A program made the position numbers and the translations under genes. A model generated the notes under the pieces. That model saw nothing but the letters and a program-made list of their open reading frames with translations. It was not told where the DNA came from and made no database searches. DNA of 50,526 nt, from contig VHAX01000003.1 of NCBI GenBank assembly GCA_016872215.1, positions 72,820 to 123,345 of the forward strand, given 5' to 3'. The DNA is from Sphingomonadales bacterium (GTDB taxonomy: Bacteria > Bacteroidota > Bacteroidia > UBA7662). How positions within the stretch are numbered: the stretch's first letter is position 1; each line of letters begins with the position of its first letter. Positions 1 through 50,526 of this stretch are shown here, one piece after another.

Positions 1-777
1 ACGCTCTCATTGGATTCCTTTCCTCATACTGGAATGATGGTGTACCGCGACAGCATCCCCCGCATTCCCGCAGCGGCGGTGAGTACCCTCCACTCGGAGC
101 TCATGCATAGAGAATTACTGGCCGGAAAAAAGCTGGAGGTTGAGTTGGTTCTCAATAGCTCAAATCATCCCGATACCTTGTCACACAACGTAGTTGGCCA
201 AATCACGGGCACAGAGAATCCCGACCGGTACATTACCCTGGGCGGGCATCTCGATAGCTGGGATGTGGGAGAAGGTGCGCACGACGATGGTGCCGGCTGT
301 GTACACAGCATGGAGGCGGTTCGATTGCTGTTGAGCTGTGGATACAGACCAAGGAACAGTATAAGAACAATCCTGTATATGAATGAAGAGAACGGCATGC
401 GGGGTGCCCGGGAGTATGCGCGCCTCGCGCGGGAAAAACAGGAAATGCATCTGGTCTCTATAGAATCAGACCGGGGCGGATTTTCGCCCCGCGAATTCCA
501 TGTGGAGGCCGACAGCCAGAGCATTGCTGAATTGCAGCCGATGGTTGGAGCTCTGCAAGACTATGGTATCCATCGCATAAGGAAGGGGGGCAGTGGCGCG
601 GACATCGGACAAATGCGGGATCAGTGCGAATTGCTCATAGGTTTTGTGCCCGAATCGCAACGATATTTCGACTACCACCACGCCCGTACCGATGTTTTAG
701 AGTCGGTGAACCGCCGCGAGCTGGAATTGGGTTCTGCCGCTCTGGCAGCGTTACTTTATTTGCTCGACCACAAGTAA
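1..777 (+). CDS. M28 family metallopeptidase, C-terminal part (5' end outside window)
   Basis: The reading frame is open from the first base, so the N-terminal part lies outside the window; 258 residues are visible. The family consists of zinc aminopeptidases/carboxypeptidases (carboxypeptidase Q-like) that are usually exported. Expected metal ligands and catalytic residues are seen in order: His in GGHLDSWD (codon 247-249), Asp in AHDDGAG (283-288), the Glu pair in MNEENG (385-390), Asp in IESDRGG (469-471) and His in YHHARTD (679-681). The visible start (IPRIPAAAVS) looks like the end of a PA insert that often interrupts these peptidases. All catalytic positions are intact, so the enzyme should be active. 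The natural substrate cannot be told from sequence. Confidence 0.9.
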   Translation, partial: TLSLDSFPHTGMMVYRDSIPRIPAAAVSTLHSELMHRELLAGKKLEVELVLNSSNHPDTLSHNVVGQITGTENPDRYITLGGHLDSWDVGEGAHDDGAGCVHSMEAVRLLLSCGYRPRNSIRTILYMNEENGMRGAREYARLAREKQEMHLVSIESDRGGFSPREFHVEADSQSIAELQPMVGALQDYGIHRIRKGGSGADIGQMRDQCELLIGFVPESQRYFDYHHARTDVLESVNRRELELGSAALAALLYLLDHK

Positions 778-797
778 ACCCTTCGCCGGGTTCTTTG
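777..797 (+). terminator. weak hairpin after the M28 peptidase gene
   Basis: AACCC and GGGTT form a 5-bp stem around a 6-nt loop directly after the stop codon, followed by a short T-rich stretch. The stem is short, so this is only a possible terminator. Confidence 0.3.
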
Positions 798-1363
798 TTC
801 TACTTCAATTAACTGGCGCCACTGGCTCAGTGAATTGGGGGTTTCCCCGTAAGCACCCCTCGAACATCAGGAATTTCGCACCCCCATTCACCCCACGACC
901 TCGGTTCCTACCTCTTGTTCTGAAGTCAAGAATTCCCTTCGGGTACTCTATGAGCAGGAGTTGATGCATTCTGAGCAATCTGTTGATTTTTAGTTGAGAA
1001 AATGAGAGTCTATCGGTATGGGTATGGAATCCGCTGGAACTGCATCCTGAATGGGAATTAGACGCGCTTTTCGATGAATGAGCCATCGCCATCGGTGATA
1101 GGCTACGTAGGGCGACTAAAAGAACAGCATATATTCAACGAAGAGGTTGTGCAAAGGGTTCGCTACAGGTGCTACCTGAAACCATCTCTTCAACATTCCT
1201 CTATTAAAAGCGTGCGGAAACGTCTCACTTTTGGAAACATCATACTCGAAATTCAGAAAATTCAGGGTATCACCGTGAAGTTTTGGATGCGGTTGACCCA
1301 CTATCTGGGTAGGGGACTTGAAGAAGCCGCCTCGATGGCCACATTAATAGAGATTTTGTTATG

Positions 1364-1588
1364 GGATGAAACTTCAGATGATGGATAGAACGTCTGTTGG
1401 GTGATGAAGTTCTGAGGTGAGATGGAAATTTGATGAGAGATAGAGTTTCTGTCGGGGGAAAGGGCTGCTTTCGGGGGATGAGCCTCAGTTGAGGGAAAGG
1501 ACTTCGTTTTGGGGATGGAGTTCCGGATTAGGAACGGGACTTCAGTTGAAGGATGAGCTTTTGATGGGGGATGAAGTTTCTGTTGGGG
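1364..1588. repeat. degenerate tandem array, unit about 19 bp, about 12 copies
   Basis: Successive units resemble GATGAAGTTTCTGTTGGGG with many substitutions and small length changes (17-20 bp). The last unit (1570-1588) is closest to this form. The plus strand is G-rich with runs of three to five G at unit ends. The array lies in non-coding DNA between two converging genes. Unit boundaries were drawn by eye, so the copy number is approximate. Confidence 0.65.
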
Positions 1589-1589
1589 T

Positions 1590-1617
1590 AAAAAAAGAAC
1601 TCCCGAGTGGTTCGGGG
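1590..1617 (-). terminator. possible terminator of the susCD transcript
   Basis: Read on the minus strand, CCCGA and TCGGG form a 5-bp stem, and a run of seven T (the A-run at 1590-1596) follows after four bases. It sits about 90 nt past the SusD stop codon. The short stem keeps confidence moderate. Confidence 0.4.
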
Positions 1618-1707
1618 GGTCAGGGAATGCGCTAAAAGACTCTTAAGATTCGGGGAACAAAGCTTGCATATAAGCGCTTGCGGCCAGAACCCCATCACCC
1701 GCCGAGG

Positions 1708-3297
1708 TTAGTAGCCGGGGTTCTGCCTCAGTTTTGGGTTCGCCACGAGGTCGGAAAGGGGCAGGGGATACAACTTGAATTTGGGATCAATTCCCTGGCC
1801 TGCCACTACGCCGCCCTTGAAAGGCCATAGGTAGTCCGATTCTATAAAGCGATCAAACCGGATCAGGTCACTACGGCGGTGTGCTTCCCAATACAACTCG
1901 CGACCCCGTTCATCACATATTTCATTCAGGCTGGGCAATGCGCTCACATTCTGGGAGGTGTTTCCAAAGGCACGCTCGCGCACCTTGTTAAAGGCCTCAA
2001 TGGCGCGAGATGTGTTGCCACCCCCACGTGCTGCGGCTTCGGTATGCATCAGGTAAACATCGGCCAAACGAAACATGGGAAAGTCAATATCCATGAAGTT
2101 CTTTTGGGGGTCTGATCCGAAAGCCCCCGTACGCGTTTTGTTGTTGAATTTAGACACCAGATAGCCCTGACTGAATTCCGACCACACCAACATATCGCGG
2201 GTCATGCCAACCGAATCCATCAGATTGCGGGAATCGCCGGGCCTGAACAAATCACGCAATACGGAGGTGGCCCGGTTTCCGCCCCATCCGCCGTCGGTTC
2301 CCCTCTTGGCACGGTAGGCACTATCGGGCGCTGCCGGGGTGGAACTCTTCACCAAAAATGTGGTACCGCCATAGTTTTGAGAGCGTAGACCATCGAAGTT
2401 AACTGCGAAGATGACCTCGTCGTGACAAAGGTGGTTGTCGGCCAGAAAGAGCCACTGGTAATTCGTCTCCAATTGGTAGCCAGCATCCATAATCTTTTCG
2501 CAATAGGTGATGCAATCCGGAAAGCGGGGGGTGCCGATATATTCTTCGGCATTCAAATACAATTTGGCCAGCACCATCCAGACAGCGGCGCGATCGGCTC
2601 GACCATATTCATTGGCCCTAGGTTGGGGTAGGAGATTTTCAAGGTCTTTCAATTCTTGCTCCACATAGCTGAATAATTCTGCACGGGACGCCTGATCGGG
2701 AACTCCAGAGCCGGGGCGGTCTTCTTCGGTAACCAATGGCACATTTCCAAAGAGGTCAATGGCGTGGTAGTACGATAAAGCGCGTATAAAGCGGGCCTCT
2801 GATTTGTATCCGCGAATACGCTGCTTGTCGGCCGCACTAAAGTTCTTCTCGTTCATCCATTCATCAGAGCAGTAGTAGATGAACTCATTGCACAATGGAG
2901 CCTGATAGAAAATCCGGGCATACATCATATTCACGAACGAGCTTTGTGAGTTCCAATCGGCCTCGTTGAGGTCTCGAATGGATGCATCGTTGGCCCATGC
3001 GCAAACGGCCTCGTCTGTGGGCAGTTCCTGGAGGTTCCACAGCACGCGCAGGTACTGCGAAAAACCCTCATCGCCCGACACGTCACCTTGTCCGGCGGGT
3101 CCAGCATTGCCCGATAGCGATAGTCCACCGTAGATTTTAGCCAGTACATTGATGTAGTTGGCCGGATCGGCATACACCTTGAGGGCGTTCAGGCCGTATT
3201 TGGGTTGAAGATTGAGGGCATCAAAGCAGGATGTCGTTGCGCCCAAGGAAAGTAGGAGCACCAGCATCCAGAGATATGGAAAGCGAATTTTTTTCAT
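1708..3297 (-). CDS. SusD/RagB family nutrient-binding outer membrane lipoprotein
   Basis: This 529-residue lipoprotein would sit on the cell surface and cap the SusC channel, binding the glycan or peptide to be imported. The start at 3297 (MKKIRF) gives a standard lipoprotein signal: a charged start, a hydrophobic stretch and a TTSC lipobox with Cys24; an ATG four codons upstream (3309) is possible. The N-terminal half has TPR-like SusD features (for example residues around KSEARFIRALSYYHAIDLFG), and the C-terminal part has the typical ending with FPMFRLADVYLMHTEAA and RELYWEAHRRSDLIRF. It follows SusC by 30 bp on the same strand, the usual susC-susD order. Substrate specificity is not readable, but the amylase and starch-binding proteins nearby suggest a starch-like glycan. 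Confidence 0.93.
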   Translation of the reverse strand: MKKIRFPYLWMLVLLLSLGATTSCFDALNLQPKYGLNALKVYADPANYINVLAKIYGGLSLSGNAGPAGQGDVSGDEGFSQYLRVLWNLQELPTDEAVCAWANDASIRDLNEADWNSQSSFVNMMYARIFYQAPLCNEFIYYCSDEWMNEKNFSAADKQRIRGYKSEARFIRALSYYHAIDLFGNVPLVTEEDRPGSGVPDQASRAELFSYVEQELKDLENLLPQPRANEYGRADRAAVWMVLAKLYLNAEEYIGTPRFPDCITYCEKIMDAGYQLETNYQWLFLADNHLCHDEVIFAVNFDGLRSQNYGGTTFLVKSSTPAAPDSAYRAKRGTDGGWGGNRATSVLRDLFRPGDSRNLMDSVGMTRDMLVWSEFSQGYLVSKFNNKTRTGAFGSDPQKNFMDIDFPMFRLADVYLMHTEAAARGGGNTSRAIEAFNKVRERAFGNTSQNVSALPSLNEICDERGRELYWEAHRRSDLIRFDRFIESDYLWPFKGGVVAGQGIDPKFKLYPLPLSDLVANPKLRQNPGY

Positions 3298-3327
3298 AGG
3301 GATGGGCATTAATTATTGTTATCCAAA

Positions 3328-6318
3328 TTAGAATTTGACATTCAGGCCCAGGCTGTATACGCGGGCTCTTGGGTAGATGTTGTTGTCGATACCCCCGAAA
3401 ATCTCCGGGTCGATTCCTGAATACTTGCTGAGCACGAGCACATTCTGCACAGAGGCGGTGGCGCGAAGGGCTAAGTTGTTGCCGAAGGGGCGACCAAAAT
3501 CATATCCCACGAAAATATTGTCGAGTCTCAGGAAATCGGCCTTCTCGAGGTAGTAGTCGGATTTCAATTGTGCGAGGCGGAAGTTCGTGTTGAGGTAGTC
3601 GACCGGTACATTATTGATGAAGCCCAGACTACCCCCTGTGGCCGCCAGATTCGCCCCATTGGAATTGACGTTGTTGTAGACATAGCGACCCAATTCGGCT
3701 CTCATCGAGAAACCAGCTGTCCACCGCTTCATACGCAGATTCGAAAAGAAGCCGAGATAGGTGGCAGGGATGGGGTTTTTGCCTTTCTGAAGGTGTTTGG
3801 CGGTCGGACTACTGATCGTGTCTGTGCCGTTGGGTGCCCAATATTTTCCTTCGAGTGGTTTTCCGTCTTCTCCATAGATTTGGCGATACATATAAAAGGC
3901 ATAAGGAGCGAAACCTACACTATGAATCTGTATGGTGTTGCCCACACCGCCAGCGATGCCGCCCACCAGGATGCCCTGGCTTGAAGAGTCCGGAACGCGA
4001 GTCAGCTTTGTGATTTCTGTGCGATTCCAGGTTGAATTCAGCCCGAATTCCAGATTCGTGTTTTTCTGGTCGATCGCCACCAGGTTCAGGGTCATTTCAA
4101 CCCCTTCATTCTCCAGGTCACCCACATTGGTAAGCAATAAATCCGAGAAATTGGTGCCGGCGATGGTGGGAATAACGGCGAGGAGGTCGTAGGTCTTTTT
4201 CTTGTAGTAGTCGACCGCGCCATTCACCCGATTGTTCCAGAAGCCGAAGTCGAGGCCCATGTTGGTGCTGGCGGTTTCCTCCCACTTCAGGTTGGCATCG
4301 TAGCCCTGTGGGCGAAGCATCGGGTAGAATGACTCGCCGAATTGGTATTGTGCCGAAGGTGTACTTTGGGTGTAGGCCGCAACATAACCATAATCGCCAA
4401 TGCCGTCCTGTTGTCCGGTACGTCCCCAGCCCACACGCAGTTTCAGGTTTGAAATCGTGTTGGAACCCACAAATGGGGCCATTTCGCTGATTCTCCAGGC
4501 GGCAGCCACCGAGGGGAACAGGCCCCAGCGGGTTTCCGGACTAAACCGTGATGATCCATCGGAGCGTAGTGTGGCGGTCACCAGCAACTTCTCGTCAATG
4601 TTTACATTCATTCTGCCGTAGAACGACATCAGCGCGTTTTCGGTTTCGAAATCAAACGGTGCTGCTTTTTGGATTGTGTCGCCCTTTACATTCAGATCCG
4701 GGAACGCCGGACTAAAAGTATTCCATTTCTGGAAGCTGTAGCCCCCGGTGAAATCCGTGCTGCTGATGCCTGCAAATTTCTTTTTGTAGTTGAAAAAGGT
4801 TTCCAGCAACTGATTCGACTTCTCCATACTGTATTGGTTGTTGACCCCCTTGCGCACCCAGGCCGATGCAGCGGTGGAGTCGATGAACACCGTGCCCGAA
4901 CTGCTGGAGAAGTCACCCCCCAAACTCAGAAACAGGTGCAGGTCCTTCAATCCTGGCATTTCGAAATCGAACAAAACATTTCCCAGGGAGCGGTTCACGC
5001 CGCTTCGGTCGTCCTTTTGGTTGAGGAGACCAACCGGATTTCGGGGAGACAGGTCGAGTGGACGGGCAGCATTGGCCCATTCGAAATAGCCATTATAAGC
5101 TATGGTGTCGCGGCGCACGGGTCTGGTGGGGTCGAAAACCACTGCTGAACCAATGGCACCTCCGTCTGCGAAGCGATTCTTGATGTGGTAGTATTTCGCA
5201 TTGAGGTCTACTTTCAGGTGATTGTTCAGCAATTTCGGTGTTATGTTTAGATTCATCCCCGAACGTTCCAACTTGCCGGTTCCGAGGTTGCCTTGTTCGT
5301 CGTAGCGCTCCAGTCCTACGCGATAGGGAAGCACTCTGCTTCCACCGGAAAGGGTGAGGTTCACATCGTTCATCAGTGCCATTTGGTAGATTTCATTCTG
5401 CCAGTCGGTCGAGTTATTGGCCGTGGGCTCATTAATCAGTGTTTTCTGACGGGTGCTACCCAATCGGCGGATTACATCTTTCAATTGTGCGGTGTCGAGT
5501 ACAACGATGGTGCGCACGATTTGTTTGGCCGAGGAATTGGTGCTGAGCTCTATGGAGAACTTGCCGGATGCCGCCCTCTTGGTAGTGATGAGGATAACGC
5601 CATTGGCCGCTCGCGAACCATAAATAGCTGCTGCAGAGGCATCTTTCAAGACCGTGAAGCTTTCAATGTCTTCGGGGTTGATGAGTGCCAGTGGGTTGGC
5701 CGCACCAGCAATACCACCGTTGTCGACCGGCACACCATCGATTACAATGAGGGGATCGTTGCTTGCGTTGAGTGAGGATCCTCCGCGTATGCGGATCACG
5801 CTTCCGCTACCCGGCAAACCGCTGTTTTGGGTGATGCGCACACCTGGCGTTTTGCCCACTACCATTTGTTCGGGTGTCGCAAAATTACCCTGTTGGAAAT
5901 TCTTGGAAGGAATGGCACTTACTGCGCCCGTGAGATCACGCGATTGAGTGGTGCCGTATCCTACAATCACAGTCTCACTCAGCATTTTCACATCTTCTGT
6001 TAAAACAAAATTTAAAGTAGAACGGGTGCCTGCGGTGATCTTGGTTGATGAGGTGGCGGTCACATAACCCAGGAAAGAGGCTTGAACGATAATAGTGCCT
6101 GGGACGATGCCGGAGATGGTGTAGCGACCGGTAGCGTCGGTCACCGAGCCCGTGGTGGTGCCTTTGAGGGTCACCGCAGCACCCGGAATAGGCATCTGGG
6201 CTGCATCGAGTACTTGTCCGGTCAGGCTGCCTGAGCTTTGGGCGTTGATTCCCGAAGAAAACATCGTGAGGCAAAAGACCAGAATCATCAGAATTTTTGG
6301 GTAGTTATTCAATTGCAT
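3328..6318 (-). CDS. SusC/RagA family TonB-linked outer membrane transporter
   Basis: This 996-residue TonB-dependent channel is the first gene of a SusC-SusD pair. It starts with a signal peptide (MQLNNYPKILMILVF, cleaved after INAQ). A carboxypeptidase-D regulatory-like beta domain follows (about residues 30-110, with GSVTDATGRYTISGI). Next come the TonB/plug region with ETVIVGYGTTQSRDLTGAVS and the SusC plug signature IRIRGGSSLNASNDPLIVIDG. The rest is a long beta-barrel ending in the aromatic-rich SLGLNVKF. Length is usual for the family. There is no N-terminal signalling (STN) domain, so it should not act as a transducer for an anti-sigma factor, and no ECF sigma or anti-sigma gene is adjacent. 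It diverges from the large secreted protein at 6558 across a 239-bp AT-rich gap that probably holds both promoters. Confidence 0.95.
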   Translation of the reverse strand: MQLNNYPKILMILVFCLTMFSSGINAQSSGSLTGQVLDAAQMPIPGAAVTLKGTTTGSVTDATGRYTISGIVPGTIIVQASFLGYVTATSSTKITAGTRSTLNFVLTEDVKMLSETVIVGYGTTQSRDLTGAVSAIPSKNFQQGNFATPEQMVVGKTPGVRITQNSGLPGSGSVIRIRGGSSLNASNDPLIVIDGVPVDNGGIAGAANPLALINPEDIESFTVLKDASAAAIYGSRAANGVILITTKRAASGKFSIELSTNSSAKQIVRTIVVLDTAQLKDVIRRLGSTRQKTLINEPTANNSTDWQNEIYQMALMNDVNLTLSGGSRVLPYRVGLERYDEQGNLGTGKLERSGMNLNITPKLLNNHLKVDLNAKYYHIKNRFADGGAIGSAVVFDPTRPVRRDTIAYNGYFEWANAARPLDLSPRNPVGLLNQKDDRSGVNRSLGNVLFDFEMPGLKDLHLFLSLGGDFSSSSGTVFIDSTAASAWVRKGVNNQYSMEKSNQLLETFFNYKKKFAGISSTDFTGGYSFQKWNTFSPAFPDLNVKGDTIQKAAPFDFETENALMSFYGRMNVNIDEKLLVTATLRSDGSSRFSPETRWGLFPSVAAAWRISEMAPFVGSNTISNLKLRVGWGRTGQQDGIGDYGYVAAYTQSTPSAQYQFGESFYPMLRPQGYDANLKWEETASTNMGLDFGFWNNRVNGAVDYYKKKTYDLLAVIPTIAGTNFSDLLLTNVGDLENEGVEMTLNLVAIDQKNTNLEFGLNSTWNRTEITKLTRVPDSSSQGILVGGIAGGVGNTIQIHSVGFAPYAFYMYRQIYGEDGKPLEGKYWAPNGTDTISSPTAKHLQKGKNPIPATYLGFFSNLRMKRWTAGFSMRAELGRYVYNNVNSNGANLAATGGSLGFINNVPVDYLNTNFRLAQLKSDYYLEKADFLRLDNIFVGYDFGRPFGNNLALRATASVQNVLVLSKYSGIDPEIFGGIDNNIYPRARVYSLGLNVKF

Positions 6319-6557
6319 AATTAAAAATAATAGGTTTAAACAAGTGTTATATAATTTTATGTTGCATCACGCTGGACACACACTGAAATAAGAAAATCGT
6401 TATTTGAGCTGAAATATATGCACAACGAATTAGAATAGAAAAATTGACAGGCCTTTTTCCGCAATATTTATTTATAAACATATTTTTTTTTTCATATCTT
6501 TTCTCTTAACTTAGACCTTCAATTTTTTAAATCTTTTCACGAAACCCAAAATATCTT

Positions 6558-9500
6558 ATGCGTGTACTCTCCAAATTCCTCGCGCTGGTGTTGTTTGTGT
6601 TGCTGCTGGGTGGCGGCAATTCTTCGGCCCAGCTCAGGTATGTCAATGAAATGTTCAATGACGCCCAACTGACCGTCACAAACAATGTGGTGTTTGGTCA
6701 AAACCACCATTTTTTTCCACCCACCACCACCTATCCTGTACTGGATGTAAAAATGCGTGTATACCAGCCCAATCAAATGGTGGACACACGTACGGATCGC
6801 CCGGTGATCGTGTACATACACGCGGGCAACTTTTTGCCGCCTGTGGTCAATGGAGGTATCGGGGGTTCAATCAATGACAGCGCCGCGGTCAACCTGTGTA
6901 TGCAGTGGGCCAAGCGTGGTTATGTGGTCATTGCCCCATCCTATCGTTTAGGTTGGAATCCGCTGGCAGCAACGGAATTGGAGCGTAGGGCTCAGCTATT
7001 GAATGCGGTGTATCGTGCCATCAATGACATCAAATGCGCTGTTCGTTTCATGCGCAAGACGGTTGTTGAAAGTGGCAACCCCTACAAAATCGACCCGAAT
7101 GACATTGTTCTATACGGACAGGGTTCAGGAGCTTATGTGGCTTTGGCTTATGTGACGATGGACAAGCATTCGGAAATTTCTATGCCCAAGTTCCAGCTTC
7201 CCAATGGCCAGTCGGTAGTGGATACCAATATTGTGGGCAACCTGCAGGGCTTTAATGGTCTGCTGAACGTCAACAACCACGTTGGATACTCATCTTCTGT
7301 TAAAATGAGCATCAACGCGGGTGGGGCTTTGGCCGACACCACATGGCTTGAGGCCGGTGATGCCCCGATGGTATCCTTTCAAGCAGTTCGTGATCCATTC
7401 GGTCCTTATCGCAACGGTATTGTAGTAGTACCGACAACCATGGGTAACGTAGTAGAGGTACAAGGCGCGGGTATTTTCATCGACCGTGCGAATCGCCTGG
7501 GAAACAATGCCGCTTTCAGTAATGCATCGATGTTTACCGATCCGGTTTCGAATCAGGCCCGTTCCTGGTACTACCAGACCATTCCTTATATCTACCCTCC
7601 TCCCAACGACCAAATCAATGTGGGCGGAGGTGAAGGGCTGTTCCCCATTGTTCGTCCGATTCGCAATGTCCCGCCTTTGTACATATTCTCCAACGAGACC
7701 GACCCTTGGACATGGTGGGATTCTGCCACTCTCGTACAATATGTGGCCGCCGTGAACGCTCAAACGGGTGGAACCTACAATGCTGCGTCTCTACATGCAC
7801 AGGGAATGATTGGCAACCCGAACATGAGCCGGACTCATGGCCTTACTTTCATCGATACCATTCAAAGATATATACATCCACGCATTATGAAGGTGCTGCA
7901 ACGCGAGCGCAACATTACTTTCCGCGTGAATATGACCAATCAGGTGGTTGACCCAGCGGGTATGCATGTGGCAGGTAATTTCCAAGGTTGGACCCCTGCC
8001 AACTCGCCCATGTCTGTAGACCCCAATGATCCCAACGTGTGGGTTTATACGGCCAAAATCCCTCAAGGATCTGGAATCGAGTACAAGTTCGTGAATGGTC
8101 TTGGTGGTTGGGAAGGAATTGGCGGATTATCGTGTGCCAATGCTGGTGGTAACCGCCATCTGGCAGTGGAGAACGACACAACATTAGGTTTGGTGGTTTA
8201 TGGTCGTTGCGACAATACACCTCCCGGTTTACCCCGTTCGGTTACCTTTCGGGTCGATATGACGGGTCTCACCGTTTCTCCTCTAGGTGTTCACGTGGCT
8301 GGTAGCTTCCAAGGCTGGAACCCCAATGGCACGCCCATGAGCCAGAGTGCGACCAATCCTTCCATCTATACCTACACAACCCAAATTCTGCAGGGTGTGA
8401 GCATTCAGTGGAAATATATCAACGGAAACGCGTGGGGGAATGATGAGGCTGTTCCCTCAGCTTGCGGACAGGACAACGGATTAGGTGGTTACAACCGCTA
8501 CTTGCTAGTAGTTGGTGACACCATACTCCCCGCTTATCTGTTTGGTAGCTGTAACACTGCAGGAACGCCAATCGTGTACCGCAACGTTCGCATTCAGGTG
8601 AATATGGCCGGTCAGACCATCCACCCAGCGGGTGTAGGTGTGGCAGGTAACTTCCAAGGCTGGAATCCCGCCGCTACACGCATGATTCAATCGTCCTCCA
8701 ACCCCAATGTCTATTACTTCGACACCACATTGGCCGACGGCTATTCTATGAGCTACAAGTTTATCAACGGTGACTCATGGGGACAGGATGAGCCTTCTTC
8801 TGGTCCTTGTTTCAATGGCGGTAACCGCGGTCACAACCTCACAGCAGACACCGTGTTGCCTGCCTACTTGTTTGGCGGTTGCACGACCGGTTTCCCAGGT
8901 GTAGTTAATGGTACGCTGACCTATGACAACACAGCATCGACTCCTATGACCAATACGACTGTGAATCTGGTTTCTTCTGGCAATACTGTAGCAACTGTAA
9001 CAACTTCAGCTACTGGCGGATTCAGTTTCAGCAACGTGCCAAATGGTTCATACGGCCTCGGCTTCAGCACCAACAAGCCATGGTCTGGTGTTAGTTCGAC
9101 TGATGCCCTTCAGGTTTCCCGCCACACAGCTCAGGTAGCCTTGTTGTCCGGCATTCGTTTGTCGGCCGCCGACGTAAATGCGTCAAACTCTGTTACTTCT
9201 ACTGATGCCCTTCAGATTTCACGTCGTGTGGCGCAGCAGATTGCGTCATTCTCTGCAGGCAACTGGAAATATGGCAATCCCAGCATCTCCGTGAATGATA
9301 ACACGGTAACAGTGAACGTTAAGGCTCTGTGCACGGGTGACGTCAACGGTAGTGGAACGCCCAACGTGAATTTGCGTGAGTCGTTCTCTGCTATGAATGA
9401 GCAAGGTGTGGTACATACCTCTGTCTCAGATTATGACTTCAACCTTTATAGCGATCAGGGTTTGTCTTTGGGTGCAGCTACCATCAACCTAACGCTTCCT

Positions 9501-9995
9501 GCCGGAATGGAGGTTACTTCTGTTGTATCTACTGGTCCATCTGCACAGGACGTTGTGTTCCACCAGAAGGGCAACGAACTCCGCATTGCATGGCACACCC
9601 TGAGTCAGTGGAATGTGGCCGCCGGTGCGCCAATCTTCCGCGTATCTGCTAAAGGTCATGTTGCTGGTACCTTGGAAGTGGGCAGCCTCACCGAGTTGGC
9701 CAATTCATGGGCTGAGTCGATGCCTGGATTTGGTCTGCGTGGCCCTCGTTTGGTGTCTGCTCCTGCCGCTCAGTTCAGTGTGTATCCAAACCCCAGCAGT
9801 GGTTTGTTTGAGGTTCAGACGGTGCAGGTTGCTGATGAAATCCTGATTTCGGATGTGATCGGCCGCGAGGTTCGTCGTGTTGTACCGGTTTCTACTGCCA
9901 CTTCTATGAATTTGTCGAACCAGCCCCACGGCGTTTACTTTGTTCAGGTACGCACGGGCAATAATGTGGAAACTAAGCGTTTAGTCATACGCTAA
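6558..9995 (+). CDS. large T9SS-secreted protein: alpha/beta-hydrolase, three starch-binding-like modules, dockerin-like and cohesin-like regions
   Basis: The protein has 1145 residues and a signal peptide (MRVLSKFLALVLFVLLLGG, cleaved after SSAQ). Residues about 40-440 form an esterase-like alpha/beta-hydrolase: VIVYIHAGNF fits the oxyanion strand, and YGQGSGAY (186-193) fits the nucleophile elbow. The nucleophile position in GQGSG (187-191) is Gly, not Ser, so catalysis is doubtful. Three related modules of about 100 residues follow (about 452-552, 561-668, 676-775). Each has a hallmark such as HVAGNFQGW and a YKFVNG/YKFINGD strand, resembling CBM48/AMPK-type glycogen-binding folds. A beta domain (about 783-840), two STDALQ(V/I)SR dockerin-like repeats with DVNASNSVTSTD, a cohesin-like stretch (about 955-1060) and a T9SS type A domain (VYPNPSSG to the final RLVIR) complete it. 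It could be a starch-binding scaffold rather than an enzyme; that is inference. Confidence 0.85.
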   Translation: MRVLSKFLALVLFVLLLGGGNSSAQLRYVNEMFNDAQLTVTNNVVFGQNHHFFPPTTTYPVLDVKMRVYQPNQMVDTRTDRPVIVYIHAGNFLPPVVNGGIGGSINDSAAVNLCMQWAKRGYVVIAPSYRLGWNPLAATELERRAQLLNAVYRAINDIKCAVRFMRKTVVESGNPYKIDPNDIVLYGQGSGAYVALAYVTMDKHSEISMPKFQLPNGQSVVDTNIVGNLQGFNGLLNVNNHVGYSSSVKMSINAGGALADTTWLEAGDAPMVSFQAVRDPFGPYRNGIVVVPTTMGNVVEVQGAGIFIDRANRLGNNAAFSNASMFTDPVSNQARSWYYQTIPYIYPPPNDQINVGGGEGLFPIVRPIRNVPPLYIFSNETDPWTWWDSATLVQYVAAVNAQTGGTYNAASLHAQGMIGNPNMSRTHGLTFIDTIQRYIHPRIMKVLQRERNITFRVNMTNQVVDPAGMHVAGNFQGWTPANSPMSVDPNDPNVWVYTAKIPQGSGIEYKFVNGLGGWEGIGGLSCANAGGNRHLAVENDTTLGLVVYGRCDNTPPGLPRSVTFRVDMTGLTVSPLGVHVAGSFQGWNPNGTPMSQSATNPSIYTYTTQILQGVSIQWKYINGNAWGNDEAVPSACGQDNGLGGYNRYLLVVGDTILPAYLFGSCNTAGTPIVYRNVRIQVNMAGQTIHPAGVGVAGNFQGWNPAATRMIQSSSNPNVYYFDTTLADGYSMSYKFINGDSWGQDEPSSGPCFNGGNRGHNLTADTVLPAYLFGGCTTGFPGVVNGTLTYDNTASTPMTNTTVNLVSSGNTVATVTTSATGGFSFSNVPNGSYGLGFSTNKPWSGVSSTDALQVSRHTAQVALLSGIRLSAADVNASNSVTSTDALQISRRVAQQIASFSAGNWKYGNPSISVNDNTVTVNVKALCTGDVNGSGTPNVNLRESFSAMNEQGVVHTSVSDYDFNLYSDQGLSLGAATINLTLPAGMEVTSVVSTGPSAQDVVFHQKGNELRIAWHTLSQWNVAAGAPIFRVSAKGHVAGTLEVGSLTELANSWAESMPGFGLRGPRLVSAPAAQFSVYPNPSSGLFEVQTVQVADEILISDVIGREVRRVVPVSTATSMNLSNQPHGVYFVQVRTGNNVETKRLVIR

Positions 9996-10018
9996 GCAGT
10001 TTCTTTCAGATTCGTTCA

Positions 10019-10044
10019 GGGGGGCTTATGCCCCCCTTTTTTTT
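10019..10044 (+). terminator. rho-independent terminator
   Basis: A perfect 7-bp stem (GGGGGGC/GCCCCCC, loop TTAT) is followed by eight T. It lies 23 bp after the stop codon of the large secreted protein and separates it from the barrel gene at 10080. Confidence 0.9.
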
Positions 10045-10079
10045 GATGGAGCCCTGTATTTATGTAAATAATAATTGTT

Positions 10080-10724
10080 ATGAAAAAAATTGGTTTTTTC
10101 CTATTCGTAGTTGTTTGTTCTTTGATTCTGGGTCAAATGGCATTTGCACAAAAGCCCCCGATTTTTCAGTTGGGGCCTCGAATTGGGGTAGCCTCTGAGT
10201 CTTTGTTCGATGCGGCCAGTACCCCGAATCCGTTGGGCGCGATCAAGAGTGACCCCACCTTAAGTTATCATGGTGGACTCTATATGCGCTTGCAATCACG
10301 CCGTTTGAGCCTTCAGCCGGAGTTGTTGTTCAGCAGCGCAGCTTCTTCACTTCAGGTGGTGAATTATCCCGGTGGTGCTGCTAAGGTGCTGAATCTGGAT
10401 GTGCGTAGGGTATCGGTACCAGTCGTAGTGGGCATTCGGTTCTTCAAAATATTACGAATGCAGGTGGGGCCATCCTTCAACAATTTAGCACAGCTCAAAC
10501 TTCGTGATGCTGTGAATGCCACCTCATTCGAACATAATTTCCGAAAGTCTGAGATCAGTGGAATGGCGGGGATTGGTTTGGATTTAGGAAATTTGGTATT
10601 GGATGTTCGTTACCAATCGCCTCTAACAAATTTTGCCCCTGAGTTTACTATAGGCGGACAAAAATTTCCAACCGACGGAACCCCCGGCACGTGGATGCTG
10701 ACTGCCGGTTTCAAGTTGTTTTGA
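10080..10724 (+). CDS. outer membrane beta-barrel protein (PorT-like/OMP_b-brl family)
   Basis: This 214-residue protein has a clear signal peptide (MKKIGFFLFVVVCSLILGQ, cleaved after AFAQ). The rest alternates short beta strands with turns. Typical small-barrel features are seen: GPRIGVASES near the start of the mature protein, SLQPELLFSS in the middle, VSVPVVVGIRFFKILRMQVGP, and a last strand WMLTAGFKLF ending in an aromatic residue for BAM recognition. The family includes PorT of the T9SS, but nothing here identifies that specific role. It lies behind a strong terminator, so it should have its own promoter in the 35-bp AT-rich gap or depend on read-through. The function is unknown beyond being an outer-membrane protein. 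Confidence 0.8.
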   Translation: MKKIGFFLFVVVCSLILGQMAFAQKPPIFQLGPRIGVASESLFDAASTPNPLGAIKSDPTLSYHGGLYMRLQSRRLSLQPELLFSSAASSLQVVNYPGGAAKVLNLDVRRVSVPVVVGIRFFKILRMQVGPSFNNLAQLKLRDAVNATSFEHNFRKSEISGMAGIGLDLGNLVLDVRYQSPLTNFAPEFTIGGQKFPTDGTPGTWMLTAGFKLF

Positions 10725-11064
10725 TCTGGGGGCTAAATCCCTTATTTGTGTTACTTTTTTGGGATACTGTCCTCATGTAACCAGCGATATTTCTGGTTCT
10801 TTTTAGTTAAACCGTTCGCTCCATTTATGAATGGAGCCCTGTTCTCTCAGTGACACCACTGATTTTTTATATGTAATAAGGATGGATTATTAATGGGCTA
10901 CTGCATTTCAATTATAGGAACGCCGTTGGACACATGGAAATAATGCCTTAACTCATTGTGGAAATCCGATAATGTTATTTTTTTAGATGCTGTTCATTTA
11001 TGCCTGCTGAGGCATGCCCATGGGCGCTTTTGGTAATCCTGCCCCCGGGTACTAAGGGCTGCAG

Positions 11065-11142
11065 CTATTTCTTAATCGGTTTGCGCACGCACCTTAATGA
11101 AAATGCACTTTTCTTATAATCGTCTATCATAAAAATCCCCTC
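11065..11142 (-). pseudogene. FISUMP-domain C-terminal relic
   Basis: The minus strand encodes 25 residues and a stop: EGIFMIDDYKKSAF followed by SLRCVRKPIKK. This matches the end of the intact FISUMP protein at 13047-13730 (EGIFMMDGFKKSAF, SVRCVRK) almost residue for residue. DNA similarity continues just upstream of this block, but the frame is broken there (a frameshift, then an in-frame stop), and no signal peptide or body of the domain follows. It is therefore a decayed remnant of a second FISUMP gene rather than a functional one. It flanks the propeller gene on the side opposite to the intact FISUMP gene. Confidence 0.75.
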
Positions 11143-11150
11143 CGGTATGG

Positions 11151-11181
11151 GTTGCTATTTTAGTAGGAAGTAGTATTTTTG
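11151..11181 (+). promoter_or_regulatory. Bacteroidota-type promoter for the FG-GAP protein gene
   Basis: GTTG (11151-11154), a 19-bp spacer and TATTTTTG (11174-11181) fit the Bacteroidota consensus (TTTG, 19-21 bp, TAnnTTTG) with one mismatch in the upstream box and a perfect -7 box. Transcription would start near 11188, leaving a leader of about 105 nt before the ATG at 11293. Confidence 0.5.
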
Positions 11182-11253
11182 GCAAACGGGCTATTTTGTT
11201 TGGCGGAAGATCCGAAGCGCGTTTGAAATGAGTAGGAAATAGTATTTCCGGCA
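11162..11253 (+). repeat. direct repeat of a 23-bp promoter-like element
   Basis: The element at 11162-11184 recurs at 11231-11253 with three substitutions, 69 bp downstream. The first copy contains the perfect -7 box TATTTTTG; in the second the box reads TATTTCCG, a poor match. Both lie in the leader of the FG-GAP protein gene. Confidence 0.65.
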
Positions 11254-11292
11254 GCAAATAAAAATGTTACAACGTACATCGACCATTGTGAA

Positions 11293-12984
11293 ATGAGAGC
11301 GCAGTTTATTTGGCAAATAATTATAGGTGCCTTGCTGATGGGTAACGGTTTTCAAGCCATTGCGCAGAGCTTTCCCCGCATTATGTGGTGGTACAATACG
11401 GGTGATTTTTCGGCAGGTCAGTCCTCTGCAGCAGACCTCGATGGGGACGGGTTTTTGGAAATTGCCTTTGGTTGTTACAGGAACGACTCTAGCTTGCATG
11501 TCCTTAATGCCGATAACGGAAGCCTGCTTTGGAAATTCAATGCCTCGGCAACCGGCACCCACGGCTGTAACGACGCAGCGCCTTTGTTGACCAATATTGA
11601 CGGATTGGGCGGGCCTGAGGTTGTCCTGGCATCTTCGTGCAACCCTCGAACCTTTGCCTTCAGGGGAAACAACGGGCAACTTCTGTGGACCAACATTGCA
11701 AGGGGTAGCGATTCTCCGCCCACGGTAGCCGACGTAGACCAGGACGGAAAGCCCGAGATTCTACACGGAGAATTCGGCGGGTGGGTTCGTTGTATCAATG
11801 CAGAAAACGGAACCACCGCCTGGAATCTGGCAGTCGACCTGAATTCGTGGATACAAACCGCTCCAACCATTACCGATCTTAACCGGGATGGTAAACTGGA
11901 TTTCGTGGTCGCATCCTGGAACTTCAATTATCTGGACTCTGTGTTTGCATTCGATGGGTATACCAGGCAGCGCCTCTGGGCTTTCCCCGTTCATGATCAT
12001 ATGTATCATGGTAGCGCCATTGCTGATCTGAACAGCGACCAATATCCGGAAGTAATCATTGGCGCATATAACGATACAGTTTACTGTCTTCAAGGCCAAA
12101 GCGGTCAACCCTTGTGGAAATTCAAAGCGGGCGGTTATGTAGGAGGTCCTGTTACAGTCGGCGACCTGAATCGGGACGGTTCATGCGAAGTGGTATTCGT
12201 TGGCGGTTCCAAATTAAGTGTTCTGGACGCAACAGGCTCATTGCAATGGGAATACACCATCCCCAATTTCGGGCAATGCTTTCGGGGTGTAGTTTTGGCG
12301 GACATAAACAACGACCTATGTTTGGATCTCGTTTTTGGAACGAGCAAAGGAATTCTGTATGCCCTTAGCGGCTGCAACGGCGCAATGTTATGGAATATAA
12401 ATCTTGCGCAACATTACGGGGATAATCGGTATGAACTTGACCACGCCCCACTTGTCGCTGATTTTGATGCGGACGATACCCTGGAAGTTTTTATCGTTGG
12501 AGGATATGGTATTTATGCCACCAACATGTCTGGAAATTTTGGGAGAGCGTATATGATCAAAGTTGGAAAAGGAAATGGTCCGGCTTGGCTTAACTTCCAA
12601 AGGGATACACGCCGGCAATCTTCCCTTTGCTTTGATGCTTTAACACCTGTGGAAGATCCTGATCTGGAAAACAACGACTTTTCACGGAATGCCCCCACAA
12701 TTTTTCCCAACCCTTCCCGGGGTAATGTGTTTTTGACTTGGAATACGACGCCAGCATCGGCCTTCTCTCTAAGCTATCAATGGTCCATAACGGATATGAT
12801 GGGACGCATCCTCCAAAGCGGGATTGCGCTGCAACCCGGTGACCGCATCGAAACTTCCGGGCTTAGTCCCGGCTCATACTTTCTTCATACCAAAGGTTTT
12901 TATCAGCTTGAATGCGCAACGACGAAAGAAAATTTCATGTCTGTTGGTTCGGTGCTACGTTTCGTTTTGGAAAACGGCCTTTAA
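11293..12984 (+). CDS. secreted FG-GAP/VCBS seven-repeat beta-propeller with T9SS domain
   Basis: This 563-residue protein has a signal peptide (MRAQFIWQIIIGALLMG, cleaved after AIAQ). Seven calcium-binding loops of the FG-GAP type are seen in order: ADLDGDGFLEI, ADVDQDGKPEI, TDLNRDGKLDF, ADLNSDQYPEV, GDLNRDGSCEV, ADINNDLCLDL and ADFDADDTLEV. Each is followed by blades with PQQ-propeller-like GxxLW motifs (GSLLWKF, GQLLWTN, GQPLWKF). This suggests one seven-bladed propeller. Residues from about 468 (TIFPNPSRG) form a T9SS type A sorting domain. Its end is unusual: after ATTKENFMSV, where the domain normally stops, 12 further residues (GSVLRFVLENGL) follow. The role is probably surface binding or adhesion; no catalytic residues are visible. 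It lies between an intact FISUMP gene and a FISUMP relic. Confidence 0.85.
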   Translation: MRAQFIWQIIIGALLMGNGFQAIAQSFPRIMWWYNTGDFSAGQSSAADLDGDGFLEIAFGCYRNDSSLHVLNADNGSLLWKFNASATGTHGCNDAAPLLTNIDGLGGPEVVLASSCNPRTFAFRGNNGQLLWTNIARGSDSPPTVADVDQDGKPEILHGEFGGWVRCINAENGTTAWNLAVDLNSWIQTAPTITDLNRDGKLDFVVASWNFNYLDSVFAFDGYTRQRLWAFPVHDHMYHGSAIADLNSDQYPEVIIGAYNDTVYCLQGQSGQPLWKFKAGGYVGGPVTVGDLNRDGSCEVVFVGGSKLSVLDATGSLQWEYTIPNFGQCFRGVVLADINNDLCLDLVFGTSKGILYALSGCNGAMLWNINLAQHYGDNRYELDHAPLVADFDADDTLEVFIVGGYGIYATNMSGNFGRAYMIKVGKGNGPAWLNFQRDTRRQSSLCFDALTPVEDPDLENNDFSRNAPTIFPNPSRGNVFLTWNTTPASAFSLSYQWSITDMMGRILQSGIALQPGDRIETSGLSPGSYFLHTKGFYQLECATTKENFMSVGSVLRFVLENGL

Positions 12985-13046
12985 CACAATACGCTAACAA
13001 CAAGTACCGAATTCCGCGATAGTGCCAACGACCGCACTGACGCCAA

Positions 13047-13730
13047 TTACCACAACGGGCCGGCCTTTCCCGCGGCAACTTTACGAACGCAGCGGACCGA
13101 GAAAGCGGATTTCTTGAAGCCATCCATCATAAAAATTCCCTCCTGGTTGTAATCGACAAAACGCCCCCATGCTCCGTTGATGTTACTGGCCGTTGCGCTC
13201 CACCAATAACCATAGCTGCCGATTCCACCAAATGAACCGTCTGCCGCACGGAATCCCGCGGGGCGTCCGTTGAAGCCCGAGGCATTATTTCCCGGGAAGC
13301 CGGGGGTCCAGCCGGTACTCATCTTCAGGGTAGTTCCTGCAGTTTTTTCGCCACCCAGAAATTGAGTCAGCGCCGTCCACTCGTCATGAGTGGGTACACG
13401 CCAGCCGGTCGGACAAATACCCCTGGGGTCGTTTACCACATGCCAGTTGTAAAGGTAACCCAATTGAGCGACTTTTGATTCAGAGCTGTCGGGTGCTATT
13501 CGGGCCGCGGTATTGGAACGGGCCCATTCTGTCCGGGCCCGAATCTGGGGGATCGGTTCGCCATTGCGAAAGCGAGTAGATTTCAAATTTTCGGTGGTCC
13601 ATTCCAGGGCACCGATGATTTTGGTTGGATATTGATTACCCTCCGAATCCTTCGTTTGAGCCCATGCCGGATTGCAAATCAGTCCTAATATAAATAAACC
13701 GACGCATGCGAATCTACTATATGTTGGCAT
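13047..13730 (-). CDS. FISUMP-domain secreted protein
   Basis: The 227-residue product starts at ATG 13730 (MPTYSRFACVGLFILGLIC, signal cleaved after AWAQ). An upstream start at 13775 would overlap tRNA-Phe and is rejected. The mature protein is one Fibrobacter succinogenes major paralogous (FISUMP) domain: an early GALEWTTENLKSTRFRNG strand, YNWHVVNDPRGICPTGWRVP, HDEWTALTQFLGG, the SYGYWWSAT motif and the C-terminal FSVRCVRK. These domains are extracellular, often on lipoproteins, with C-type-lectin-like predictions but no established function. There is no lipobox and no T9SS tail, so it is probably periplasmic or released. It converges on the propeller gene with only 62 bp between stop codons, and a relic of a paralogue lies beyond that gene. 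Confidence 0.85.
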   Translation of the reverse strand: MPTYSRFACVGLFILGLICNPAWAQTKDSEGNQYPTKIIGALEWTTENLKSTRFRNGEPIPQIRARTEWARSNTAARIAPDSSESKVAQLGYLYNWHVVNDPRGICPTGWRVPTHDEWTALTQFLGGEKTAGTTLKMSTGWTPGFPGNNASGFNGRPAGFRAADGSFGGIGSYGYWWSATASNINGAWGRFVDYNQEGIFMMDGFKKSAFSVRCVRKVAAGKAGPLW

Positions 13731-13740
13731 GTAAGATTTT

Positions 13741-13816
13741 TGGTGGTGATGGACGGAATCGAACCGCCGACACAAGGATTTTCAGTCCTTTGCTCTACCA
13801 ACTGAGCTACATCACC
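13741..13816 (-). tRNA. tRNA-Phe (GAA anticodon), CCA encoded
   Basis: On the minus strand the full cloverleaf is seen: acceptor stem GGTGATG/CATCACC, D-arm GCTC-AGTTGGTA-GAGC, anticodon arm AAGGA-CTGAAAA-TCCTT with GAA, variable loop GTGTC, T-arm GGCGG-TTCGATT-CCGTC, discriminator A and encoded CCA (13741-13743). Length with CCA is 76 nt. Confidence 0.96.
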
Positions 13817-13987
13817 GAATGAGGTGCGAAGGTACGGAAAAAGCGGGACATTTTTAAAATCGGGTGGACTAATTCCTTGATTGCTGGTGTTTGAAGGCTT
13901 GTTTGCTCCTGACTTACCCCACTTAAGGAAACATTCGTTTGCCATACGGTTTTATATTTTTTGCTTCCTTATCTTGCATTCTGTTTC

Positions 13988-15304
13988 ATGGCTATGATCG
14001 CACAGCTCGTTTTTTTGGTATTACTGATTGGTGGGGTTGGTTTGTTTGCCCGCAAGATTTCCTCCATTGTCCGCAACATACGCCTGGGGAAGGCGGAATC
14101 GCGTACGGATCAGCCCTCCAGAAGGTGGAAACAAATGGTGCGGGTGGCTTTGGGTCAGGGTAAGATGCTCACACGTCCTGTGGCGGGTTTTTTTCATGTC
14201 CTGATTTACGCTGGGTTTATATTGATCAACCTGGAGGTATTGGAAATTGTACTGGATGGATTGTTGGGAACGCACCGAATTTTCAAGCCCATTTTGGGCG
14301 CTTTTTATGAAGTGATCATCGGATTTTTTGAGCTATTAGCGGTGGGAGTACTCATCGCCTGTATTATTTTTCTGTGGCGGCGCAATATTCAGAGGCTGGA
14401 ACGATTCCACAAACCGGAGTTATCGGGCTGGCCGTTCCTGGATGCGAACCTGATCCTGATCATTGAAGTGGTATTGATGGGCGCATTTCTGCTGATGAAC
14501 ATTGCCGAAGCCAATATGTCCGATCGAGGGGGATACCTGTTGAGCAATCAACTGGGTTTTTTATTTGAGGGGATGTCGGAAGGTGTACTGCATACCCTTG
14601 AGCGGGTAGCGTGGTGGGGGCACATCATCGGAATACTGGCTTTTCTCAACTATTTGCCCTACAGCAAGCATTTCCACATACTAATGGCATTTCCCAATAC
14701 TTTTTATGCCGATTTGGTGCCGTCCGGACGAATATCCGTCATGGAAAGTGTTCGTAAGGAGGTTTCCCTTATGCTCGATCCGGATGCGGACCCGTTTGCT
14801 TCTCCTGCTGACGTATCGGACGGGGACCAGCCTGGTCGTTTTGGCGCGCAGGATGTGACCGACCTGAGTTGGAAGTCGCTGATGGACGCTTATAGTTGCA
14901 CGGAATGTGGCAGGTGCAGCTCAGTTTGTCCTGCCAACATCACAGGTAAGAAATTGTCGCCCCGCAGCATCATGATGAAAACGCGCGACCGCTTGGAAGA
15001 CGTGGGAAAGTTGTTGGATCAAGGCCAAGAAGCAGGATCAGATGGCCAATTTCTTTTGGGCGATTATATAACCGCTGAGGAGTTGCAGGCCTGCACCACG
15101 TGCCAGGCGTGCGTTGAGGCTTGTCCGGTTCTCATCAACCCGCTCAGCATCATCACCGAACTCAGGCGCTACCAATCGATGGAGGCGGGTGAGCAACCTG
15201 GCGAATGGAAATCGATGTACACCAATATTGAAAATAACGGCGCACCCTGGCAGTTCCCTGCTGCTGATCGCCTGGGATGGGCTGCACCCTCTAAAAGTCA
15301 ATAG
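13988..15304 (+). CDS. membrane-bound (Fe-S)-binding protein with two 4Fe-4S clusters (HdrC/NarI-like)
   Basis: The ATG at 13988 gives 438 residues (an upstream TTG at 13961 is less likely). The N-terminal 240 residues contain several long hydrophobic segments (for example LVFLVLLIGGVGLFA, LIYAGFILINLEVLEIV, LLAVGVLIACIIFLW), resembling a respiratory b-type/NarI-like membrane anchor. The soluble part carries two ferredoxin-type motifs, CTECGRCSSVCP from C304 and CTTCQACVEACP from C369. The next gene starts 1 bp after the stop and encodes a CCG-domain partner, so the two probably form a complex passing electrons between the membrane quinone pool and a soluble partner. This pair is widespread in Bacteroidota, but I know of no established substrate. 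Confidence 0.87.
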   Translation: MAMIAQLVFLVLLIGGVGLFARKISSIVRNIRLGKAESRTDQPSRRWKQMVRVALGQGKMLTRPVAGFFHVLIYAGFILINLEVLEIVLDGLLGTHRIFKPILGAFYEVIIGFFELLAVGVLIACIIFLWRRNIQRLERFHKPELSGWPFLDANLILIIEVVLMGAFLLMNIAEANMSDRGGYLLSNQLGFLFEGMSEGVLHTLERVAWWGHIIGILAFLNYLPYSKHFHILMAFPNTFYADLVPSGRISVMESVRKEVSLMLDPDADPFASPADVSDGDQPGRFGAQDVTDLSWKSLMDAYSCTECGRCSSVCPANITGKKLSPRSIMMKTRDRLEDVGKLLDQGQEAGSDGQFLLGDYITAEELQACTTCQACVEACPVLINPLSIITELRRYQSMEAGEQPGEWKSMYTNIENNGAPWQFPAADRLGWAAPSKSQ

Positions 15305-15305
15305 A

Positions 15306-16124
15306 ATGGACGCGTTCAGCGATGATTTAAACATACGCACGATGGCCCAATGGCAGTCGTCGGGCGACAAGCCAGAGGTTTTGTTTTGGGTTGGATGCGC
15401 CGGCAGTTTCGATGAGCGGGCGCGTCGTGTGACCCGTGCAGTGGCCCAAATCCTGGAGCATGTCGGTATGAGCTTTGCTGTTTTGGGCACAGAGGAGAGT
15501 TGTTCGGGCGATCCAGCCCGGAGGGCAGGAAATGAATTTTTGTTCCAGATGCAGGCTATGCAGAACATCATGGTGATGAATGGATATGGGGTTCAGAAAA
15601 TTGTGACTGCTTGTCCACATTGTTTCAATATCATTCGCAACGAATACCCGGAATTGGGCGGTCATTATGAGGTGGTGCATCACGCTACCCTGCTGCAGCA
15701 GCTGATCAACGAAGGTCGACTGAAGGTCAAGGAAGGTGGAGCGTTTAAGGGAAAGCGTATTACCTTCCATGACTCCTGCTATCTGGGCCGAGCCAATGGC
15801 ATCTATGAGGCCCCTCGCGAAGTGTTACAGTCTCTCGATACAGATTTGGTAGAGATGAAAAGAAGCCGCGCTCAGGGTCTGTGCTGCGGTGCCGGAGGTG
15901 CACAATTGTTTAAGGAATCTGAAAAGGGGTCGGGTGAGGTACACCACGAACGGAGTCGAGAAGCCATTTCCACTGAGGCCACTATTGTGGCTGTGGCTTG
16001 TCCGTTTTGCATGACTATGATGCGCGACGGTGTAAAGCATCATAACAAAGAGGATGAAGTGGAAGTATTGGATATTGCAGAGTTGATTATTCGATCGGGT
16101 GCATCGTCTTCGTCCAACGCCTAG
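15306..16124 (+). CDS. (Fe-S)-binding protein with two CCG domains (HdrB/GlcF/LutA-like)
   Basis: The chosen start is ATG 15306, one base after the stop of the preceding gene; the frame stays open further upstream only through overlap. The product is 272 residues. It has the two cysteine-rich CCG-type motifs of heterodisulfide-reductase subunit B, glycolate oxidase and lactate-utilisation proteins. The first half has WVGCAGSFDERA, EESCSGDPARR and ACPHCFNIIRNEYP; the second has FHDSCYLGR, GLCCGAGGAQLF and ACPFCMTMM. Such motifs bind a non-cubane or 4Fe-4S cluster at a redox active site. Together with the membrane protein before it, this looks like a two-subunit electron-transfer module. The physiological substrate is unknown. 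Confidence 0.88.
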   Translation: MDAFSDDLNIRTMAQWQSSGDKPEVLFWVGCAGSFDERARRVTRAVAQILEHVGMSFAVLGTEESCSGDPARRAGNEFLFQMQAMQNIMVMNGYGVQKIVTACPHCFNIIRNEYPELGGHYEVVHHATLLQQLINEGRLKVKEGGAFKGKRITFHDSCYLGRANGIYEAPREVLQSLDTDLVEMKRSRAQGLCCGAGGAQLFKESEKGSGEVHHERSREAISTEATIVAVACPFCMTMMRDGVKHHNKEDEVEVLDIAELIIRSGASSSSNA

Positions 16125-16218
16125 TAAAGTCATACCCCCCATTCTGAGCTATTATGGCAACCGAGATTGAATACCACGGATTCTTCGAAATGATCAGGTA
16201 TCAACATTCTAGTCAATA

Positions 16219-16758
16219 ATGATCACGAGCCCCATCACCGACACATCACAGGGTATTTTGAATCAATTGCCCCCATTCGATTCTGTGCAGTGGCCTGACC
16301 GTTGCCGAATCTGGATTTATGTTTCGAATCGGCCATTTGAGACCCATGAACAAATTGAATTGGCAGAGCGCCTGTCGGAATTTGCCGCGAATTGGTCGGC
16401 CCACAAACTGCGTTTGACGGCCTACAGCATGGTATTCATGAATCAGGTCATCGTATTGGGCGTGGATGAGCAGGTGCAGGCCATCTCGGGTTGCAGCATT
16501 GATGCCTCAGTACACTTTGTGAAGGATTTTGAGTTCAAATGGGGGGTAGTACTCCTTGACGGTGGACGATTGGCACGTTATGATGGTGGTTGCCTGAGGG
16601 TTGAGTCTTTGGCTCAAGCTCGCCAAAATGTTGCGCTGGGGGTCATTAACCCCCGAACCTGGTTTTTCAATTCCTTTGCCCAAAACGCAACTCAACTGCG
16701 CAGTGATACCTGGATGCAAGCGAATTCCGGGCTCTTTGCCCGGATGTTGGGATTTTGA
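16219..16758 (+). CDS. conserved small protein found with the (Fe-S) pair
   Basis: The 179-residue protein has no signal peptide or membrane segment. The core starts at RIWIYVSNRPF (residues 30-40) and contains the conserved block SGCSIDASVHFVK (90-102), followed by a mixed helix/strand region ending in WFFNSFAQNATQLRSDTW. I recognise this as a small Bacteroidota family that databases often label ABC transporter ATPase. No Walker A or ABC signature is present, so that label is not supported by the sequence. Its place behind the two iron-sulfur genes (94-bp gap) suggests a linked role, and the conserved Cys92 could be functional. A rho-independent terminator follows. Confidence 0.75.
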   Translation: MITSPITDTSQGILNQLPPFDSVQWPDRCRIWIYVSNRPFETHEQIELAERLSEFAANWSAHKLRLTAYSMVFMNQVIVLGVDEQVQAISGCSIDASVHFVKDFEFKWGVVLLDGGRLARYDGGCLRVESLAQARQNVALGVINPRTWFFNSFAQNATQLRSDTWMQANSGLFARMLGF

Positions 16759-16780
16759 AACCCAAGGCATTGAACAGCAC

Positions 16781-16806
16781 AAGCCTAACGAACTATTAGG
16801 CTTTTT
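16781..16806 (+). terminator. rho-independent terminator of the (Fe-S) gene cluster
   Basis: An 8-bp perfect stem (AAGCCTAA/TTAGGCTT, loop CGAACTA) runs into a T-run at 16802-16806. A second small hairpin (AGCC-TGAA-GGCT with TTTT) follows at 16809-16823. Confidence 0.8.
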
Positions 16807-16950
16807 ATAGCCTGAAGGCTTTTATTGATGGCAATAAGCTAGTAATGGTTTGGGTGTAGATCGACCCCTAGCGAGGAGTTGAAGCATTCAAGCTAACGAC
16901 ATGAAGGTTTGCCTACCTCCTTTCTGGGTTTTGGCAACAGAAAAGAGTTT

Positions 16951-17177
16951 TCAACCATAAATCGAGGGTCGAGCATTACGGGGTTGACCATTTCGGGGAC
17001 AACCAAAAATCGGGAGTCGATCTTAGATCGGGGACAACCAAAAATCGGGGGTCGATCTTAGATCGGGGTCGACCATAGGTCATGGGTCGACCTTAGATTG
17101 GGGTCGACCATAAGTTGGGGTTCGATCATAATCGAGGGTTGTCCATTACGTGGTTAACCCTAAATTGGGTGTCAACC
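16951..17177. repeat. degenerate tandem array, unit about 17 bp, about 13 copies
   Basis: Units follow the pattern CGACCATARATCGGGGT, drifting to TCGATCTTAGATCGGGG and CAACCAAAAATCGGGGA. A 35-bp dimer at 16999-17033 is repeated at 17034-17068 with a single mismatch, showing recent duplication inside the array. Several units contain GTCGAC. The array sits downstream of the amylase stop codon and beyond the terminator of the converging gene. Confidence 0.85.
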
Positions 17178-17225
17178 GAGTATAAGCATACTGAATCATA
17201 TCAACATGTTAAATACTCAGTTCTG

Positions 17226-20051
17226 TTAACGGCTAATCACCAAGCGTCCGTGGCCCAAACCATCAATGCTGATGAGGTAAAGTCCCGAAGGCAGGGGGTT
17301 GCCTCCATCTGAGTGCAGATTCCAATCCATCACAGATTGGCCGGCTTCCATGCGTAAGGTCGACAACAGTTGTCCCTGTATGTTGCGAATATCTATGGTA
17401 GCTGGTGCAGCCGATTGATCTTCTGCACGTTCAATGAGCGCACGCTCCGAGCTTGGATTGGGATAAATGCGTAGCGCGGGCGCAGTTCCCTGGCTGGCCG
17501 AGAATGGATCCGACAAGACCAGGTTCGGTGGACTCAATCGCTTTGAGGTATACAATCGATAGCCACCCGCCTCGACCTGCATACTGTTGGTTACCTGAGC
17601 GATGTCGATGCTGTCGCCCGTGAAGTATTCATACCAGCGGCCTGTTGCCGGGAAAGTTGCTTGGAAACTAGCATCGGTGATCCCCCAATTGCCTAGCACC
17701 ATCACGTTCATAGAAGGGTGCAGAAGTCGGATTTGCTTGAAGGCACCACTGAGCGCAAAAGTAAAATTGGCTGTGCCAAAAGCAGGTTCAGTCGTTTTCA
17801 GCTGGTTCATGGCCGCATAAATATTGTAAAGTCTGCGTCGGTCGGGGTTGGTGAAGTAGTCCCACCGAACTGGCTTGGGATCTGTGCGACAGCTTTGGTT
17901 GATGCTGCCGTTCGGACAACGATTGATGCTGAAGTCGTAGCCCAGTTCACCAAACTGCCATATCATTTTTGGGCCTGGAATCGACATTTCAAAAACGGGA
18001 ACCAGTTCCATCCGGCGCAAGGCTGTTTGTATGTTTCGGGTATTGTGTGTAGCGTTGAAGCTGCCGTTGGTGAGATTGCGGTACATCAACCGCTCTTCAT
18101 CGTGGCTCTCTGCATAGGTCATGAGGTTAGGTTGCGACCACCCACGTTGAGTATAGGCGCCCCATTGGAAGTTGGAATTGTTGACATAACCCATGGTGCC
18201 CTCGTTGAAATTGTAGTTGAGGTTACCCCAAAACATCAAGCCGTAATTGGCCAACTCGCGCTCTTCTGAATTATCGGCGAAGTGTTCTAGGATCAGATAC
18301 GCAGTGGCGTCATATACCCGAACAGAATCATAGATTGATTTCCAAATACGTACACGCGTGCTGTCGTACTGTCCCCACAGACCGGTGTTGCCTAAGGTGT
18401 TGCGCTGCGTAAATCCTTTTGAAAGGTCGAATCGGAATCCATCGAACCGAAATTCCTGTAGCCAATGCTTCAGCACACGCCGAACGAAGCGTTGGGTGGC
18501 AGGACTCTCATGATTCATGTCGTAGCCCACATTAAAGTCGTGCTTGGCCACCGGATTAAAGTAGGGGCTGTTGGCAGCGGGTTGGTTGGCTGTAGCGTTC
18601 CACCACATTCGCACAATCGGACTCAATCCGAATTGATGGTTCAGTACCATGTCGAGTACAACGGAAATTCCGAGGGTGTGGCAGCTGTCGATGAGTTCCT
18701 TCAGTTTTGTTTCCCGACCGTAGGCTTTATCACTCGCCAACATGAACATCGGATTATAGCCCCAGGAGTTGTTGCCCTCAAATTCGGTTGTCGGCATGAG
18801 TTTGAGGCAATTGATGCCGAGTTGCTTAAGGTAGGAAAGGCTATCGATTACACGTTGGAAGGTGCGTTCTACAGAAAAATCACGCACATGAAGCTCATAA
18901 GCAACCAAATCGCGGGGATTTGGCCTGCTGAAGCTTGTGTTGCGCCATGGGTATGCCGGTTTGTTGGTTTGCAACACAGACACAATACCCGTGGTTTTAC
19001 CGGTGGGGTAGGGTTTGAGGTTCGGGTAAACCGAGGCGGTGATGAACGGATCATTGGACGGATCCAGGATTTTGTGGCTGAACGCATCCGCCACTTTCAG
19101 TTGTCCGTCGATCATATATTGATATGCGTTTTCTTCGCCCGGGTTTAGGTTGCCGATGGTGAGCCAATACCAACTGCTGTCGGGACTCCGCTTCATGAAA
19201 AAGTTGACATCGGGCGTCCAGTTGTTGAAGTCACCCAGCACAAACACATTCTGCTTGTGTGGTGCATAGAGTACGAGGTGCACCGTAGAGTCATTGATTT
19301 CGTTGACTCCATCGTGGACGCCTGCCGGGAGCGGGGCGATGACGGAGTTGGGTGGACAAACCAAACGGAGGGTGTCTGATACGGTTGATGCACCTGTATT
19401 GGCGCGAAATACCAATTCATAGTTGTTGGCTTGTGGAAACTGCAGGCTGATGCTGAGGGTGTCGCTCACCACCGATTGCTGCAGTACGCCATTCACGAAC
19501 AGCGAAAGGGAGCAGACCTGCGACGCTGCGCCAAAAAATGGAATATTCGTTTGTGCGGGTACGAGAAGTTGTCCGCGCGAAGGCGAAAAAATCCGTGCCT
19601 GAAGTTGACCAACCGGATAAATGGGAACGTATATGTCGCTTCCATCGGCCGCTCTTCCTACCACACTGCCGTCGGTATTGCGAAATACAAATGCGAGCGA
19701 TTGCACGATTTCGGCTGTTGGCACGGCATGAAAACTGCGTGGGCGATAACCAAAGCGATATAAGTTATTGCCAAGCGGGGCCATCAGTGTTTGCGGTGTG
19801 GCCACGCCCCAGGTGGAGGGCACGACATGACGCCAATTCGTGGGACTCGTACTGAGATTTGTAAGCACTCCAAAGTGCCCATACACGGGGCCATTGAAAT
19901 TCGCTAAAGCGCCATTCCCTTCTGTTGCATTAAAATAAATGGTCACAGAATCGGTATCGGTGGGGAAGCGGGGCACACTACTCACCTGGGCCAATGCAGG
20001 CAGTTGAGTGGCCAAGAACAAAGCAAAAATGGAAGTGAAGTAGTATTTCAT
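17226..20051 (-). CDS. secreted GH13 alpha-amylase with CBM48-like domain and T9SS domain
   Basis: ATG 20051 is chosen (MKYYFTSIFALFLATQ, signal cleaved after ALAQ); a start at 20087 would overlap the terminator hairpin. The product has 941 residues. Residues about 255-330 form a CBM48-like beta domain (VFVLGDFNNWTP). The (beta/alpha)8 catalytic domain follows with all four GH13 regions: DMVLNH (467-472), GFRFDLSKGF with nucleophile D542, LILEHF with acid/base E589, and ESHDEERL with D651. The Ser-His-Asp-Glu form of region IV resembles glycogen-branching enzymes, but the overall form suits an extracellular alpha-1,4-glucan hydrolase. From about residue 860, IYPNPSSE begins a T9SS type A domain ending in RLVISR. 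It probably releases maltodextrins from starch or glycogen at the cell surface or outside the cell. Confidence 0.92.
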   Translation of the reverse strand: MKYYFTSIFALFLATQLPALAQVSSVPRFPTDTDSVTIYFNATEGNGALANFNGPVYGHFGVLTNLSTSPTNWRHVVPSTWGVATPQTLMAPLGNNLYRFGYRPRSFHAVPTAEIVQSLAFVFRNTDGSVVGRAADGSDIYVPIYPVGQLQARIFSPSRGQLLVPAQTNIPFFGAASQVCSLSLFVNGVLQQSVVSDTLSISLQFPQANNYELVFRANTGASTVSDTLRLVCPPNSVIAPLPAGVHDGVNEINDSTVHLVLYAPHKQNVFVLGDFNNWTPDVNFFMKRSPDSSWYWLTIGNLNPGEENAYQYMIDGQLKVADAFSHKILDPSNDPFITASVYPNLKPYPTGKTTGIVSVLQTNKPAYPWRNTSFSRPNPRDLVAYELHVRDFSVERTFQRVIDSLSYLKQLGINCLKLMPTTEFEGNNSWGYNPMFMLASDKAYGRETKLKELIDSCHTLGISVVLDMVLNHQFGLSPIVRMWWNATANQPAANSPYFNPVAKHDFNVGYDMNHESPATQRFVRRVLKHWLQEFRFDGFRFDLSKGFTQRNTLGNTGLWGQYDSTRVRIWKSIYDSVRVYDATAYLILEHFADNSEERELANYGLMFWGNLNYNFNEGTMGYVNNSNFQWGAYTQRGWSQPNLMTYAESHDEERLMYRNLTNGSFNATHNTRNIQTALRRMELVPVFEMSIPGPKMIWQFGELGYDFSINRCPNGSINQSCRTDPKPVRWDYFTNPDRRRLYNIYAAMNQLKTTEPAFGTANFTFALSGAFKQIRLLHPSMNVMVLGNWGITDASFQATFPATGRWYEYFTGDSIDIAQVTNSMQVEAGGYRLYTSKRLSPPNLVLSDPFSASQGTAPALRIYPNPSSERALIERAEDQSAAPATIDIRNIQGQLLSTLRMEAGQSVMDWNLHSDGGNPLPSGLYLISIDGLGHGRLVISR

Positions 20052-20073
20052 AAGAAGTGCAGAGTTTCTACTT

Positions 20074-20100
20074 AAAAAAAAAGCCACGACTAAGCGTGGC
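20074..20100 (-). terminator. rho-independent terminator between the starch-binding protein and amylase genes
   Basis: On the minus strand GCCACG, a 6-nt loop and CGTGGC form a stem followed by nine T (the A-run at 20074-20082). It would end the transcript of the gene at 20122-20889 before the amylase start at 20051. Amylase expression therefore needs read-through or a promoter inside this region. On the plus strand only four T follow the hairpin. Confidence 0.8.
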
Positions 20101-20121
20101 TTTTCTGAGCAGAAAAAAATA

Positions 20122-20889
20122 TTAGCGGTTCAACAAAATGCGATGTGTAGTCGCATTCTGTCCCATTTCTACACGAATCAGATAAGCACCTTCACGTGCG
20201 GGTTCACCCGTTTGCGTGGAGCCATCCCAGTTCAGAGACAGGCTTCCTGCACCAGCAAATCCGTCAAATAGAGTTGTTACAGGCTGTCCGAGGATGTTAT
20301 AGACCCGAACCTTTAATCCACCAGATTGCACCACATTCAAATCGATGCGGGTACTTCCTGAAAACGGATTCGGATAAATTTTGTTTAGTGTTACATAATT
20401 AGATTTTACACTTGCTGCTGACACCGGATCGCTCCCGTCGCAACGAGTACAAAGGTTCCAACAATACCTAACGTAGGCGGTGCCTTCGAGCAGATACTGA
20501 CGATTATAGCCGCCGAATCCGTCGTCAACTCCACAGCCAGAAAGAGTTGCCGCACCTTCATTCATGCCCCAGCTACTCCCGTTGACGAACTTAAAAGTCA
20601 GTGTTTGCCCCAACACGCTGTCCGGAAAGCGGATTCCAATGCCCCAAACGTAGTTACCAAGATTGGTGAGGGTACAGGCGGTGTCGCCGGGTGACCAATA
20701 CTGAAGCGCTGTGCCGTTCACGGAAGCACCACGGGACACAAAATCACCCGCAACTCGGATTCCAGCGGGTGAAATGGGATCCAAATACTGTGACATGTCC
20801 ACTCCAAAGTAAACGGTGAAATTTTGAGCGTTTACGGCAGAAATAAATGCCATGAACGCCATCGCAAACATCGTAAAGATTTTTTTCAT
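20122..20889 (-). CDS. small secreted starch-binding-module protein with T9SS domain
   Basis: This 255-residue protein has a signal peptide (MKKIFTMFAMAFMAFISA, cleaved after VNAQ). Residues about 23-145 form one module of the same type that occurs three times in the protein at 6558: FGVDMSQ near the start, AGIRVAGDF, LTFKFVNGSSWG and GGYNRQYLL. It has no catalytic domain. From about residue 170 (LNKIYPNPFSG) a T9SS type A domain runs to HRILLNR, including the usual VYNILGQPV and GAYLIRV strands. It would be a secreted or surface-attached glycan-binding protein. It lies directly upstream of the amylase on the same strand, separated by a terminator, so it may be made in larger amounts than the amylase. 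The binding specificity is inferred from fold resemblance and context. Confidence 0.82.
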   Translation of the reverse strand: MKKIFTMFAMAFMAFISAVNAQNFTVYFGVDMSQYLDPISPAGIRVAGDFVSRGASVNGTALQYWSPGDTACTLTNLGNYVWGIGIRFPDSVLGQTLTFKFVNGSSWGMNEGAATLSGCGVDDGFGGYNRQYLLEGTAYVRYCWNLCTRCDGSDPVSAASVKSNYVTLNKIYPNPFSGSTRIDLNVVQSGGLKVRVYNILGQPVTTLFDGFAGAGSLSLNWDGSTQTGEPAREGAYLIRVEMGQNATTHRILLNR

Positions 20890-20907
20890 GTTATAATTAA
20901 TTAAGAT

Positions 20908-20939
20908 ATATTATAGGGAATAATACTATTTAAGACAAA
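20908..20939 (-). promoter_or_regulatory. probable promoter of the starch-binding-module protein gene
   Basis: On the minus strand TTTG (20939-20936), a 20-bp spacer and TATAATAT (20915-20908) match the Bacteroidota promoter layout. The -7 box looks like a hybrid between TAnnTTTG and a sigma-70 TATAAT. Confidence 0.45.
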
Positions 20940-21032
20940 CAAAAATATATATTCTTTTTTATATAACAATTATGTTCAGAAAAATTAATCGGTTTGAAAT
21001 TGGTATTTTTCGCACTTCAAAAATTTAAGTGT

Positions 21033-22016
21033 ATGTCGACCCAACTGAAGAAAGTTGCCTTCCTCACATCGGGGGGCGATTCGCCTGGAATGAATGCCTG
21101 CATCCGTGCTTTGGTGCGCTCAGGAATACACTACTCCTTCGAAATGTGGGGGGTGGTTCGGGGCTATGATGGTCTGATTCAGGGCGACTACCAAAAGATG
21201 GATCTTCGGTCGGTAAGCAATATCATAAACCGGGGCGGGACCATCCTGAAATCTGCCCGATCCGAAGAGTTCAGAACCGAAGAGGGCATGGAAAAGGCCT
21301 ATCAACAACTCAGGCAAAGGGGAATTGATGCCTTGGTGGTGATTGGAGGTGACGGTTCGTTTCGGGGCGCCTTCCATTTCAGCAACCGATATGATATTAA
21401 GGTGATCGGACTACCTGGTACGATCGACAACGATCTGAATGGCACCGACTTCACCATTGGATACGACACTGCAACCAACACTGTGGTGGATTGCATCGAC
21501 AAAATCAGGGATACGGCCGATGCCCACAACCGTCTGTTCTTCATTGAAGTGATGGGCCGAGACGCGGGTTACATTGCCCTGTATGCCGGGATCGCTGCCG
21601 GATGTGAGGACATTCTCATCCCGGAAACAAAAACGAGCATCGATGAATTGGTGGAAAATTTGAAAAAGGGACGGTTACGCAATAAGACCTCGGGACTGGT
21701 GATTGTGGCGGAAGGCGATGAGGAGGGGGGCGCCTATGAAATTGCCCGCAAGGTACAGGAGCAATTCGATGGATATGAGATGAAAGTCACCATTCTGGGC
21801 CACATACAACGTGGGGGTAGTCCCAGCTGTTTCGACCGTGTGCTCGCCAGCCGCCTTGGAGTGGCCGCCATAGAGGGGCTCATGGAAGGGAAAAACCAGA
21901 TGATGGCGGGCCTGATCAACAACCAGGTTGTGTTTACACCGCTCACTCAGGCCGCCAAAATTTCATCCGTGCTCGATCATGATTTGTTCCGAATTTCCAA
22001 AATATTATCCATCTGA
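21033..22016 (+). CDS. pfkA: ATP-dependent 6-phosphofructokinase
   Basis: It phosphorylates fructose 6-phosphate to fructose 1,6-bisphosphate in glycolysis in the cytoplasm. ATG 21033 gives 327 residues, matching the family; an upstream TTG at 20994 would add 13 unlikely residues. Conserved blocks are all present: TSGGDSPGMNA (12-22), GGDGS (105-109, the form of ATP-dependent rather than PPi-dependent enzymes), PGTIDNDLNGTD with catalytic D132, the substrate-binding MGRDAGYIA, VAEGDEEGG and LGHIQRGGSPSCFDR. It faces the divergent starch-binding gene and is followed 58 bp later by a sugar kinase gene on the same strand, consistent with a glycolytic pair that uses the glucose released from glycans. 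Confidence 0.96.
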   Translation: MSTQLKKVAFLTSGGDSPGMNACIRALVRSGIHYSFEMWGVVRGYDGLIQGDYQKMDLRSVSNIINRGGTILKSARSEEFRTEEGMEKAYQQLRQRGIDALVVIGGDGSFRGAFHFSNRYDIKVIGLPGTIDNDLNGTDFTIGYDTATNTVVDCIDKIRDTADAHNRLFFIEVMGRDAGYIALYAGIAAGCEDILIPETKTSIDELVENLKKGRLRNKTSGLVIVAEGDEEGGAYEIARKVQEQFDGYEMKVTILGHIQRGGSPSCFDRVLASRLGVAAIEGLMEGKNQMMAGLINNQVVFTPLTQAAKISSVLDHDLFRISKILSI

Positions 22017-22074
22017 TATAACCTAAGAAATTCATACTATTTTCTCCCTCAAAACATAATATAATCTCAATCAC

Positions 22075-22908
22075 ATGTTGCTTGTTTCAGATAGTGGATC
22101 AACCAAGGCTGACTGGAAATTCGGGAGCCGAGTGACCGATGTTTGTACCACCAAGGGGTTCAACCCGTTTTTCCATGATGCCGCTTTCGTATTGGAGGAA
22201 CTATCCTCATCCCCTCTGGCGCGTTTGGCCAACGAGATAACTGAGGTCCGTTTCTTCGGGGCCGGCTGTTCGAGTCCGGAACGCAACGAACAAATTGCGC
22301 AACCGCTGAGGATTTTTTTTCCAAACGCCCGAGTTGCAGTGGAGCATGATATTCTGGGCGCCGCAATTGCCACCAACTTTGATGATCGTGGTGTAACCTG
22401 TATTATTGGAACGGGTAGCAATTCCTGCTACTACGACGGAAAACGGTGGAGCCAGGTCGTTCCCGCTCTGGGTTATTTGCTCGGAGATGAGGCGAGTGGT
22501 AGCTGGCTGGGTCGTCGGCTGCTGGCCGACTATCTCTACCACCTGTTGCCCGAATTTCTGGAACAGGAACTGAATATTAAGGGACTCACTAAAGAGGGCA
22601 TATTTCATTCGGTCTATCATGAGCCCCACGTGAATGTCTATTTGGCCTCCATGGCGCGGGTGTTATCGACCCACAGCACGGAGCCGTATGTTCGCCAACT
22701 CGTACGATCCGGTTTCGAAGAATTCCTGCGCATTCACATCTTGCGCTATGATCAAGTACACGAACTCCCCCTGCATTTTGTGGGCTCAATCGCTTTCTAT
22801 TTCAGAGAGATTCTGGAGGAGGTGCTCATGGGTCACCGCTTGATTTGCGGCAAAATTCTAATCAGACCCATCCACGAATTGTATCGCTACTACCAGGAGA
22901 AGGGGTAA
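22075..22908 (+). CDS. BadF/BadG/BcrA/BcrD-family sugar kinase (N-acetylglucosamine kinase-like)
   Basis: This 277-residue cytoplasmic protein belongs to the ASKHA fold. The phosphate-1 motif is VSDSGSTKADW (4-14), the phosphate-2 motif is IIGTGSNSC (110-118), and LGDEASGSWLG (136-146) matches the sugar-kinase signature of N-acetylglucosamine kinases. Glu90-His-Asp (EHDILGA) provides the likely catalytic Asp92. It may phosphorylate N-acetylglucosamine or another hexosamine/hexose with ATP. The exact sugar cannot be read. The position just after pfkA suggests a role in sugar catabolism or peptidoglycan sugar recycling. Confidence 0.87.
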   Translation: MLLVSDSGSTKADWKFGSRVTDVCTTKGFNPFFHDAAFVLEELSSSPLARLANEITEVRFFGAGCSSPERNEQIAQPLRIFFPNARVAVEHDILGAAIATNFDDRGVTCIIGTGSNSCYYDGKRWSQVVPALGYLLGDEASGSWLGRRLLADYLYHLLPEFLEQELNIKGLTKEGIFHSVYHEPHVNVYLASMARVLSTHSTEPYVRQLVRSGFEEFLRIHILRYDQVHELPLHFVGSIAFYFREILEEVLMGHRLICGKILIRPIHELYRYYQEKG

Positions 22909-22916
22909 AGAAATTT

Positions 22917-22933
22917 TCGCTTCTTCAAAGCGA
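22917..22933. terminator. possible bidirectional terminator hairpin
   Basis: TCGCTT and AAGCGA pair around a 5-nt loop in the 63-bp gap between two converging genes. Both flanks are T/A-rich, but there is no strong T-run. Confidence 0.35.
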
Positions 22934-22971
22934 TTTGAACCTTATTTAAAAATAGGGCCCGAAATGGATCG

Positions 22972-23499
22972 CTACTTCTGGTCGGGTTTTTTGAGCTTCT
23001 TCAGCTTTTCCTCTATCACAAATTCGTCGCCCTCCACATAACTGTTGTGACGATAGGCGATGCGCCCCTCGCCGTCGATGAGCAGGGAGAAGGGCACGGT
23101 CTGGAAATTCAGGGCGCGCTTCATGTCTTCGTTGGGGTCGAGTAGAACGCGGAATGGCCATTTAACGCCATTAATGTAAGACTTGACCTTGGCGGAATTT
23201 CGGCTGTCGTCGATGCTGATGGCCAGAACCTCCACATCAAACTCCTTCTGCCAGTCGACATACAACTCTGCATAGTTAGAAAGTTCCTTCTTGCAGGGAG
23301 CACACCAGGTGGCCCAAAACGATATGATGGTGGGTTTTCCAGGTCTGATCAGGGAACGCAATTCGACCAGATTGCCGTCGGTATCGCGCAGGCTAACCTC
23401 GGGAATGGAGGACTGATTGGAAGGCTGACTAAAGCTTGGTGCGGCACAGATCGCGAGTATGAAACAGCTCAGCGCAAAGAGTAGGTGTCGAAATTTCAT
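22972..23499 (-). CDS. TlpA/ResA-like thioredoxin-family protein
   Basis: ATG 23499 is chosen (MKFRHLLFALSCFILAIC, signal cleaved after SFSQ), giving 175 residues; a start 12 codons earlier has no signal-peptide logic. The mature part is a thioredoxin fold of the AhpC-TSA/Redoxin type: an early VSLRDTDGNLVELRSL, the redox motif FWATWCAPCKKEL with C66 and C69, a VEVLAISIDD strand, and the cis-Pro region TVPFSLLIDGEGRI. It should act in the periplasm as a thiol-disulfide reductant or in resolving cysteines of exported proteins. It lies divergently from the DUF6029 and Omp28-like CxxC genes, so it could service their disulfides; that is an inference from position. Confidence 0.9.
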   Translation of the reverse strand: MKFRHLLFALSCFILAICAAPSFSQPSNQSSIPEVSLRDTDGNLVELRSLIRPGKPTIISFWATWCAPCKKELSNYAELYVDWQKEFDVEVLAISIDDSRNSAKVKSYINGVKWPFRVLLDPNEDMKRALNFQTVPFSLLIDGEGRIAYRHNSYVEGDEFVIEEKLKKLKKPDQK

Positions 23500-23578
23500 G
23501 CGCGAAAATAGGAATTTGGATACGTTTATCCGCATAACGCGTATTTTTCCGCTGAAATTGTATTGTTAAAAACAGTTT

Positions 23579-25195
23579 ATGGGTTACACCAGGGTGCGCG
23601 CCTTTTTGCCAATGGTGCTTTTTTGCTTGGCCGTATTGTTCAACAGAGGAAGCGTTTGGGGGCAGAATGGGCAATCTGGACGCATAACAGGCGATTTTGA
23701 GCTGTTTCAGAATTTCTTTTTTCTCGATTCGAGCATCCTTTCAAACCCCATTCCGCCACAGTACTACCAGCAATTATCGTCGACCGAGGCCTGGCTGAAC
23801 ATGAATTACCGGAGCGATGATGTGCAGGCTGGGATCCGATTCGATATGTTTCTGAACTCCGGCCTCCGCGATCCCCAAAAGGCGTTCAATAATCAGGGGG
23901 TGGGGTTTTGGTATGTGCGTAAGCAGCTCGATAAGCTTGAGTTGACCGCGGGCAACATCTACGACCAATTTGGTAGTGGGGTCACCTTCAGGGCCTATGA
24001 AGCACGGGGTCAGAACCTCGACTACGCTTTGTTTGGACTACATGCACGCTACAAATTGTCGGATGAATGGATGGTGAAGGGTTTTGTGGGTCGGCAAAAA
24101 TTCCAGTTCGACACCTACAGACCGGTGTTGAAGGGTCTAAATCTGGAAGGTGGAATGGCATTGGGTGAAAAGATCCGTTTCAGGCCTGGCTTGACGGTGG
24201 TGAACCGCACCCTCGACAACACATCGATGCAGCAGGTGGTGCGCGACATTGAGAACTTGCCCGTGGCCAGGCGCTTTGTGCCCAAATACAATGCTTTTGC
24301 CTATTCAGTTTATGGGAGCCTCGACGCTCGCTCGCTCACTTGGAGTTTTGAGGCGGCAGGAAAATCGCGCGAGGCCGTCCTGAACCGTGAGGGAAGTCTG
24401 GTGAATGAACCCGGGTCGGTGTTGATGACCGGGCTGGGCTATGCCCGGCAGGGGTTGGGTGTGAACGTGTTGTATAAGCGCACCTCCTTCTATGAGTTTC
24501 GTGTGTCGCCCCTGGAGAACCTCAACAATGGTCTGGTGAATTTCATTCCCCCAACGGCACGGATGAATACTTATCGCCTAACTGCGCGCTATGCCCCGGC
24601 CACTCAGCTAATAGGTGAACAAGGATTCCAGGCTGATGTGGTACTCCAAACGGGGAAAAAGGGTAACTTACTGCTGAATGGTTCGCATGTCGACGACCTT
24701 TCGGGTCAGCCCCTTTTTCGGGAACTGTATGCCGAATACAAATGGAAGCCGAGCCGTAGCTTTCAGTGGATGCTGGGGGCTCAGCGGCTCACCTACAACC
24801 AATCGATCTACGAATTCAAGCCGAATGCCCCTCTGGTGGAGGTATTTACCCCTTTCACGGAACTTACCTGGAAGCGAAACCGGAAGGAGTCGGTGCGCTT
24901 TGAGCTGTCACATATGAGTACAAAGCAGGATCTGGGATCCTGGTGGTGGGGGCTTCTCGAATACAACATTGCGCCGCGCTACAGTTTCAGCATTATGGAT
25001 ATGTGGAACTATGGCAACAAGGATTCTGAGAAGCGGATTCATTATTATACGGTTTTTGGCGCCCTAAACTTGCCGAAGTTTCGTTTAACGGGTGGATACG
25101 TGCGCCAGGTTCAAGGTGTTATTTGTACGGGCGGCGTTTGTCGCGTCGAACCAGCATTTAACGGGATGCGCTTTGGTATGTCGGCTACCTTTTAG
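23579..25195 (+). CDS. DUF6029 family outer membrane protein
   Basis: The 538-residue protein has a signal peptide (MGYTRVRAFLPMVLFCLAV, cleaved after VWGQ) and a body of alternating beta strands. These are typical of an outer-membrane barrel: FELFQNFFFLDSS near the start, TEAWLNMNYRSDDVQAGIRFD, a NIYDQFGSG loop, GLHARYKL, and a last strand GMRFGMSATF ending in Phe. I recognise the overall pattern as the Bacteroidota DUF6029 family, which has no assigned function. The Omp28-like lipoprotein gene begins 35 bp later on the same strand, so the two are probably co-transcribed and may form one surface complex. Confidence 0.78.
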   Translation: MGYTRVRAFLPMVLFCLAVLFNRGSVWGQNGQSGRITGDFELFQNFFFLDSSILSNPIPPQYYQQLSSTEAWLNMNYRSDDVQAGIRFDMFLNSGLRDPQKAFNNQGVGFWYVRKQLDKLELTAGNIYDQFGSGVTFRAYEARGQNLDYALFGLHARYKLSDEWMVKGFVGRQKFQFDTYRPVLKGLNLEGGMALGEKIRFRPGLTVVNRTLDNTSMQQVVRDIENLPVARRFVPKYNAFAYSVYGSLDARSLTWSFEAAGKSREAVLNREGSLVNEPGSVLMTGLGYARQGLGVNVLYKRTSFYEFRVSPLENLNNGLVNFIPPTARMNTYRLTARYAPATQLIGEQGFQADVVLQTGKKGNLLLNGSHVDDLSGQPLFRELYAEYKWKPSRSFQWMLGAQRLTYNQSIYEFKPNAPLVEVFTPFTELTWKRNRKESVRFELSHMSTKQDLGSWWWGLLEYNIAPRYSFSIMDMWNYGNKDSEKRIHYYTVFGALNLPKFRLTGGYVRQVQGVICTGGVCRVEPAFNGMRFGMSATF

Positions 25196-25230
25196 ATCTT
25201 TGATATCAATAACTTACAAATGAAGTCGAT

Positions 25231-26103
25231 ATGCCTCGCTGTTTTCAACTCTTAATTGGTGTCTTGGGATCGGTTTTCGCCCTGACATCGTGCATGGAGG
25301 TTGGTCCACCTGTAGATTTTTCGACTGGAACTCCCGGACTAAAGGACACCACCTATATTGAATCTACTCCTGAGAATCGTCAGAATCGGGTGGTATTGCT
25401 AGAGGAATTTACCGGTGTTCGCTGTGTGAATTGTCCACGTGCCCACACCACCATTTCTTCCCTGCAAACACTCTACCCGGGTCGGGTAGCGGCCGTAGGA
25501 ATTCATACGGGTTTTTATAGTGTGCCGTATGCTGGTCAGGCCGAGGATCTTACTTTGCCTGAAGGCAACAACATAGAGACTTTGTTGGGGGGTGCCCAGG
25601 GTTACCCCTCCGGATCGGTGAACCGGCGGTTGTTTGCCGGCGAGCCGGGCGTGATCATTTCGGATCAGAAGTGGAGCAATTATGTTAACCTGGAGAAGGA
25701 TGTTCCGCCAGCAGTGAATTTAAGTTTATCGCGTAGCTGGCTGGAGGGCGACACCTCCGTGGTGGTAGACTGCCGCGCCCGGTTGAATGACTCCTCATCG
25801 ACTCCATTGTATCTGACCGTGTATCTGGTGGAGAATAACATTTTGGGTTTCCAACTTAATCCATCGCCGGTTGGGCTTGATTCGGCTTATGTGCACAAGC
25901 ATGTGGCCCGAAAGCTCTTGACACCCTACAATGGGGTAGCGCTCCAGGCTCCATCCTATCCGGTGGGCCGCGTTTTTGAGCGCTCCTTTTCATTGAACTG
26001 GTTGCCCTCGTGGCGCAGGGAGCAGTGTGAAATCATTGCTTTGGTGCATAGGGGGAGTAGTTCGGGGGAAGTTTTGCAGTCGGCCAGAATGTCGGTTTAT
26101 TAA
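25231..26103 (+). CDS. Omp28-like outer membrane lipoprotein with CxxC
   Basis: This 290-residue lipoprotein has the signal MPRCFQLLIGVLGSVFA with lipobox LTSC (Cys21). The mature protein starts with a linker and then a thioredoxin-like domain: RVVLLEEFTGVRCVNCPRAH carries C65 and C68. The SSLQTLYPGRVAAVGIH strand and the GYPSGSVNR loop match the Omp28 (PF11551) family. The C-terminal half is an immunoglobulin-like beta domain typical of that family (LYLTVYLVENNILGFQ). It lies 35 bp after the DUF6029 gene and 79 bp before a second Omp28-like gene. The family is surface-exposed in porphyromonads; its biochemical role is not settled. Confidence 0.87.
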   Translation: MPRCFQLLIGVLGSVFALTSCMEVGPPVDFSTGTPGLKDTTYIESTPENRQNRVVLLEEFTGVRCVNCPRAHTTISSLQTLYPGRVAAVGIHTGFYSVPYAGQAEDLTLPEGNNIETLLGGAQGYPSGSVNRRLFAGEPGVIISDQKWSNYVNLEKDVPPAVNLSLSRSWLEGDTSVVVDCRARLNDSSSTPLYLTVYLVENNILGFQLNPSPVGLDSAYVHKHVARKLLTPYNGVALQAPSYPVGRVFERSFSLNWLPSWRREQCEIIALVHRGSSSGEVLQSARMSVY

Positions 26104-26131
26104 TCTGTTTTTATATTTTATAATCTTTCTT

Positions 26132-26156
26132 TTTGTTTGGATTCTTTGTATCTTTA
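26132..26156 (+). promoter_or_regulatory. candidate promoter of the second Omp28-like gene
   Basis: TATCTTTA at 26149-26156 is one base from the TAnnTTTG -7 box. The best upstream box at proper spacing is TTTC (26126-26129, 19-bp spacer); closer TTTG copies (26132, 26136) are at the wrong distance. The match is weak. Confidence 0.3.
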
Positions 26157-26182
26157 CCGTATTATTTTTTAAACCCATTCGT

Positions 26183-27031
26183 ATGAAAAACATTTGGTTA
26201 TTGTTACTCTTCGTGGGTGTCACAGTCGGTTGCACGAAGCAAATCCCCGAGCCCGAACCCGATCCCACACCCGATCCGCTTGAAATTGTTCGTATCTACA
26301 ACGCCTTCGCGGTTAATTTCAGTGGCACATGGTGCGGCCCTTGTGGGGCAAATGGCATACCAGCCATCACCAGTGCAGCCGCTGCTTATGGTCCACGCCT
26401 GAATGTGATGAAAGTTGGCTTCAACGATGAATTTTCTGCACCGGGCAACAGCGATTTGGCTGCAGCCTATTATCCTGCCGGCGGCAGCATGGCCATTCCC
26501 GGGTTCGGTTCCGGAACAACCTTTTTTGGCTCTTCTGCCGCGTCCTGGCGCAGCGATGTTGATGCCGTTATGCAAACTCCTGAGTCGGCCGTGAAGGTGG
26601 GTCTGGCTATTGCCAAGAACAGGACTACTGTCGATTCCGTCTACTACGATGTGAAAATGAAGGCGTTCGAGGCCATGCCTATGGGCATTTATGCCTGGTC
26701 CGTTTTTGTGGTGGAGGATAACCTGTCTGCCCCGCAGGCTGGTATAACGCCTAGTCCTTACAACCACAAATTTGTGTATCGTGGGTACGCTCAAATTCCT
26801 GGACGCCCCGGATTCGGTGCATTTGGCCACCACATGGGCTCGAATCCAAATCAACCAGCGCCCGAGGGAATTCCCGCCAATAAGGAGGTGAAGGCTCAGT
26901 TTGCTTATGCAAAGCCTGCCCTAACGCCCGCTGTGAACACCGACAGGACTTATGCTTATGTGGTGATGTACAAAGTGAATTCTTCGACCTTAAAGCCTGA
27001 AGCGTTCATCAATTCGGCCCGCACCAAGTAA
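26183..27031 (+). CDS. Omp28-like lipoprotein with thioredoxin-type CGPC motif
   Basis: ATG 26183 gives 282 residues with the lipoprotein signal MKNIWLLLLFVGVTVGC (Cys17) and a proline/glutamate-rich linker (PEPEPDPTPDP). The first domain has AVNFSGTWCGPCGANG, a classical thioredoxin CGPC (C51-C54) rather than the CVNC of the previous gene. GGSMAIPGFGSG is the cis-Pro-like loop. A C-terminal beta domain (IYAWSVFVVEDNL, YAYVVMYKVNSSTLKP) matches the Omp28 family layout. It is a paralogue of the preceding gene with low identity. The CGPC form suggests a real redox role at the cell surface, but this is unproven. A strong terminator follows. Confidence 0.82.
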   Translation: MKNIWLLLLFVGVTVGCTKQIPEPEPDPTPDPLEIVRIYNAFAVNFSGTWCGPCGANGIPAITSAAAAYGPRLNVMKVGFNDEFSAPGNSDLAAAYYPAGGSMAIPGFGSGTTFFGSSAASWRSDVDAVMQTPESAVKVGLAIAKNRTTVDSVYYDVKMKAFEAMPMGIYAWSVFVVEDNLSAPQAGITPSPYNHKFVYRGYAQIPGRPGFGAFGHHMGSNPNQPAPEGIPANKEVKAQFAYAKPALTPAVNTDRTYAYVVMYKVNSSTLKPEAFINSARTK

Positions 27032-27048
27032 TTAATAGTTTAGTCTTG

Positions 27049-27085
27049 TGCCGTTGCTTCTTGTTGGAGCAACGGCATTTTTTTT
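27049..27085 (+). terminator. rho-independent terminator
   Basis: A 10-bp perfect stem (TGCCGTTGCT/AGCAACGGCA, 9-nt loop) is followed by eight T. It ends the Omp28-like transcript 38 bp before the parE start codon. Confidence 0.9.
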
Positions 27086-27122
27086 ACCACAATGTCCATA
27101 TACCCCTTTATTTTGCCCCTTT

Positions 27123-28994
27123 ATGACTGAAATTAACATCCCTGTAGAATACAACGAGAACAGCATTCGGTCGCTCGACTGGCGTGAGCACATCAGGCTG
27201 CGCCCCGGGATGTACATCGGTAAACTGGGGGATGGTACCGCCCCGGATGATGGAATCTATGTGTTGTTGAAGGAGGTAATCGACAACAGCATCGACGAGT
27301 ATGTGATGGGTCACGGTCGCTCGATCGATGTGCGGGTCAGCGACCATAAGGTGAGCGTGCGCGATTATGGTCGCGGCATACCACTGGGCAAGTTGTTGGA
27401 GTGTGTTTCCCGAATTAACACCGGGGGAAAGTACGATTCGGGGGCTTTTGTGAAGTCAGTTGGGCTGAACGGCGTGGGTACCAAGGCCGTCAACGCCCTG
27501 AGTCGCAGCTTTAAGGTTCAGTCGATCCGTGACGGTCGGACCAAAATCGCGGAGTTTTCGGGGGGTGAGTTGCTAAGTGAAACGGAGGAGATACAGACCG
27601 AGGATCGCAATGGAACACTGGTAACGTTCGTGCCGGAGGATCAGATTTTCCGCAACTACCGCTTCATCAATGAGTTTGTGGAACAACAGATCTGGAATTA
27701 TGCCTACCTGAATGCTGGTCTGACTCTGGTCTTCAACAACCAGAAATATTTGTCGAAAGACGGCCTCCTCGATTTGCTGAAACGAAAAGCCGATCCCGAG
27801 AGCCTTCGTTATCCCATTATCCACCTGAAGGGTGCCGATTTAGAAGTGGCCTTTGTGCATGGCGAGCAATATGGAGAGGAGTATTACTCCTTTGTGAATG
27901 GACAGTTTACCACACAGGGGGGTACGCACCTGGCTGCTTTTCGCGAGGCCTTGGTGCGCACGGTACGGGAGTTCTACAAGAAAGATTTTGATGCGTCCGA
28001 TATCCGTTCATCGGTTGTGGCAGCCATCAGCATTAGAGTCCAGGAGCCGGTTTTTGAATCGCAGACCAAGACCAAGCTGGGCTCTCAGAATATGTCGCCC
28101 AGGGGCGTGGGCCTGCGCACGTTTGTGGGGGATTTTCTGAAAAAGGAGCTCGACGATTTTCTACACCGTCATCCGGCGGTGGCTGAGGCCTTGCAGAAGC
28201 GGATAACGCAGAGTGAGCGTGAGCGCAAGGACATGGCGGGGGTGCGCAAGCTTGCGAATGAGCGGGCCAAAAAGGCGAATCTACACAACCGCAAATTGCG
28301 TGATTGTCGGTTCCACCTCAATGAGGGGCAGGACGACCGGCGGTATGAATCGACCTTGTTTATTACGGAGGGTGATTCCGCATCGGGGAGCATCACTAAG
28401 GCGCGCCAGGTGGAAACGCAGGCAGTTTTCAGTCTGAGGGGTAAGCCGCTGAATTGCTTTGGCCTCAAGAAGAAGATTGTTTATGAAAATGAGGAGTTTA
28501 ATCTGTTGCAGCATGCGTTGAATATTGAAGAGGGGCTGGAGGGCTTGCGCTACAACCGGATTGTCGTGGCCACGGATGCGGACGTGGATGGCATGCATAT
28601 ACGATTGTTGATTTTGACGTTTTTCCTCCAGTTTTTCCCCGATTTGGTGAAAAACGGGCATGTTTTCATCCTCGACACGCCCTTGTTTCGGGTGCGTAAC
28701 AAACAGGAAACAATCTATTGCTATTCGGAGGATGAAAGGAGGCTGGCGGTGGAGCGTTTGGGCAAGAATCCGGAGATTACCCGATTTAAGGGCCTCGGTG
28801 AGATTAGTCCCGACGAATTCGGCCGTTTTATCGGTCGCGATATGCGTCTGGAACCGGTCTTTCTGAAGCCGGAAACGACGATTTCCAAGTTGCTGACTTA
28901 TTTTATGGGCAAGAACACCCCGGAGCGGCAGCAGTTTATAGTTCAAAATCTACGGGTGGAGCGCGACGAGGCCATGATTGCTGAAATGTTGTAG
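27123..28994 (+). CDS. parE: DNA topoisomerase IV subunit B (ParE-like)
   Basis: ATG 27123 gives 623 residues; an upstream in-frame ATG at 27048 would place the start inside the terminator. As the ATPase subunit of a type IIA topoisomerase it drives decatenation of sister chromosomes. GHKL-fold ATPase motifs are seen: [44 protein letters not shown] (shortened N-terminal gate form) and the catalytic-base Glu in the first of these. The TOPRIM metal site is [10 protein letters not shown] and [12 protein letters not shown]. The C-terminal [16 protein letters not shown] signature is present. The length and lack of the GyrB insert fit Bacteroidota ParE. Its partner ParC is 18 kb away in the same orientation instead of next to it. 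Confidence 0.92.
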
Positions 28995-29051
28995 CTTCAT
29001 TTCCCAAAAATATCTATGTTTTATGACCTGTAAACTTTACATGAAAATTGC

Positions 29052-29888
29052 TCAAACCGCCTTCAAACTTAAGTCGAATGGTGGTGGATTTTGGGTGAGG
29101 CATCCCATGGATATAAAATCAACCCCGGTTTCTGCATAGGAAACTGCGTTTTTTGGCGTGATGCCGCCTGAGGCCTCTGTAGGGATTTTCCGGGCTACTG
29201 TTTCGACGGCCTGGAGTAAGGCATACGGATGAAAATTGTCGAGCAACACCCGATCGGCGGTCTTGGAGCTGTCGAGCAGTTGTTTGAGTTCTTCCAGATT
29301 TCGGACCTCCACCACAATGGGAAGGTGAAGGGAATGCTGTTTCAGGTATTGGTCTGCTCTGTTTAGGGCTTCTTGTATGCTGCCAGCGTAGTCGACGTGG
29401 TTGTCTTTGATGAGAATAGCGTCATAAAGTCCCATTCGGTGGTTGACCCCTCCGCCGATGGCCACGGCCATCTTTTCAATTTTTCGGTTGAGGGGTGTTG
29501 TTTTTCGGGTGTCGAGAACCTTGCAATGAGTGTGGACGATTGATTCGACCACCTGACGGGTTCGGGTGGCAATGCTGCTCATCCGTTGCATAATGTTGAG
29601 GCACAGGCGCTCGGCCGTGAGTATGTTATGCGCCGTGCCGCGCACCTGAAAGGCGATTTCTCCCCCAACCACGCTTGTGCCATCAGACAGGAGTGGCTCG
29701 AATTCGATGTTGGGGTCGATGGTCTCAAATACTTTTCGGGCCAGCTCCATACCGGCCAGAATACCGGTAGATTTTACGTGCAATCTGGCACTCCGCCGGA
29801 GGTTGGTGGGCAAAAGAGCCAGACTGGTGTGGTCGCCATCACCTACATCTTCTTCCAGCGCGAGGCGTATATAATCATCGATTTGCAT
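29052..29888 (-). CDS. nadC: nicotinate-nucleotide pyrophosphorylase (carboxylating)
   Basis: This 278-residue cytoplasmic enzyme converts quinolinate and phosphoribosyl pyrophosphate to nicotinate mononucleotide in de novo NAD synthesis. Family signatures include ALEEDVGDGDHTSLALLP at the start, the NIMQRMSSIATRTRQ helix, the LDTRKTTPLNRKIEKMAV block with the substrate-binding Arg/Lys, GGGVNHRMGLYDAILIKDNH and the C-terminal EASGGITPKNAVSYAETGVDFISMG. Length and start (ATG 29888) agree with the family. It lies 83 bp behind the DUF4783 gene on the same strand and converges on parE. nadA and nadB are not in the window. Confidence 0.95.
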   Translation of the reverse strand: MQIDDYIRLALEEDVGDGDHTSLALLPTNLRRSARLHVKSTGILAGMELARKVFETIDPNIEFEPLLSDGTSVVGGEIAFQVRGTAHNILTAERLCLNIMQRMSSIATRTRQVVESIVHTHCKVLDTRKTTPLNRKIEKMAVAIGGGVNHRMGLYDAILIKDNHVDYAGSIQEALNRADQYLKQHSLHLPIVVEVRNLEELKQLLDSSKTADRVLLDNFHPYALLQAVETVARKIPTEASGGITPKNAVSYAETGVDFISMGCLTQNPPPFDLSLKAV

Positions 29889-29971
29889 TCGTTTTTGGGC
29901 GATAATTCAAGCGTTCAAGTGAGGGTTTCGGTTGACAGAACCGAATGGCTGACATTGTTGAAAATAGAGAA

Positions 29972-30403
29972 CTACTCGAACCGCAACTGGTGCACCAAAT
30001 CCTGACCGTTTTTCTCGAAAAAAACGATGGTTGTTCTAAAAGTGGTTCCGGTTGTTGATGTGAGCGTGCCCATAAGGTACTCGCCTCCTTGTCCTGAGCT
30101 TCCCTTGTGTATGAGTTTAAAGTCTTTAGGAGGGTGTTTCATGAAAAAATTCCGGAGCATTACCTCTGCCTGGGAACGGGTGCAGGTCTGTTTCCGATCC
30201 TGAAGGGCAATTTCCAGATTGGAGTTTAGGTAGGGCAACATGCCGCGAAAGTCGGCGGTTTTGAGCAGGTTGGGCATTCGGTCAAGGGCTGAAGTGCCTG
30301 CAGGTGCCTGAGCACGGAGGGTTGTTGCCACAAGTGCAATGAGGCTGAATACGATTAGTGAAGCGCGCAGGCTTATGATTTTTCGGGAATAGTCCGTATT
30401 CAT
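29972..30403 (-). CDS. DUF4783 family exported protein
   Basis: ATG 30403 (MNTDYSRKIISLRASLIVFS) is chosen; the frame is open further upstream only over the neighbouring lipoprotein gene. The product has 143 residues with a signal peptide cleaved after LRAQ. The mature domain is a small cystatin/NTF2-like alpha+beta fold: a helix with LLKTADFRGMLPYL, then VMLRNFFMKHPPKDFKLIHKG and the GGEYLMGTLTSTTGTTFR strands. This matches DUF4783, a Bacteroidota periplasmic family without known function. It begins 4 bp after the stop of the small lipoprotein gene and leads to nadC. This order (DUF4783 next to nadC) is seen in other Bacteroidota as far as I recall. Confidence 0.8.
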   Translation of the reverse strand: MNTDYSRKIISLRASLIVFSLIALVATTLRAQAPAGTSALDRMPNLLKTADFRGMLPYLNSNLEIALQDRKQTCTRSQAEVMLRNFFMKHPPKDFKLIHKGSSGQGGEYLMGTLTSTTGTTFRTTIVFFEKNGQDLVHQLRFE

Positions 30404-30407
30404 TTGC

Positions 30408-30668
30408 TTAGTCGAGTTCGCAATAGGCTTCAGGGAATGTTGAACTGGCCAGTTCGTTAAGGTTATCGCATACCTCTTTAGCGGTGCTTCGCTTGGAGTC
30501 GGGTATGGGCGTGGCGGTATAGGGGTCGGGGTCGCCGGGCTTTTCGTAGCAGTTGCAGGTATGGTCTTTAGCACAGGAAGTGAAGAAAATGGGCGACAAG
30601 AGCAAAATCGATAAGATAATTATCCTATGGCCATTGCAGGTGGGCGTGACTGATCGGCTCGATTTCAT
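30408..30668 (-). CDS. small putative lipoprotein
   Basis: This 86-residue protein starts at ATG 30668, with a positively charged start, a hydrophobic core (IIILSILLLSPIFF) and lipobox FTSC (Cys32). The mature part is only about 55 residues. It begins AKDHTCNCYEKPGDPDP, and the short C-terminal helix (AKEVCDNLNELAS) ends with AYCELD. Four cysteines after the lipid anchor (two in TCNC, then VCD and YCEL) could form two disulfides. I do not recognise the family; similar tiny cysteine-bearing lipoproteins with a CNCYE-like motif are common in Bacteroidota. It is four bases from the DUF4783 gene and probably shares its transcript. Confidence 0.72.
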   Translation of the reverse strand: MKSSRSVTPTCNGHRIIILSILLLSPIFFTSCAKDHTCNCYEKPGDPDPYTATPIPDSKRSTAKEVCDNLNELASSTFPEAYCELD

Positions 30669-30737
30669 GGTATAAGATTTTGTGTAAAATCTGATTCAAA
30701 AGTAGTTGGTTTTGGTATTTTTTGTTGGGGGCACGAT

Positions 30738-31775
30738 TCAATTTTTGGGCGTGCTGGGTTCTTCCATTAGGCTTTGTACATTTCGTGGAGTGATTTGTCG
30801 CAGCGACAGCTTCCATTTCCTGCCATCTGCGGCCGTAAACCAAATTTCGGGAACGCCATAGGGCACAAAGGGTTGGACGATTACTTTTGGAGGGTGATAA
30901 ATCCGGGTCGATTGAAGCTTGTGTTCCTGTATAAATGGCGCCAACTCTTGGGGACGGCCTACCAAAATGATTTGAATGTTCAGTGTGGGAAGTTCACTCG
31001 ATAATTTACCTATCCGGTCGGCTGCCAGGGCGCAATAGCCACAATGAACGCTCATCACTGTTGTTAGTCGCCCGTTTTTAGGGGTTATTCCAAGGCCTTG
31101 CCTGGCATAGTCCATATCGTTGCCCTCACTATTCGCACGAATCTGTGGTTCCGATTCCGGGTAGGGGAAGCCCCACCTGAACAGAGGGTCGTCATTGATG
31201 CGTGAGTGCATCATTTCTGGAGTGGTGCCCCATGGTGGGGGGGTCGTGTAGGCCGTGGCGGCGGCGGCCAATACGAGCGGAAGGCTGGCCAATAAGGTAG
31301 GGTGGATTTTGAAGGGCATTAAAGCCCGTTCACCGCGCGCTATAATCAGGAATGCACCGGCCACCAAATTCCGGGCCAGTGCCTCCGATGGATTCATCTG
31401 CAAGGCACTGCCCATGCAACCACAATCCACACCGTTCCCTTGCTTCGACCAGAGAAATCCTAAGTAGGCAGAAAAGAACAGGAGAACCCAGGCCGTGGCT
31501 TGTTCGAACCAGCGATTGGCTGAGGCGATGTTCAGCCAATAGAAGCCGAGAGCAAATTCTATAGCAATCAACAGTGTGGCCAGAAACGGGGTAGCCATCC
31601 ACCCAGTGCCAACTTGTGTGAGGAGATGCACCTCGAATGAGGGGTAATCTACTGCCTTGAGCCAGGCAGAGAGCAAGAACAATAGGCTCAGAAGGGTACG
31701 GGCCACGAGCCGCGCGACTTCGGGGCGGGTGTAGTCGCCCGCAACCGCTGTGGGACCATCGTGGGGGGGGGTCAA
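30738..31775 (-). CDS. MauE/DoxX-type redox membrane protein fused to a thioredoxin-like domain
   Basis: The 345-residue protein has about four membrane helices in residues 20-175 (for example LLSLLFLLSAWLK, FLATLLIAIEFALGFYW, WVLLFFSAYLGFLW, LLASLPLVLAAAATAY), in the MauE/DoxX layout. A DCGCMG motif (C118, C120) lies after the third helix, as in the disulfide-handling members. A periplasmic thioredoxin-like domain follows (about 215-345) with SVHCGYCALAA (C245, C248) and the cis-Pro-like PYGVPEIWF. It probably moves disulfide-bond reducing or oxidising power across the membrane. The start is a TTG (31775) overlapping the stop of the dipeptidase gene by two bases, followed at once by a run of nine C; no in-frame ATG exists until residue 60. 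Confidence 0.82.
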   Translation of the reverse strand: MTPPHDGPTAVAGDYTRPEVARLVARTLLSLLFLLSAWLKAVDYPSFEVHLLTQVGTGWMATPFLATLLIAIEFALGFYWLNIASANRWFEQATAWVLLFFSAYLGFLWSKQGNGVDCGCMGSALQMNPSEALARNLVAGAFLIIARGERALMPFKIHPTLLASLPLVLAAAATAYTTPPPWGTTPEMMHSRINDDPLFRWGFPYPESEPQIRANSEGNDMDYARQGLGITPKNGRLTTVMSVHCGYCALAADRIGKLSSELPTLNIQIILVGRPQELAPFIQEHKLQSTRIYHPPKVIVQPFVPYGVPEIWFTAADGRKWKLSLRQITPRNVQSLMEEPSTPKN

Positions 31776-33142
31776 CGCGCGTTTCGGCTGAAATAATGGA
31801 AAAACCAGGGGATGGTTTCGATGCCCTTGTAGAAGTTGAAGAGGCCGTAGTGTTCGTTGGGGGAATGTAGGGCGTCGGAATCCAGGCCGAATCCCATGAG
31901 CACGGATTTGAGCCCCAACACCCGTTCGAACAGGGCAACGATGGGAATGCTGCCGCCGCCACGGGTGGGGATGGGGGCTTTGCCAAAGGTGGTGGTCATG
32001 GCCTCGGCGGCTGCCAGATAGGCAGGTGAGTCGGTTGGGGTTACCACGGGTTCGCCGCCATGGTGTGGTCGAACTTCTACCCGTATGCCCGGAGGTGCAA
32101 TTTGTTCGAAGTGGCGTTGAAAAAGTCGGGTGATCTCTTCCGATGTTTGATGGGGTACGAGCCGCATAGAGATTTTGGCGTATGCCTTGGAGGGGAGCAC
32201 TGTTTTTGAGCCTTCACCGGTATAGCCGCCCCAGATGCCGTTGACATCGAGTGTGGGTCGGATTCCGGTTCGTTCGGCTGTAGTGTATCCCTTCTCGCCC
32301 ATGAGGTCATCGACCCCGAGATCGGCCATATAAGCCTTCTCGTCGAATGGTGCCTGATTGAGCTGGTGGCGGTCTGTGGTATTGAGTTCGTGGACCCGAT
32401 CGTAGAATCCGGGTATGGTAATGTGGCGGTCATTGTCGTGCAGCGAGGCAATCATCTGACAAAGCGTAGTGATAGGATTTGCAACGGCGCCGCCATACAC
32501 CCCTGAGTGCAGGTCGCGGTTGGGACCGGTTACCTCCACTTCCAGGTAGGATAGTCCCCTCAGCCCCACATCGATACTGGGGATGTCATTGGCAATCATT
32601 GAGGTATCGGAAATCAACACCACATCGGCCTTGAGGCGTTGGCGGTTGTTTTCGACATAGGTGGCCAGATTGGCGGATCCCACTTCCTCCTCGCCTTCGA
32701 TCATGAATTTGACGTTGCAGGGGATCTGATCTGTTTGCATCATCAGTTCAAAGGCTTTGATGTGCATATACATTTGTCCCTTGTCGTCGCAAGCCCCACG
32801 CGCATAGATCTTAGCATCCTTAATGGTGGGTTCGAATGGGGGCGAATGCCATAAATCGTAGGGATCTGCGGGTTGCACATCGTAATGCCCGTAAACCAAT
32901 ACGGTAGGCAGGTTTGAATCAATGATTTTTTCGCCGTAAACGACCGGATAGCCGTCGGTTGGACAAACCTCAACTTTGTCGGCACCCGCCTCCCGGAGTC
33001 GCCCGGCCACATACTGTGCCGCCTCAAATACATCTTCACGAAAATCGGGGTTGGCTGAAACGGAAGGAATGCGCAACAGGGCAAACAATTCTTCCAGAAA
33101 ACGGTCTTTGTGTGTATCGATGTAGGATTGTACGCCTTGCAT
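31772..33142 (-). CDS. M20 family dipeptidase
   Basis: ATG 33142 (MQGVQSYIDTHKDRF) gives 456 residues, the usual length for the ArgE/DapE/CNDP-like M20 dipeptidases; 21 extra upstream codons are not supported. The di-zinc site is intact: LVYGHYDVQP (H86, catalytic D88), RGACDDKGQ (bridging Asp near 119), MIEGEEEVGS (149-156, catalytic Glu and a metal Glu), the ISDTSM Asp and a C-terminal His in SPNEHYG. The dimerisation domain contains LHSGVYGG. It cleaves small peptides in the cytoplasm; no signal peptide is present. It overlaps the downstream MauE/DoxX-like gene by a few bases, so the two are translationally coupled. Confidence 0.93.
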   Translation of the reverse strand: MQGVQSYIDTHKDRFLEELFALLRIPSVSANPDFREDVFEAAQYVAGRLREAGADKVEVCPTDGYPVVYGEKIIDSNLPTVLVYGHYDVQPADPYDLWHSPPFEPTIKDAKIYARGACDDKGQMYMHIKAFELMMQTDQIPCNVKFMIEGEEEVGSANLATYVENNRQRLKADVVLISDTSMIANDIPSIDVGLRGLSYLEVEVTGPNRDLHSGVYGGAVANPITTLCQMIASLHDNDRHITIPGFYDRVHELNTTDRHQLNQAPFDEKAYMADLGVDDLMGEKGYTTAERTGIRPTLDVNGIWGGYTGEGSKTVLPSKAYAKISMRLVPHQTSEEITRLFQRHFEQIAPPGIRVEVRPHHGGEPVVTPTDSPAYLAAAEAMTTTFGKAPIPTRGGGSIPIVALFERVLGLKSVLMGFGLDSDALHSPNEHYGLFNFYKGIETIPWFFHYFSRNAR

Positions 33143-33153
33143 GTGGGATGTCT

Positions 33154-33161
33154 TAGTTTTG
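33154..33161 (+). promoter_or_regulatory. -7 box upstream of the DUF4403 gene
   Basis: TAGTTTTG is a perfect TAnnTTTG match 22 bp before the start codon at 33184. No TTTG lies at exactly 19-21 bp upstream (an ATTG lies 23 bp away), so the promoter is only partly supported. Confidence 0.4.
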
Positions 33162-33183
33162 TGCGCTATAAAATTAGGAAAAA

Positions 33184-34671
33184 ATGGCAGAACATACGTT
33201 CGCAAGGCATTTGGAATTACGATGGATTCTGGTCTTGTGGATCCTCAACCGACCCACGTTGAAGGGTATTTTCATCCCATTTTCATTCGTTTCCCTGCCG
33301 ATTGTGCTCGGATTCGCTGTATTTATAGGTGGATGTGGTCGTCCCATGCAGCCGTTGCCCCCCCAAGGCTCTGGGCTCACTGTGGCGGCTGACCCGCTGC
33401 CGGAGGTGGAATCGCGTTTGGTGATTCCGGTACGGGTCGATATGGCGCCTATGATTGAACTTGCGCAGGCCGAATTGCCGCGGGAATTTACGGGGGGCGA
33501 GCATCCCTGCAGTGGATTGCGCTATCGATATAAGGTTGAGCGGAGGAGCATCAAGGTGGTGGGACAGGGACAAACTCTACTGGCACGGTTATCGCTCGGA
33601 TATGGTTTTCAAGGCGAGTATTGCGCGGGTTGTGTGATGGATTACTGTGTGAATCCTCCTATCCCATTTTCTTGCGGTTGGGATGAGCCATTACGGCGCA
33701 TAGAGGTTGAATTGGAATCGAAACTGAAACTCGACCCCCGATGGAAGCTCATCACCGAGACCCGCTTCACGAATCTGAAGCCACTTGATGAGTGTAGGGT
33801 CACCTTCGCGCGGGTCAACATCAACGATGAGCTGGTGAAGCAGTTAAAACCCAATCTCGGCCTGATGGAAAAGGCGATCGATCGGGAGGCGGGTGCGTTT
33901 CGGCTTAAATCGTATTTACAACCCATTTGGAGTGCTTTGCAAGAGCCGTTTCCTTTAGGCGATCTGGGTTGGCTGCATATGAAACCAGCGGCACTGAGTT
34001 TGGCCGAATGGAACTTCAAGGGCGCTGAGCTGGAGTTGACTATTGGACTACGTGCGCGACCCGTTGTTTTGCCTGTCTCAAACCAAAGCAAGGTTGTTGT
34101 TCTTCCCGATTTAAGTCAGCACCAACCCGGAAGCGGCTTTCAGATCTACACCGATTTGTTGTTGCCCTACGACAAGCTATCGTCGATGATGACCGCGTTC
34201 ATAGATACAATGTGGCTGGGTTCTGGCAAAAATCGGATCCGTATTACTGGTTTACGGTTTTTTCCGGCCGGACGAAAACTGGGGATGGAGGTGAGTTTCA
34301 CAGGTAGCAAAAAGGGGATACTGTATTTGCTCAGTGTTCCGGAAGTCGATCAAGTATCGCGCAAATTGCATCTGAAGGAGTTGGAATATGACTTGAACAC
34401 GCGCAATCTGATGCTGAAGTCGGCCCATTGGCTGCTAGATGAGAAAATCAGACGTAAGCTTTCGGAAAGTATGGTTTTTGAGTTGAACGACCTCTATGAA
34501 TTTGCCCGTAGTTCGATCCATGAGTCGCTGAATCAGAAGCTCGACGAAGGGGTCATGTTAACGGGCAAGCTCGATCGGTTGGAATATGCAGGTCATGCAT
34601 TAGGTAATGAGTCGATTCGAATCCGGGTGCTCGTGACGGGTGGAATGAGCGCCCGTGTGTTACCCGAATAG
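33184..34671 (+). CDS. DUF4403 family lipoprotein
   Basis: This 495-residue protein has a long N-terminal segment, a hydrophobic stretch (FIPFSFVSLPIVLGFAVF) and a lipobox-like IGGC (Cys51). A later start that would give a normal-length lipoprotein signal was not found as an ATG, so the start is uncertain. The mature protein has the DUF4403 pattern: SRLVIPVRVDMAPMIELAQAELP, the basic beta strands with CGWDEPLRRIEVELESKLKL, LKPLDECRVTF and a C-terminal LTGKLDRLEYAGHALGNESIRIRV. The repeating long amphipathic strands and helices recall lipid-binding tubular proteins, but no function is established. The last codons and the stop lie inside a 24-bp tandem array. Confidence 0.83.
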   Translation: MAEHTFARHLELRWILVLWILNRPTLKGIFIPFSFVSLPIVLGFAVFIGGCGRPMQPLPPQGSGLTVAADPLPEVESRLVIPVRVDMAPMIELAQAELPREFTGGEHPCSGLRYRYKVERRSIKVVGQGQTLLARLSLGYGFQGEYCAGCVMDYCVNPPIPFSCGWDEPLRRIEVELESKLKLDPRWKLITETRFTNLKPLDECRVTFARVNINDELVKQLKPNLGLMEKAIDREAGAFRLKSYLQPIWSALQEPFPLGDLGWLHMKPAALSLAEWNFKGAELELTIGLRARPVVLPVSNQSKVVVLPDLSQHQPGSGFQIYTDLLLPYDKLSSMMTAFIDTMWLGSGKNRIRITGLRFFPAGRKLGMEVSFTGSKKGILYLLSVPEVDQVSRKLHLKELEYDLNTRNLMLKSAHWLLDEKIRRKLSESMVFELNDLYEFARSSIHESLNQKLDEGVMLTGKLDRLEYAGHALGNESIRIRVLVTGGMSARVLPE

Positions 34672-34773
34672 TGTGCTCGCGTGTTACCTGAACGGCGTAC
34701 TCATGCGGTACCCCAACAGCGTACTCTTGAGGCTCCCGTTAGCGCGACGATTCAGGTTAACGGGAATTGGAGT
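34654..34773 (+). repeat. 24-bp tandem array overlapping the stop codon of the DUF4403 gene
   Basis: Five units of exactly 24 bp start at 34654, 34678, 34702, 34726 and 34750; the first three are clearly alike and the last two are decayed. The period is eight codons: in the frame of the gene the units read RVLPE-stop-CA, RVLPERRT, HAVPQQRT and LEAPVSAT. The stop TAG (34669-34671) is part of the first unit. Confidence 0.8.
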
Positions 34774-34823
34774 CGGTTGAATCGTGCCAGCCGAACAACG
34801 GATTTGACTGTTCGCGGACCTGC

Positions 34824-35936
34824 TTATTGGCTTGCGCAAGATTTTATAATGGCATCTGCTGCCCTTTGGCTGGCGCCGAGGCCCCCAAGACTTTCCCTCA
34901 ACTCCATATAGCCCTGTTTCAGTTCCTCCCGACGAATCGGGTCATGGAGCAGGCGATTCGCTTCGGTGGTCATGTGTTCGGGTGAACAGTTGTTTTGTAT
35001 GAATTCATACACGAGTTCCTTCCGGGCGATGAGGTTCACCAGGCTGATGAACGGAACTTTCACCAGTCGCTTGCCAATGGCGTAGCTGATGGCGCTGCCC
35101 TTGTAGGCCACCAGCATGGGGCATCCGACGAGGGCCGTTTCTAGCGTGGCGGTACCACTGGCAACCAGAGCAGCGCGGGCGTTGCGGAGTACTTCATAGG
35201 TTCTACCTTCCATGAGGGTGAACGGATGGACGTGGCTGAAGGAGTGGTATAATTCCGCTGGTTGATTGGGGGCCTGCGCTATCACCACCGGGTAGTCGGG
35301 AAACCGGGCAGCGGTTTGAAGCATGGAAGGCAGGATCTTGCGGATCTCCTGCGTGCGGCTGCCCGGCAGCAGTGCGAGGTAGCCGTCTCGTTTCAGGTTG
35401 TGGCGCTGAGGAAAATCCGGGGATTGACCCATCTCATCCAGGGCGTCGAGCAGGGGGTGCCCAACAAACTGAGCCGCTACCGAGTGCTTGGCATACCAGT
35501 CTTTTTCAAATGGAAGTATGCAGAGCAGTACATCCACATATTTTTTGATCTGCTTGACCCGGGAGGCATTCCAGGCCCAAAGTTGGGGGGAAATGTACCA
35601 GACCACTTTGATCCCGTTTTTTTTAAGGAATGGAAGCAGACGCATATTAAATCCCGGGTAGTCGATGAGTACCACGACATCCGGTTGAAACTGCTGTATA
35701 TCGGATTGGCAGAAGCGAAAGTTTTTCCAGATTGCCGGAAGGTTGCGCAATACCTCCACAAAGCCCATGAAGGCCAGGTCGCGATAGTGGCGCATGATTT
35801 CTGCCCCGTGTTCCTGCATAAAATCGCCGCCCCATGCTCGAAATTTGGCTTGGGGCTGTTGTTTTTTCAATTCGCGGATGAGCCTACCCCCGTGAAGGTC
35901 GCCGGAGGCCTCACCGGCAATGAGGTAGTATTTCAC
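34824..35936 (-). CDS. lpxB: lipid-A-disaccharide synthase
   Basis: This 370-residue glycosyltransferase (GT19) joins UDP-2,3-diacylglucosamine and lipid X in lipid A synthesis at the inner membrane. Signatures include LIAGEASGDLHGG at the start, VLIDYPGFNMRLLPFLKK, VVWYISPQLWAWNASR, LCILPFEKDWY, ALLPGSRTQEI and LVASGTATLETALVGCPM. The start codon is GTG at 35936, overlapping the TGA stop of the preceding small membrane-protein gene, so translation is coupled. The ORF end lies among the drifting tail of the 24-bp array region, converging with DUF4403. Its presence shows a Gram-negative lipid A envelope. Confidence 0.94.
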   Translation of the reverse strand: MKYYLIAGEASGDLHGGRLIRELKKQQPQAKFRAWGGDFMQEHGAEIMRHYRDLAFMGFVEVLRNLPAIWKNFRFCQSDIQQFQPDVVVLIDYPGFNMRLLPFLKKNGIKVVWYISPQLWAWNASRVKQIKKYVDVLLCILPFEKDWYAKHSVAAQFVGHPLLDALDEMGQSPDFPQRHNLKRDGYLALLPGSRTQEIRKILPSMLQTAARFPDYPVVIAQAPNQPAELYHSFSHVHPFTLMEGRTYEVLRNARAALVASGTATLETALVGCPMLVAYKGSAISYAIGKRLVKVPFISLVNLIARKELVYEFIQNNCSPEHMTTEANRLLHDPIRREELKQGYMELRESLGGLGASQRAADAIIKSCASQ

Positions 35937-36226
35937 CCCGAAAATTTGACGTAGGCTACGAGGATGGCCATCAGTAGGGTTGACAATAATACACCGCGGG
36001 CCCGTTCGAGTTGTTCAAAACGCAGCAAAAGGAAGAAGCTGCCCAGATTTATTAAAGTACACATACTCAGAATGGGTGAAAGCAGATTGAAGCGATGGAG
36101 TCGGGATACGTATGCCTCGGGCGATGGCGATTTGGATTGCAGGCCAAAAAATAGCAGAAACACCAGGGCGGGTCCGACCAGCCCCATCAGGGCTCCTATG
36201 ATGAGGTCTTTGGTTGTTTTGTTCAT
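35933..36226 (-). CDS. small membrane protein upstream of LpxB
   Basis: This 97-residue protein has three predicted membrane segments: IIGALMGLVGPALVFLLFFG, LLSPILSMCTLINLGSFFLLL and VLLSTLLMAILVAYV. It has no recognised domain. Its stop overlaps the GTG start of lpxB, and it follows surE by 19 bp, so surE, this gene and lpxB form one transcript. A small membrane protein between surE and lpxB recurs in Bacteroidota as far as I recall, but it has no assigned role; an accessory function in envelope assembly is a guess. Confidence 0.7.
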   Translation of the reverse strand: MNKTTKDLIIGALMGLVGPALVFLLFFGLQSKSPSPEAYVSRLHRFNLLSPILSMCTLINLGSFFLLLRFEQLERARGVLLSTLLMAILVAYVKFSG

Positions 36227-36245
36227 TCGGCTGCCTGTGCTGTGA

Positions 36246-37019
36246 TTATCCCTCGAGTTTCCATTGGTTGAGGAAGGGAATGGCGTGATGGGCGGTCATG
36301 TCGAATTGTACGGGTACTACACTTGCGTATTGATTGGCCAGCGCCCATTCGTCGGTGTCGGTGCTGTGTTCCAGCAATTGAAACTCACCCACCATCCAAT
36401 AGTATTTTTTTCGGTAGGGGTCGACCCGCTCTTCAAAATTCTCCCGCCATTTTGCCGCGGATTGCCGACATACCTTCAGACCCTTATACTCGTCACCCGG
36501 TATATTCGGTATGTTAACATTGAGCAGTGTATTGGGTATGAGTCCGTTTTCCATGATGAGCTGGGTGATTTGGGTGGCTACCCGTCCTGCAAGCGAAAAA
36601 TCAGCATCGGTAGCGTAACTGCACAGAGAAAATCCGACGCTCGGGATGCCTTCAATGGCACCTTCCACGGCGGCCGACATAGTTCCTGAGTATATTACGT
36701 TAATGCTGCTGTTGGAGCCATGGTTGATTCCGGATACGAGCAGGTCGGGTTTGCGGTGCAGGATGCGGTCGACCGCCAATTTCACACAGTCGACCGGGGT
36801 ACCGGTGGTCTCATAGGCGTCGTGCCGACCAAATAAACCGCTTTTTTGAAAGATTCGAAGAGGTTCGCCGATGGTTACGGCGTGTCCCATCCCGGATTGA
36901 GGCTGATCGGGGGCTACCACTACCACATCGCCCAGGGGCTCCACGGCTTCAACCAGGGCTCTAATTCCGGGTGCGTGTATGCCGTCGTCGTTGCATACCA
37001 GGATTAGGGGTTGGCTCAT
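36246..37019 (-). CDS. surE: 5'/3'-nucleotidase SurE
   Basis: ATG 37019 (MSQPLILVCNDDGIHAPG) gives 257 residues; eight extra upstream codons in the frame are not needed. SurE is a metal-dependent cytoplasmic phosphatase that removes phosphate from nucleoside 5'- and 3'-monophosphates, and often from short polyphosphate. The family motif CNDDGIHAPG carries the metal-binding Asp pair; VVVAPDQPQSGMGHAVTI, YETTGTPVDCVKLAV and LVSGINHGSNSSINVIYSGTMSAAVEGA are all intact. It follows the FAD oxidoreductase gene by 34 bp and leads into the lpxB unit. Confidence 0.95.
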   Translation of the reverse strand: MSQPLILVCNDDGIHAPGIRALVEAVEPLGDVVVVAPDQPQSGMGHAVTIGEPLRIFQKSGLFGRHDAYETTGTPVDCVKLAVDRILHRKPDLLVSGINHGSNSSINVIYSGTMSAAVEGAIEGIPSVGFSLCSYATDADFSLAGRVATQITQLIMENGLIPNTLLNVNIPNIPGDEYKGLKVCRQSAAKWRENFEERVDPYRKKYYWMVGEFQLLEHSTDTDEWALANQYASVVPVQFDMTAHHAIPFLNQWKLEG

Positions 37020-37053
37020 GGTTGGGGTATTTTGGGGCCTCACAAAAATAGGG

Positions 37054-38136
37054 CTAAGTGTGGATAGTGGACCTTCGGTAGCGGCCTAAAAATCGCCGGA
37101 TGTCGATTTCAGGCATGAGGCTTGTCCCCCTCAGGAGGTGGTCGACCAGCATTTGGGCCAAAGCGGGGGCCATGGAAACGCCTTTGGTGCCCAGACCATT
37201 GAAAATGTAGAGATTTTTGTTGGCGGGGTGGGCCCCGATAAGAGGTCGTCGGTCGGCCACTGTGGGACGAATTCCAGCCCAGGTCTCTTCAATTTGCAGG
37301 TTTAGAGGGGTAATTCCATCTTTTATGCGCATGAGTTGTTGAAGACCTTTTTCCGTAGGTGTGGGCGACAGTTCATCCCATTCATAAGTAGCCCCAAGCA
37401 GGTAGCGATGGCCGCCCATGGGTAAGAGAAATCCGCCTGAGTATACGATGAATGGAATCTGGAGATCGGCAATTGATCCCATGAGTAATTCACCCTGAGC
37501 GGGTTTGAATGGGAGCCAACCAAAGCAGTGGTCCTTGCGTTCTTGATGTCCCCTTGCCAGTATGAGGTATTCATAGGTCTTCCCGTTCCACTTCAATCCG
37601 CCATGTTTTGCCCATTCAACTCCAGCGCTTTCGAATCGGGTGTCTTGAAATATTCCGTGATTGATGTAATCGAGGCGCGCGGCTTCGATAAATTCAGCCA
37701 CTTGAAGGTGTCCGGCCCCTTTCACCCAACCGTAGAAGGGACCCATATGGAGTTGATTCCGAAATGTTGATGGGGGTAATCCGTTCGATTTTTTGCAACT
37801 GCTGCCGTGGGTCTCGGCCGTGCGGTTCCAGTGTTCGAGGCTATGCTCGTTGGGCAGGACCTTGAGTAGGGGCAGCGCGCGGGGTGGCTTGATGTTCCGC
37901 TCTGCGCACTTGTTTTCATAGTAGCGGAGTGCAAGGGGCATGAATTCGGAAAAGCGCCAGGATTCTTGCAGGGTACGGGCTGTTAGGGGATTCCAGATGC
38001 CCGCCGTGGCTTTCGATGCCGCCCCAGTTACGTGTTGGTCGGCGATGTGCACGGATTCTCCCTGTTCGAGGAGCGCATCCACCAAAACCGTACCCGCCAG
38101 CCCTTGCCCCACCACCAAAAAACGCGCGTCAGTCAT
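37054..38136 (-). CDS. FAD-dependent oxidoreductase (DAO family)
   Basis: This 360-residue protein binds FAD through an N-terminal Rossmann motif VVGQGLAGTVLVDALLEQG and a second motif near VHIADQ. The middle contains a substrate domain of the glycine/D-amino-acid oxidase type. The C-terminal block TWAGIRPTVADRRPLIG with LYIFNGLGTKGVSMAPALA matches the family's FAD-closing region. The substrate is probably an amine, but the active-site residues are not diagnostic. It sits in a cytoplasmic gene run with a methyltransferase (30 bp upstream) and surE (34 bp downstream). I recall this DAO-type gene near surE and lpxB in other Bacteroidota without known function. Confidence 0.85.
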   Translation of the reverse strand: MTDARFLVVGQGLAGTVLVDALLEQGESVHIADQHVTGAASKATAGIWNPLTARTLQESWRFSEFMPLALRYYENKCAERNIKPPRALPLLKVLPNEHSLEHWNRTAETHGSSCKKSNGLPPSTFRNQLHMGPFYGWVKGAGHLQVAEFIEAARLDYINHGIFQDTRFESAGVEWAKHGGLKWNGKTYEYLILARGHQERKDHCFGWLPFKPAQGELLMGSIADLQIPFIVYSGGFLLPMGGHRYLLGATYEWDELSPTPTEKGLQQLMRIKDGITPLNLQIEETWAGIRPTVADRRPLIGAHPANKNLYIFNGLGTKGVSMAPALAQMLVDHLLRGTSLMPEIDIRRFLGRYRRSTIHT

Positions 38137-38166
38137 GTTTTTATGTCAACTTGCTCTGCTTGGCTG

Positions 38167-38850
38167 TTATTCGGGACGGGTGAGCAAGAGGTCGAAGCGG
38201 TAGTGTGCATAGGGCAGGTGGGTGGGCTCAGGAAGATCACGTGTCATGAAACCTATGCGCTCGGCCAGAGTGGAGAGGGATTGCGGATTCCAGAAACGCC
38301 CCATGGGGTTGCGGCCCAGGAGCGATTGGCAGCGAGCTCTAACGAGACCCGATATATTTTGATAATAGTTGTGCTCTTTTTCAGCATTGGGGATGTCACC
38401 CAATAGGGCCCATCCGCCAGGTTTCAGGTGTTCGAAGATGCCCTTAAGCACATTTTCTGCATCTCGGTTCCGTACAAAATACTGGAAGGAGAAGTAGAGG
38501 TTGATCCTGTCGAATTTTTGTTGCAATTGTAACGATTGAACATCCGCCAATTTGAACTCCAGATTGGGCTTGGTCAAAAGGTGTTTTTGTGCGTGAGCCA
38601 GCTGCCCGGCAGAGAAATCCACACCCACTACATGACCACATTTCCTGGCCAACAGAACGCTCAGTTCGCCGTTGCCACAACATAGATCGAGCAATGTGTG
38701 TTGCGATTCCAACCGAAGAAGCCGGGTAATGTGCTCGACGATCTGTTTGTTTACCCCCGGTTCGGCGGGCTTTCCGCGAACAATTCTGCCGACCTGCTTA
38801 GAGGGATTATTGGATCTCGCTTGTCGGTCCCAAAACGAATTCCAGCGCAT
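38167..38850 (-). CDS. class I SAM-dependent methyltransferase
   Basis: This 227-residue cytoplasmic protein has the Rossmann-type methyltransferase fold. Motif I is LLDLCCGNGELSVLLA, the acidic end of strand 2 is VVGVDFSAGQL, motif II is FKLADVQSLQL, and strand 4 is FDRINLYFSFQYF; the HLKPGGWALLGDIPN loop is motif III. The C-terminal part (residues about 160-227) is a substrate-recognition region that I do not recognise. It could methylate a small molecule or an envelope precursor. It follows ndk by 64 bp and precedes the FAD oxidoreductase by 30 bp. Confidence 0.85.
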   Translation of the reverse strand: MRWNSFWDRQARSNNPSKQVGRIVRGKPAEPGVNKQIVEHITRLLRLESQHTLLDLCCGNGELSVLLARKCGHVVGVDFSAGQLAHAQKHLLTKPNLEFKLADVQSLQLQQKFDRINLYFSFQYFVRNRDAENVLKGIFEHLKPGGWALLGDIPNAEKEHNYYQNISGLVRARCQSLLGRNPMGRFWNPQSLSTLAERIGFMTRDLPEPTHLPYAHYRFDLLLTRPE

Positions 38851-38914
38851 AATCTGGTCAAACTATTTAGGTCAAGATATTAAAGGGCGGCAACAGATAC
38901 ATCTTGCGAGGCAA

Positions 38915-39331
38915 TCAGAAACGATCGAGGCTGCTGAAAAAGAAGTTGGCCTCGATTTGTGCATTTTCGTCGCTGTCACTACCATGCACTGCGTTCTCTC
39001 CTACATTGGCCGCATAGAGTTTCCGGATGGTGCCTTCGGCCGCTTCGGCGGGATTGGTGGCACCGATGAGGGTGCGGAACGAGGCGACGGCATCTTCCTT
39101 CTCCAAAACGGCGGTCACGATGGGGCCGGAACTCATGAAAGCAACGAGTTCGGAATAGAACGGACGGTGGGCGTGTACGGCGTAGAATTGCCCGGCCTGC
39201 TGTTCGCTCAGTTTGAGGTATTTCATGGCAACAATGCGAAAACCGGCTTTGTTGATCATGGCCAGAATGTTGCCGATGTTGCTTGCGCGTACGGCATCTG
39301 GCTTAATTATGGTGAAGGTGAAGGTCGACAT
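38915..39331 (-). CDS. ndk: nucleoside-diphosphate kinase
   Basis: ATG 39331 ([14 protein letters not shown]) gives 138 residues, the usual length. The enzyme transfers the terminal phosphate of ATP to nucleoside diphosphates through a phospho-His. The active site [12 protein letters not shown] carries His116; other signatures are [20 protein letters not shown] and the [15 protein letters not shown] loop. It has its own promoter box (39353-39360) and lies 108 bp behind murA on the same strand. Confidence 0.97.
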
Positions 39332-39352
39332 ACATGGGTGGTTTTTGGGGTG

Positions 39353-39360
39353 CAAAGATA
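39353..39360 (-). promoter_or_regulatory. -7 box of the ndk promoter
   Basis: On the minus strand TATCTTTG is a perfect TAnnTTTG box, 21 bp before the ndk start codon. No TTTG occurs at the standard upstream distance, which is common in weakly conserved -33 boxes. Confidence 0.5.
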
Positions 39361-39439
39361 CGCGAAATGCGGGGTTCGGGGGATGTTCCCCCTAATCCAT
39401 TTTGGGAATCCATAGCACCTTAGCGATGCCTGACACCTT

Positions 39440-40768
39440 TTAAATCCTACGCAGTTGAGCCCCCAGTGCAGTGAGTCGCTGTTCGATTTGCTGATAGCCC
39501 CGGTCGATCTGGTGCACATGATCGATGATGCTGGTACCCTTAGCGGAAAGGGCAGCGATGAGCAATGAAACGCCGGCTCGAATGTCGGGAGAGGTCATTT
39601 TGATACCTCTCAGGTTATGTTTTCGCTCCAGTCCGATGACCGTGGCCCGATGGGGGTCGCATAAAATAATCTGTGCCCCCATATCAATCAACTTATCCAC
39701 AAAAAACAAACGGCTTTCGAACATTTTTTGGTGGATCAGTACCGACCCATGAGCTTGGGTGGCCACGGTGAGCACTATGCTCAGCAGATCGGGAGACAGA
39801 CCCGGCCAGGGGGCGTCGGAAATGGTGAGGATGGAGCCGTCTATAAACGTGTCGATGGCATATTCATTTTGTGACGGCACGAACAGATCATCACCCTGCT
39901 CATCCACCTGTATGCCCAATCGACGGAAAACGTCGACTGTCCGCCCCAAGTGTGGAATTCCCGCGTTTTTGATGGTGACTTCCCCCTGGGTCATAGCGGC
40001 CATACCGATGAAGCTGCCTACTTCAATGAAGTCGGGGAGAAGGGTGTGTTCTGTGCCATTCAGGGTTGACACGCCTTCGATTCGTATTAGATTGCTGCCG
40101 ATTCCGAGCGGATCGATGCGTGCGCCCATCCGGTTGAGCATGGCACAGAGCTGCTGTATGTAGGGTTCGCAGGCCGCGTTGTAGAGTGTGGTTTTTCCTT
40201 CTGCGCAAACGGCTGCCATTAATACATTGGCGGTACCGGTCACCGAGGCTTCATCGAGCAGTATGTGCGCTCCTTTCAATGCGTGGCCGCTCACGCGGAA
40301 GAATTCTTTTTCGGAATCGTAGGTGAATTGTGCACCGAGTTGCTCGAATCCGAGGAAGTGGGTGTCGAGCCTTCGCCGACCGATTTTATCTCCCCCTGGT
40401 TTGGGAATGTAGCCCTTGCCGAAGCGGGCAAGGAGGGGTCCGAGAATCATAATTGAACCTCTCAGGCCACTTCCCCGGGTGCGGAAGGCCTTACTTTCCA
40501 TATAATCGAGGTCGACCCCACGGGCCCCGAAGGAGTAGCTCCCCTCCCTGATTTTGTGGATTTCCACGCCCAGTTCGCGCAACAAGTCGATGAGATTGTT
40601 CACATCCACTATATCCGGGATGTTGTGGATGATGACTGGTTCGGAAGTGAGCAGGACCGCCGAAATCACCTGCAGCGCCTCGTTTTTGGCACCCTGAGGC
40701 ACGATTTCACCTTTCAGTCGATGCCCGCCTTCTATTTCAAAGCGGTCGGTCTTGTTGTTGCGGCTCAT
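39440..40768 (-). CDS. murA: UDP-N-acetylglucosamine 1-carboxyvinyltransferase (Asp form)
   Basis: This 442-residue enzyme transfers enolpyruvate to UDP-GlcNAc in the first committed step of peptidoglycan synthesis. Family blocks are seen: QGAKNEALQVISAVLL (the K-N pair), LRGSIMILGPLLARFG, PGGDKIGRRRLDTH, LLDEASVTGTANVLMAA and FIEVGSFIGMAAMTQG. The residue that matches Cys115 of the E. coli enzyme is Asp127 (codon 40388-40390, GAT) within PGGDKIG; Cys-to-Asp enzymes are active but not alkylated by fosfomycin. The start ATG overlaps the stop of the DUF4290 gene (ATGA), so the two are translated together. Confidence 0.95.
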   Translation of the reverse strand: MSRNNKTDRFEIEGGHRLKGEIVPQGAKNEALQVISAVLLTSEPVIIHNIPDIVDVNNLIDLLRELGVEIHKIREGSYSFGARGVDLDYMESKAFRTRGSGLRGSIMILGPLLARFGKGYIPKPGGDKIGRRRLDTHFLGFEQLGAQFTYDSEKEFFRVSGHALKGAHILLDEASVTGTANVLMAAVCAEGKTTLYNAACEPYIQQLCAMLNRMGARIDPLGIGSNLIRIEGVSTLNGTEHTLLPDFIEVGSFIGMAAMTQGEVTIKNAGIPHLGRTVDVFRRLGIQVDEQGDDLFVPSQNEYAIDTFIDGSILTISDAPWPGLSPDLLSIVLTVATQAHGSVLIHQKMFESRLFFVDKLIDMGAQIILCDPHRATVIGLERKHNLRGIKMTSPDIRAGVSLLIAALSAKGTSIIDHVHQIDRGYQQIEQRLTALGAQLRRI

Positions 40769-41415
40769 CCCCTGAAGTGTTTTTTGCCTTTGTATTTTGC
40801 TTTCCCCTTAAACGGCTTTTTGGCGCTTGGGGGAATTTGCTGGTGACCGCTGAAGGAGTTTCCGAGTACGGTATCCTCCGACGACAGGGAGATTTGTCCG
40901 TCCGACAATTTGCGCAGGTCTTGGAATACATCTTCGTCATTGAGTACGATTTTGTTCCAATTTCGGTAGCTCATTTTCATGAAGTAGGCAACTTGTTCCG
41001 CCAGCGCTTGTCGCTCCGGCCCTTCCGGCATGCTCCGGGTGGCGGAAATGAACTCTTCCACAATTTTTCCGTAGTGCCGGATCCTGATGTTCTGATTCGG
41101 GTATTCTGGGCTTTTGGAGGTGTGGAATATGGGTTCGTGATCGGGTTTGGGGAACGGACTATCCAATTCGACTCCTGCGCCGGCCATCAGATGAAGGTGG
41201 TCCCATAGTTTTTGTCGCTGGTCGCTCGCCTCCCGCGATTGGGGATTGAGCAGTGTCATCACTTCAATGATTTGATGTGCGGCGCGACTTCTCTCCTGTG
41301 CATCTGGAATTTCACGGAGGTGCTGTGCCATTCGGTGCACGTTGCGGCCGTATTCGGGCAGCAGCATATCGTCGTTTTGGGTATTGTAGCCCGGTCTGTG
41401 GGGGTTGGGATTCAT
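40765..41415 (-). CDS. DUF4290 family protein
   Basis: ATG 41415 (MNPNPHRPGYN) gives 216 residues; the codon before it is TTG and also in frame. The protein is cytoplasmic and helix-rich. The family core includes YGRNVHRMAQHLREIPD, RSRAAHQIIEVMTLLNP, WDHLHLMAGAGVELDSP, IRHYGKIVEEFI and VAYFMKMSYRNWN. The C-terminal tail is lysine/glycine-rich (KKPFKGKAKYKGKKHFRG), which suggests a nucleic-acid or ribosome contact. It overlaps uvrD/pcrA at its start and murA at its stop, so the three form one translation-coupled operon. No function is established for the family. Confidence 0.85.
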   Translation of the reverse strand: MNPNPHRPGYNTQNDDMLLPEYGRNVHRMAQHLREIPDAQERSRAAHQIIEVMTLLNPQSREASDQRQKLWDHLHLMAGAGVELDSPFPKPDHEPIFHTSKSPEYPNQNIRIRHYGKIVEEFISATRSMPEGPERQALAEQVAYFMKMSYRNWNKIVLNDEDVFQDLRKLSDGQISLSSEDTVLGNSFSGHQQIPPSAKKPFKGKAKYKGKKHFRG

Positions 41416-43826
41416 CAACCTATAATTTTCATGCGTGCAAATTTCAATAAAATTATCTTTTCTCCCTGCTGTACAAATCGAATGGTGGCTTTGTGGTCGG
41501 GTGCGGTTCCTTCGACCGACAAAACATCACCTTTTCCGAATTTCTGGTGCAGCACTTTCATGCCGGCTTTTAGGTTTGTGGTGTCGTCGGGCTCGAAGTG
41601 CACGAGGCTCGCTGATTCTTGAGGAGTGGGGGTGGGTTGCGACCGAACGGGCTTAAATATCGGTTTGCCGTATGAGCTCGGGGTATGGGGTAATGTTTTT
41701 CCAGATGCTGTTCCGAATTTGGGGGCAGTTTTGCCTGAAGAGGATCCGTATGAGTTTGGGCGGGCATTTCCGGTAGAATAATTCAAAGCACCGCCGGGGC
41801 GCATACCTGAGTAGCCTGTTCCATTTGATGTTTGTGCGCTTGCTCCGCTGCCTTTGCGCATTTCCAGGCAACTGGGGTCGAGTTCCGACAAAAATCGGCT
41901 AGGATCGGGCCACAGGAAGTTTCCGTGTCGGAAGCGGGTCTGAGCATAGGTGAGCGTCAGTTTTTTTTCCGCGCGGGTGATGGCCACATAAAACAGGCGT
42001 CGCTCTTCTTCTAAATCTGCCCGGCTTTCCATGCTCATAGATGAGGGGAAGAGAGCCTCTTCCATGCCGGCCACATACACATGGCTGAATTCGAGTCCCT
42101 TCGCTTGATGGATGGTCATAAGCGAAACTTTTTCGGGGTTTTCATCGTCCCCATCAAGGTCTGCATCGGTCAGCAGCGCCACATGCTGCAAAAAACCGGC
42201 CAGGCTTCGGTCGCGGTCCTCTACGTTGCCCGAGGCTGGGTCAATCTCATCTTCTTCTGTGTATTCGCGTATGGCATTGAGTAATTCTTCGATGTTTTGC
42301 ATTCGGCTGATGCCCTCCACGCTTTTGTCTTCAACGAGCAGGCGGTGGAGTCCGGTATGCTTCGACACGTGCTGGGCGACCTGATAGGCATCCTCCCGGG
42401 CGCTTATGGTTTGGAATCCGCGTATCATAAACACGAAATCGACGACCTTTTTCATGCCTTGAGGGGCCGGAGGTTGATCGGCCATGGCGCTTAGGAGGCT
42501 CCAGATTGTTTCATTTCGTTCACCTGCCCAGGCGTAGAGCCGGTCGAGGGTGGTCTTTCCGATTCCTCGTGTGGGGTAGTTGATGATCCGCCGCAGGGCC
42601 TCCTCGTCGGCCGGGTTCACGATCAGTCGGAGGTAGGCCAGCATGTCTTTGATTTCCTTGCGTTGGTAGAAGCTGAGTCCACCGTAAATCCTATATGGTA
42701 TGCTTTGGCGTCTGAGCGCTTCCTCCAAGGGCCGCGATTGGGCGTTGGTTCTATAAAGAATTGCGAATTCGCTGTAATTGAGTTGGTTGCGGAGCCGTGC
42801 TTCCATCAGATCGGAGGCTATGTATCGGCCTTCTTCGCCATCGCTGGCTGCCGACAACACCCTGATTTTCGAGCCTTGCTCATTGCCGGTCCATAGTTTT
42901 TTTTCGAATTGGTGGACGTTGCGGGCAATGAGGCTGCCTGCTGCCTGTACGATGTGGCCCGTACTCCGGTAGTTTTGTTCGAGGTGGAAGGTTTGCAGTT
43001 CGGGGTAGTCGTCCTTGAATTTTAGGATGTTTTGGATGTTGGCTCCGCGGAATCCGTAGATGCTCTGGGCATCGTCGCCCACCACGCATAGGTTTCTGTG
43101 AGCGGCGGCGAGCATTTTGATGATGCGGTATTGTGCAAGGTTGGTGTCTTGGTACTCGTCGACTAATATATACTGAAATTGATGCTGGTAGCGGTTGAGG
43201 ACCTCCGTATGTTGAGTCATCAGTTCGAAGGTCTTGAGCAGCAGGTCATCGAAGTCCATGGCCCCTGCGCGGAAGCAGCGTTGGGCGTATGCGCTGTAGA
43301 TTTGGTGGATGTGGGGTCGGCCGGCGGAAACGTCTTGTGCCAGCAGGTCGGTGGAGTTTGCGTATTGCCCGGGACCCATCAGGCTGTTTTTGGCAGATGA
43401 GATCCGGCTGTAGACATAGCCGGCTTTGTAGAGATCGGCATCGAATTGCATTTCGGCGACTAAGGTTTTGATGAGGCTTTTGCTGTCGTCGGTATCATAG
43501 ATGCTGAAGTGTGGGGTATACCCGATTTTTTCAGCTTGTCCCCTCAGCAAGCGGGCGAAAATGCTGTGGAAGGTGCCCATCCAAAGATGCCTCGCCTGTT
43601 GTCCCGCGATGCCTTCGATGCGGTTGCGCATTTCGAGGGCGGCTTTGTTGGTGAAGGTGAGTGCGAGTATCCGAAAGGGATCGATTCCTTGCTGCAGAAT
43701 TTGGGCTATGCGATAGGTAAGCACGCGTGTTTTTCCGCTACCGGCGCCAGCCACGATTATCACGGGCCCTTCGGTGCAGAGTACAGCCTGTTGCTGCGGT
43801 TCATTGAGTGCGTCGAGGTGTGACAT
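41415..43826 (-). CDS. UvrD/PcrA/Rep-type ATP-dependent DNA helicase
   Basis: This 803-residue superfamily 1A helicase acts in DNA repair and removal of stalled replication intermediates. Motifs seen in order: Q-motif LNEPQQQAVLC, Walker A VAGAGSGKTRVLTYR (I), TFTNKAALEMR (Ia), VDEYQDTNLAQY (II), VGDDAQSIYGFRGA (III), LEQNYRST (IV), VSLMTIHQAKGLEFSHVYV (V) and FYVAITRAEKKL (VI). After about residue 650 the tail is Gly/Ser/Pro-rich and poorly conserved, and it ends with a small Tudor-like domain (GMKVLHQKFGKGDVLSVEG) typical of PcrA. The gene starts at ATG 43826 and heads the operon with DUF4290 and murA. Confidence 0.95.
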   Translation of the reverse strand: MSHLDALNEPQQQAVLCTEGPVIIVAGAGSGKTRVLTYRIAQILQQGIDPFRILALTFTNKAALEMRNRIEGIAGQQARHLWMGTFHSIFARLLRGQAEKIGYTPHFSIYDTDDSKSLIKTLVAEMQFDADLYKAGYVYSRISSAKNSLMGPGQYANSTDLLAQDVSAGRPHIHQIYSAYAQRCFRAGAMDFDDLLLKTFELMTQHTEVLNRYQHQFQYILVDEYQDTNLAQYRIIKMLAAAHRNLCVVGDDAQSIYGFRGANIQNILKFKDDYPELQTFHLEQNYRSTGHIVQAAGSLIARNVHQFEKKLWTGNEQGSKIRVLSAASDGEEGRYIASDLMEARLRNQLNYSEFAILYRTNAQSRPLEEALRRQSIPYRIYGGLSFYQRKEIKDMLAYLRLIVNPADEEALRRIINYPTRGIGKTTLDRLYAWAGERNETIWSLLSAMADQPPAPQGMKKVVDFVFMIRGFQTISAREDAYQVAQHVSKHTGLHRLLVEDKSVEGISRMQNIEELLNAIREYTEEDEIDPASGNVEDRDRSLAGFLQHVALLTDADLDGDDENPEKVSLMTIHQAKGLEFSHVYVAGMEEALFPSSMSMESRADLEEERRLFYVAITRAEKKLTLTYAQTRFRHGNFLWPDPSRFLSELDPSCLEMRKGSGASAQTSNGTGYSGMRPGGALNYSTGNARPNSYGSSSGKTAPKFGTASGKTLPHTPSSYGKPIFKPVRSQPTPTPQESASLVHFEPDDTTNLKAGMKVLHQKFGKGDVLSVEGTAPDHKATIRFVQQGEKIILLKFARMKIIG

Positions 43827-43863
43827 ACGGGTTTTGGAGCTTTCCTTGGCGGAGGAGTGCCTG

Positions 43864-43871
43864 CAAAATTA
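43864..43871 (-). promoter_or_regulatory. -7 box of the helicase operon
   Basis: On the minus strand TAATTTTG is a perfect TAnnTTTG match, about 38 bp upstream of the helicase start. No good TTTG lies at the standard distance, so the promoter is moderately supported. Confidence 0.45.
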
Positions 43872-43948
43872 GGGGATGCGTGGGATGTCGGGTGTGGGAT
43901 GGAAGCGATTTATTTTGGGGATTCGAAACCAGATCGGCAGTGGTCGGT

Positions 43949-44599
43949 TTATGGGTCTGCCAGACACAGGAATTCTTCGAGTATCATAGCGGTGGCACCC
44001 CAGATGAAGTGTTCACCGAGTTGGAAGCCGGGGACTTCCTGCCTTCCCTCGGAGGTTTGGGTTGTTTTTTTGACTCTAATTCTGGGGTCAAGAATCTTTT
44101 TAAGGCTGGGTTCGAGTACCCGGTCCACCTCCTCCGATTGCCGGTTCCACTGGATTGGGGGGTTATGGAGGATGCCAGCAAAAGGGTGCACCCAATAGTT
44201 ACTTGGCGGTATGTAGAGTGGGGTGAGCGCGCCGAGCAGCTCAATTCGGGGATTCTCGAGCTGCAATTCCTCTTGGGTTTCGCGCAGTGCGGTTGCCTGA
44301 AGATGTTCATCATCTTGCTCCATCCTTCCGCCCGGGAAGCTGATTTGCGCACTGTGCACACCTATGTAAGCGCTTCTTTTGGTGAAGATGATGTGGATTT
44401 GTTCTTCCTTTAGGATTAGTGGGATGAGGACGGCGGCCATGTGCGGTTTTGCAGTGATCAGGGTTCGTTTGATGAGGTCTTCCCGAAATGGGGGGGCCAT
44501 TCGAATCATTGCCGGCAATCCGGGCAGTGTGCCTTGCAGTCCACGCCTGACCCGTTCGATTTGATTAGCTGTTGGCCCAAGAAGGGGTGGTCGGTTCAT
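43949..44599 (-). CDS. NUDIX hydrolase, CoA pyrophosphatase type
   Basis: This 216-residue cytoplasmic protein probably cleaves CoA or a similar nucleotide pyrophosphate. The CoA-type signature FTKRSAYIGVHSAQISFPGG precedes and overlaps the Nudix box GGRMEQDDEHLQATALRETQ, followed by EELQL. The Nudix box is intact in its metal-binding residues (RETQEE), but the glycine normally two residues after EE is Gln here (EELQL). The C-terminal part (IPPSNYWVHPFAG) matches the family's substrate loop. The gene is a single unit, divergent from the PA-domain gene at 44748. Confidence 0.87.
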   Translation of the reverse strand: MNRPPLLGPTANQIERVRRGLQGTLPGLPAMIRMAPPFREDLIKRTLITAKPHMAAVLIPLILKEEQIHIIFTKRSAYIGVHSAQISFPGGRMEQDDEHLQATALRETQEELQLENPRIELLGALTPLYIPPSNYWVHPFAGILHNPPIQWNRQSEEVDRVLEPSLKKILDPRIRVKKTTQTSEGRQEVPGFQLGEHFIWGATAMILEEFLCLADP

Positions 44600-44664
44600 C
44601 TGTACCTGTTATTATTGGGTAAATCTCTATTTTTGGGGTGGGGGATTTTTTCTCTCCGCAGGCT

Positions 44665-44716
44665 GCAATGATACAAGTCGTTGTTTGTAGAATTAGATAC
44701 TTTTTTGTATCATTGC
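44665..44716. repeat. 12-bp perfect inverted repeat over the promoter of the PA-domain gene
   Basis: GCAATGATACAA (44665-44676) is repeated inverted as TTGTATCATTGC (44705-44716) with a 28-bp centre. The right arm contains the whole predicted -7 box and the -33 box lies in the centre, so it may be an operator or a recombination/hairpin site. Confidence 0.75.
44684..44715 (+). promoter_or_regulatory. Bacteroidota-type promoter of the PA-domain T9SS protein gene
   Basis: TTTG (44684-44687), a 20-bp spacer and TATCATTG (44708-44715) match the consensus with one mismatch in the -7 box. Transcription would start near 44722, leaving a leader of about 26 nt. Confidence 0.5.
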
Positions 44717-44747
44717 CTAACTTCTTATTCACTTTTTTACGACCCAT

Positions 44748-46532
44748 ATGAAAAAAATATTACTTTTTTCCTGTTCTCTTTTTTGTACCGTTTGCCTGTC
44801 GATTTCTGCGCATGCTCAAGTCGTATGCTTTGTACTCAATCCACAGCCCATCCGTGGCAACTACGACATCGGGATTCCTGCATCGGGATGGGGCATTTCG
44901 CTCGATACGGTGGTGGCCACCGGCCGTTTGGTGATTGGTCGCAGTGCAGGTGGGACTGCGGCGGGTGACTCTCTCGCCTGCGATACAACTTTAATCAACG
45001 CGTCGGCGATTGCTGGTAAAATCGCGGTTTTGTACCGGGGCAGTTGCGAGTTTGGGGTGAAGGCCCTTGCGGCACAGCGCGCCGGGGCGATCGGTCTCAT
45101 CATCATCAACCACTCACCTGGAATCCTGAATATGGCCGGGGGTGGTGTGGGTGCTCAGGTGACCATTCCGCTTGTTTTGATTGGCAACGCTGAGGGGGCG
45201 CTCATCCGGCCTTATATCGATGGCGATTCGACTGTTGCGTTGATCGGACAAAAGCGCGGGGCGTTCCGCAACGACATTGGCTTTTCTACCGGTGATCTGA
45301 TTCGTCCGATGGATATGGCTGTTCCCCGCACACAGATTCAGGCTGTGGGTGACTACATCATGAAGCTGGGGGCCATCGTTCGCAATTATGGAATCGACAC
45401 GCAGAACGCCATCACGATGAATCTGCAAATCGAGCACACGAATTTGGCAGGGGTCACGAATCCAGTCTACAACCAGACGGCGACTTTCCCCACTTTGGTG
45501 CCTGGCGATTCATTTATTGTTCGCCTGAATGACTATGACCCATTGAATACACCTATGCCCATTACTGCTGGTCGGGGGTTGTATTCCCTGCGCTACAGTG
45601 TACAATCGAACTCCGCCGATGATTTCGATGCCGATAACCTGAATGTTCAGGGGTTTCACATTACTGATACCTTATACAGTAAGGTGCGTTTAGATGCCCA
45701 AATGAACCCGGTCACATCCGGTGGTGTTCGTCCGACCGACGCCACTTCTGGACCTTATGAATACGGGGTATTCTACTACTCTAAGGTGGGGGGTGAGACC
45801 AGGATTGATAAAATCAAGTTTGCGTTTGTGACCAATGTTGGCTTCAACCTGATCAATGAGACGGTGGTGGCTAAGGTGAGCCGGTGGGACGATGGCAACG
45901 GTAATGAGATGATTGACGCAGGTGAGGTATTCGACATCGGAGAGGGTTTCTATACGTATACGGATTCTCTCGGTTCAGGCTCCATTAAAACAGCCGACAT
46001 CACGGATATCGCCTCCCAAACCAATGGTGTCGTACTGGATACCGGGGTATATATACTATCGACTGTCTACACGGGTCCCCAAACAGGTGTGTTTACCTCC
46101 ATCGGCACGGGTCTGGATTATTCGGCTTCTTCGCCCGAATACAATCAGTACACATCCCCAGTTTATGTGTCGGCTTGGAATGCCAATGGCTTTGGAGCTG
46201 ATTATGTGCCTGTGATTGTGGCGGTAACCAGCGAGGCACCAGGGGTGAGCGTTCGCGATCAGGGGTTGGACGTTCATGATTTGAAGGTTTATCCAAATCC
46301 TGTTGGCGATCGCTTGTGGATGAATGCGATGGTTCGTCAGGGTATAAATCAACTTTCTTGGGAAGTGATGGACGCCGCCGGCAAAGTGATGACCCGCAGC
46401 GATGCGTCCGGCATTATGGATGGTCGCTGGAACGGTAGCCTCTCAACGGCTGAGTTGCCCGCTGGCATATACATCCTGCGCATGGACGCAGGAAGCAGCA
46501 GCCAGTTCCGCAAGTTTGTGGTTGTACATTAA
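44748..46532 (+). CDS. T9SS-secreted protein with PA domain
   Basis: The 594-residue protein has a signal peptide (MKKILLFSCSLFCTVCLSI, cleaved after AHAQ). Residues about 65-165 are a protease-associated (PA) domain: SAIAGKIAVLYRGSCEFGVKALAAQRAGAIGLIIIN and the VTIPLVLIGNAEGALI strand. The PA domain is not joined to a peptidase; no metal-binding HExxH or Ser/His/Asp catalytic motif is seen in the remaining 300 residues. They instead look like extracellular beta-sandwich domains, with an acidic Asp-rich loop (WDDGNGNEMIDAGE). From about residue 515 (LKVYPNPVGDR) a T9SS type A domain runs to FRKFVVVH. A strong terminator follows. The likely role is substrate or partner binding outside the cell. 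Confidence 0.85.
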   Translation: MKKILLFSCSLFCTVCLSISAHAQVVCFVLNPQPIRGNYDIGIPASGWGISLDTVVATGRLVIGRSAGGTAAGDSLACDTTLINASAIAGKIAVLYRGSCEFGVKALAAQRAGAIGLIIINHSPGILNMAGGGVGAQVTIPLVLIGNAEGALIRPYIDGDSTVALIGQKRGAFRNDIGFSTGDLIRPMDMAVPRTQIQAVGDYIMKLGAIVRNYGIDTQNAITMNLQIEHTNLAGVTNPVYNQTATFPTLVPGDSFIVRLNDYDPLNTPMPITAGRGLYSLRYSVQSNSADDFDADNLNVQGFHITDTLYSKVRLDAQMNPVTSGGVRPTDATSGPYEYGVFYYSKVGGETRIDKIKFAFVTNVGFNLINETVVAKVSRWDDGNGNEMIDAGEVFDIGEGFYTYTDSLGSGSIKTADITDIASQTNGVVLDTGVYILSTVYTGPQTGVFTSIGTGLDYSASSPEYNQYTSPVYVSAWNANGFGADYVPVIVAVTSEAPGVSVRDQGLDVHDLKVYPNPVGDRLWMNAMVRQGINQLSWEVMDAAGKVMTRSDASGIMDGRWNGSLSTAELPAGIYILRMDAGSSSQFRKFVVVH

Positions 46533-46849
46533 TCGGTATCGACAAGCGCTCAAGTGGGGTGGTGCACCGAAGTGCATCACCCTTTTTTGATTCTTGAGGA
46601 AGACAAATCCGGAATTACCGGAAATTTTTTGGATTTGAATCCAGAAAAGTTGTAATTCTTCTATTGTTGTTAAAAGTAGAGATCATCAAAACATAAGAAC
46701 TTTTTGTCGGAATCATTTCCCATGGGGGGACTGAAGGTTCTTAATGGGCTTGGTGTGTAGTTGCCAGATGGGGGAATCGATTGTGGGTAAGTTGTTGGGG
46801 GCGACGATTTGGATGGAACAAATACTGAAACCTCGATATTTGTAGTTCT
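46533..46849. other. 317-bp gap before parC
   Basis: The gap holds the terminator at 46557-46588 and, near its right end, a candidate -7 box GATATTTG about 20 bp before the parC start (one mismatch, poor spacing to the nearest TTTG). Nothing else is recognised. Confidence 0.5.
46557..46588 (+). terminator. rho-independent terminator of the PA-domain gene
   Basis: An 11-bp stem GGGTGGTGCAC/GTGCATCACCC (one wobble pair, loop CGAA) is followed by six T, starting 25 bp after the stop codon. Confidence 0.9.
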
Positions 46850-49681
46850 ATGAGTGACGAATCGGTTGGTATGTATGAGGGGTTTCCAGAGGAGGTAGCA
46901 GGGGGCGGGGGCGGCAGGTCTGAGGCCCGTCCGATTTCCGGTTTGTATGAGGATTGGTTCCTGGATTATGCCTCCTATGTAATTCTGGAGCGCGCAGTTC
47001 CAGCCATTGAGGATGGGTTGAAGCCCGTACAGAGGCGCATCCTTCATGCGATGGAGGTAATCGATGACGGGCGTTTCAACAAAGTGGCGAACCTCATTGG
47101 GCAGACTATGCAGTACCACCCCCATGGAGATGCCGCCATTGGTGAGGCATTGGTTGGGTTGGGACAAAAAGACCTGCTGATTGAGACGCAGGGCAATTGG
47201 GGAGATATGCGCACGGGCGACAGCGCCGCGGCTCCCCGGTATATTGAGGCCAGGCTCAGCAAGTTTGCCAAGGAGGTGGCCTTTCATGCACCCACCACGG
47301 AATGGCAGATGAGTTACGACGGGCGAAAAAAGGAACCCGTAACCCTTCCTATTAAATTCCCTTTACTGCTGGCTCAGGGTGTAGAGGGCATCGCGGTGGG
47401 ATTATCGACCCGGATTCTGCCCCATAATTTTGTGGAGCTGCTTGAGGCGGGCATCAAGATCCTCCGCAAGCAGATGGTGGAATTATGTCCCGATTTCCCG
47501 ACAGGTGGGTTGGTTGATGTGAGTGCCTACCAGGACGGGCGCCGCGGGGGTCGCATCCGGTGTAGGGCACGAATTGAGGAGCGCGATAAAAAGACATTGA
47601 TTATTAAGGAAATCCCTTTCGGAACGACCACGGGTGGGATTATGGAGTCGATCGTAAAGGCGAGCGAGGCCAACAAAATTAAGGTGAAGAAGGTGGTCGA
47701 CAACACCGCCCGAGATGTGGAAATCGAAGTACACCTTCCGCCCGGGGTGTCGCCCGACATCACTATAGATGCATTGTATGCCTTTACGGATTGCGAGGTT
47801 AGTATAGCCCCCAATTGCTGTGTTATATTAGATAATAAACCAGAATTTCTGGGTGTCACTGACTTATTGCGGAGCAATGTGCAGCAGACAATGCACCTGC
47901 TGAAGCGGGAACTGGAAATCAGGCTGGAGGAGTTGGAGAACGACTGGCATTTTTCATCCCTAGAGAAAATATTTATCGAAAAGAGGATCTACCGCAATAT
48001 TGAAGAGTGTGAGACCTGGGAATCCGTAATTCAGACCATTTTTGACGGTCTGCAGCCTTTTCTTCCGCTGCTGCGCCGTATTGTGATGGCGGAAGATGTT
48101 GCCCGGTTAACGGAAATCAAGATCAAGCGGATTAGTAAGTTTGATGCGTTTAAGGCCGACGAGCACATCCGTGGGGTGGAGCAGAATATGGAGCAAATTG
48201 GCCACGATTTGCAGCATATGGTGACCTATACGGTGTCCTACTACGAGAAACTATTGAAAAAGTATGACGGAGGTCGCGGGAGGAAATCGGAAATCCGGGT
48301 TTTTGATGCCATTCAGGCGGTTCAGGTTGTGGTGGCCAGCGAGAAGTTGTATGTCAATCGTGCGGATGGATTTGTGGGCTATGGGTTGAAGAAGGACGAG
48401 TATGTGACCGATTGTTCGCCCCTCGATGAGATCATTGTGGTTCGTCGCGACGGTAAGATGATGGTGACGCGCGTGAGTGAAAAGGGTTTTGTGGGCAAAG
48501 ACGTGTTGCATGTGGATGTATTTCGCAGGGGCGATGACCGTCTGACCTTTCACATGATGTATTTGGACGGTGAAAATGGCACAGTCTATACCAAGAGATT
48601 TCAACCAGGTGGGGTCACGCGCGATAAGGAATATGATCTCACGCGTGGCTCCAAAGGGAGCAAGGTGTTGTATTTCAGTGCCAATCCCAACTCCGAGTCG
48701 GAGGTTGTCCAGGTTTTTTTGAGTACCGCCTCCCGTGCGAAAAAGAAGGTCTTCGACTTTGATTTCGCTGAATTGGAGATTCGGGCTCGCTCGGCTCAGG
48801 GCAATATTTTAACCCGCTACCAGGTGAAGCGGGTTCTTTTTCGTGAACGGGGTGCATCGACCCTGGGTGGCCGCCATGTTTGGTATGATGAAAGCACCGG
48901 CCGTCTGAATGTGGATGCTCGTGGCCGTCTGCTGGGTTCGTTCGACTCGGGTGATTCCATTCTCGCGGTCTATAAAGAGGGCACGTATGAATTGACGAAT
49001 TCGGATCTCACCCATCGATTCGTGCCAGAACAGTTGCTGTTGCTTGAGAAGTGGGTGCCCACCCGCCCCATATCGGCCGTCCATTATGTTGCCGCCCAGA
49101 AGGCTACTTATGTGAAGCGGTTTTTGATTGAAACGGCCACGCTCGACAAACGGTTTTCTTTTATTTCAGAGTCTGCTGGGTCGAAGTTGTTGTTTGCCGA
49201 CTCGCGAAGCGGTCTGGTGGTGGAGTTTGTTGTTGGAAAAGGTAAGAAAGCGCAGAGTTCTATGGTGTCTTTATCTGAATTCATCGATGTGAAGGGATGG
49301 AAGGCAGTGGGGAATCGCCTGGCTTCGGATCTTCCTGTGTCGATTCGGTTGGTTTCTTTTTCCATGCCTGATGAGTCGACCTTGGCTGGATCGGCTCTTG
49401 TGGGTGATGGTGATGTAGTTAATTTGGAGGATGGGGGTTCACTTGCGTCGGTTGGTGTTGGACGGAGGGATTTGGATAAAGCGGAGTCGCCAGCAGGAGC
49501 TGGGGTTGAAGAGGGGGACGTGGATGAGGCGGAGTTGCCAGCAGGAGCCGCGTCCATTGACGACAGTTCCCGCTCCGGGGTTCATAATCCTACGGATGGG
49601 GCGGCGGAGGCAGAGGCCGGACAAGATTCCGGGGACAGAAACAGGCAAGGGGTGCCCCGTCAGTTGGGGCTATTTGACTGA
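46850..49681 (+). CDS. parC: DNA topoisomerase IV subunit A (ParC-like)
   Basis: This 943-residue subunit cuts and reseals DNA in partnership with ParE. The N-terminal winged-helix/tower core is intact: VPAIEDGLKPVQRRILHAM, the quinolone-region HPHGDAAIGEAL, and the catalytic Tyr131 in APRYIEARLSK. The C-terminal half lacks the canonical GyrA box, fitting ParC. At the position of the E. coli ParC Ser80 the residue is Ala (HPHGDA). The last about 90 residues are acidic, low-complexity and unusual: two copies of a (D/E)xxEL/SPAGA unit (AESPAGAGVEEGDV, AELPAGA) precede a family-typical end PRQLGLFD. The N-terminal extension (a run of five Gly) is also unusual. It is followed by a convergent YjbR gene, overlapping by 12 bp. 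Confidence 0.93.
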   Translation: MSDESVGMYEGFPEEVAGGGGGRSEARPISGLYEDWFLDYASYVILERAVPAIEDGLKPVQRRILHAMEVIDDGRFNKVANLIGQTMQYHPHGDAAIGEALVGLGQKDLLIETQGNWGDMRTGDSAAAPRYIEARLSKFAKEVAFHAPTTEWQMSYDGRKKEPVTLPIKFPLLLAQGVEGIAVGLSTRILPHNFVELLEAGIKILRKQMVELCPDFPTGGLVDVSAYQDGRRGGRIRCRARIEERDKKTLIIKEIPFGTTTGGIMESIVKASEANKIKVKKVVDNTARDVEIEVHLPPGVSPDITIDALYAFTDCEVSIAPNCCVILDNKPEFLGVTDLLRSNVQQTMHLLKRELEIRLEELENDWHFSSLEKIFIEKRIYRNIEECETWESVIQTIFDGLQPFLPLLRRIVMAEDVARLTEIKIKRISKFDAFKADEHIRGVEQNMEQIGHDLQHMVTYTVSYYEKLLKKYDGGRGRKSEIRVFDAIQAVQVVVASEKLYVNRADGFVGYGLKKDEYVTDCSPLDEIIVVRRDGKMMVTRVSEKGFVGKDVLHVDVFRRGDDRLTFHMMYLDGENGTVYTKRFQPGGVTRDKEYDLTRGSKGSKVLYFSANPNSESEVVQVFLSTASRAKKKVFDFDFAELEIRARSAQGNILTRYQVKRVLFRERGASTLGGRHVWYDESTGRLNVDARGRLLGSFDSGDSILAVYKEGTYELTNSDLTHRFVPEQLLLLEKWVPTRPISAVHYVAAQKATYVKRFLIETATLDKRFSFISESAGSKLLFADSRSGLVVEFVVGKGKKAQSSMVSLSEFIDVKGWKAVGNRLASDLPVSIRLVSFSMPDESTLAGSALVGDGDVVNLEDGGSLASVGVGRRDLDKAESPAGAGVEEGDVDEAELPAGAASIDDSSRSGVHNPTDGAAEAEAGQDSGDRNRQGVPRQLGLFD
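49462..49547 (+). repeat. 48-bp duplicated segment inside the parC tail
   Basis: A unit encoding (A/E)(E)(S/L)PAGA with preceding (D)LDK/DVDE occurs twice with a spacing of 48 bp; the shared core includes GCCAGCAGGAGC. It accounts for part of the extra acidic sequence before the normal ParC C-terminal motif. Confidence 0.7.
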
Positions 49682-50026
49682 GCGTTTCTTGCTGGGCCGT
49701 GCGGGTCCTGAAGCCGCTACCAATTCAAATGATTCCCGGATCATAGTTTCGATAAGGGTTTTCGGCAATTTACCATTTAATCGGATTGTGTTCCAGTGTT
49801 TTTTATTCATGTGATAACCGGGTAGCACATCTTCCGGGAATTCATCCCTGAATTGAATGGCTTTTTCGGGATTGCATTTCACATTGCAATAATCAGCCTG
49901 CTCGAGGTCGATGATGAGATATATTTTGCCCCCAATGCGAAACACCAGATTCTCTGCTCCGAATGGAAAATCTTCAGTGGTGCTCTCAAGAGCCATACAA
50001 AATTCTCGGAGTTCTTCAGGGTTCAT
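49670..50026 (-). CDS. YjbR/MmcQ-family protein
   Basis: This 118-residue protein belongs to the YjbR (CyaY-like fold) family of small cytoplasmic proteins, sometimes called MmcQ-like DNA-binding. Recognised blocks are REFCMALESTTEDFPFG near the start, LVFRIGGKIYLIIDL, ADYCNVKCNPEKAIQFRDE and the C-terminal HMNKKHWNTIRLNGKLP. The function is not established. The 3' end overlaps the parC stop by 12 bp in convergent orientation. Confidence 0.88.
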   Translation of the reverse strand: MNPEELREFCMALESTTEDFPFGAENLVFRIGGKIYLIIDLEQADYCNVKCNPEKAIQFRDEFPEDVLPGYHMNKKHWNTIRLNGKLPKTLIETMIRESFELVAASGPARPSKKRSVK

Positions 50027-50206
50027 GGTGGTTGCTTTGGATGCCAGTTATTGATGCTAATCAACGGTTGAGATTGAACAATTTGGGTTGTTGTAAATCT
50101 AGCATCTGCTTTACCCAGATGCAATGGGGTTTACCTTTTTTCAAAAGTGTTTTTGGTGTACAGCAATATTCTACCTGTTCAAAATTTTATTGATCTTTGA
50201 TGCATC

Positions 50207-50526
50207 ATGAACGCATCCGATCAGTACATCAATAATTTTCCCGAACCAACCAAACTGATCCCTATCTCAATACGTCATATTATTATGACTGAGGCGCCGT
50301 ATGCTGAGGAGCATTTTTCATACGGGATACCTGCCTATAAGTTGTGTGGAAAACCAATGGTGTATTTTACCGCTTTTCAGAAGCATATTGGGTTTTACGT
50401 AACAACCTCGGGCCATAGCGCATTTCTCGATAAATTATTGAGCTACAAACGGGGAAAAGGATCTGTGCAGTTACCGATTGATGAACCCATTTCCTACGAC
50501 CTAATCAGGCGTAAAATTCTGCTCCG
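50207..50526 (+). CDS. DUF1801 (YdhG-like) protein, N-terminal part (cut by window end)
   Basis: The frame begins at ATG 50207 and is still open at the last base; 106 full codons are visible. The sequence MNASDQYINNFPEP, the PYAEEHFSYGIPAYKL motif, GKPMVYFTAFQKHIGFYVT and KGSVQLPIDEPI match the DUF1801 family, which has been called an iron-chaperone-like protein. No function is established for most members. Start and frame are certain; the end lies outside the window. Confidence 0.85.
   Translation, partial: MNASDQYINNFPEPTKLIPISIRHIIMTEAPYAEEHFSYGIPAYKLCGKPMVYFTAFQKHIGFYVTTSGHSAFLDKLLSYKRGKGSVQLPIDEPISYDLIRRKILL

Follow-up and report, generated by a model that had tools for sequence, protein, structure and literature searches.

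The gene at positions 6558-9995 of the window (the whole 50,526-nucleotide stretch of DNA analysed here) encodes a secreted protein whose N-terminal half belongs to an ancient pseudoenzyme family that co-occurs with one TonB-dependent transporter across Bacteroidia. In the genus of the window and in its sister genus, this transporter partner was relocated and fused to further domains. The dead esterase-like domain, the pairing with a channel, the starch modules, and the docking tail suggest a surface tool that holds food by the channel, and we consider it moderately probable that the protein as a whole is a fused transporter partner on a surface network, keeping glucan near the channel. The features of the protein and of the neighboring genes are as follows.

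6558-9995, + strand: ORF of 1145 aa, secreted multidomain protein
6558-6629, + strand: signal peptide, residues 1-24, MRVLSKFLALVLFVLLLGGGNSSAQ (cleavage site judged by eye)
6630-7910, + strand: serine-less alpha/beta-hydrolase (BD-FAE-like) pseudoenzyme domain, residues 25-451 (Pfam PF20434, AF2, Foldseek)
7122-7124, + strand: codon GGT for Gly189, at the catalytic nucleophile position (alignment with relatives)
7911-8231, + strand: CBM20/48-like module 1, residues 452-558 (Pfam, repeat alignment)
8244-8561, + strand: CBM20/48-like module 2, residues 563-668 (Pfam, repeat alignment)
8580-8894, + strand: CBM20/48-like module 3, residues 675-779 (Pfam, repeat alignment)
8895-9086, + strand: SdrD_B/CarboxypepD_reg-like beta-sandwich, residues 780-843 (Pfam PF17210, predicted model)
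9087-9251, + strand: type I dockerin with two STDALQ(V/I)SR repeats, residues 844-898 (PF00404, PDB dockerin profiles)
9252-9368, + strand: linking strands and third motif GDVNGS, residues 899-937 (alignment of relatives)
9387-9764, + strand: cohesin-like domain, residues 944-1069 (2xdh profile, hhalign, Foldseek)
9780-9992, + strand: T9SS type A sorting domain, residues 1075-1145 (TIGR04183)
1708-3309, - strand: starch-SusD-like SusD of a divergent SusCD pair (Pfam/NCBI-type profiles)
3328-6318, - strand: SusC of the same pair, which spans 1708-6318 (profiles)

Residues 77-241 matched BD-FAE (PF20434) with 39.2 bits (cut-off 26.8; E 6.9e-10), and the AF2 model of the hydrolase domain (pLDDT 88, pTM 0.90) gave Foldseek matches to the esterases 6nkf and 7bft. 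As an earlier note made from the sequence had stated, the nucleophile elbow within YGQGSGAY (residues 186-193) reads GQGSG, with Gly189 in place of the GxSxG serine, and the oxyanion stretch is HAGNF (residues 88-92); almost all relatives have HTGNF or HTGSF there. A catalytic Ser from another strand, the counter-evidence named in that note, was looked for and not found; a Ser in another strand or register is ruled out, since the elbow gives a gap-free alignment with Gly at this position throughout. The nucleophile position was occupied by Gly in 43/43 aligned relatives and by Ser in 17/17 members of the sister group. The catalytic Asp (Asp279) is kept in all sequences of both groups (43/43 and 17/17). 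The catalytic His, present in 17/17 of the Ser group, is not conserved in the Gly group, where T, N, G, or R is mostly found. In the tree, all 52 Gly sequences fell on one side of a single branch (SH-aLRT 96), with two state changes in total. A sequencing error or recent decay of one codon is likewise ruled out, because Gly is also found in the sister species and in 50-odd sequences. Since Gly is invariant and arose once, His was also lost, and the Ser relatives keep the triad, the Gly-type domain is an ancient conserved pseudoenzyme family of single origin in a large Bacteroidia clade. It shares the fold and the catalytic Asp with BD-FAE proteins and carboxylesterases (Lip_vut4, 6nkf; T. terrifontis Est2) but differs from them throughout the clade in the Ser-to-Gly change, the absent His, and the shift of the oxyanion motif from HGG to HTG or HAG. 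Its own genome encodes no Gly-type homolog besides the window protein.

The transporter gene and the Gly-family gene were both present in 108 of the 112 genomes having either (Fisher p 2e-65, without correction for kinship), which corresponds to about 44% of all sampled Bacteroidia genomes (108/247). The transporter gene was located directly upstream of the pseudo-hydrolase gene on the same strand in 71 of the 108, with gaps of about -19 to 68 bp in the operons. No SusD gene was next to the pair at the 20 such loci examined. We infer that the Gly-type family is a surface partner of one TonB-dependent transporter, with a role like that of SusD in an unrelated fold, and that it would bind the transporter physically. 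As with SusC and SusD, a TonB-dependent transporter is followed by a surface-exported non-catalytic protein in a conserved pair, and the setting in the window is one of starch. Unlike in SusC-SusD, the partner is a T9SS-exported alpha/beta-hydrolase and not a SusD lipoprotein or SusD fold, and the score of the transporter on TIGR04056, 115 bits, falls well under the cut-off of 368. The literature searched contained no description of this pair, which is apparently undescribed there.

In the genome of the window, the partner transporter (73% identical) is located at the ancestral metK locus on another contig, and the partner gene is missing there. The hydrolase domain of the window protein shares 69-73% identity with the operon-encoded forms. 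Counting against the partner reading, the window gene is not beside the transporter and adjoins a different SusCD pair, and the co-occurrence is confounded by kinship. Also, in ten genomes with the transporter the homolog is of the Ser or Asn type, so the link between loss of the serine and pairing with the transporter is imperfect. The neighboring SusC was ruled out as the ancestral partner, as its identity was only 28% in the N-terminal quarter and the true ortholog is on the other contig. The neighboring SusD resembles NF033071 (375 bits, cut-off 725), and an alpha-amylase gene is present in the window together with this starch-type SusCD pair.

The three starch-binding-like modules described in the earlier note were borne out by Pfam and by alignment as repeats of about 105 residues. 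CBM_20, AMPK1_CBM, and X25 matches were obtained in the 452-779 region (PF00686, 38.8 bits against a cut-off of 23.3; PF16561, 30.5 against 26.8; PF22058, 29.7 against 27), and the CBM_48 profile scored 17.6, under its cut-off of 22.4. The W in (Q/N)GW, the K in YKF/WKY, and N-R were invariant across the five modules aligned, and we take these positions to be equivalent to the glucan-contact residues of AMPK-CBM. The nearest solved structure match of the modules was SusF. These sequence features suggest that the modules are of a putative starch/glycogen-binding type, with glucan as the probable ligand.

The remaining parts named in the earlier note, namely the dockerin-like repeats, the cohesin-like stretch, and the T9SS tail, also held up. 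Dockerin_1 (PF00404) matched residues 845-891 with 28.7 bits (cut-off 22.9), and profile matches were obtained to the PDB dockerins 1ohz, 2mte, and 1daq. Calcium loop 2 is complete (DVNASNSVTSTD). Loop 1 is degenerate and keeps its last part only, positions 1, 3, and 5 being missing in all relatives, a point against the explanation favored below. C-terminal to the dockerin, GDVNGS (residues 927-932), with G927, D928, and N930 invariant in the alignment of relatives (A1), possibly completes this degenerate loop. SdrD_B (PF17210) matched residues 792-842 with 30.1 bits (cut-off 29.7). Pfam Cohesin (PF00963) gave no match on residues 944-1069 up to E 1, nor there in the genome search, although similarity to cohesins was detected by profile (A. 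fulgidus cohesin 2xdh, E 1.4e-5), by hhalign against the Pfam cohesins of the same genome (probability 96%, E 5e-9), and by Foldseek (2xdh, 5n5p, 6kgc, and 2jh2; TM about 0.6; model pLDDT 90.5). The sorting domain scored 42.5 bits on TIGR04183 (cut-off 23), with Pfam Por_Secre_tail at 1075-1144; it was the sole significant match in a single-sequence PDB search with the window protein. The T9SS translocon protein SprA is encoded in the same genome.

The same SdrD-dockerin-cohesin-like-T9SS tail also ends S8 and M43 peptidases, CotH, fn3, and CBM48-array proteins; a tail specific to starch proteins is ruled out by the peptidases and CotH. As to the number of fusion events, the tails of the two fused genera do not group, but a single clade was not rejected (p-AU 0.27). 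A 2018 paper (PMC5831590) describes Bacteroidota as lacking cohesins and dockerins as a rule. In the genus of the window and its sister genus, the counts per genome are 6-20 for dockerins and 2-47 for cohesins, and this expansion is limited to the two genera having the fusion. Dockerins are carried by GH13, GH16, GH18, S8, and M43 proteins, some of them beside cohesin genes. An alpha-amylase-dockerin gene adjoins a gene for three cohesins and a dockerin in the own genome and in relatives, a triple-cohesin T9SS protein is encoded on C16, and giant ORFs with 18-19 cohesins and a C-terminal dockerin occur in a sister species. These counts and gene neighborhoods make a cohesin-dockerin network in these genera plausible. 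The earlier suggestion of a scaffold gathering starch-degrading enzymes did not stand for the window protein, which has one cohesin-like domain and no array, a tail shared with unrelated proteins, and a hydrolase orthologous to the transporter partner. It gains some support at the genome level, where multi-cohesin proteins and dockerin-bearing alpha-amylases adjoin in one cluster. The window protein itself would be a member of the network or an anchor for it rather than the scaffold with many cohesins.

In the explanation that we favor, the N-terminal half is the ortholog of a T9SS-exported alpha/beta-hydrolase that lost its Ser and His long ago and would now serve one TonB-dependent transporter as a non-catalytic, ligand-capturing surface subunit, as SusD does for SusC. 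In the two genera, the partner moved out of the operon with the transporter and acquired three or four modules of the starch/glycogen-binding type, together with the common SdrD-dockerin-cohesin-like-T9SS tail of the genus. The T9SS tail would place the protein on the cell surface and the CBM modules would hold alpha-glucan, while the dockerin and cohesin-like domains would link it, through cohesin-dockerin contacts, to a surface network including the dockerin-bearing alpha-amylase and peptidases, whose products would be set free near the transporter. We propose only tentatively a broader version, in which the place of SusD as lid or capture subunit of a TonB-dependent transporter would be taken widely in Bacteroidia by a dead esterase exported through T9SS, and in which this protein would be wired by cohesin-dockerin pairs to an amylosome-like surface network in the two genera. 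The enzymes of that network (alpha-amylase, subtilase, and M43) would be dockerin-ended without a T9SS tail of their own and might be carried to the cell surface by partners that have one.

Alternatively, the protein could be a dockerin-bearing non-catalytic glucan binder docked on multi-cohesin proteins, like Sas20 of R. bromii, with the dead hydrolase as a further binding module and a merely historical link to the transporter. We regard this as doubtful. The R. bromii amylosome (Sas20, Amy4) provides a precedent in non-catalytic starch-binding dockerin proteins, and Amy4 has both a cohesin and a dockerin in one protein (PMC9112005). The dockerin score above the Pfam cut-off, the alpha-amylase-dockerin gene beside cohesins, the triple-cohesin T9SS protein, the 18-19-cohesin ORFs, and the starch genes of the window agree with it. 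However, the protein could attach to the cell surface without docking, through a T9SS anchor of its own; peptidases and CotH proteins end in the same tail; the multi-cohesin arrays may be adhesins; and the identity of the hydrolase domain to the operon forms exceeds that of a passive relic. The amylosome also differs in being Gram-positive with sortase-type anchoring scaffoldins, and the cohesin-like domain of the T9SS-anchored window protein is missed by Pfam. In Cloacimonadota, CTD anchoring is combined with a tandem-cohesin giant protein and with dockerins on GH57, S8, and C25 enzymes (PMC8542988). That system resembles the present one in all three respects but belongs to another phylum, whereas here two Bacteroidia genera and a fusion to a transporter partner are concerned.

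Somewhat less probable still is a purely structural tail, in which the dockerin and the cohesin-like domain pack in cis, or the SdrD-dockerin-cohesin-like block merely keeps the T9SS domain at a fixed distance as a rigid spacer, without contacts between proteins. In the predicted model (pTM 0.86) this block forms a single compact unit, so that a single dockerin and a single cohesin-like domain could pack in this way, which counts against a network; the cohesin-like domain also occurs only in dockerin proteins with a T9SS-type C-terminus and never in dockerin-ended ones. By contrast, many proteins carry the dockerin but not the cohesin-like domain, many others carry true cohesins but no dockerin, and the numbers of dockerins and cohesins climb together only in the two genera.

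Neuroligins resemble the Gly-type proteins in the Ser-to-Gly change at the same position, the extracellular location, and a likely binding function, but their setting is unrelated and the profile match of the hydrolase domain to neuroligin 4 (2wqz) was weak (E 3e-4). A moonlighting or re-evolved enzyme with different catalysis through Asp279 and other conserved acids is very improbable: although Asp279, D76, D107, D157, and D433 are invariant, the site lacks a conserved Ser/Cys nucleophile and a His general base, His88 is part of the former oxyanion motif, and Ser-to-Gly proteins of the neuroligin type are binding proteins.

The function of the transporter-pseudoenzyme pair is testable in cultivated species, and the repertoire described here places a rich cohesin-dockerin set in Bacteroidota that have small genomes and probably live in freshwater.

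The window protein (1145 aa; ORF 6558-9995, forward strand) carries, in order, a BD-FAE hydrolase, CBM_20/AMPK1_CBM/X25 modules, SdrD_B, Dockerin_1, and a T9SS sorting domain. The best score of each domain exceeded its curated Pfam or NCBIfam cut-off, which bears out the starch-binding-like modules, dockerin, and T9SS tail proposed in the earlier note. At the nucleophile position, codon GGT encodes Gly189 within YGQGSGAY, and the oxyanion stretch reads HAGNF, confirming that the hydrolase lacks its serine.

Of 247 Bacteroidia genomes sampled, 155 contain hydrolase relatives, Gly-type and Ser-type pooled; the domain belongs to an old family. In an alignment of 43 relatives with the Gly-type elbow, Gly189 (43/43) and Asp279 were invariant, and the catalytic His was absent. 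The sister group consists of shorter T9SS proteins that keep Ser, Asp, and His (17/17 each). In the tree, 52 Gly sequences lay on one side of a single branch (SH-aLRT 96) and 20 Ser and 2 Asn sequences on the other, with two state changes overall. At L087:1142-2011 and L088:880-1743, Asn replaces the nucleophile Ser (GGSNSGGY), a second independent loss. The AF2 model of the hydrolase domain (pLDDT 88, pTM 0.90) matched esterases, e.g., Lip_vut4 and T. terrifontis Est2, and neuroligin 4 was a weak match to the family profile. Neuroligins carry the same Ser-to-Gly change and have a binding role. The domain is very probably a pseudoenzyme and not a serine esterase.

Among relatives, the usual form is a protein of 515-630 aa with the hydrolase and T9SS tail only. 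The only neighbor conserved across families (20 genomes) was a TonB-dependent transporter of ~930-980 aa, encoded directly upstream on the same strand; gaps, taken from mechanically called ORFs, were ~22-68 bp, with one 19-bp overlap. Strong matches to the transporter and to the hydrolase were each detected in 110 of 247 genomes, and to both in 108 (Fisher p 2e-65, which is not an independent-sample probability because the genomes share kinship). The genes were adjacent in the same order in 71 of these 108 genomes, and 10 of the 37 non-adjacent cases belong to families with Ser/Asn-type homologs. The transporter resembles SusC at its N-terminus only (TIGR04056, 115 bits versus a cut-off of 368), and none of the 20 loci searched had a SusD-like gene beside it. 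This is the pattern of genes for a transporter and a surface subunit dedicated to it. The partnership is probable, and from gene order and co-occurrence we infer that the two proteins would bind each other. No papers on such a pair were found in partial literature searched without homology.

The window's own genome encodes the transporter ortholog (73% identity) on a separate contig, C18, in its conserved place, with metK and a 2-oxoacid dehydrogenase downstream as in another sampled genome (G006). The pseudo-hydrolase is missing there; the window protein is the sole Gly-type homolog, and contig C23 encodes one Ser-type paralog. The short operon form is retained in two further genera of the family (g3, g4), and in the window's genus and its sister genus (g1, g2) the protein is fused, carrying three or four CBM modules and the dockerin tail. 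The fused-form hydrolase domains cluster with support 100. The pseudo-hydrolase left the transporter locus and was fused, once or twice, in these two genera.

The three CBM modules of the window protein share FQGW, a Lys in YKF/WKY, and an N-R pair. The same features recur in the modules of another protein of the own genome, which has six. The best solved match of the module profile was SusF, a starch-binding protein (E 0.0016). A SusC/SusD pair is divergent to the window gene, and its SusD is similar to the starch SusD (375 bits against a cut-off of 725). An alpha-amylase gene lies ~7 kb away. With this alpha-amylase/CBM48 gene and the SusCD pair (1708-6318), the region looks like a starch or glycogen locus, and starch or glycogen is the likely ligand predicted for the modules. 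Other features in the window and on C18 are as follows.

Window 11293-12984, forward: FG-GAP/PQQ beta-propeller protein with T9SS tail
Window 13047-13775, reverse: Fib_succ_major protein
Window 17226-20087, reverse: alpha-amylase/CBM48 protein, close to a phosphofructokinase gene
L134:3682-6999, reverse (G000:C18:33681-36998): six-module protein, CBM48-like modules and the dockerin tail of the window protein; the gene for the partner transporter is 11 kb away

The cohesin-like stretch proposed earlier had no match to Pfam Cohesin and was upheld by three other comparisons. The tail profile matched the A. fulgidus cohesin 2xdh (E 1.4e-5), as well as several PDB dockerins; hhalign to Pfam cohesins of the own genome gave a probability of 96% (E 5e-9); and Foldseek on the tail model (pLDDT 90.5, pTM 0.86) placed cohesins among the best matches, with target TM-scores near 0.6, along with pilins. 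In 19 aligned tails, the second dockerin loop is canonical or nearly so, and the first retains its last part alone, G-x-x-x-x-D. After three strands follows a GDxN motif with invariant G, D, and N, suggesting that it may complete the first calcium site.

In the own genome, 18 matches to Dockerin_1 exceeded the cut-off, and there were about ten to Cohesin. Across 60 relatives, genomes of g1 and g2 have 6-20 dockerins and 2-47 cohesins each, and those outside have 0-4. Own-genome dockerin proteins are of three kinds. Kind A, that of the window protein, has an SdrD-dockerin-cohesin-like-T9SS tail and includes an S8 peptidase, an M43 peptidase, CotH, fn3, and CBM proteins. Kind B ends at or near the dockerin, without the cohesin-like domain or T9SS tail (alpha-amylase, S8 peptidase, M43 peptidase, three-cohesin protein). 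In kind C, a Fib_succ_major domain follows the dockerin; at L200, L201, L137, and L140 this C-terminus is Fib_succ_major or similar, and one of these proteins has a beta-lactamase-family domain. On contig C15, a dockerin-ended alpha-amylase, a dockerin-ended S8 peptidase, and a three-cohesin protein with dockerin are neighbors; none of the three has a T9SS tail, and both enzymes have signal-like N-termini. Sister species repeat this cluster. In g2, dockerins occur on GH16, GH18, and GH13 enzymes; the GH16 gene and that of the fused protein are two genes apart. Two ORFs of >5,200 aa in a sister species each encode 18-19 cohesins in alternation with Ig-like modules, with a dockerin close to the C-terminus; they share ~75% identity over part and could be scaffoldins or adhesins.

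L203:4516-7146, reverse (G000:C15:37515-40145), L203:7103-9652, and L203:2324-4588: alpha-amylase/three-cohesin/S8 cluster
L185:1-17211 and L186:2-15817, reverse: giant cohesin ORFs, at least 5737 and 5272 aa, both truncated by contig ends

In the amylosome of R. bromii, 27 dockerin proteins and five scaffoldins are known, Amy4 has both cohesin and dockerin modules, and Sas20, a non-catalytic protein with a dockerin, binds starch (PMC9112005). A CTD-anchored tandem-cohesin system has been proposed in Cloacimonadota (PMC8542988), and a 2018 paper noted that a lack of cohesins and dockerins agrees with other genomes of Bacteroidetes (PMC5831590). Because dockerins and cohesins are abundant in g1 and g2, dockerins occur on enzymes, and genes for both lie in one cluster, a cohesin-dockerin network is plausible. 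The scaffold reading of the earlier note is thus only partly supported, and a scaffold role for the window protein itself is not. We hold with moderate confidence the full statement that this protein is a pseudoenzyme linked to the transporter, to which glucan-binding and docking modules were added; its place in the network would be that of a glucan-binding member with a T9SS anchor rather than the scaffold.
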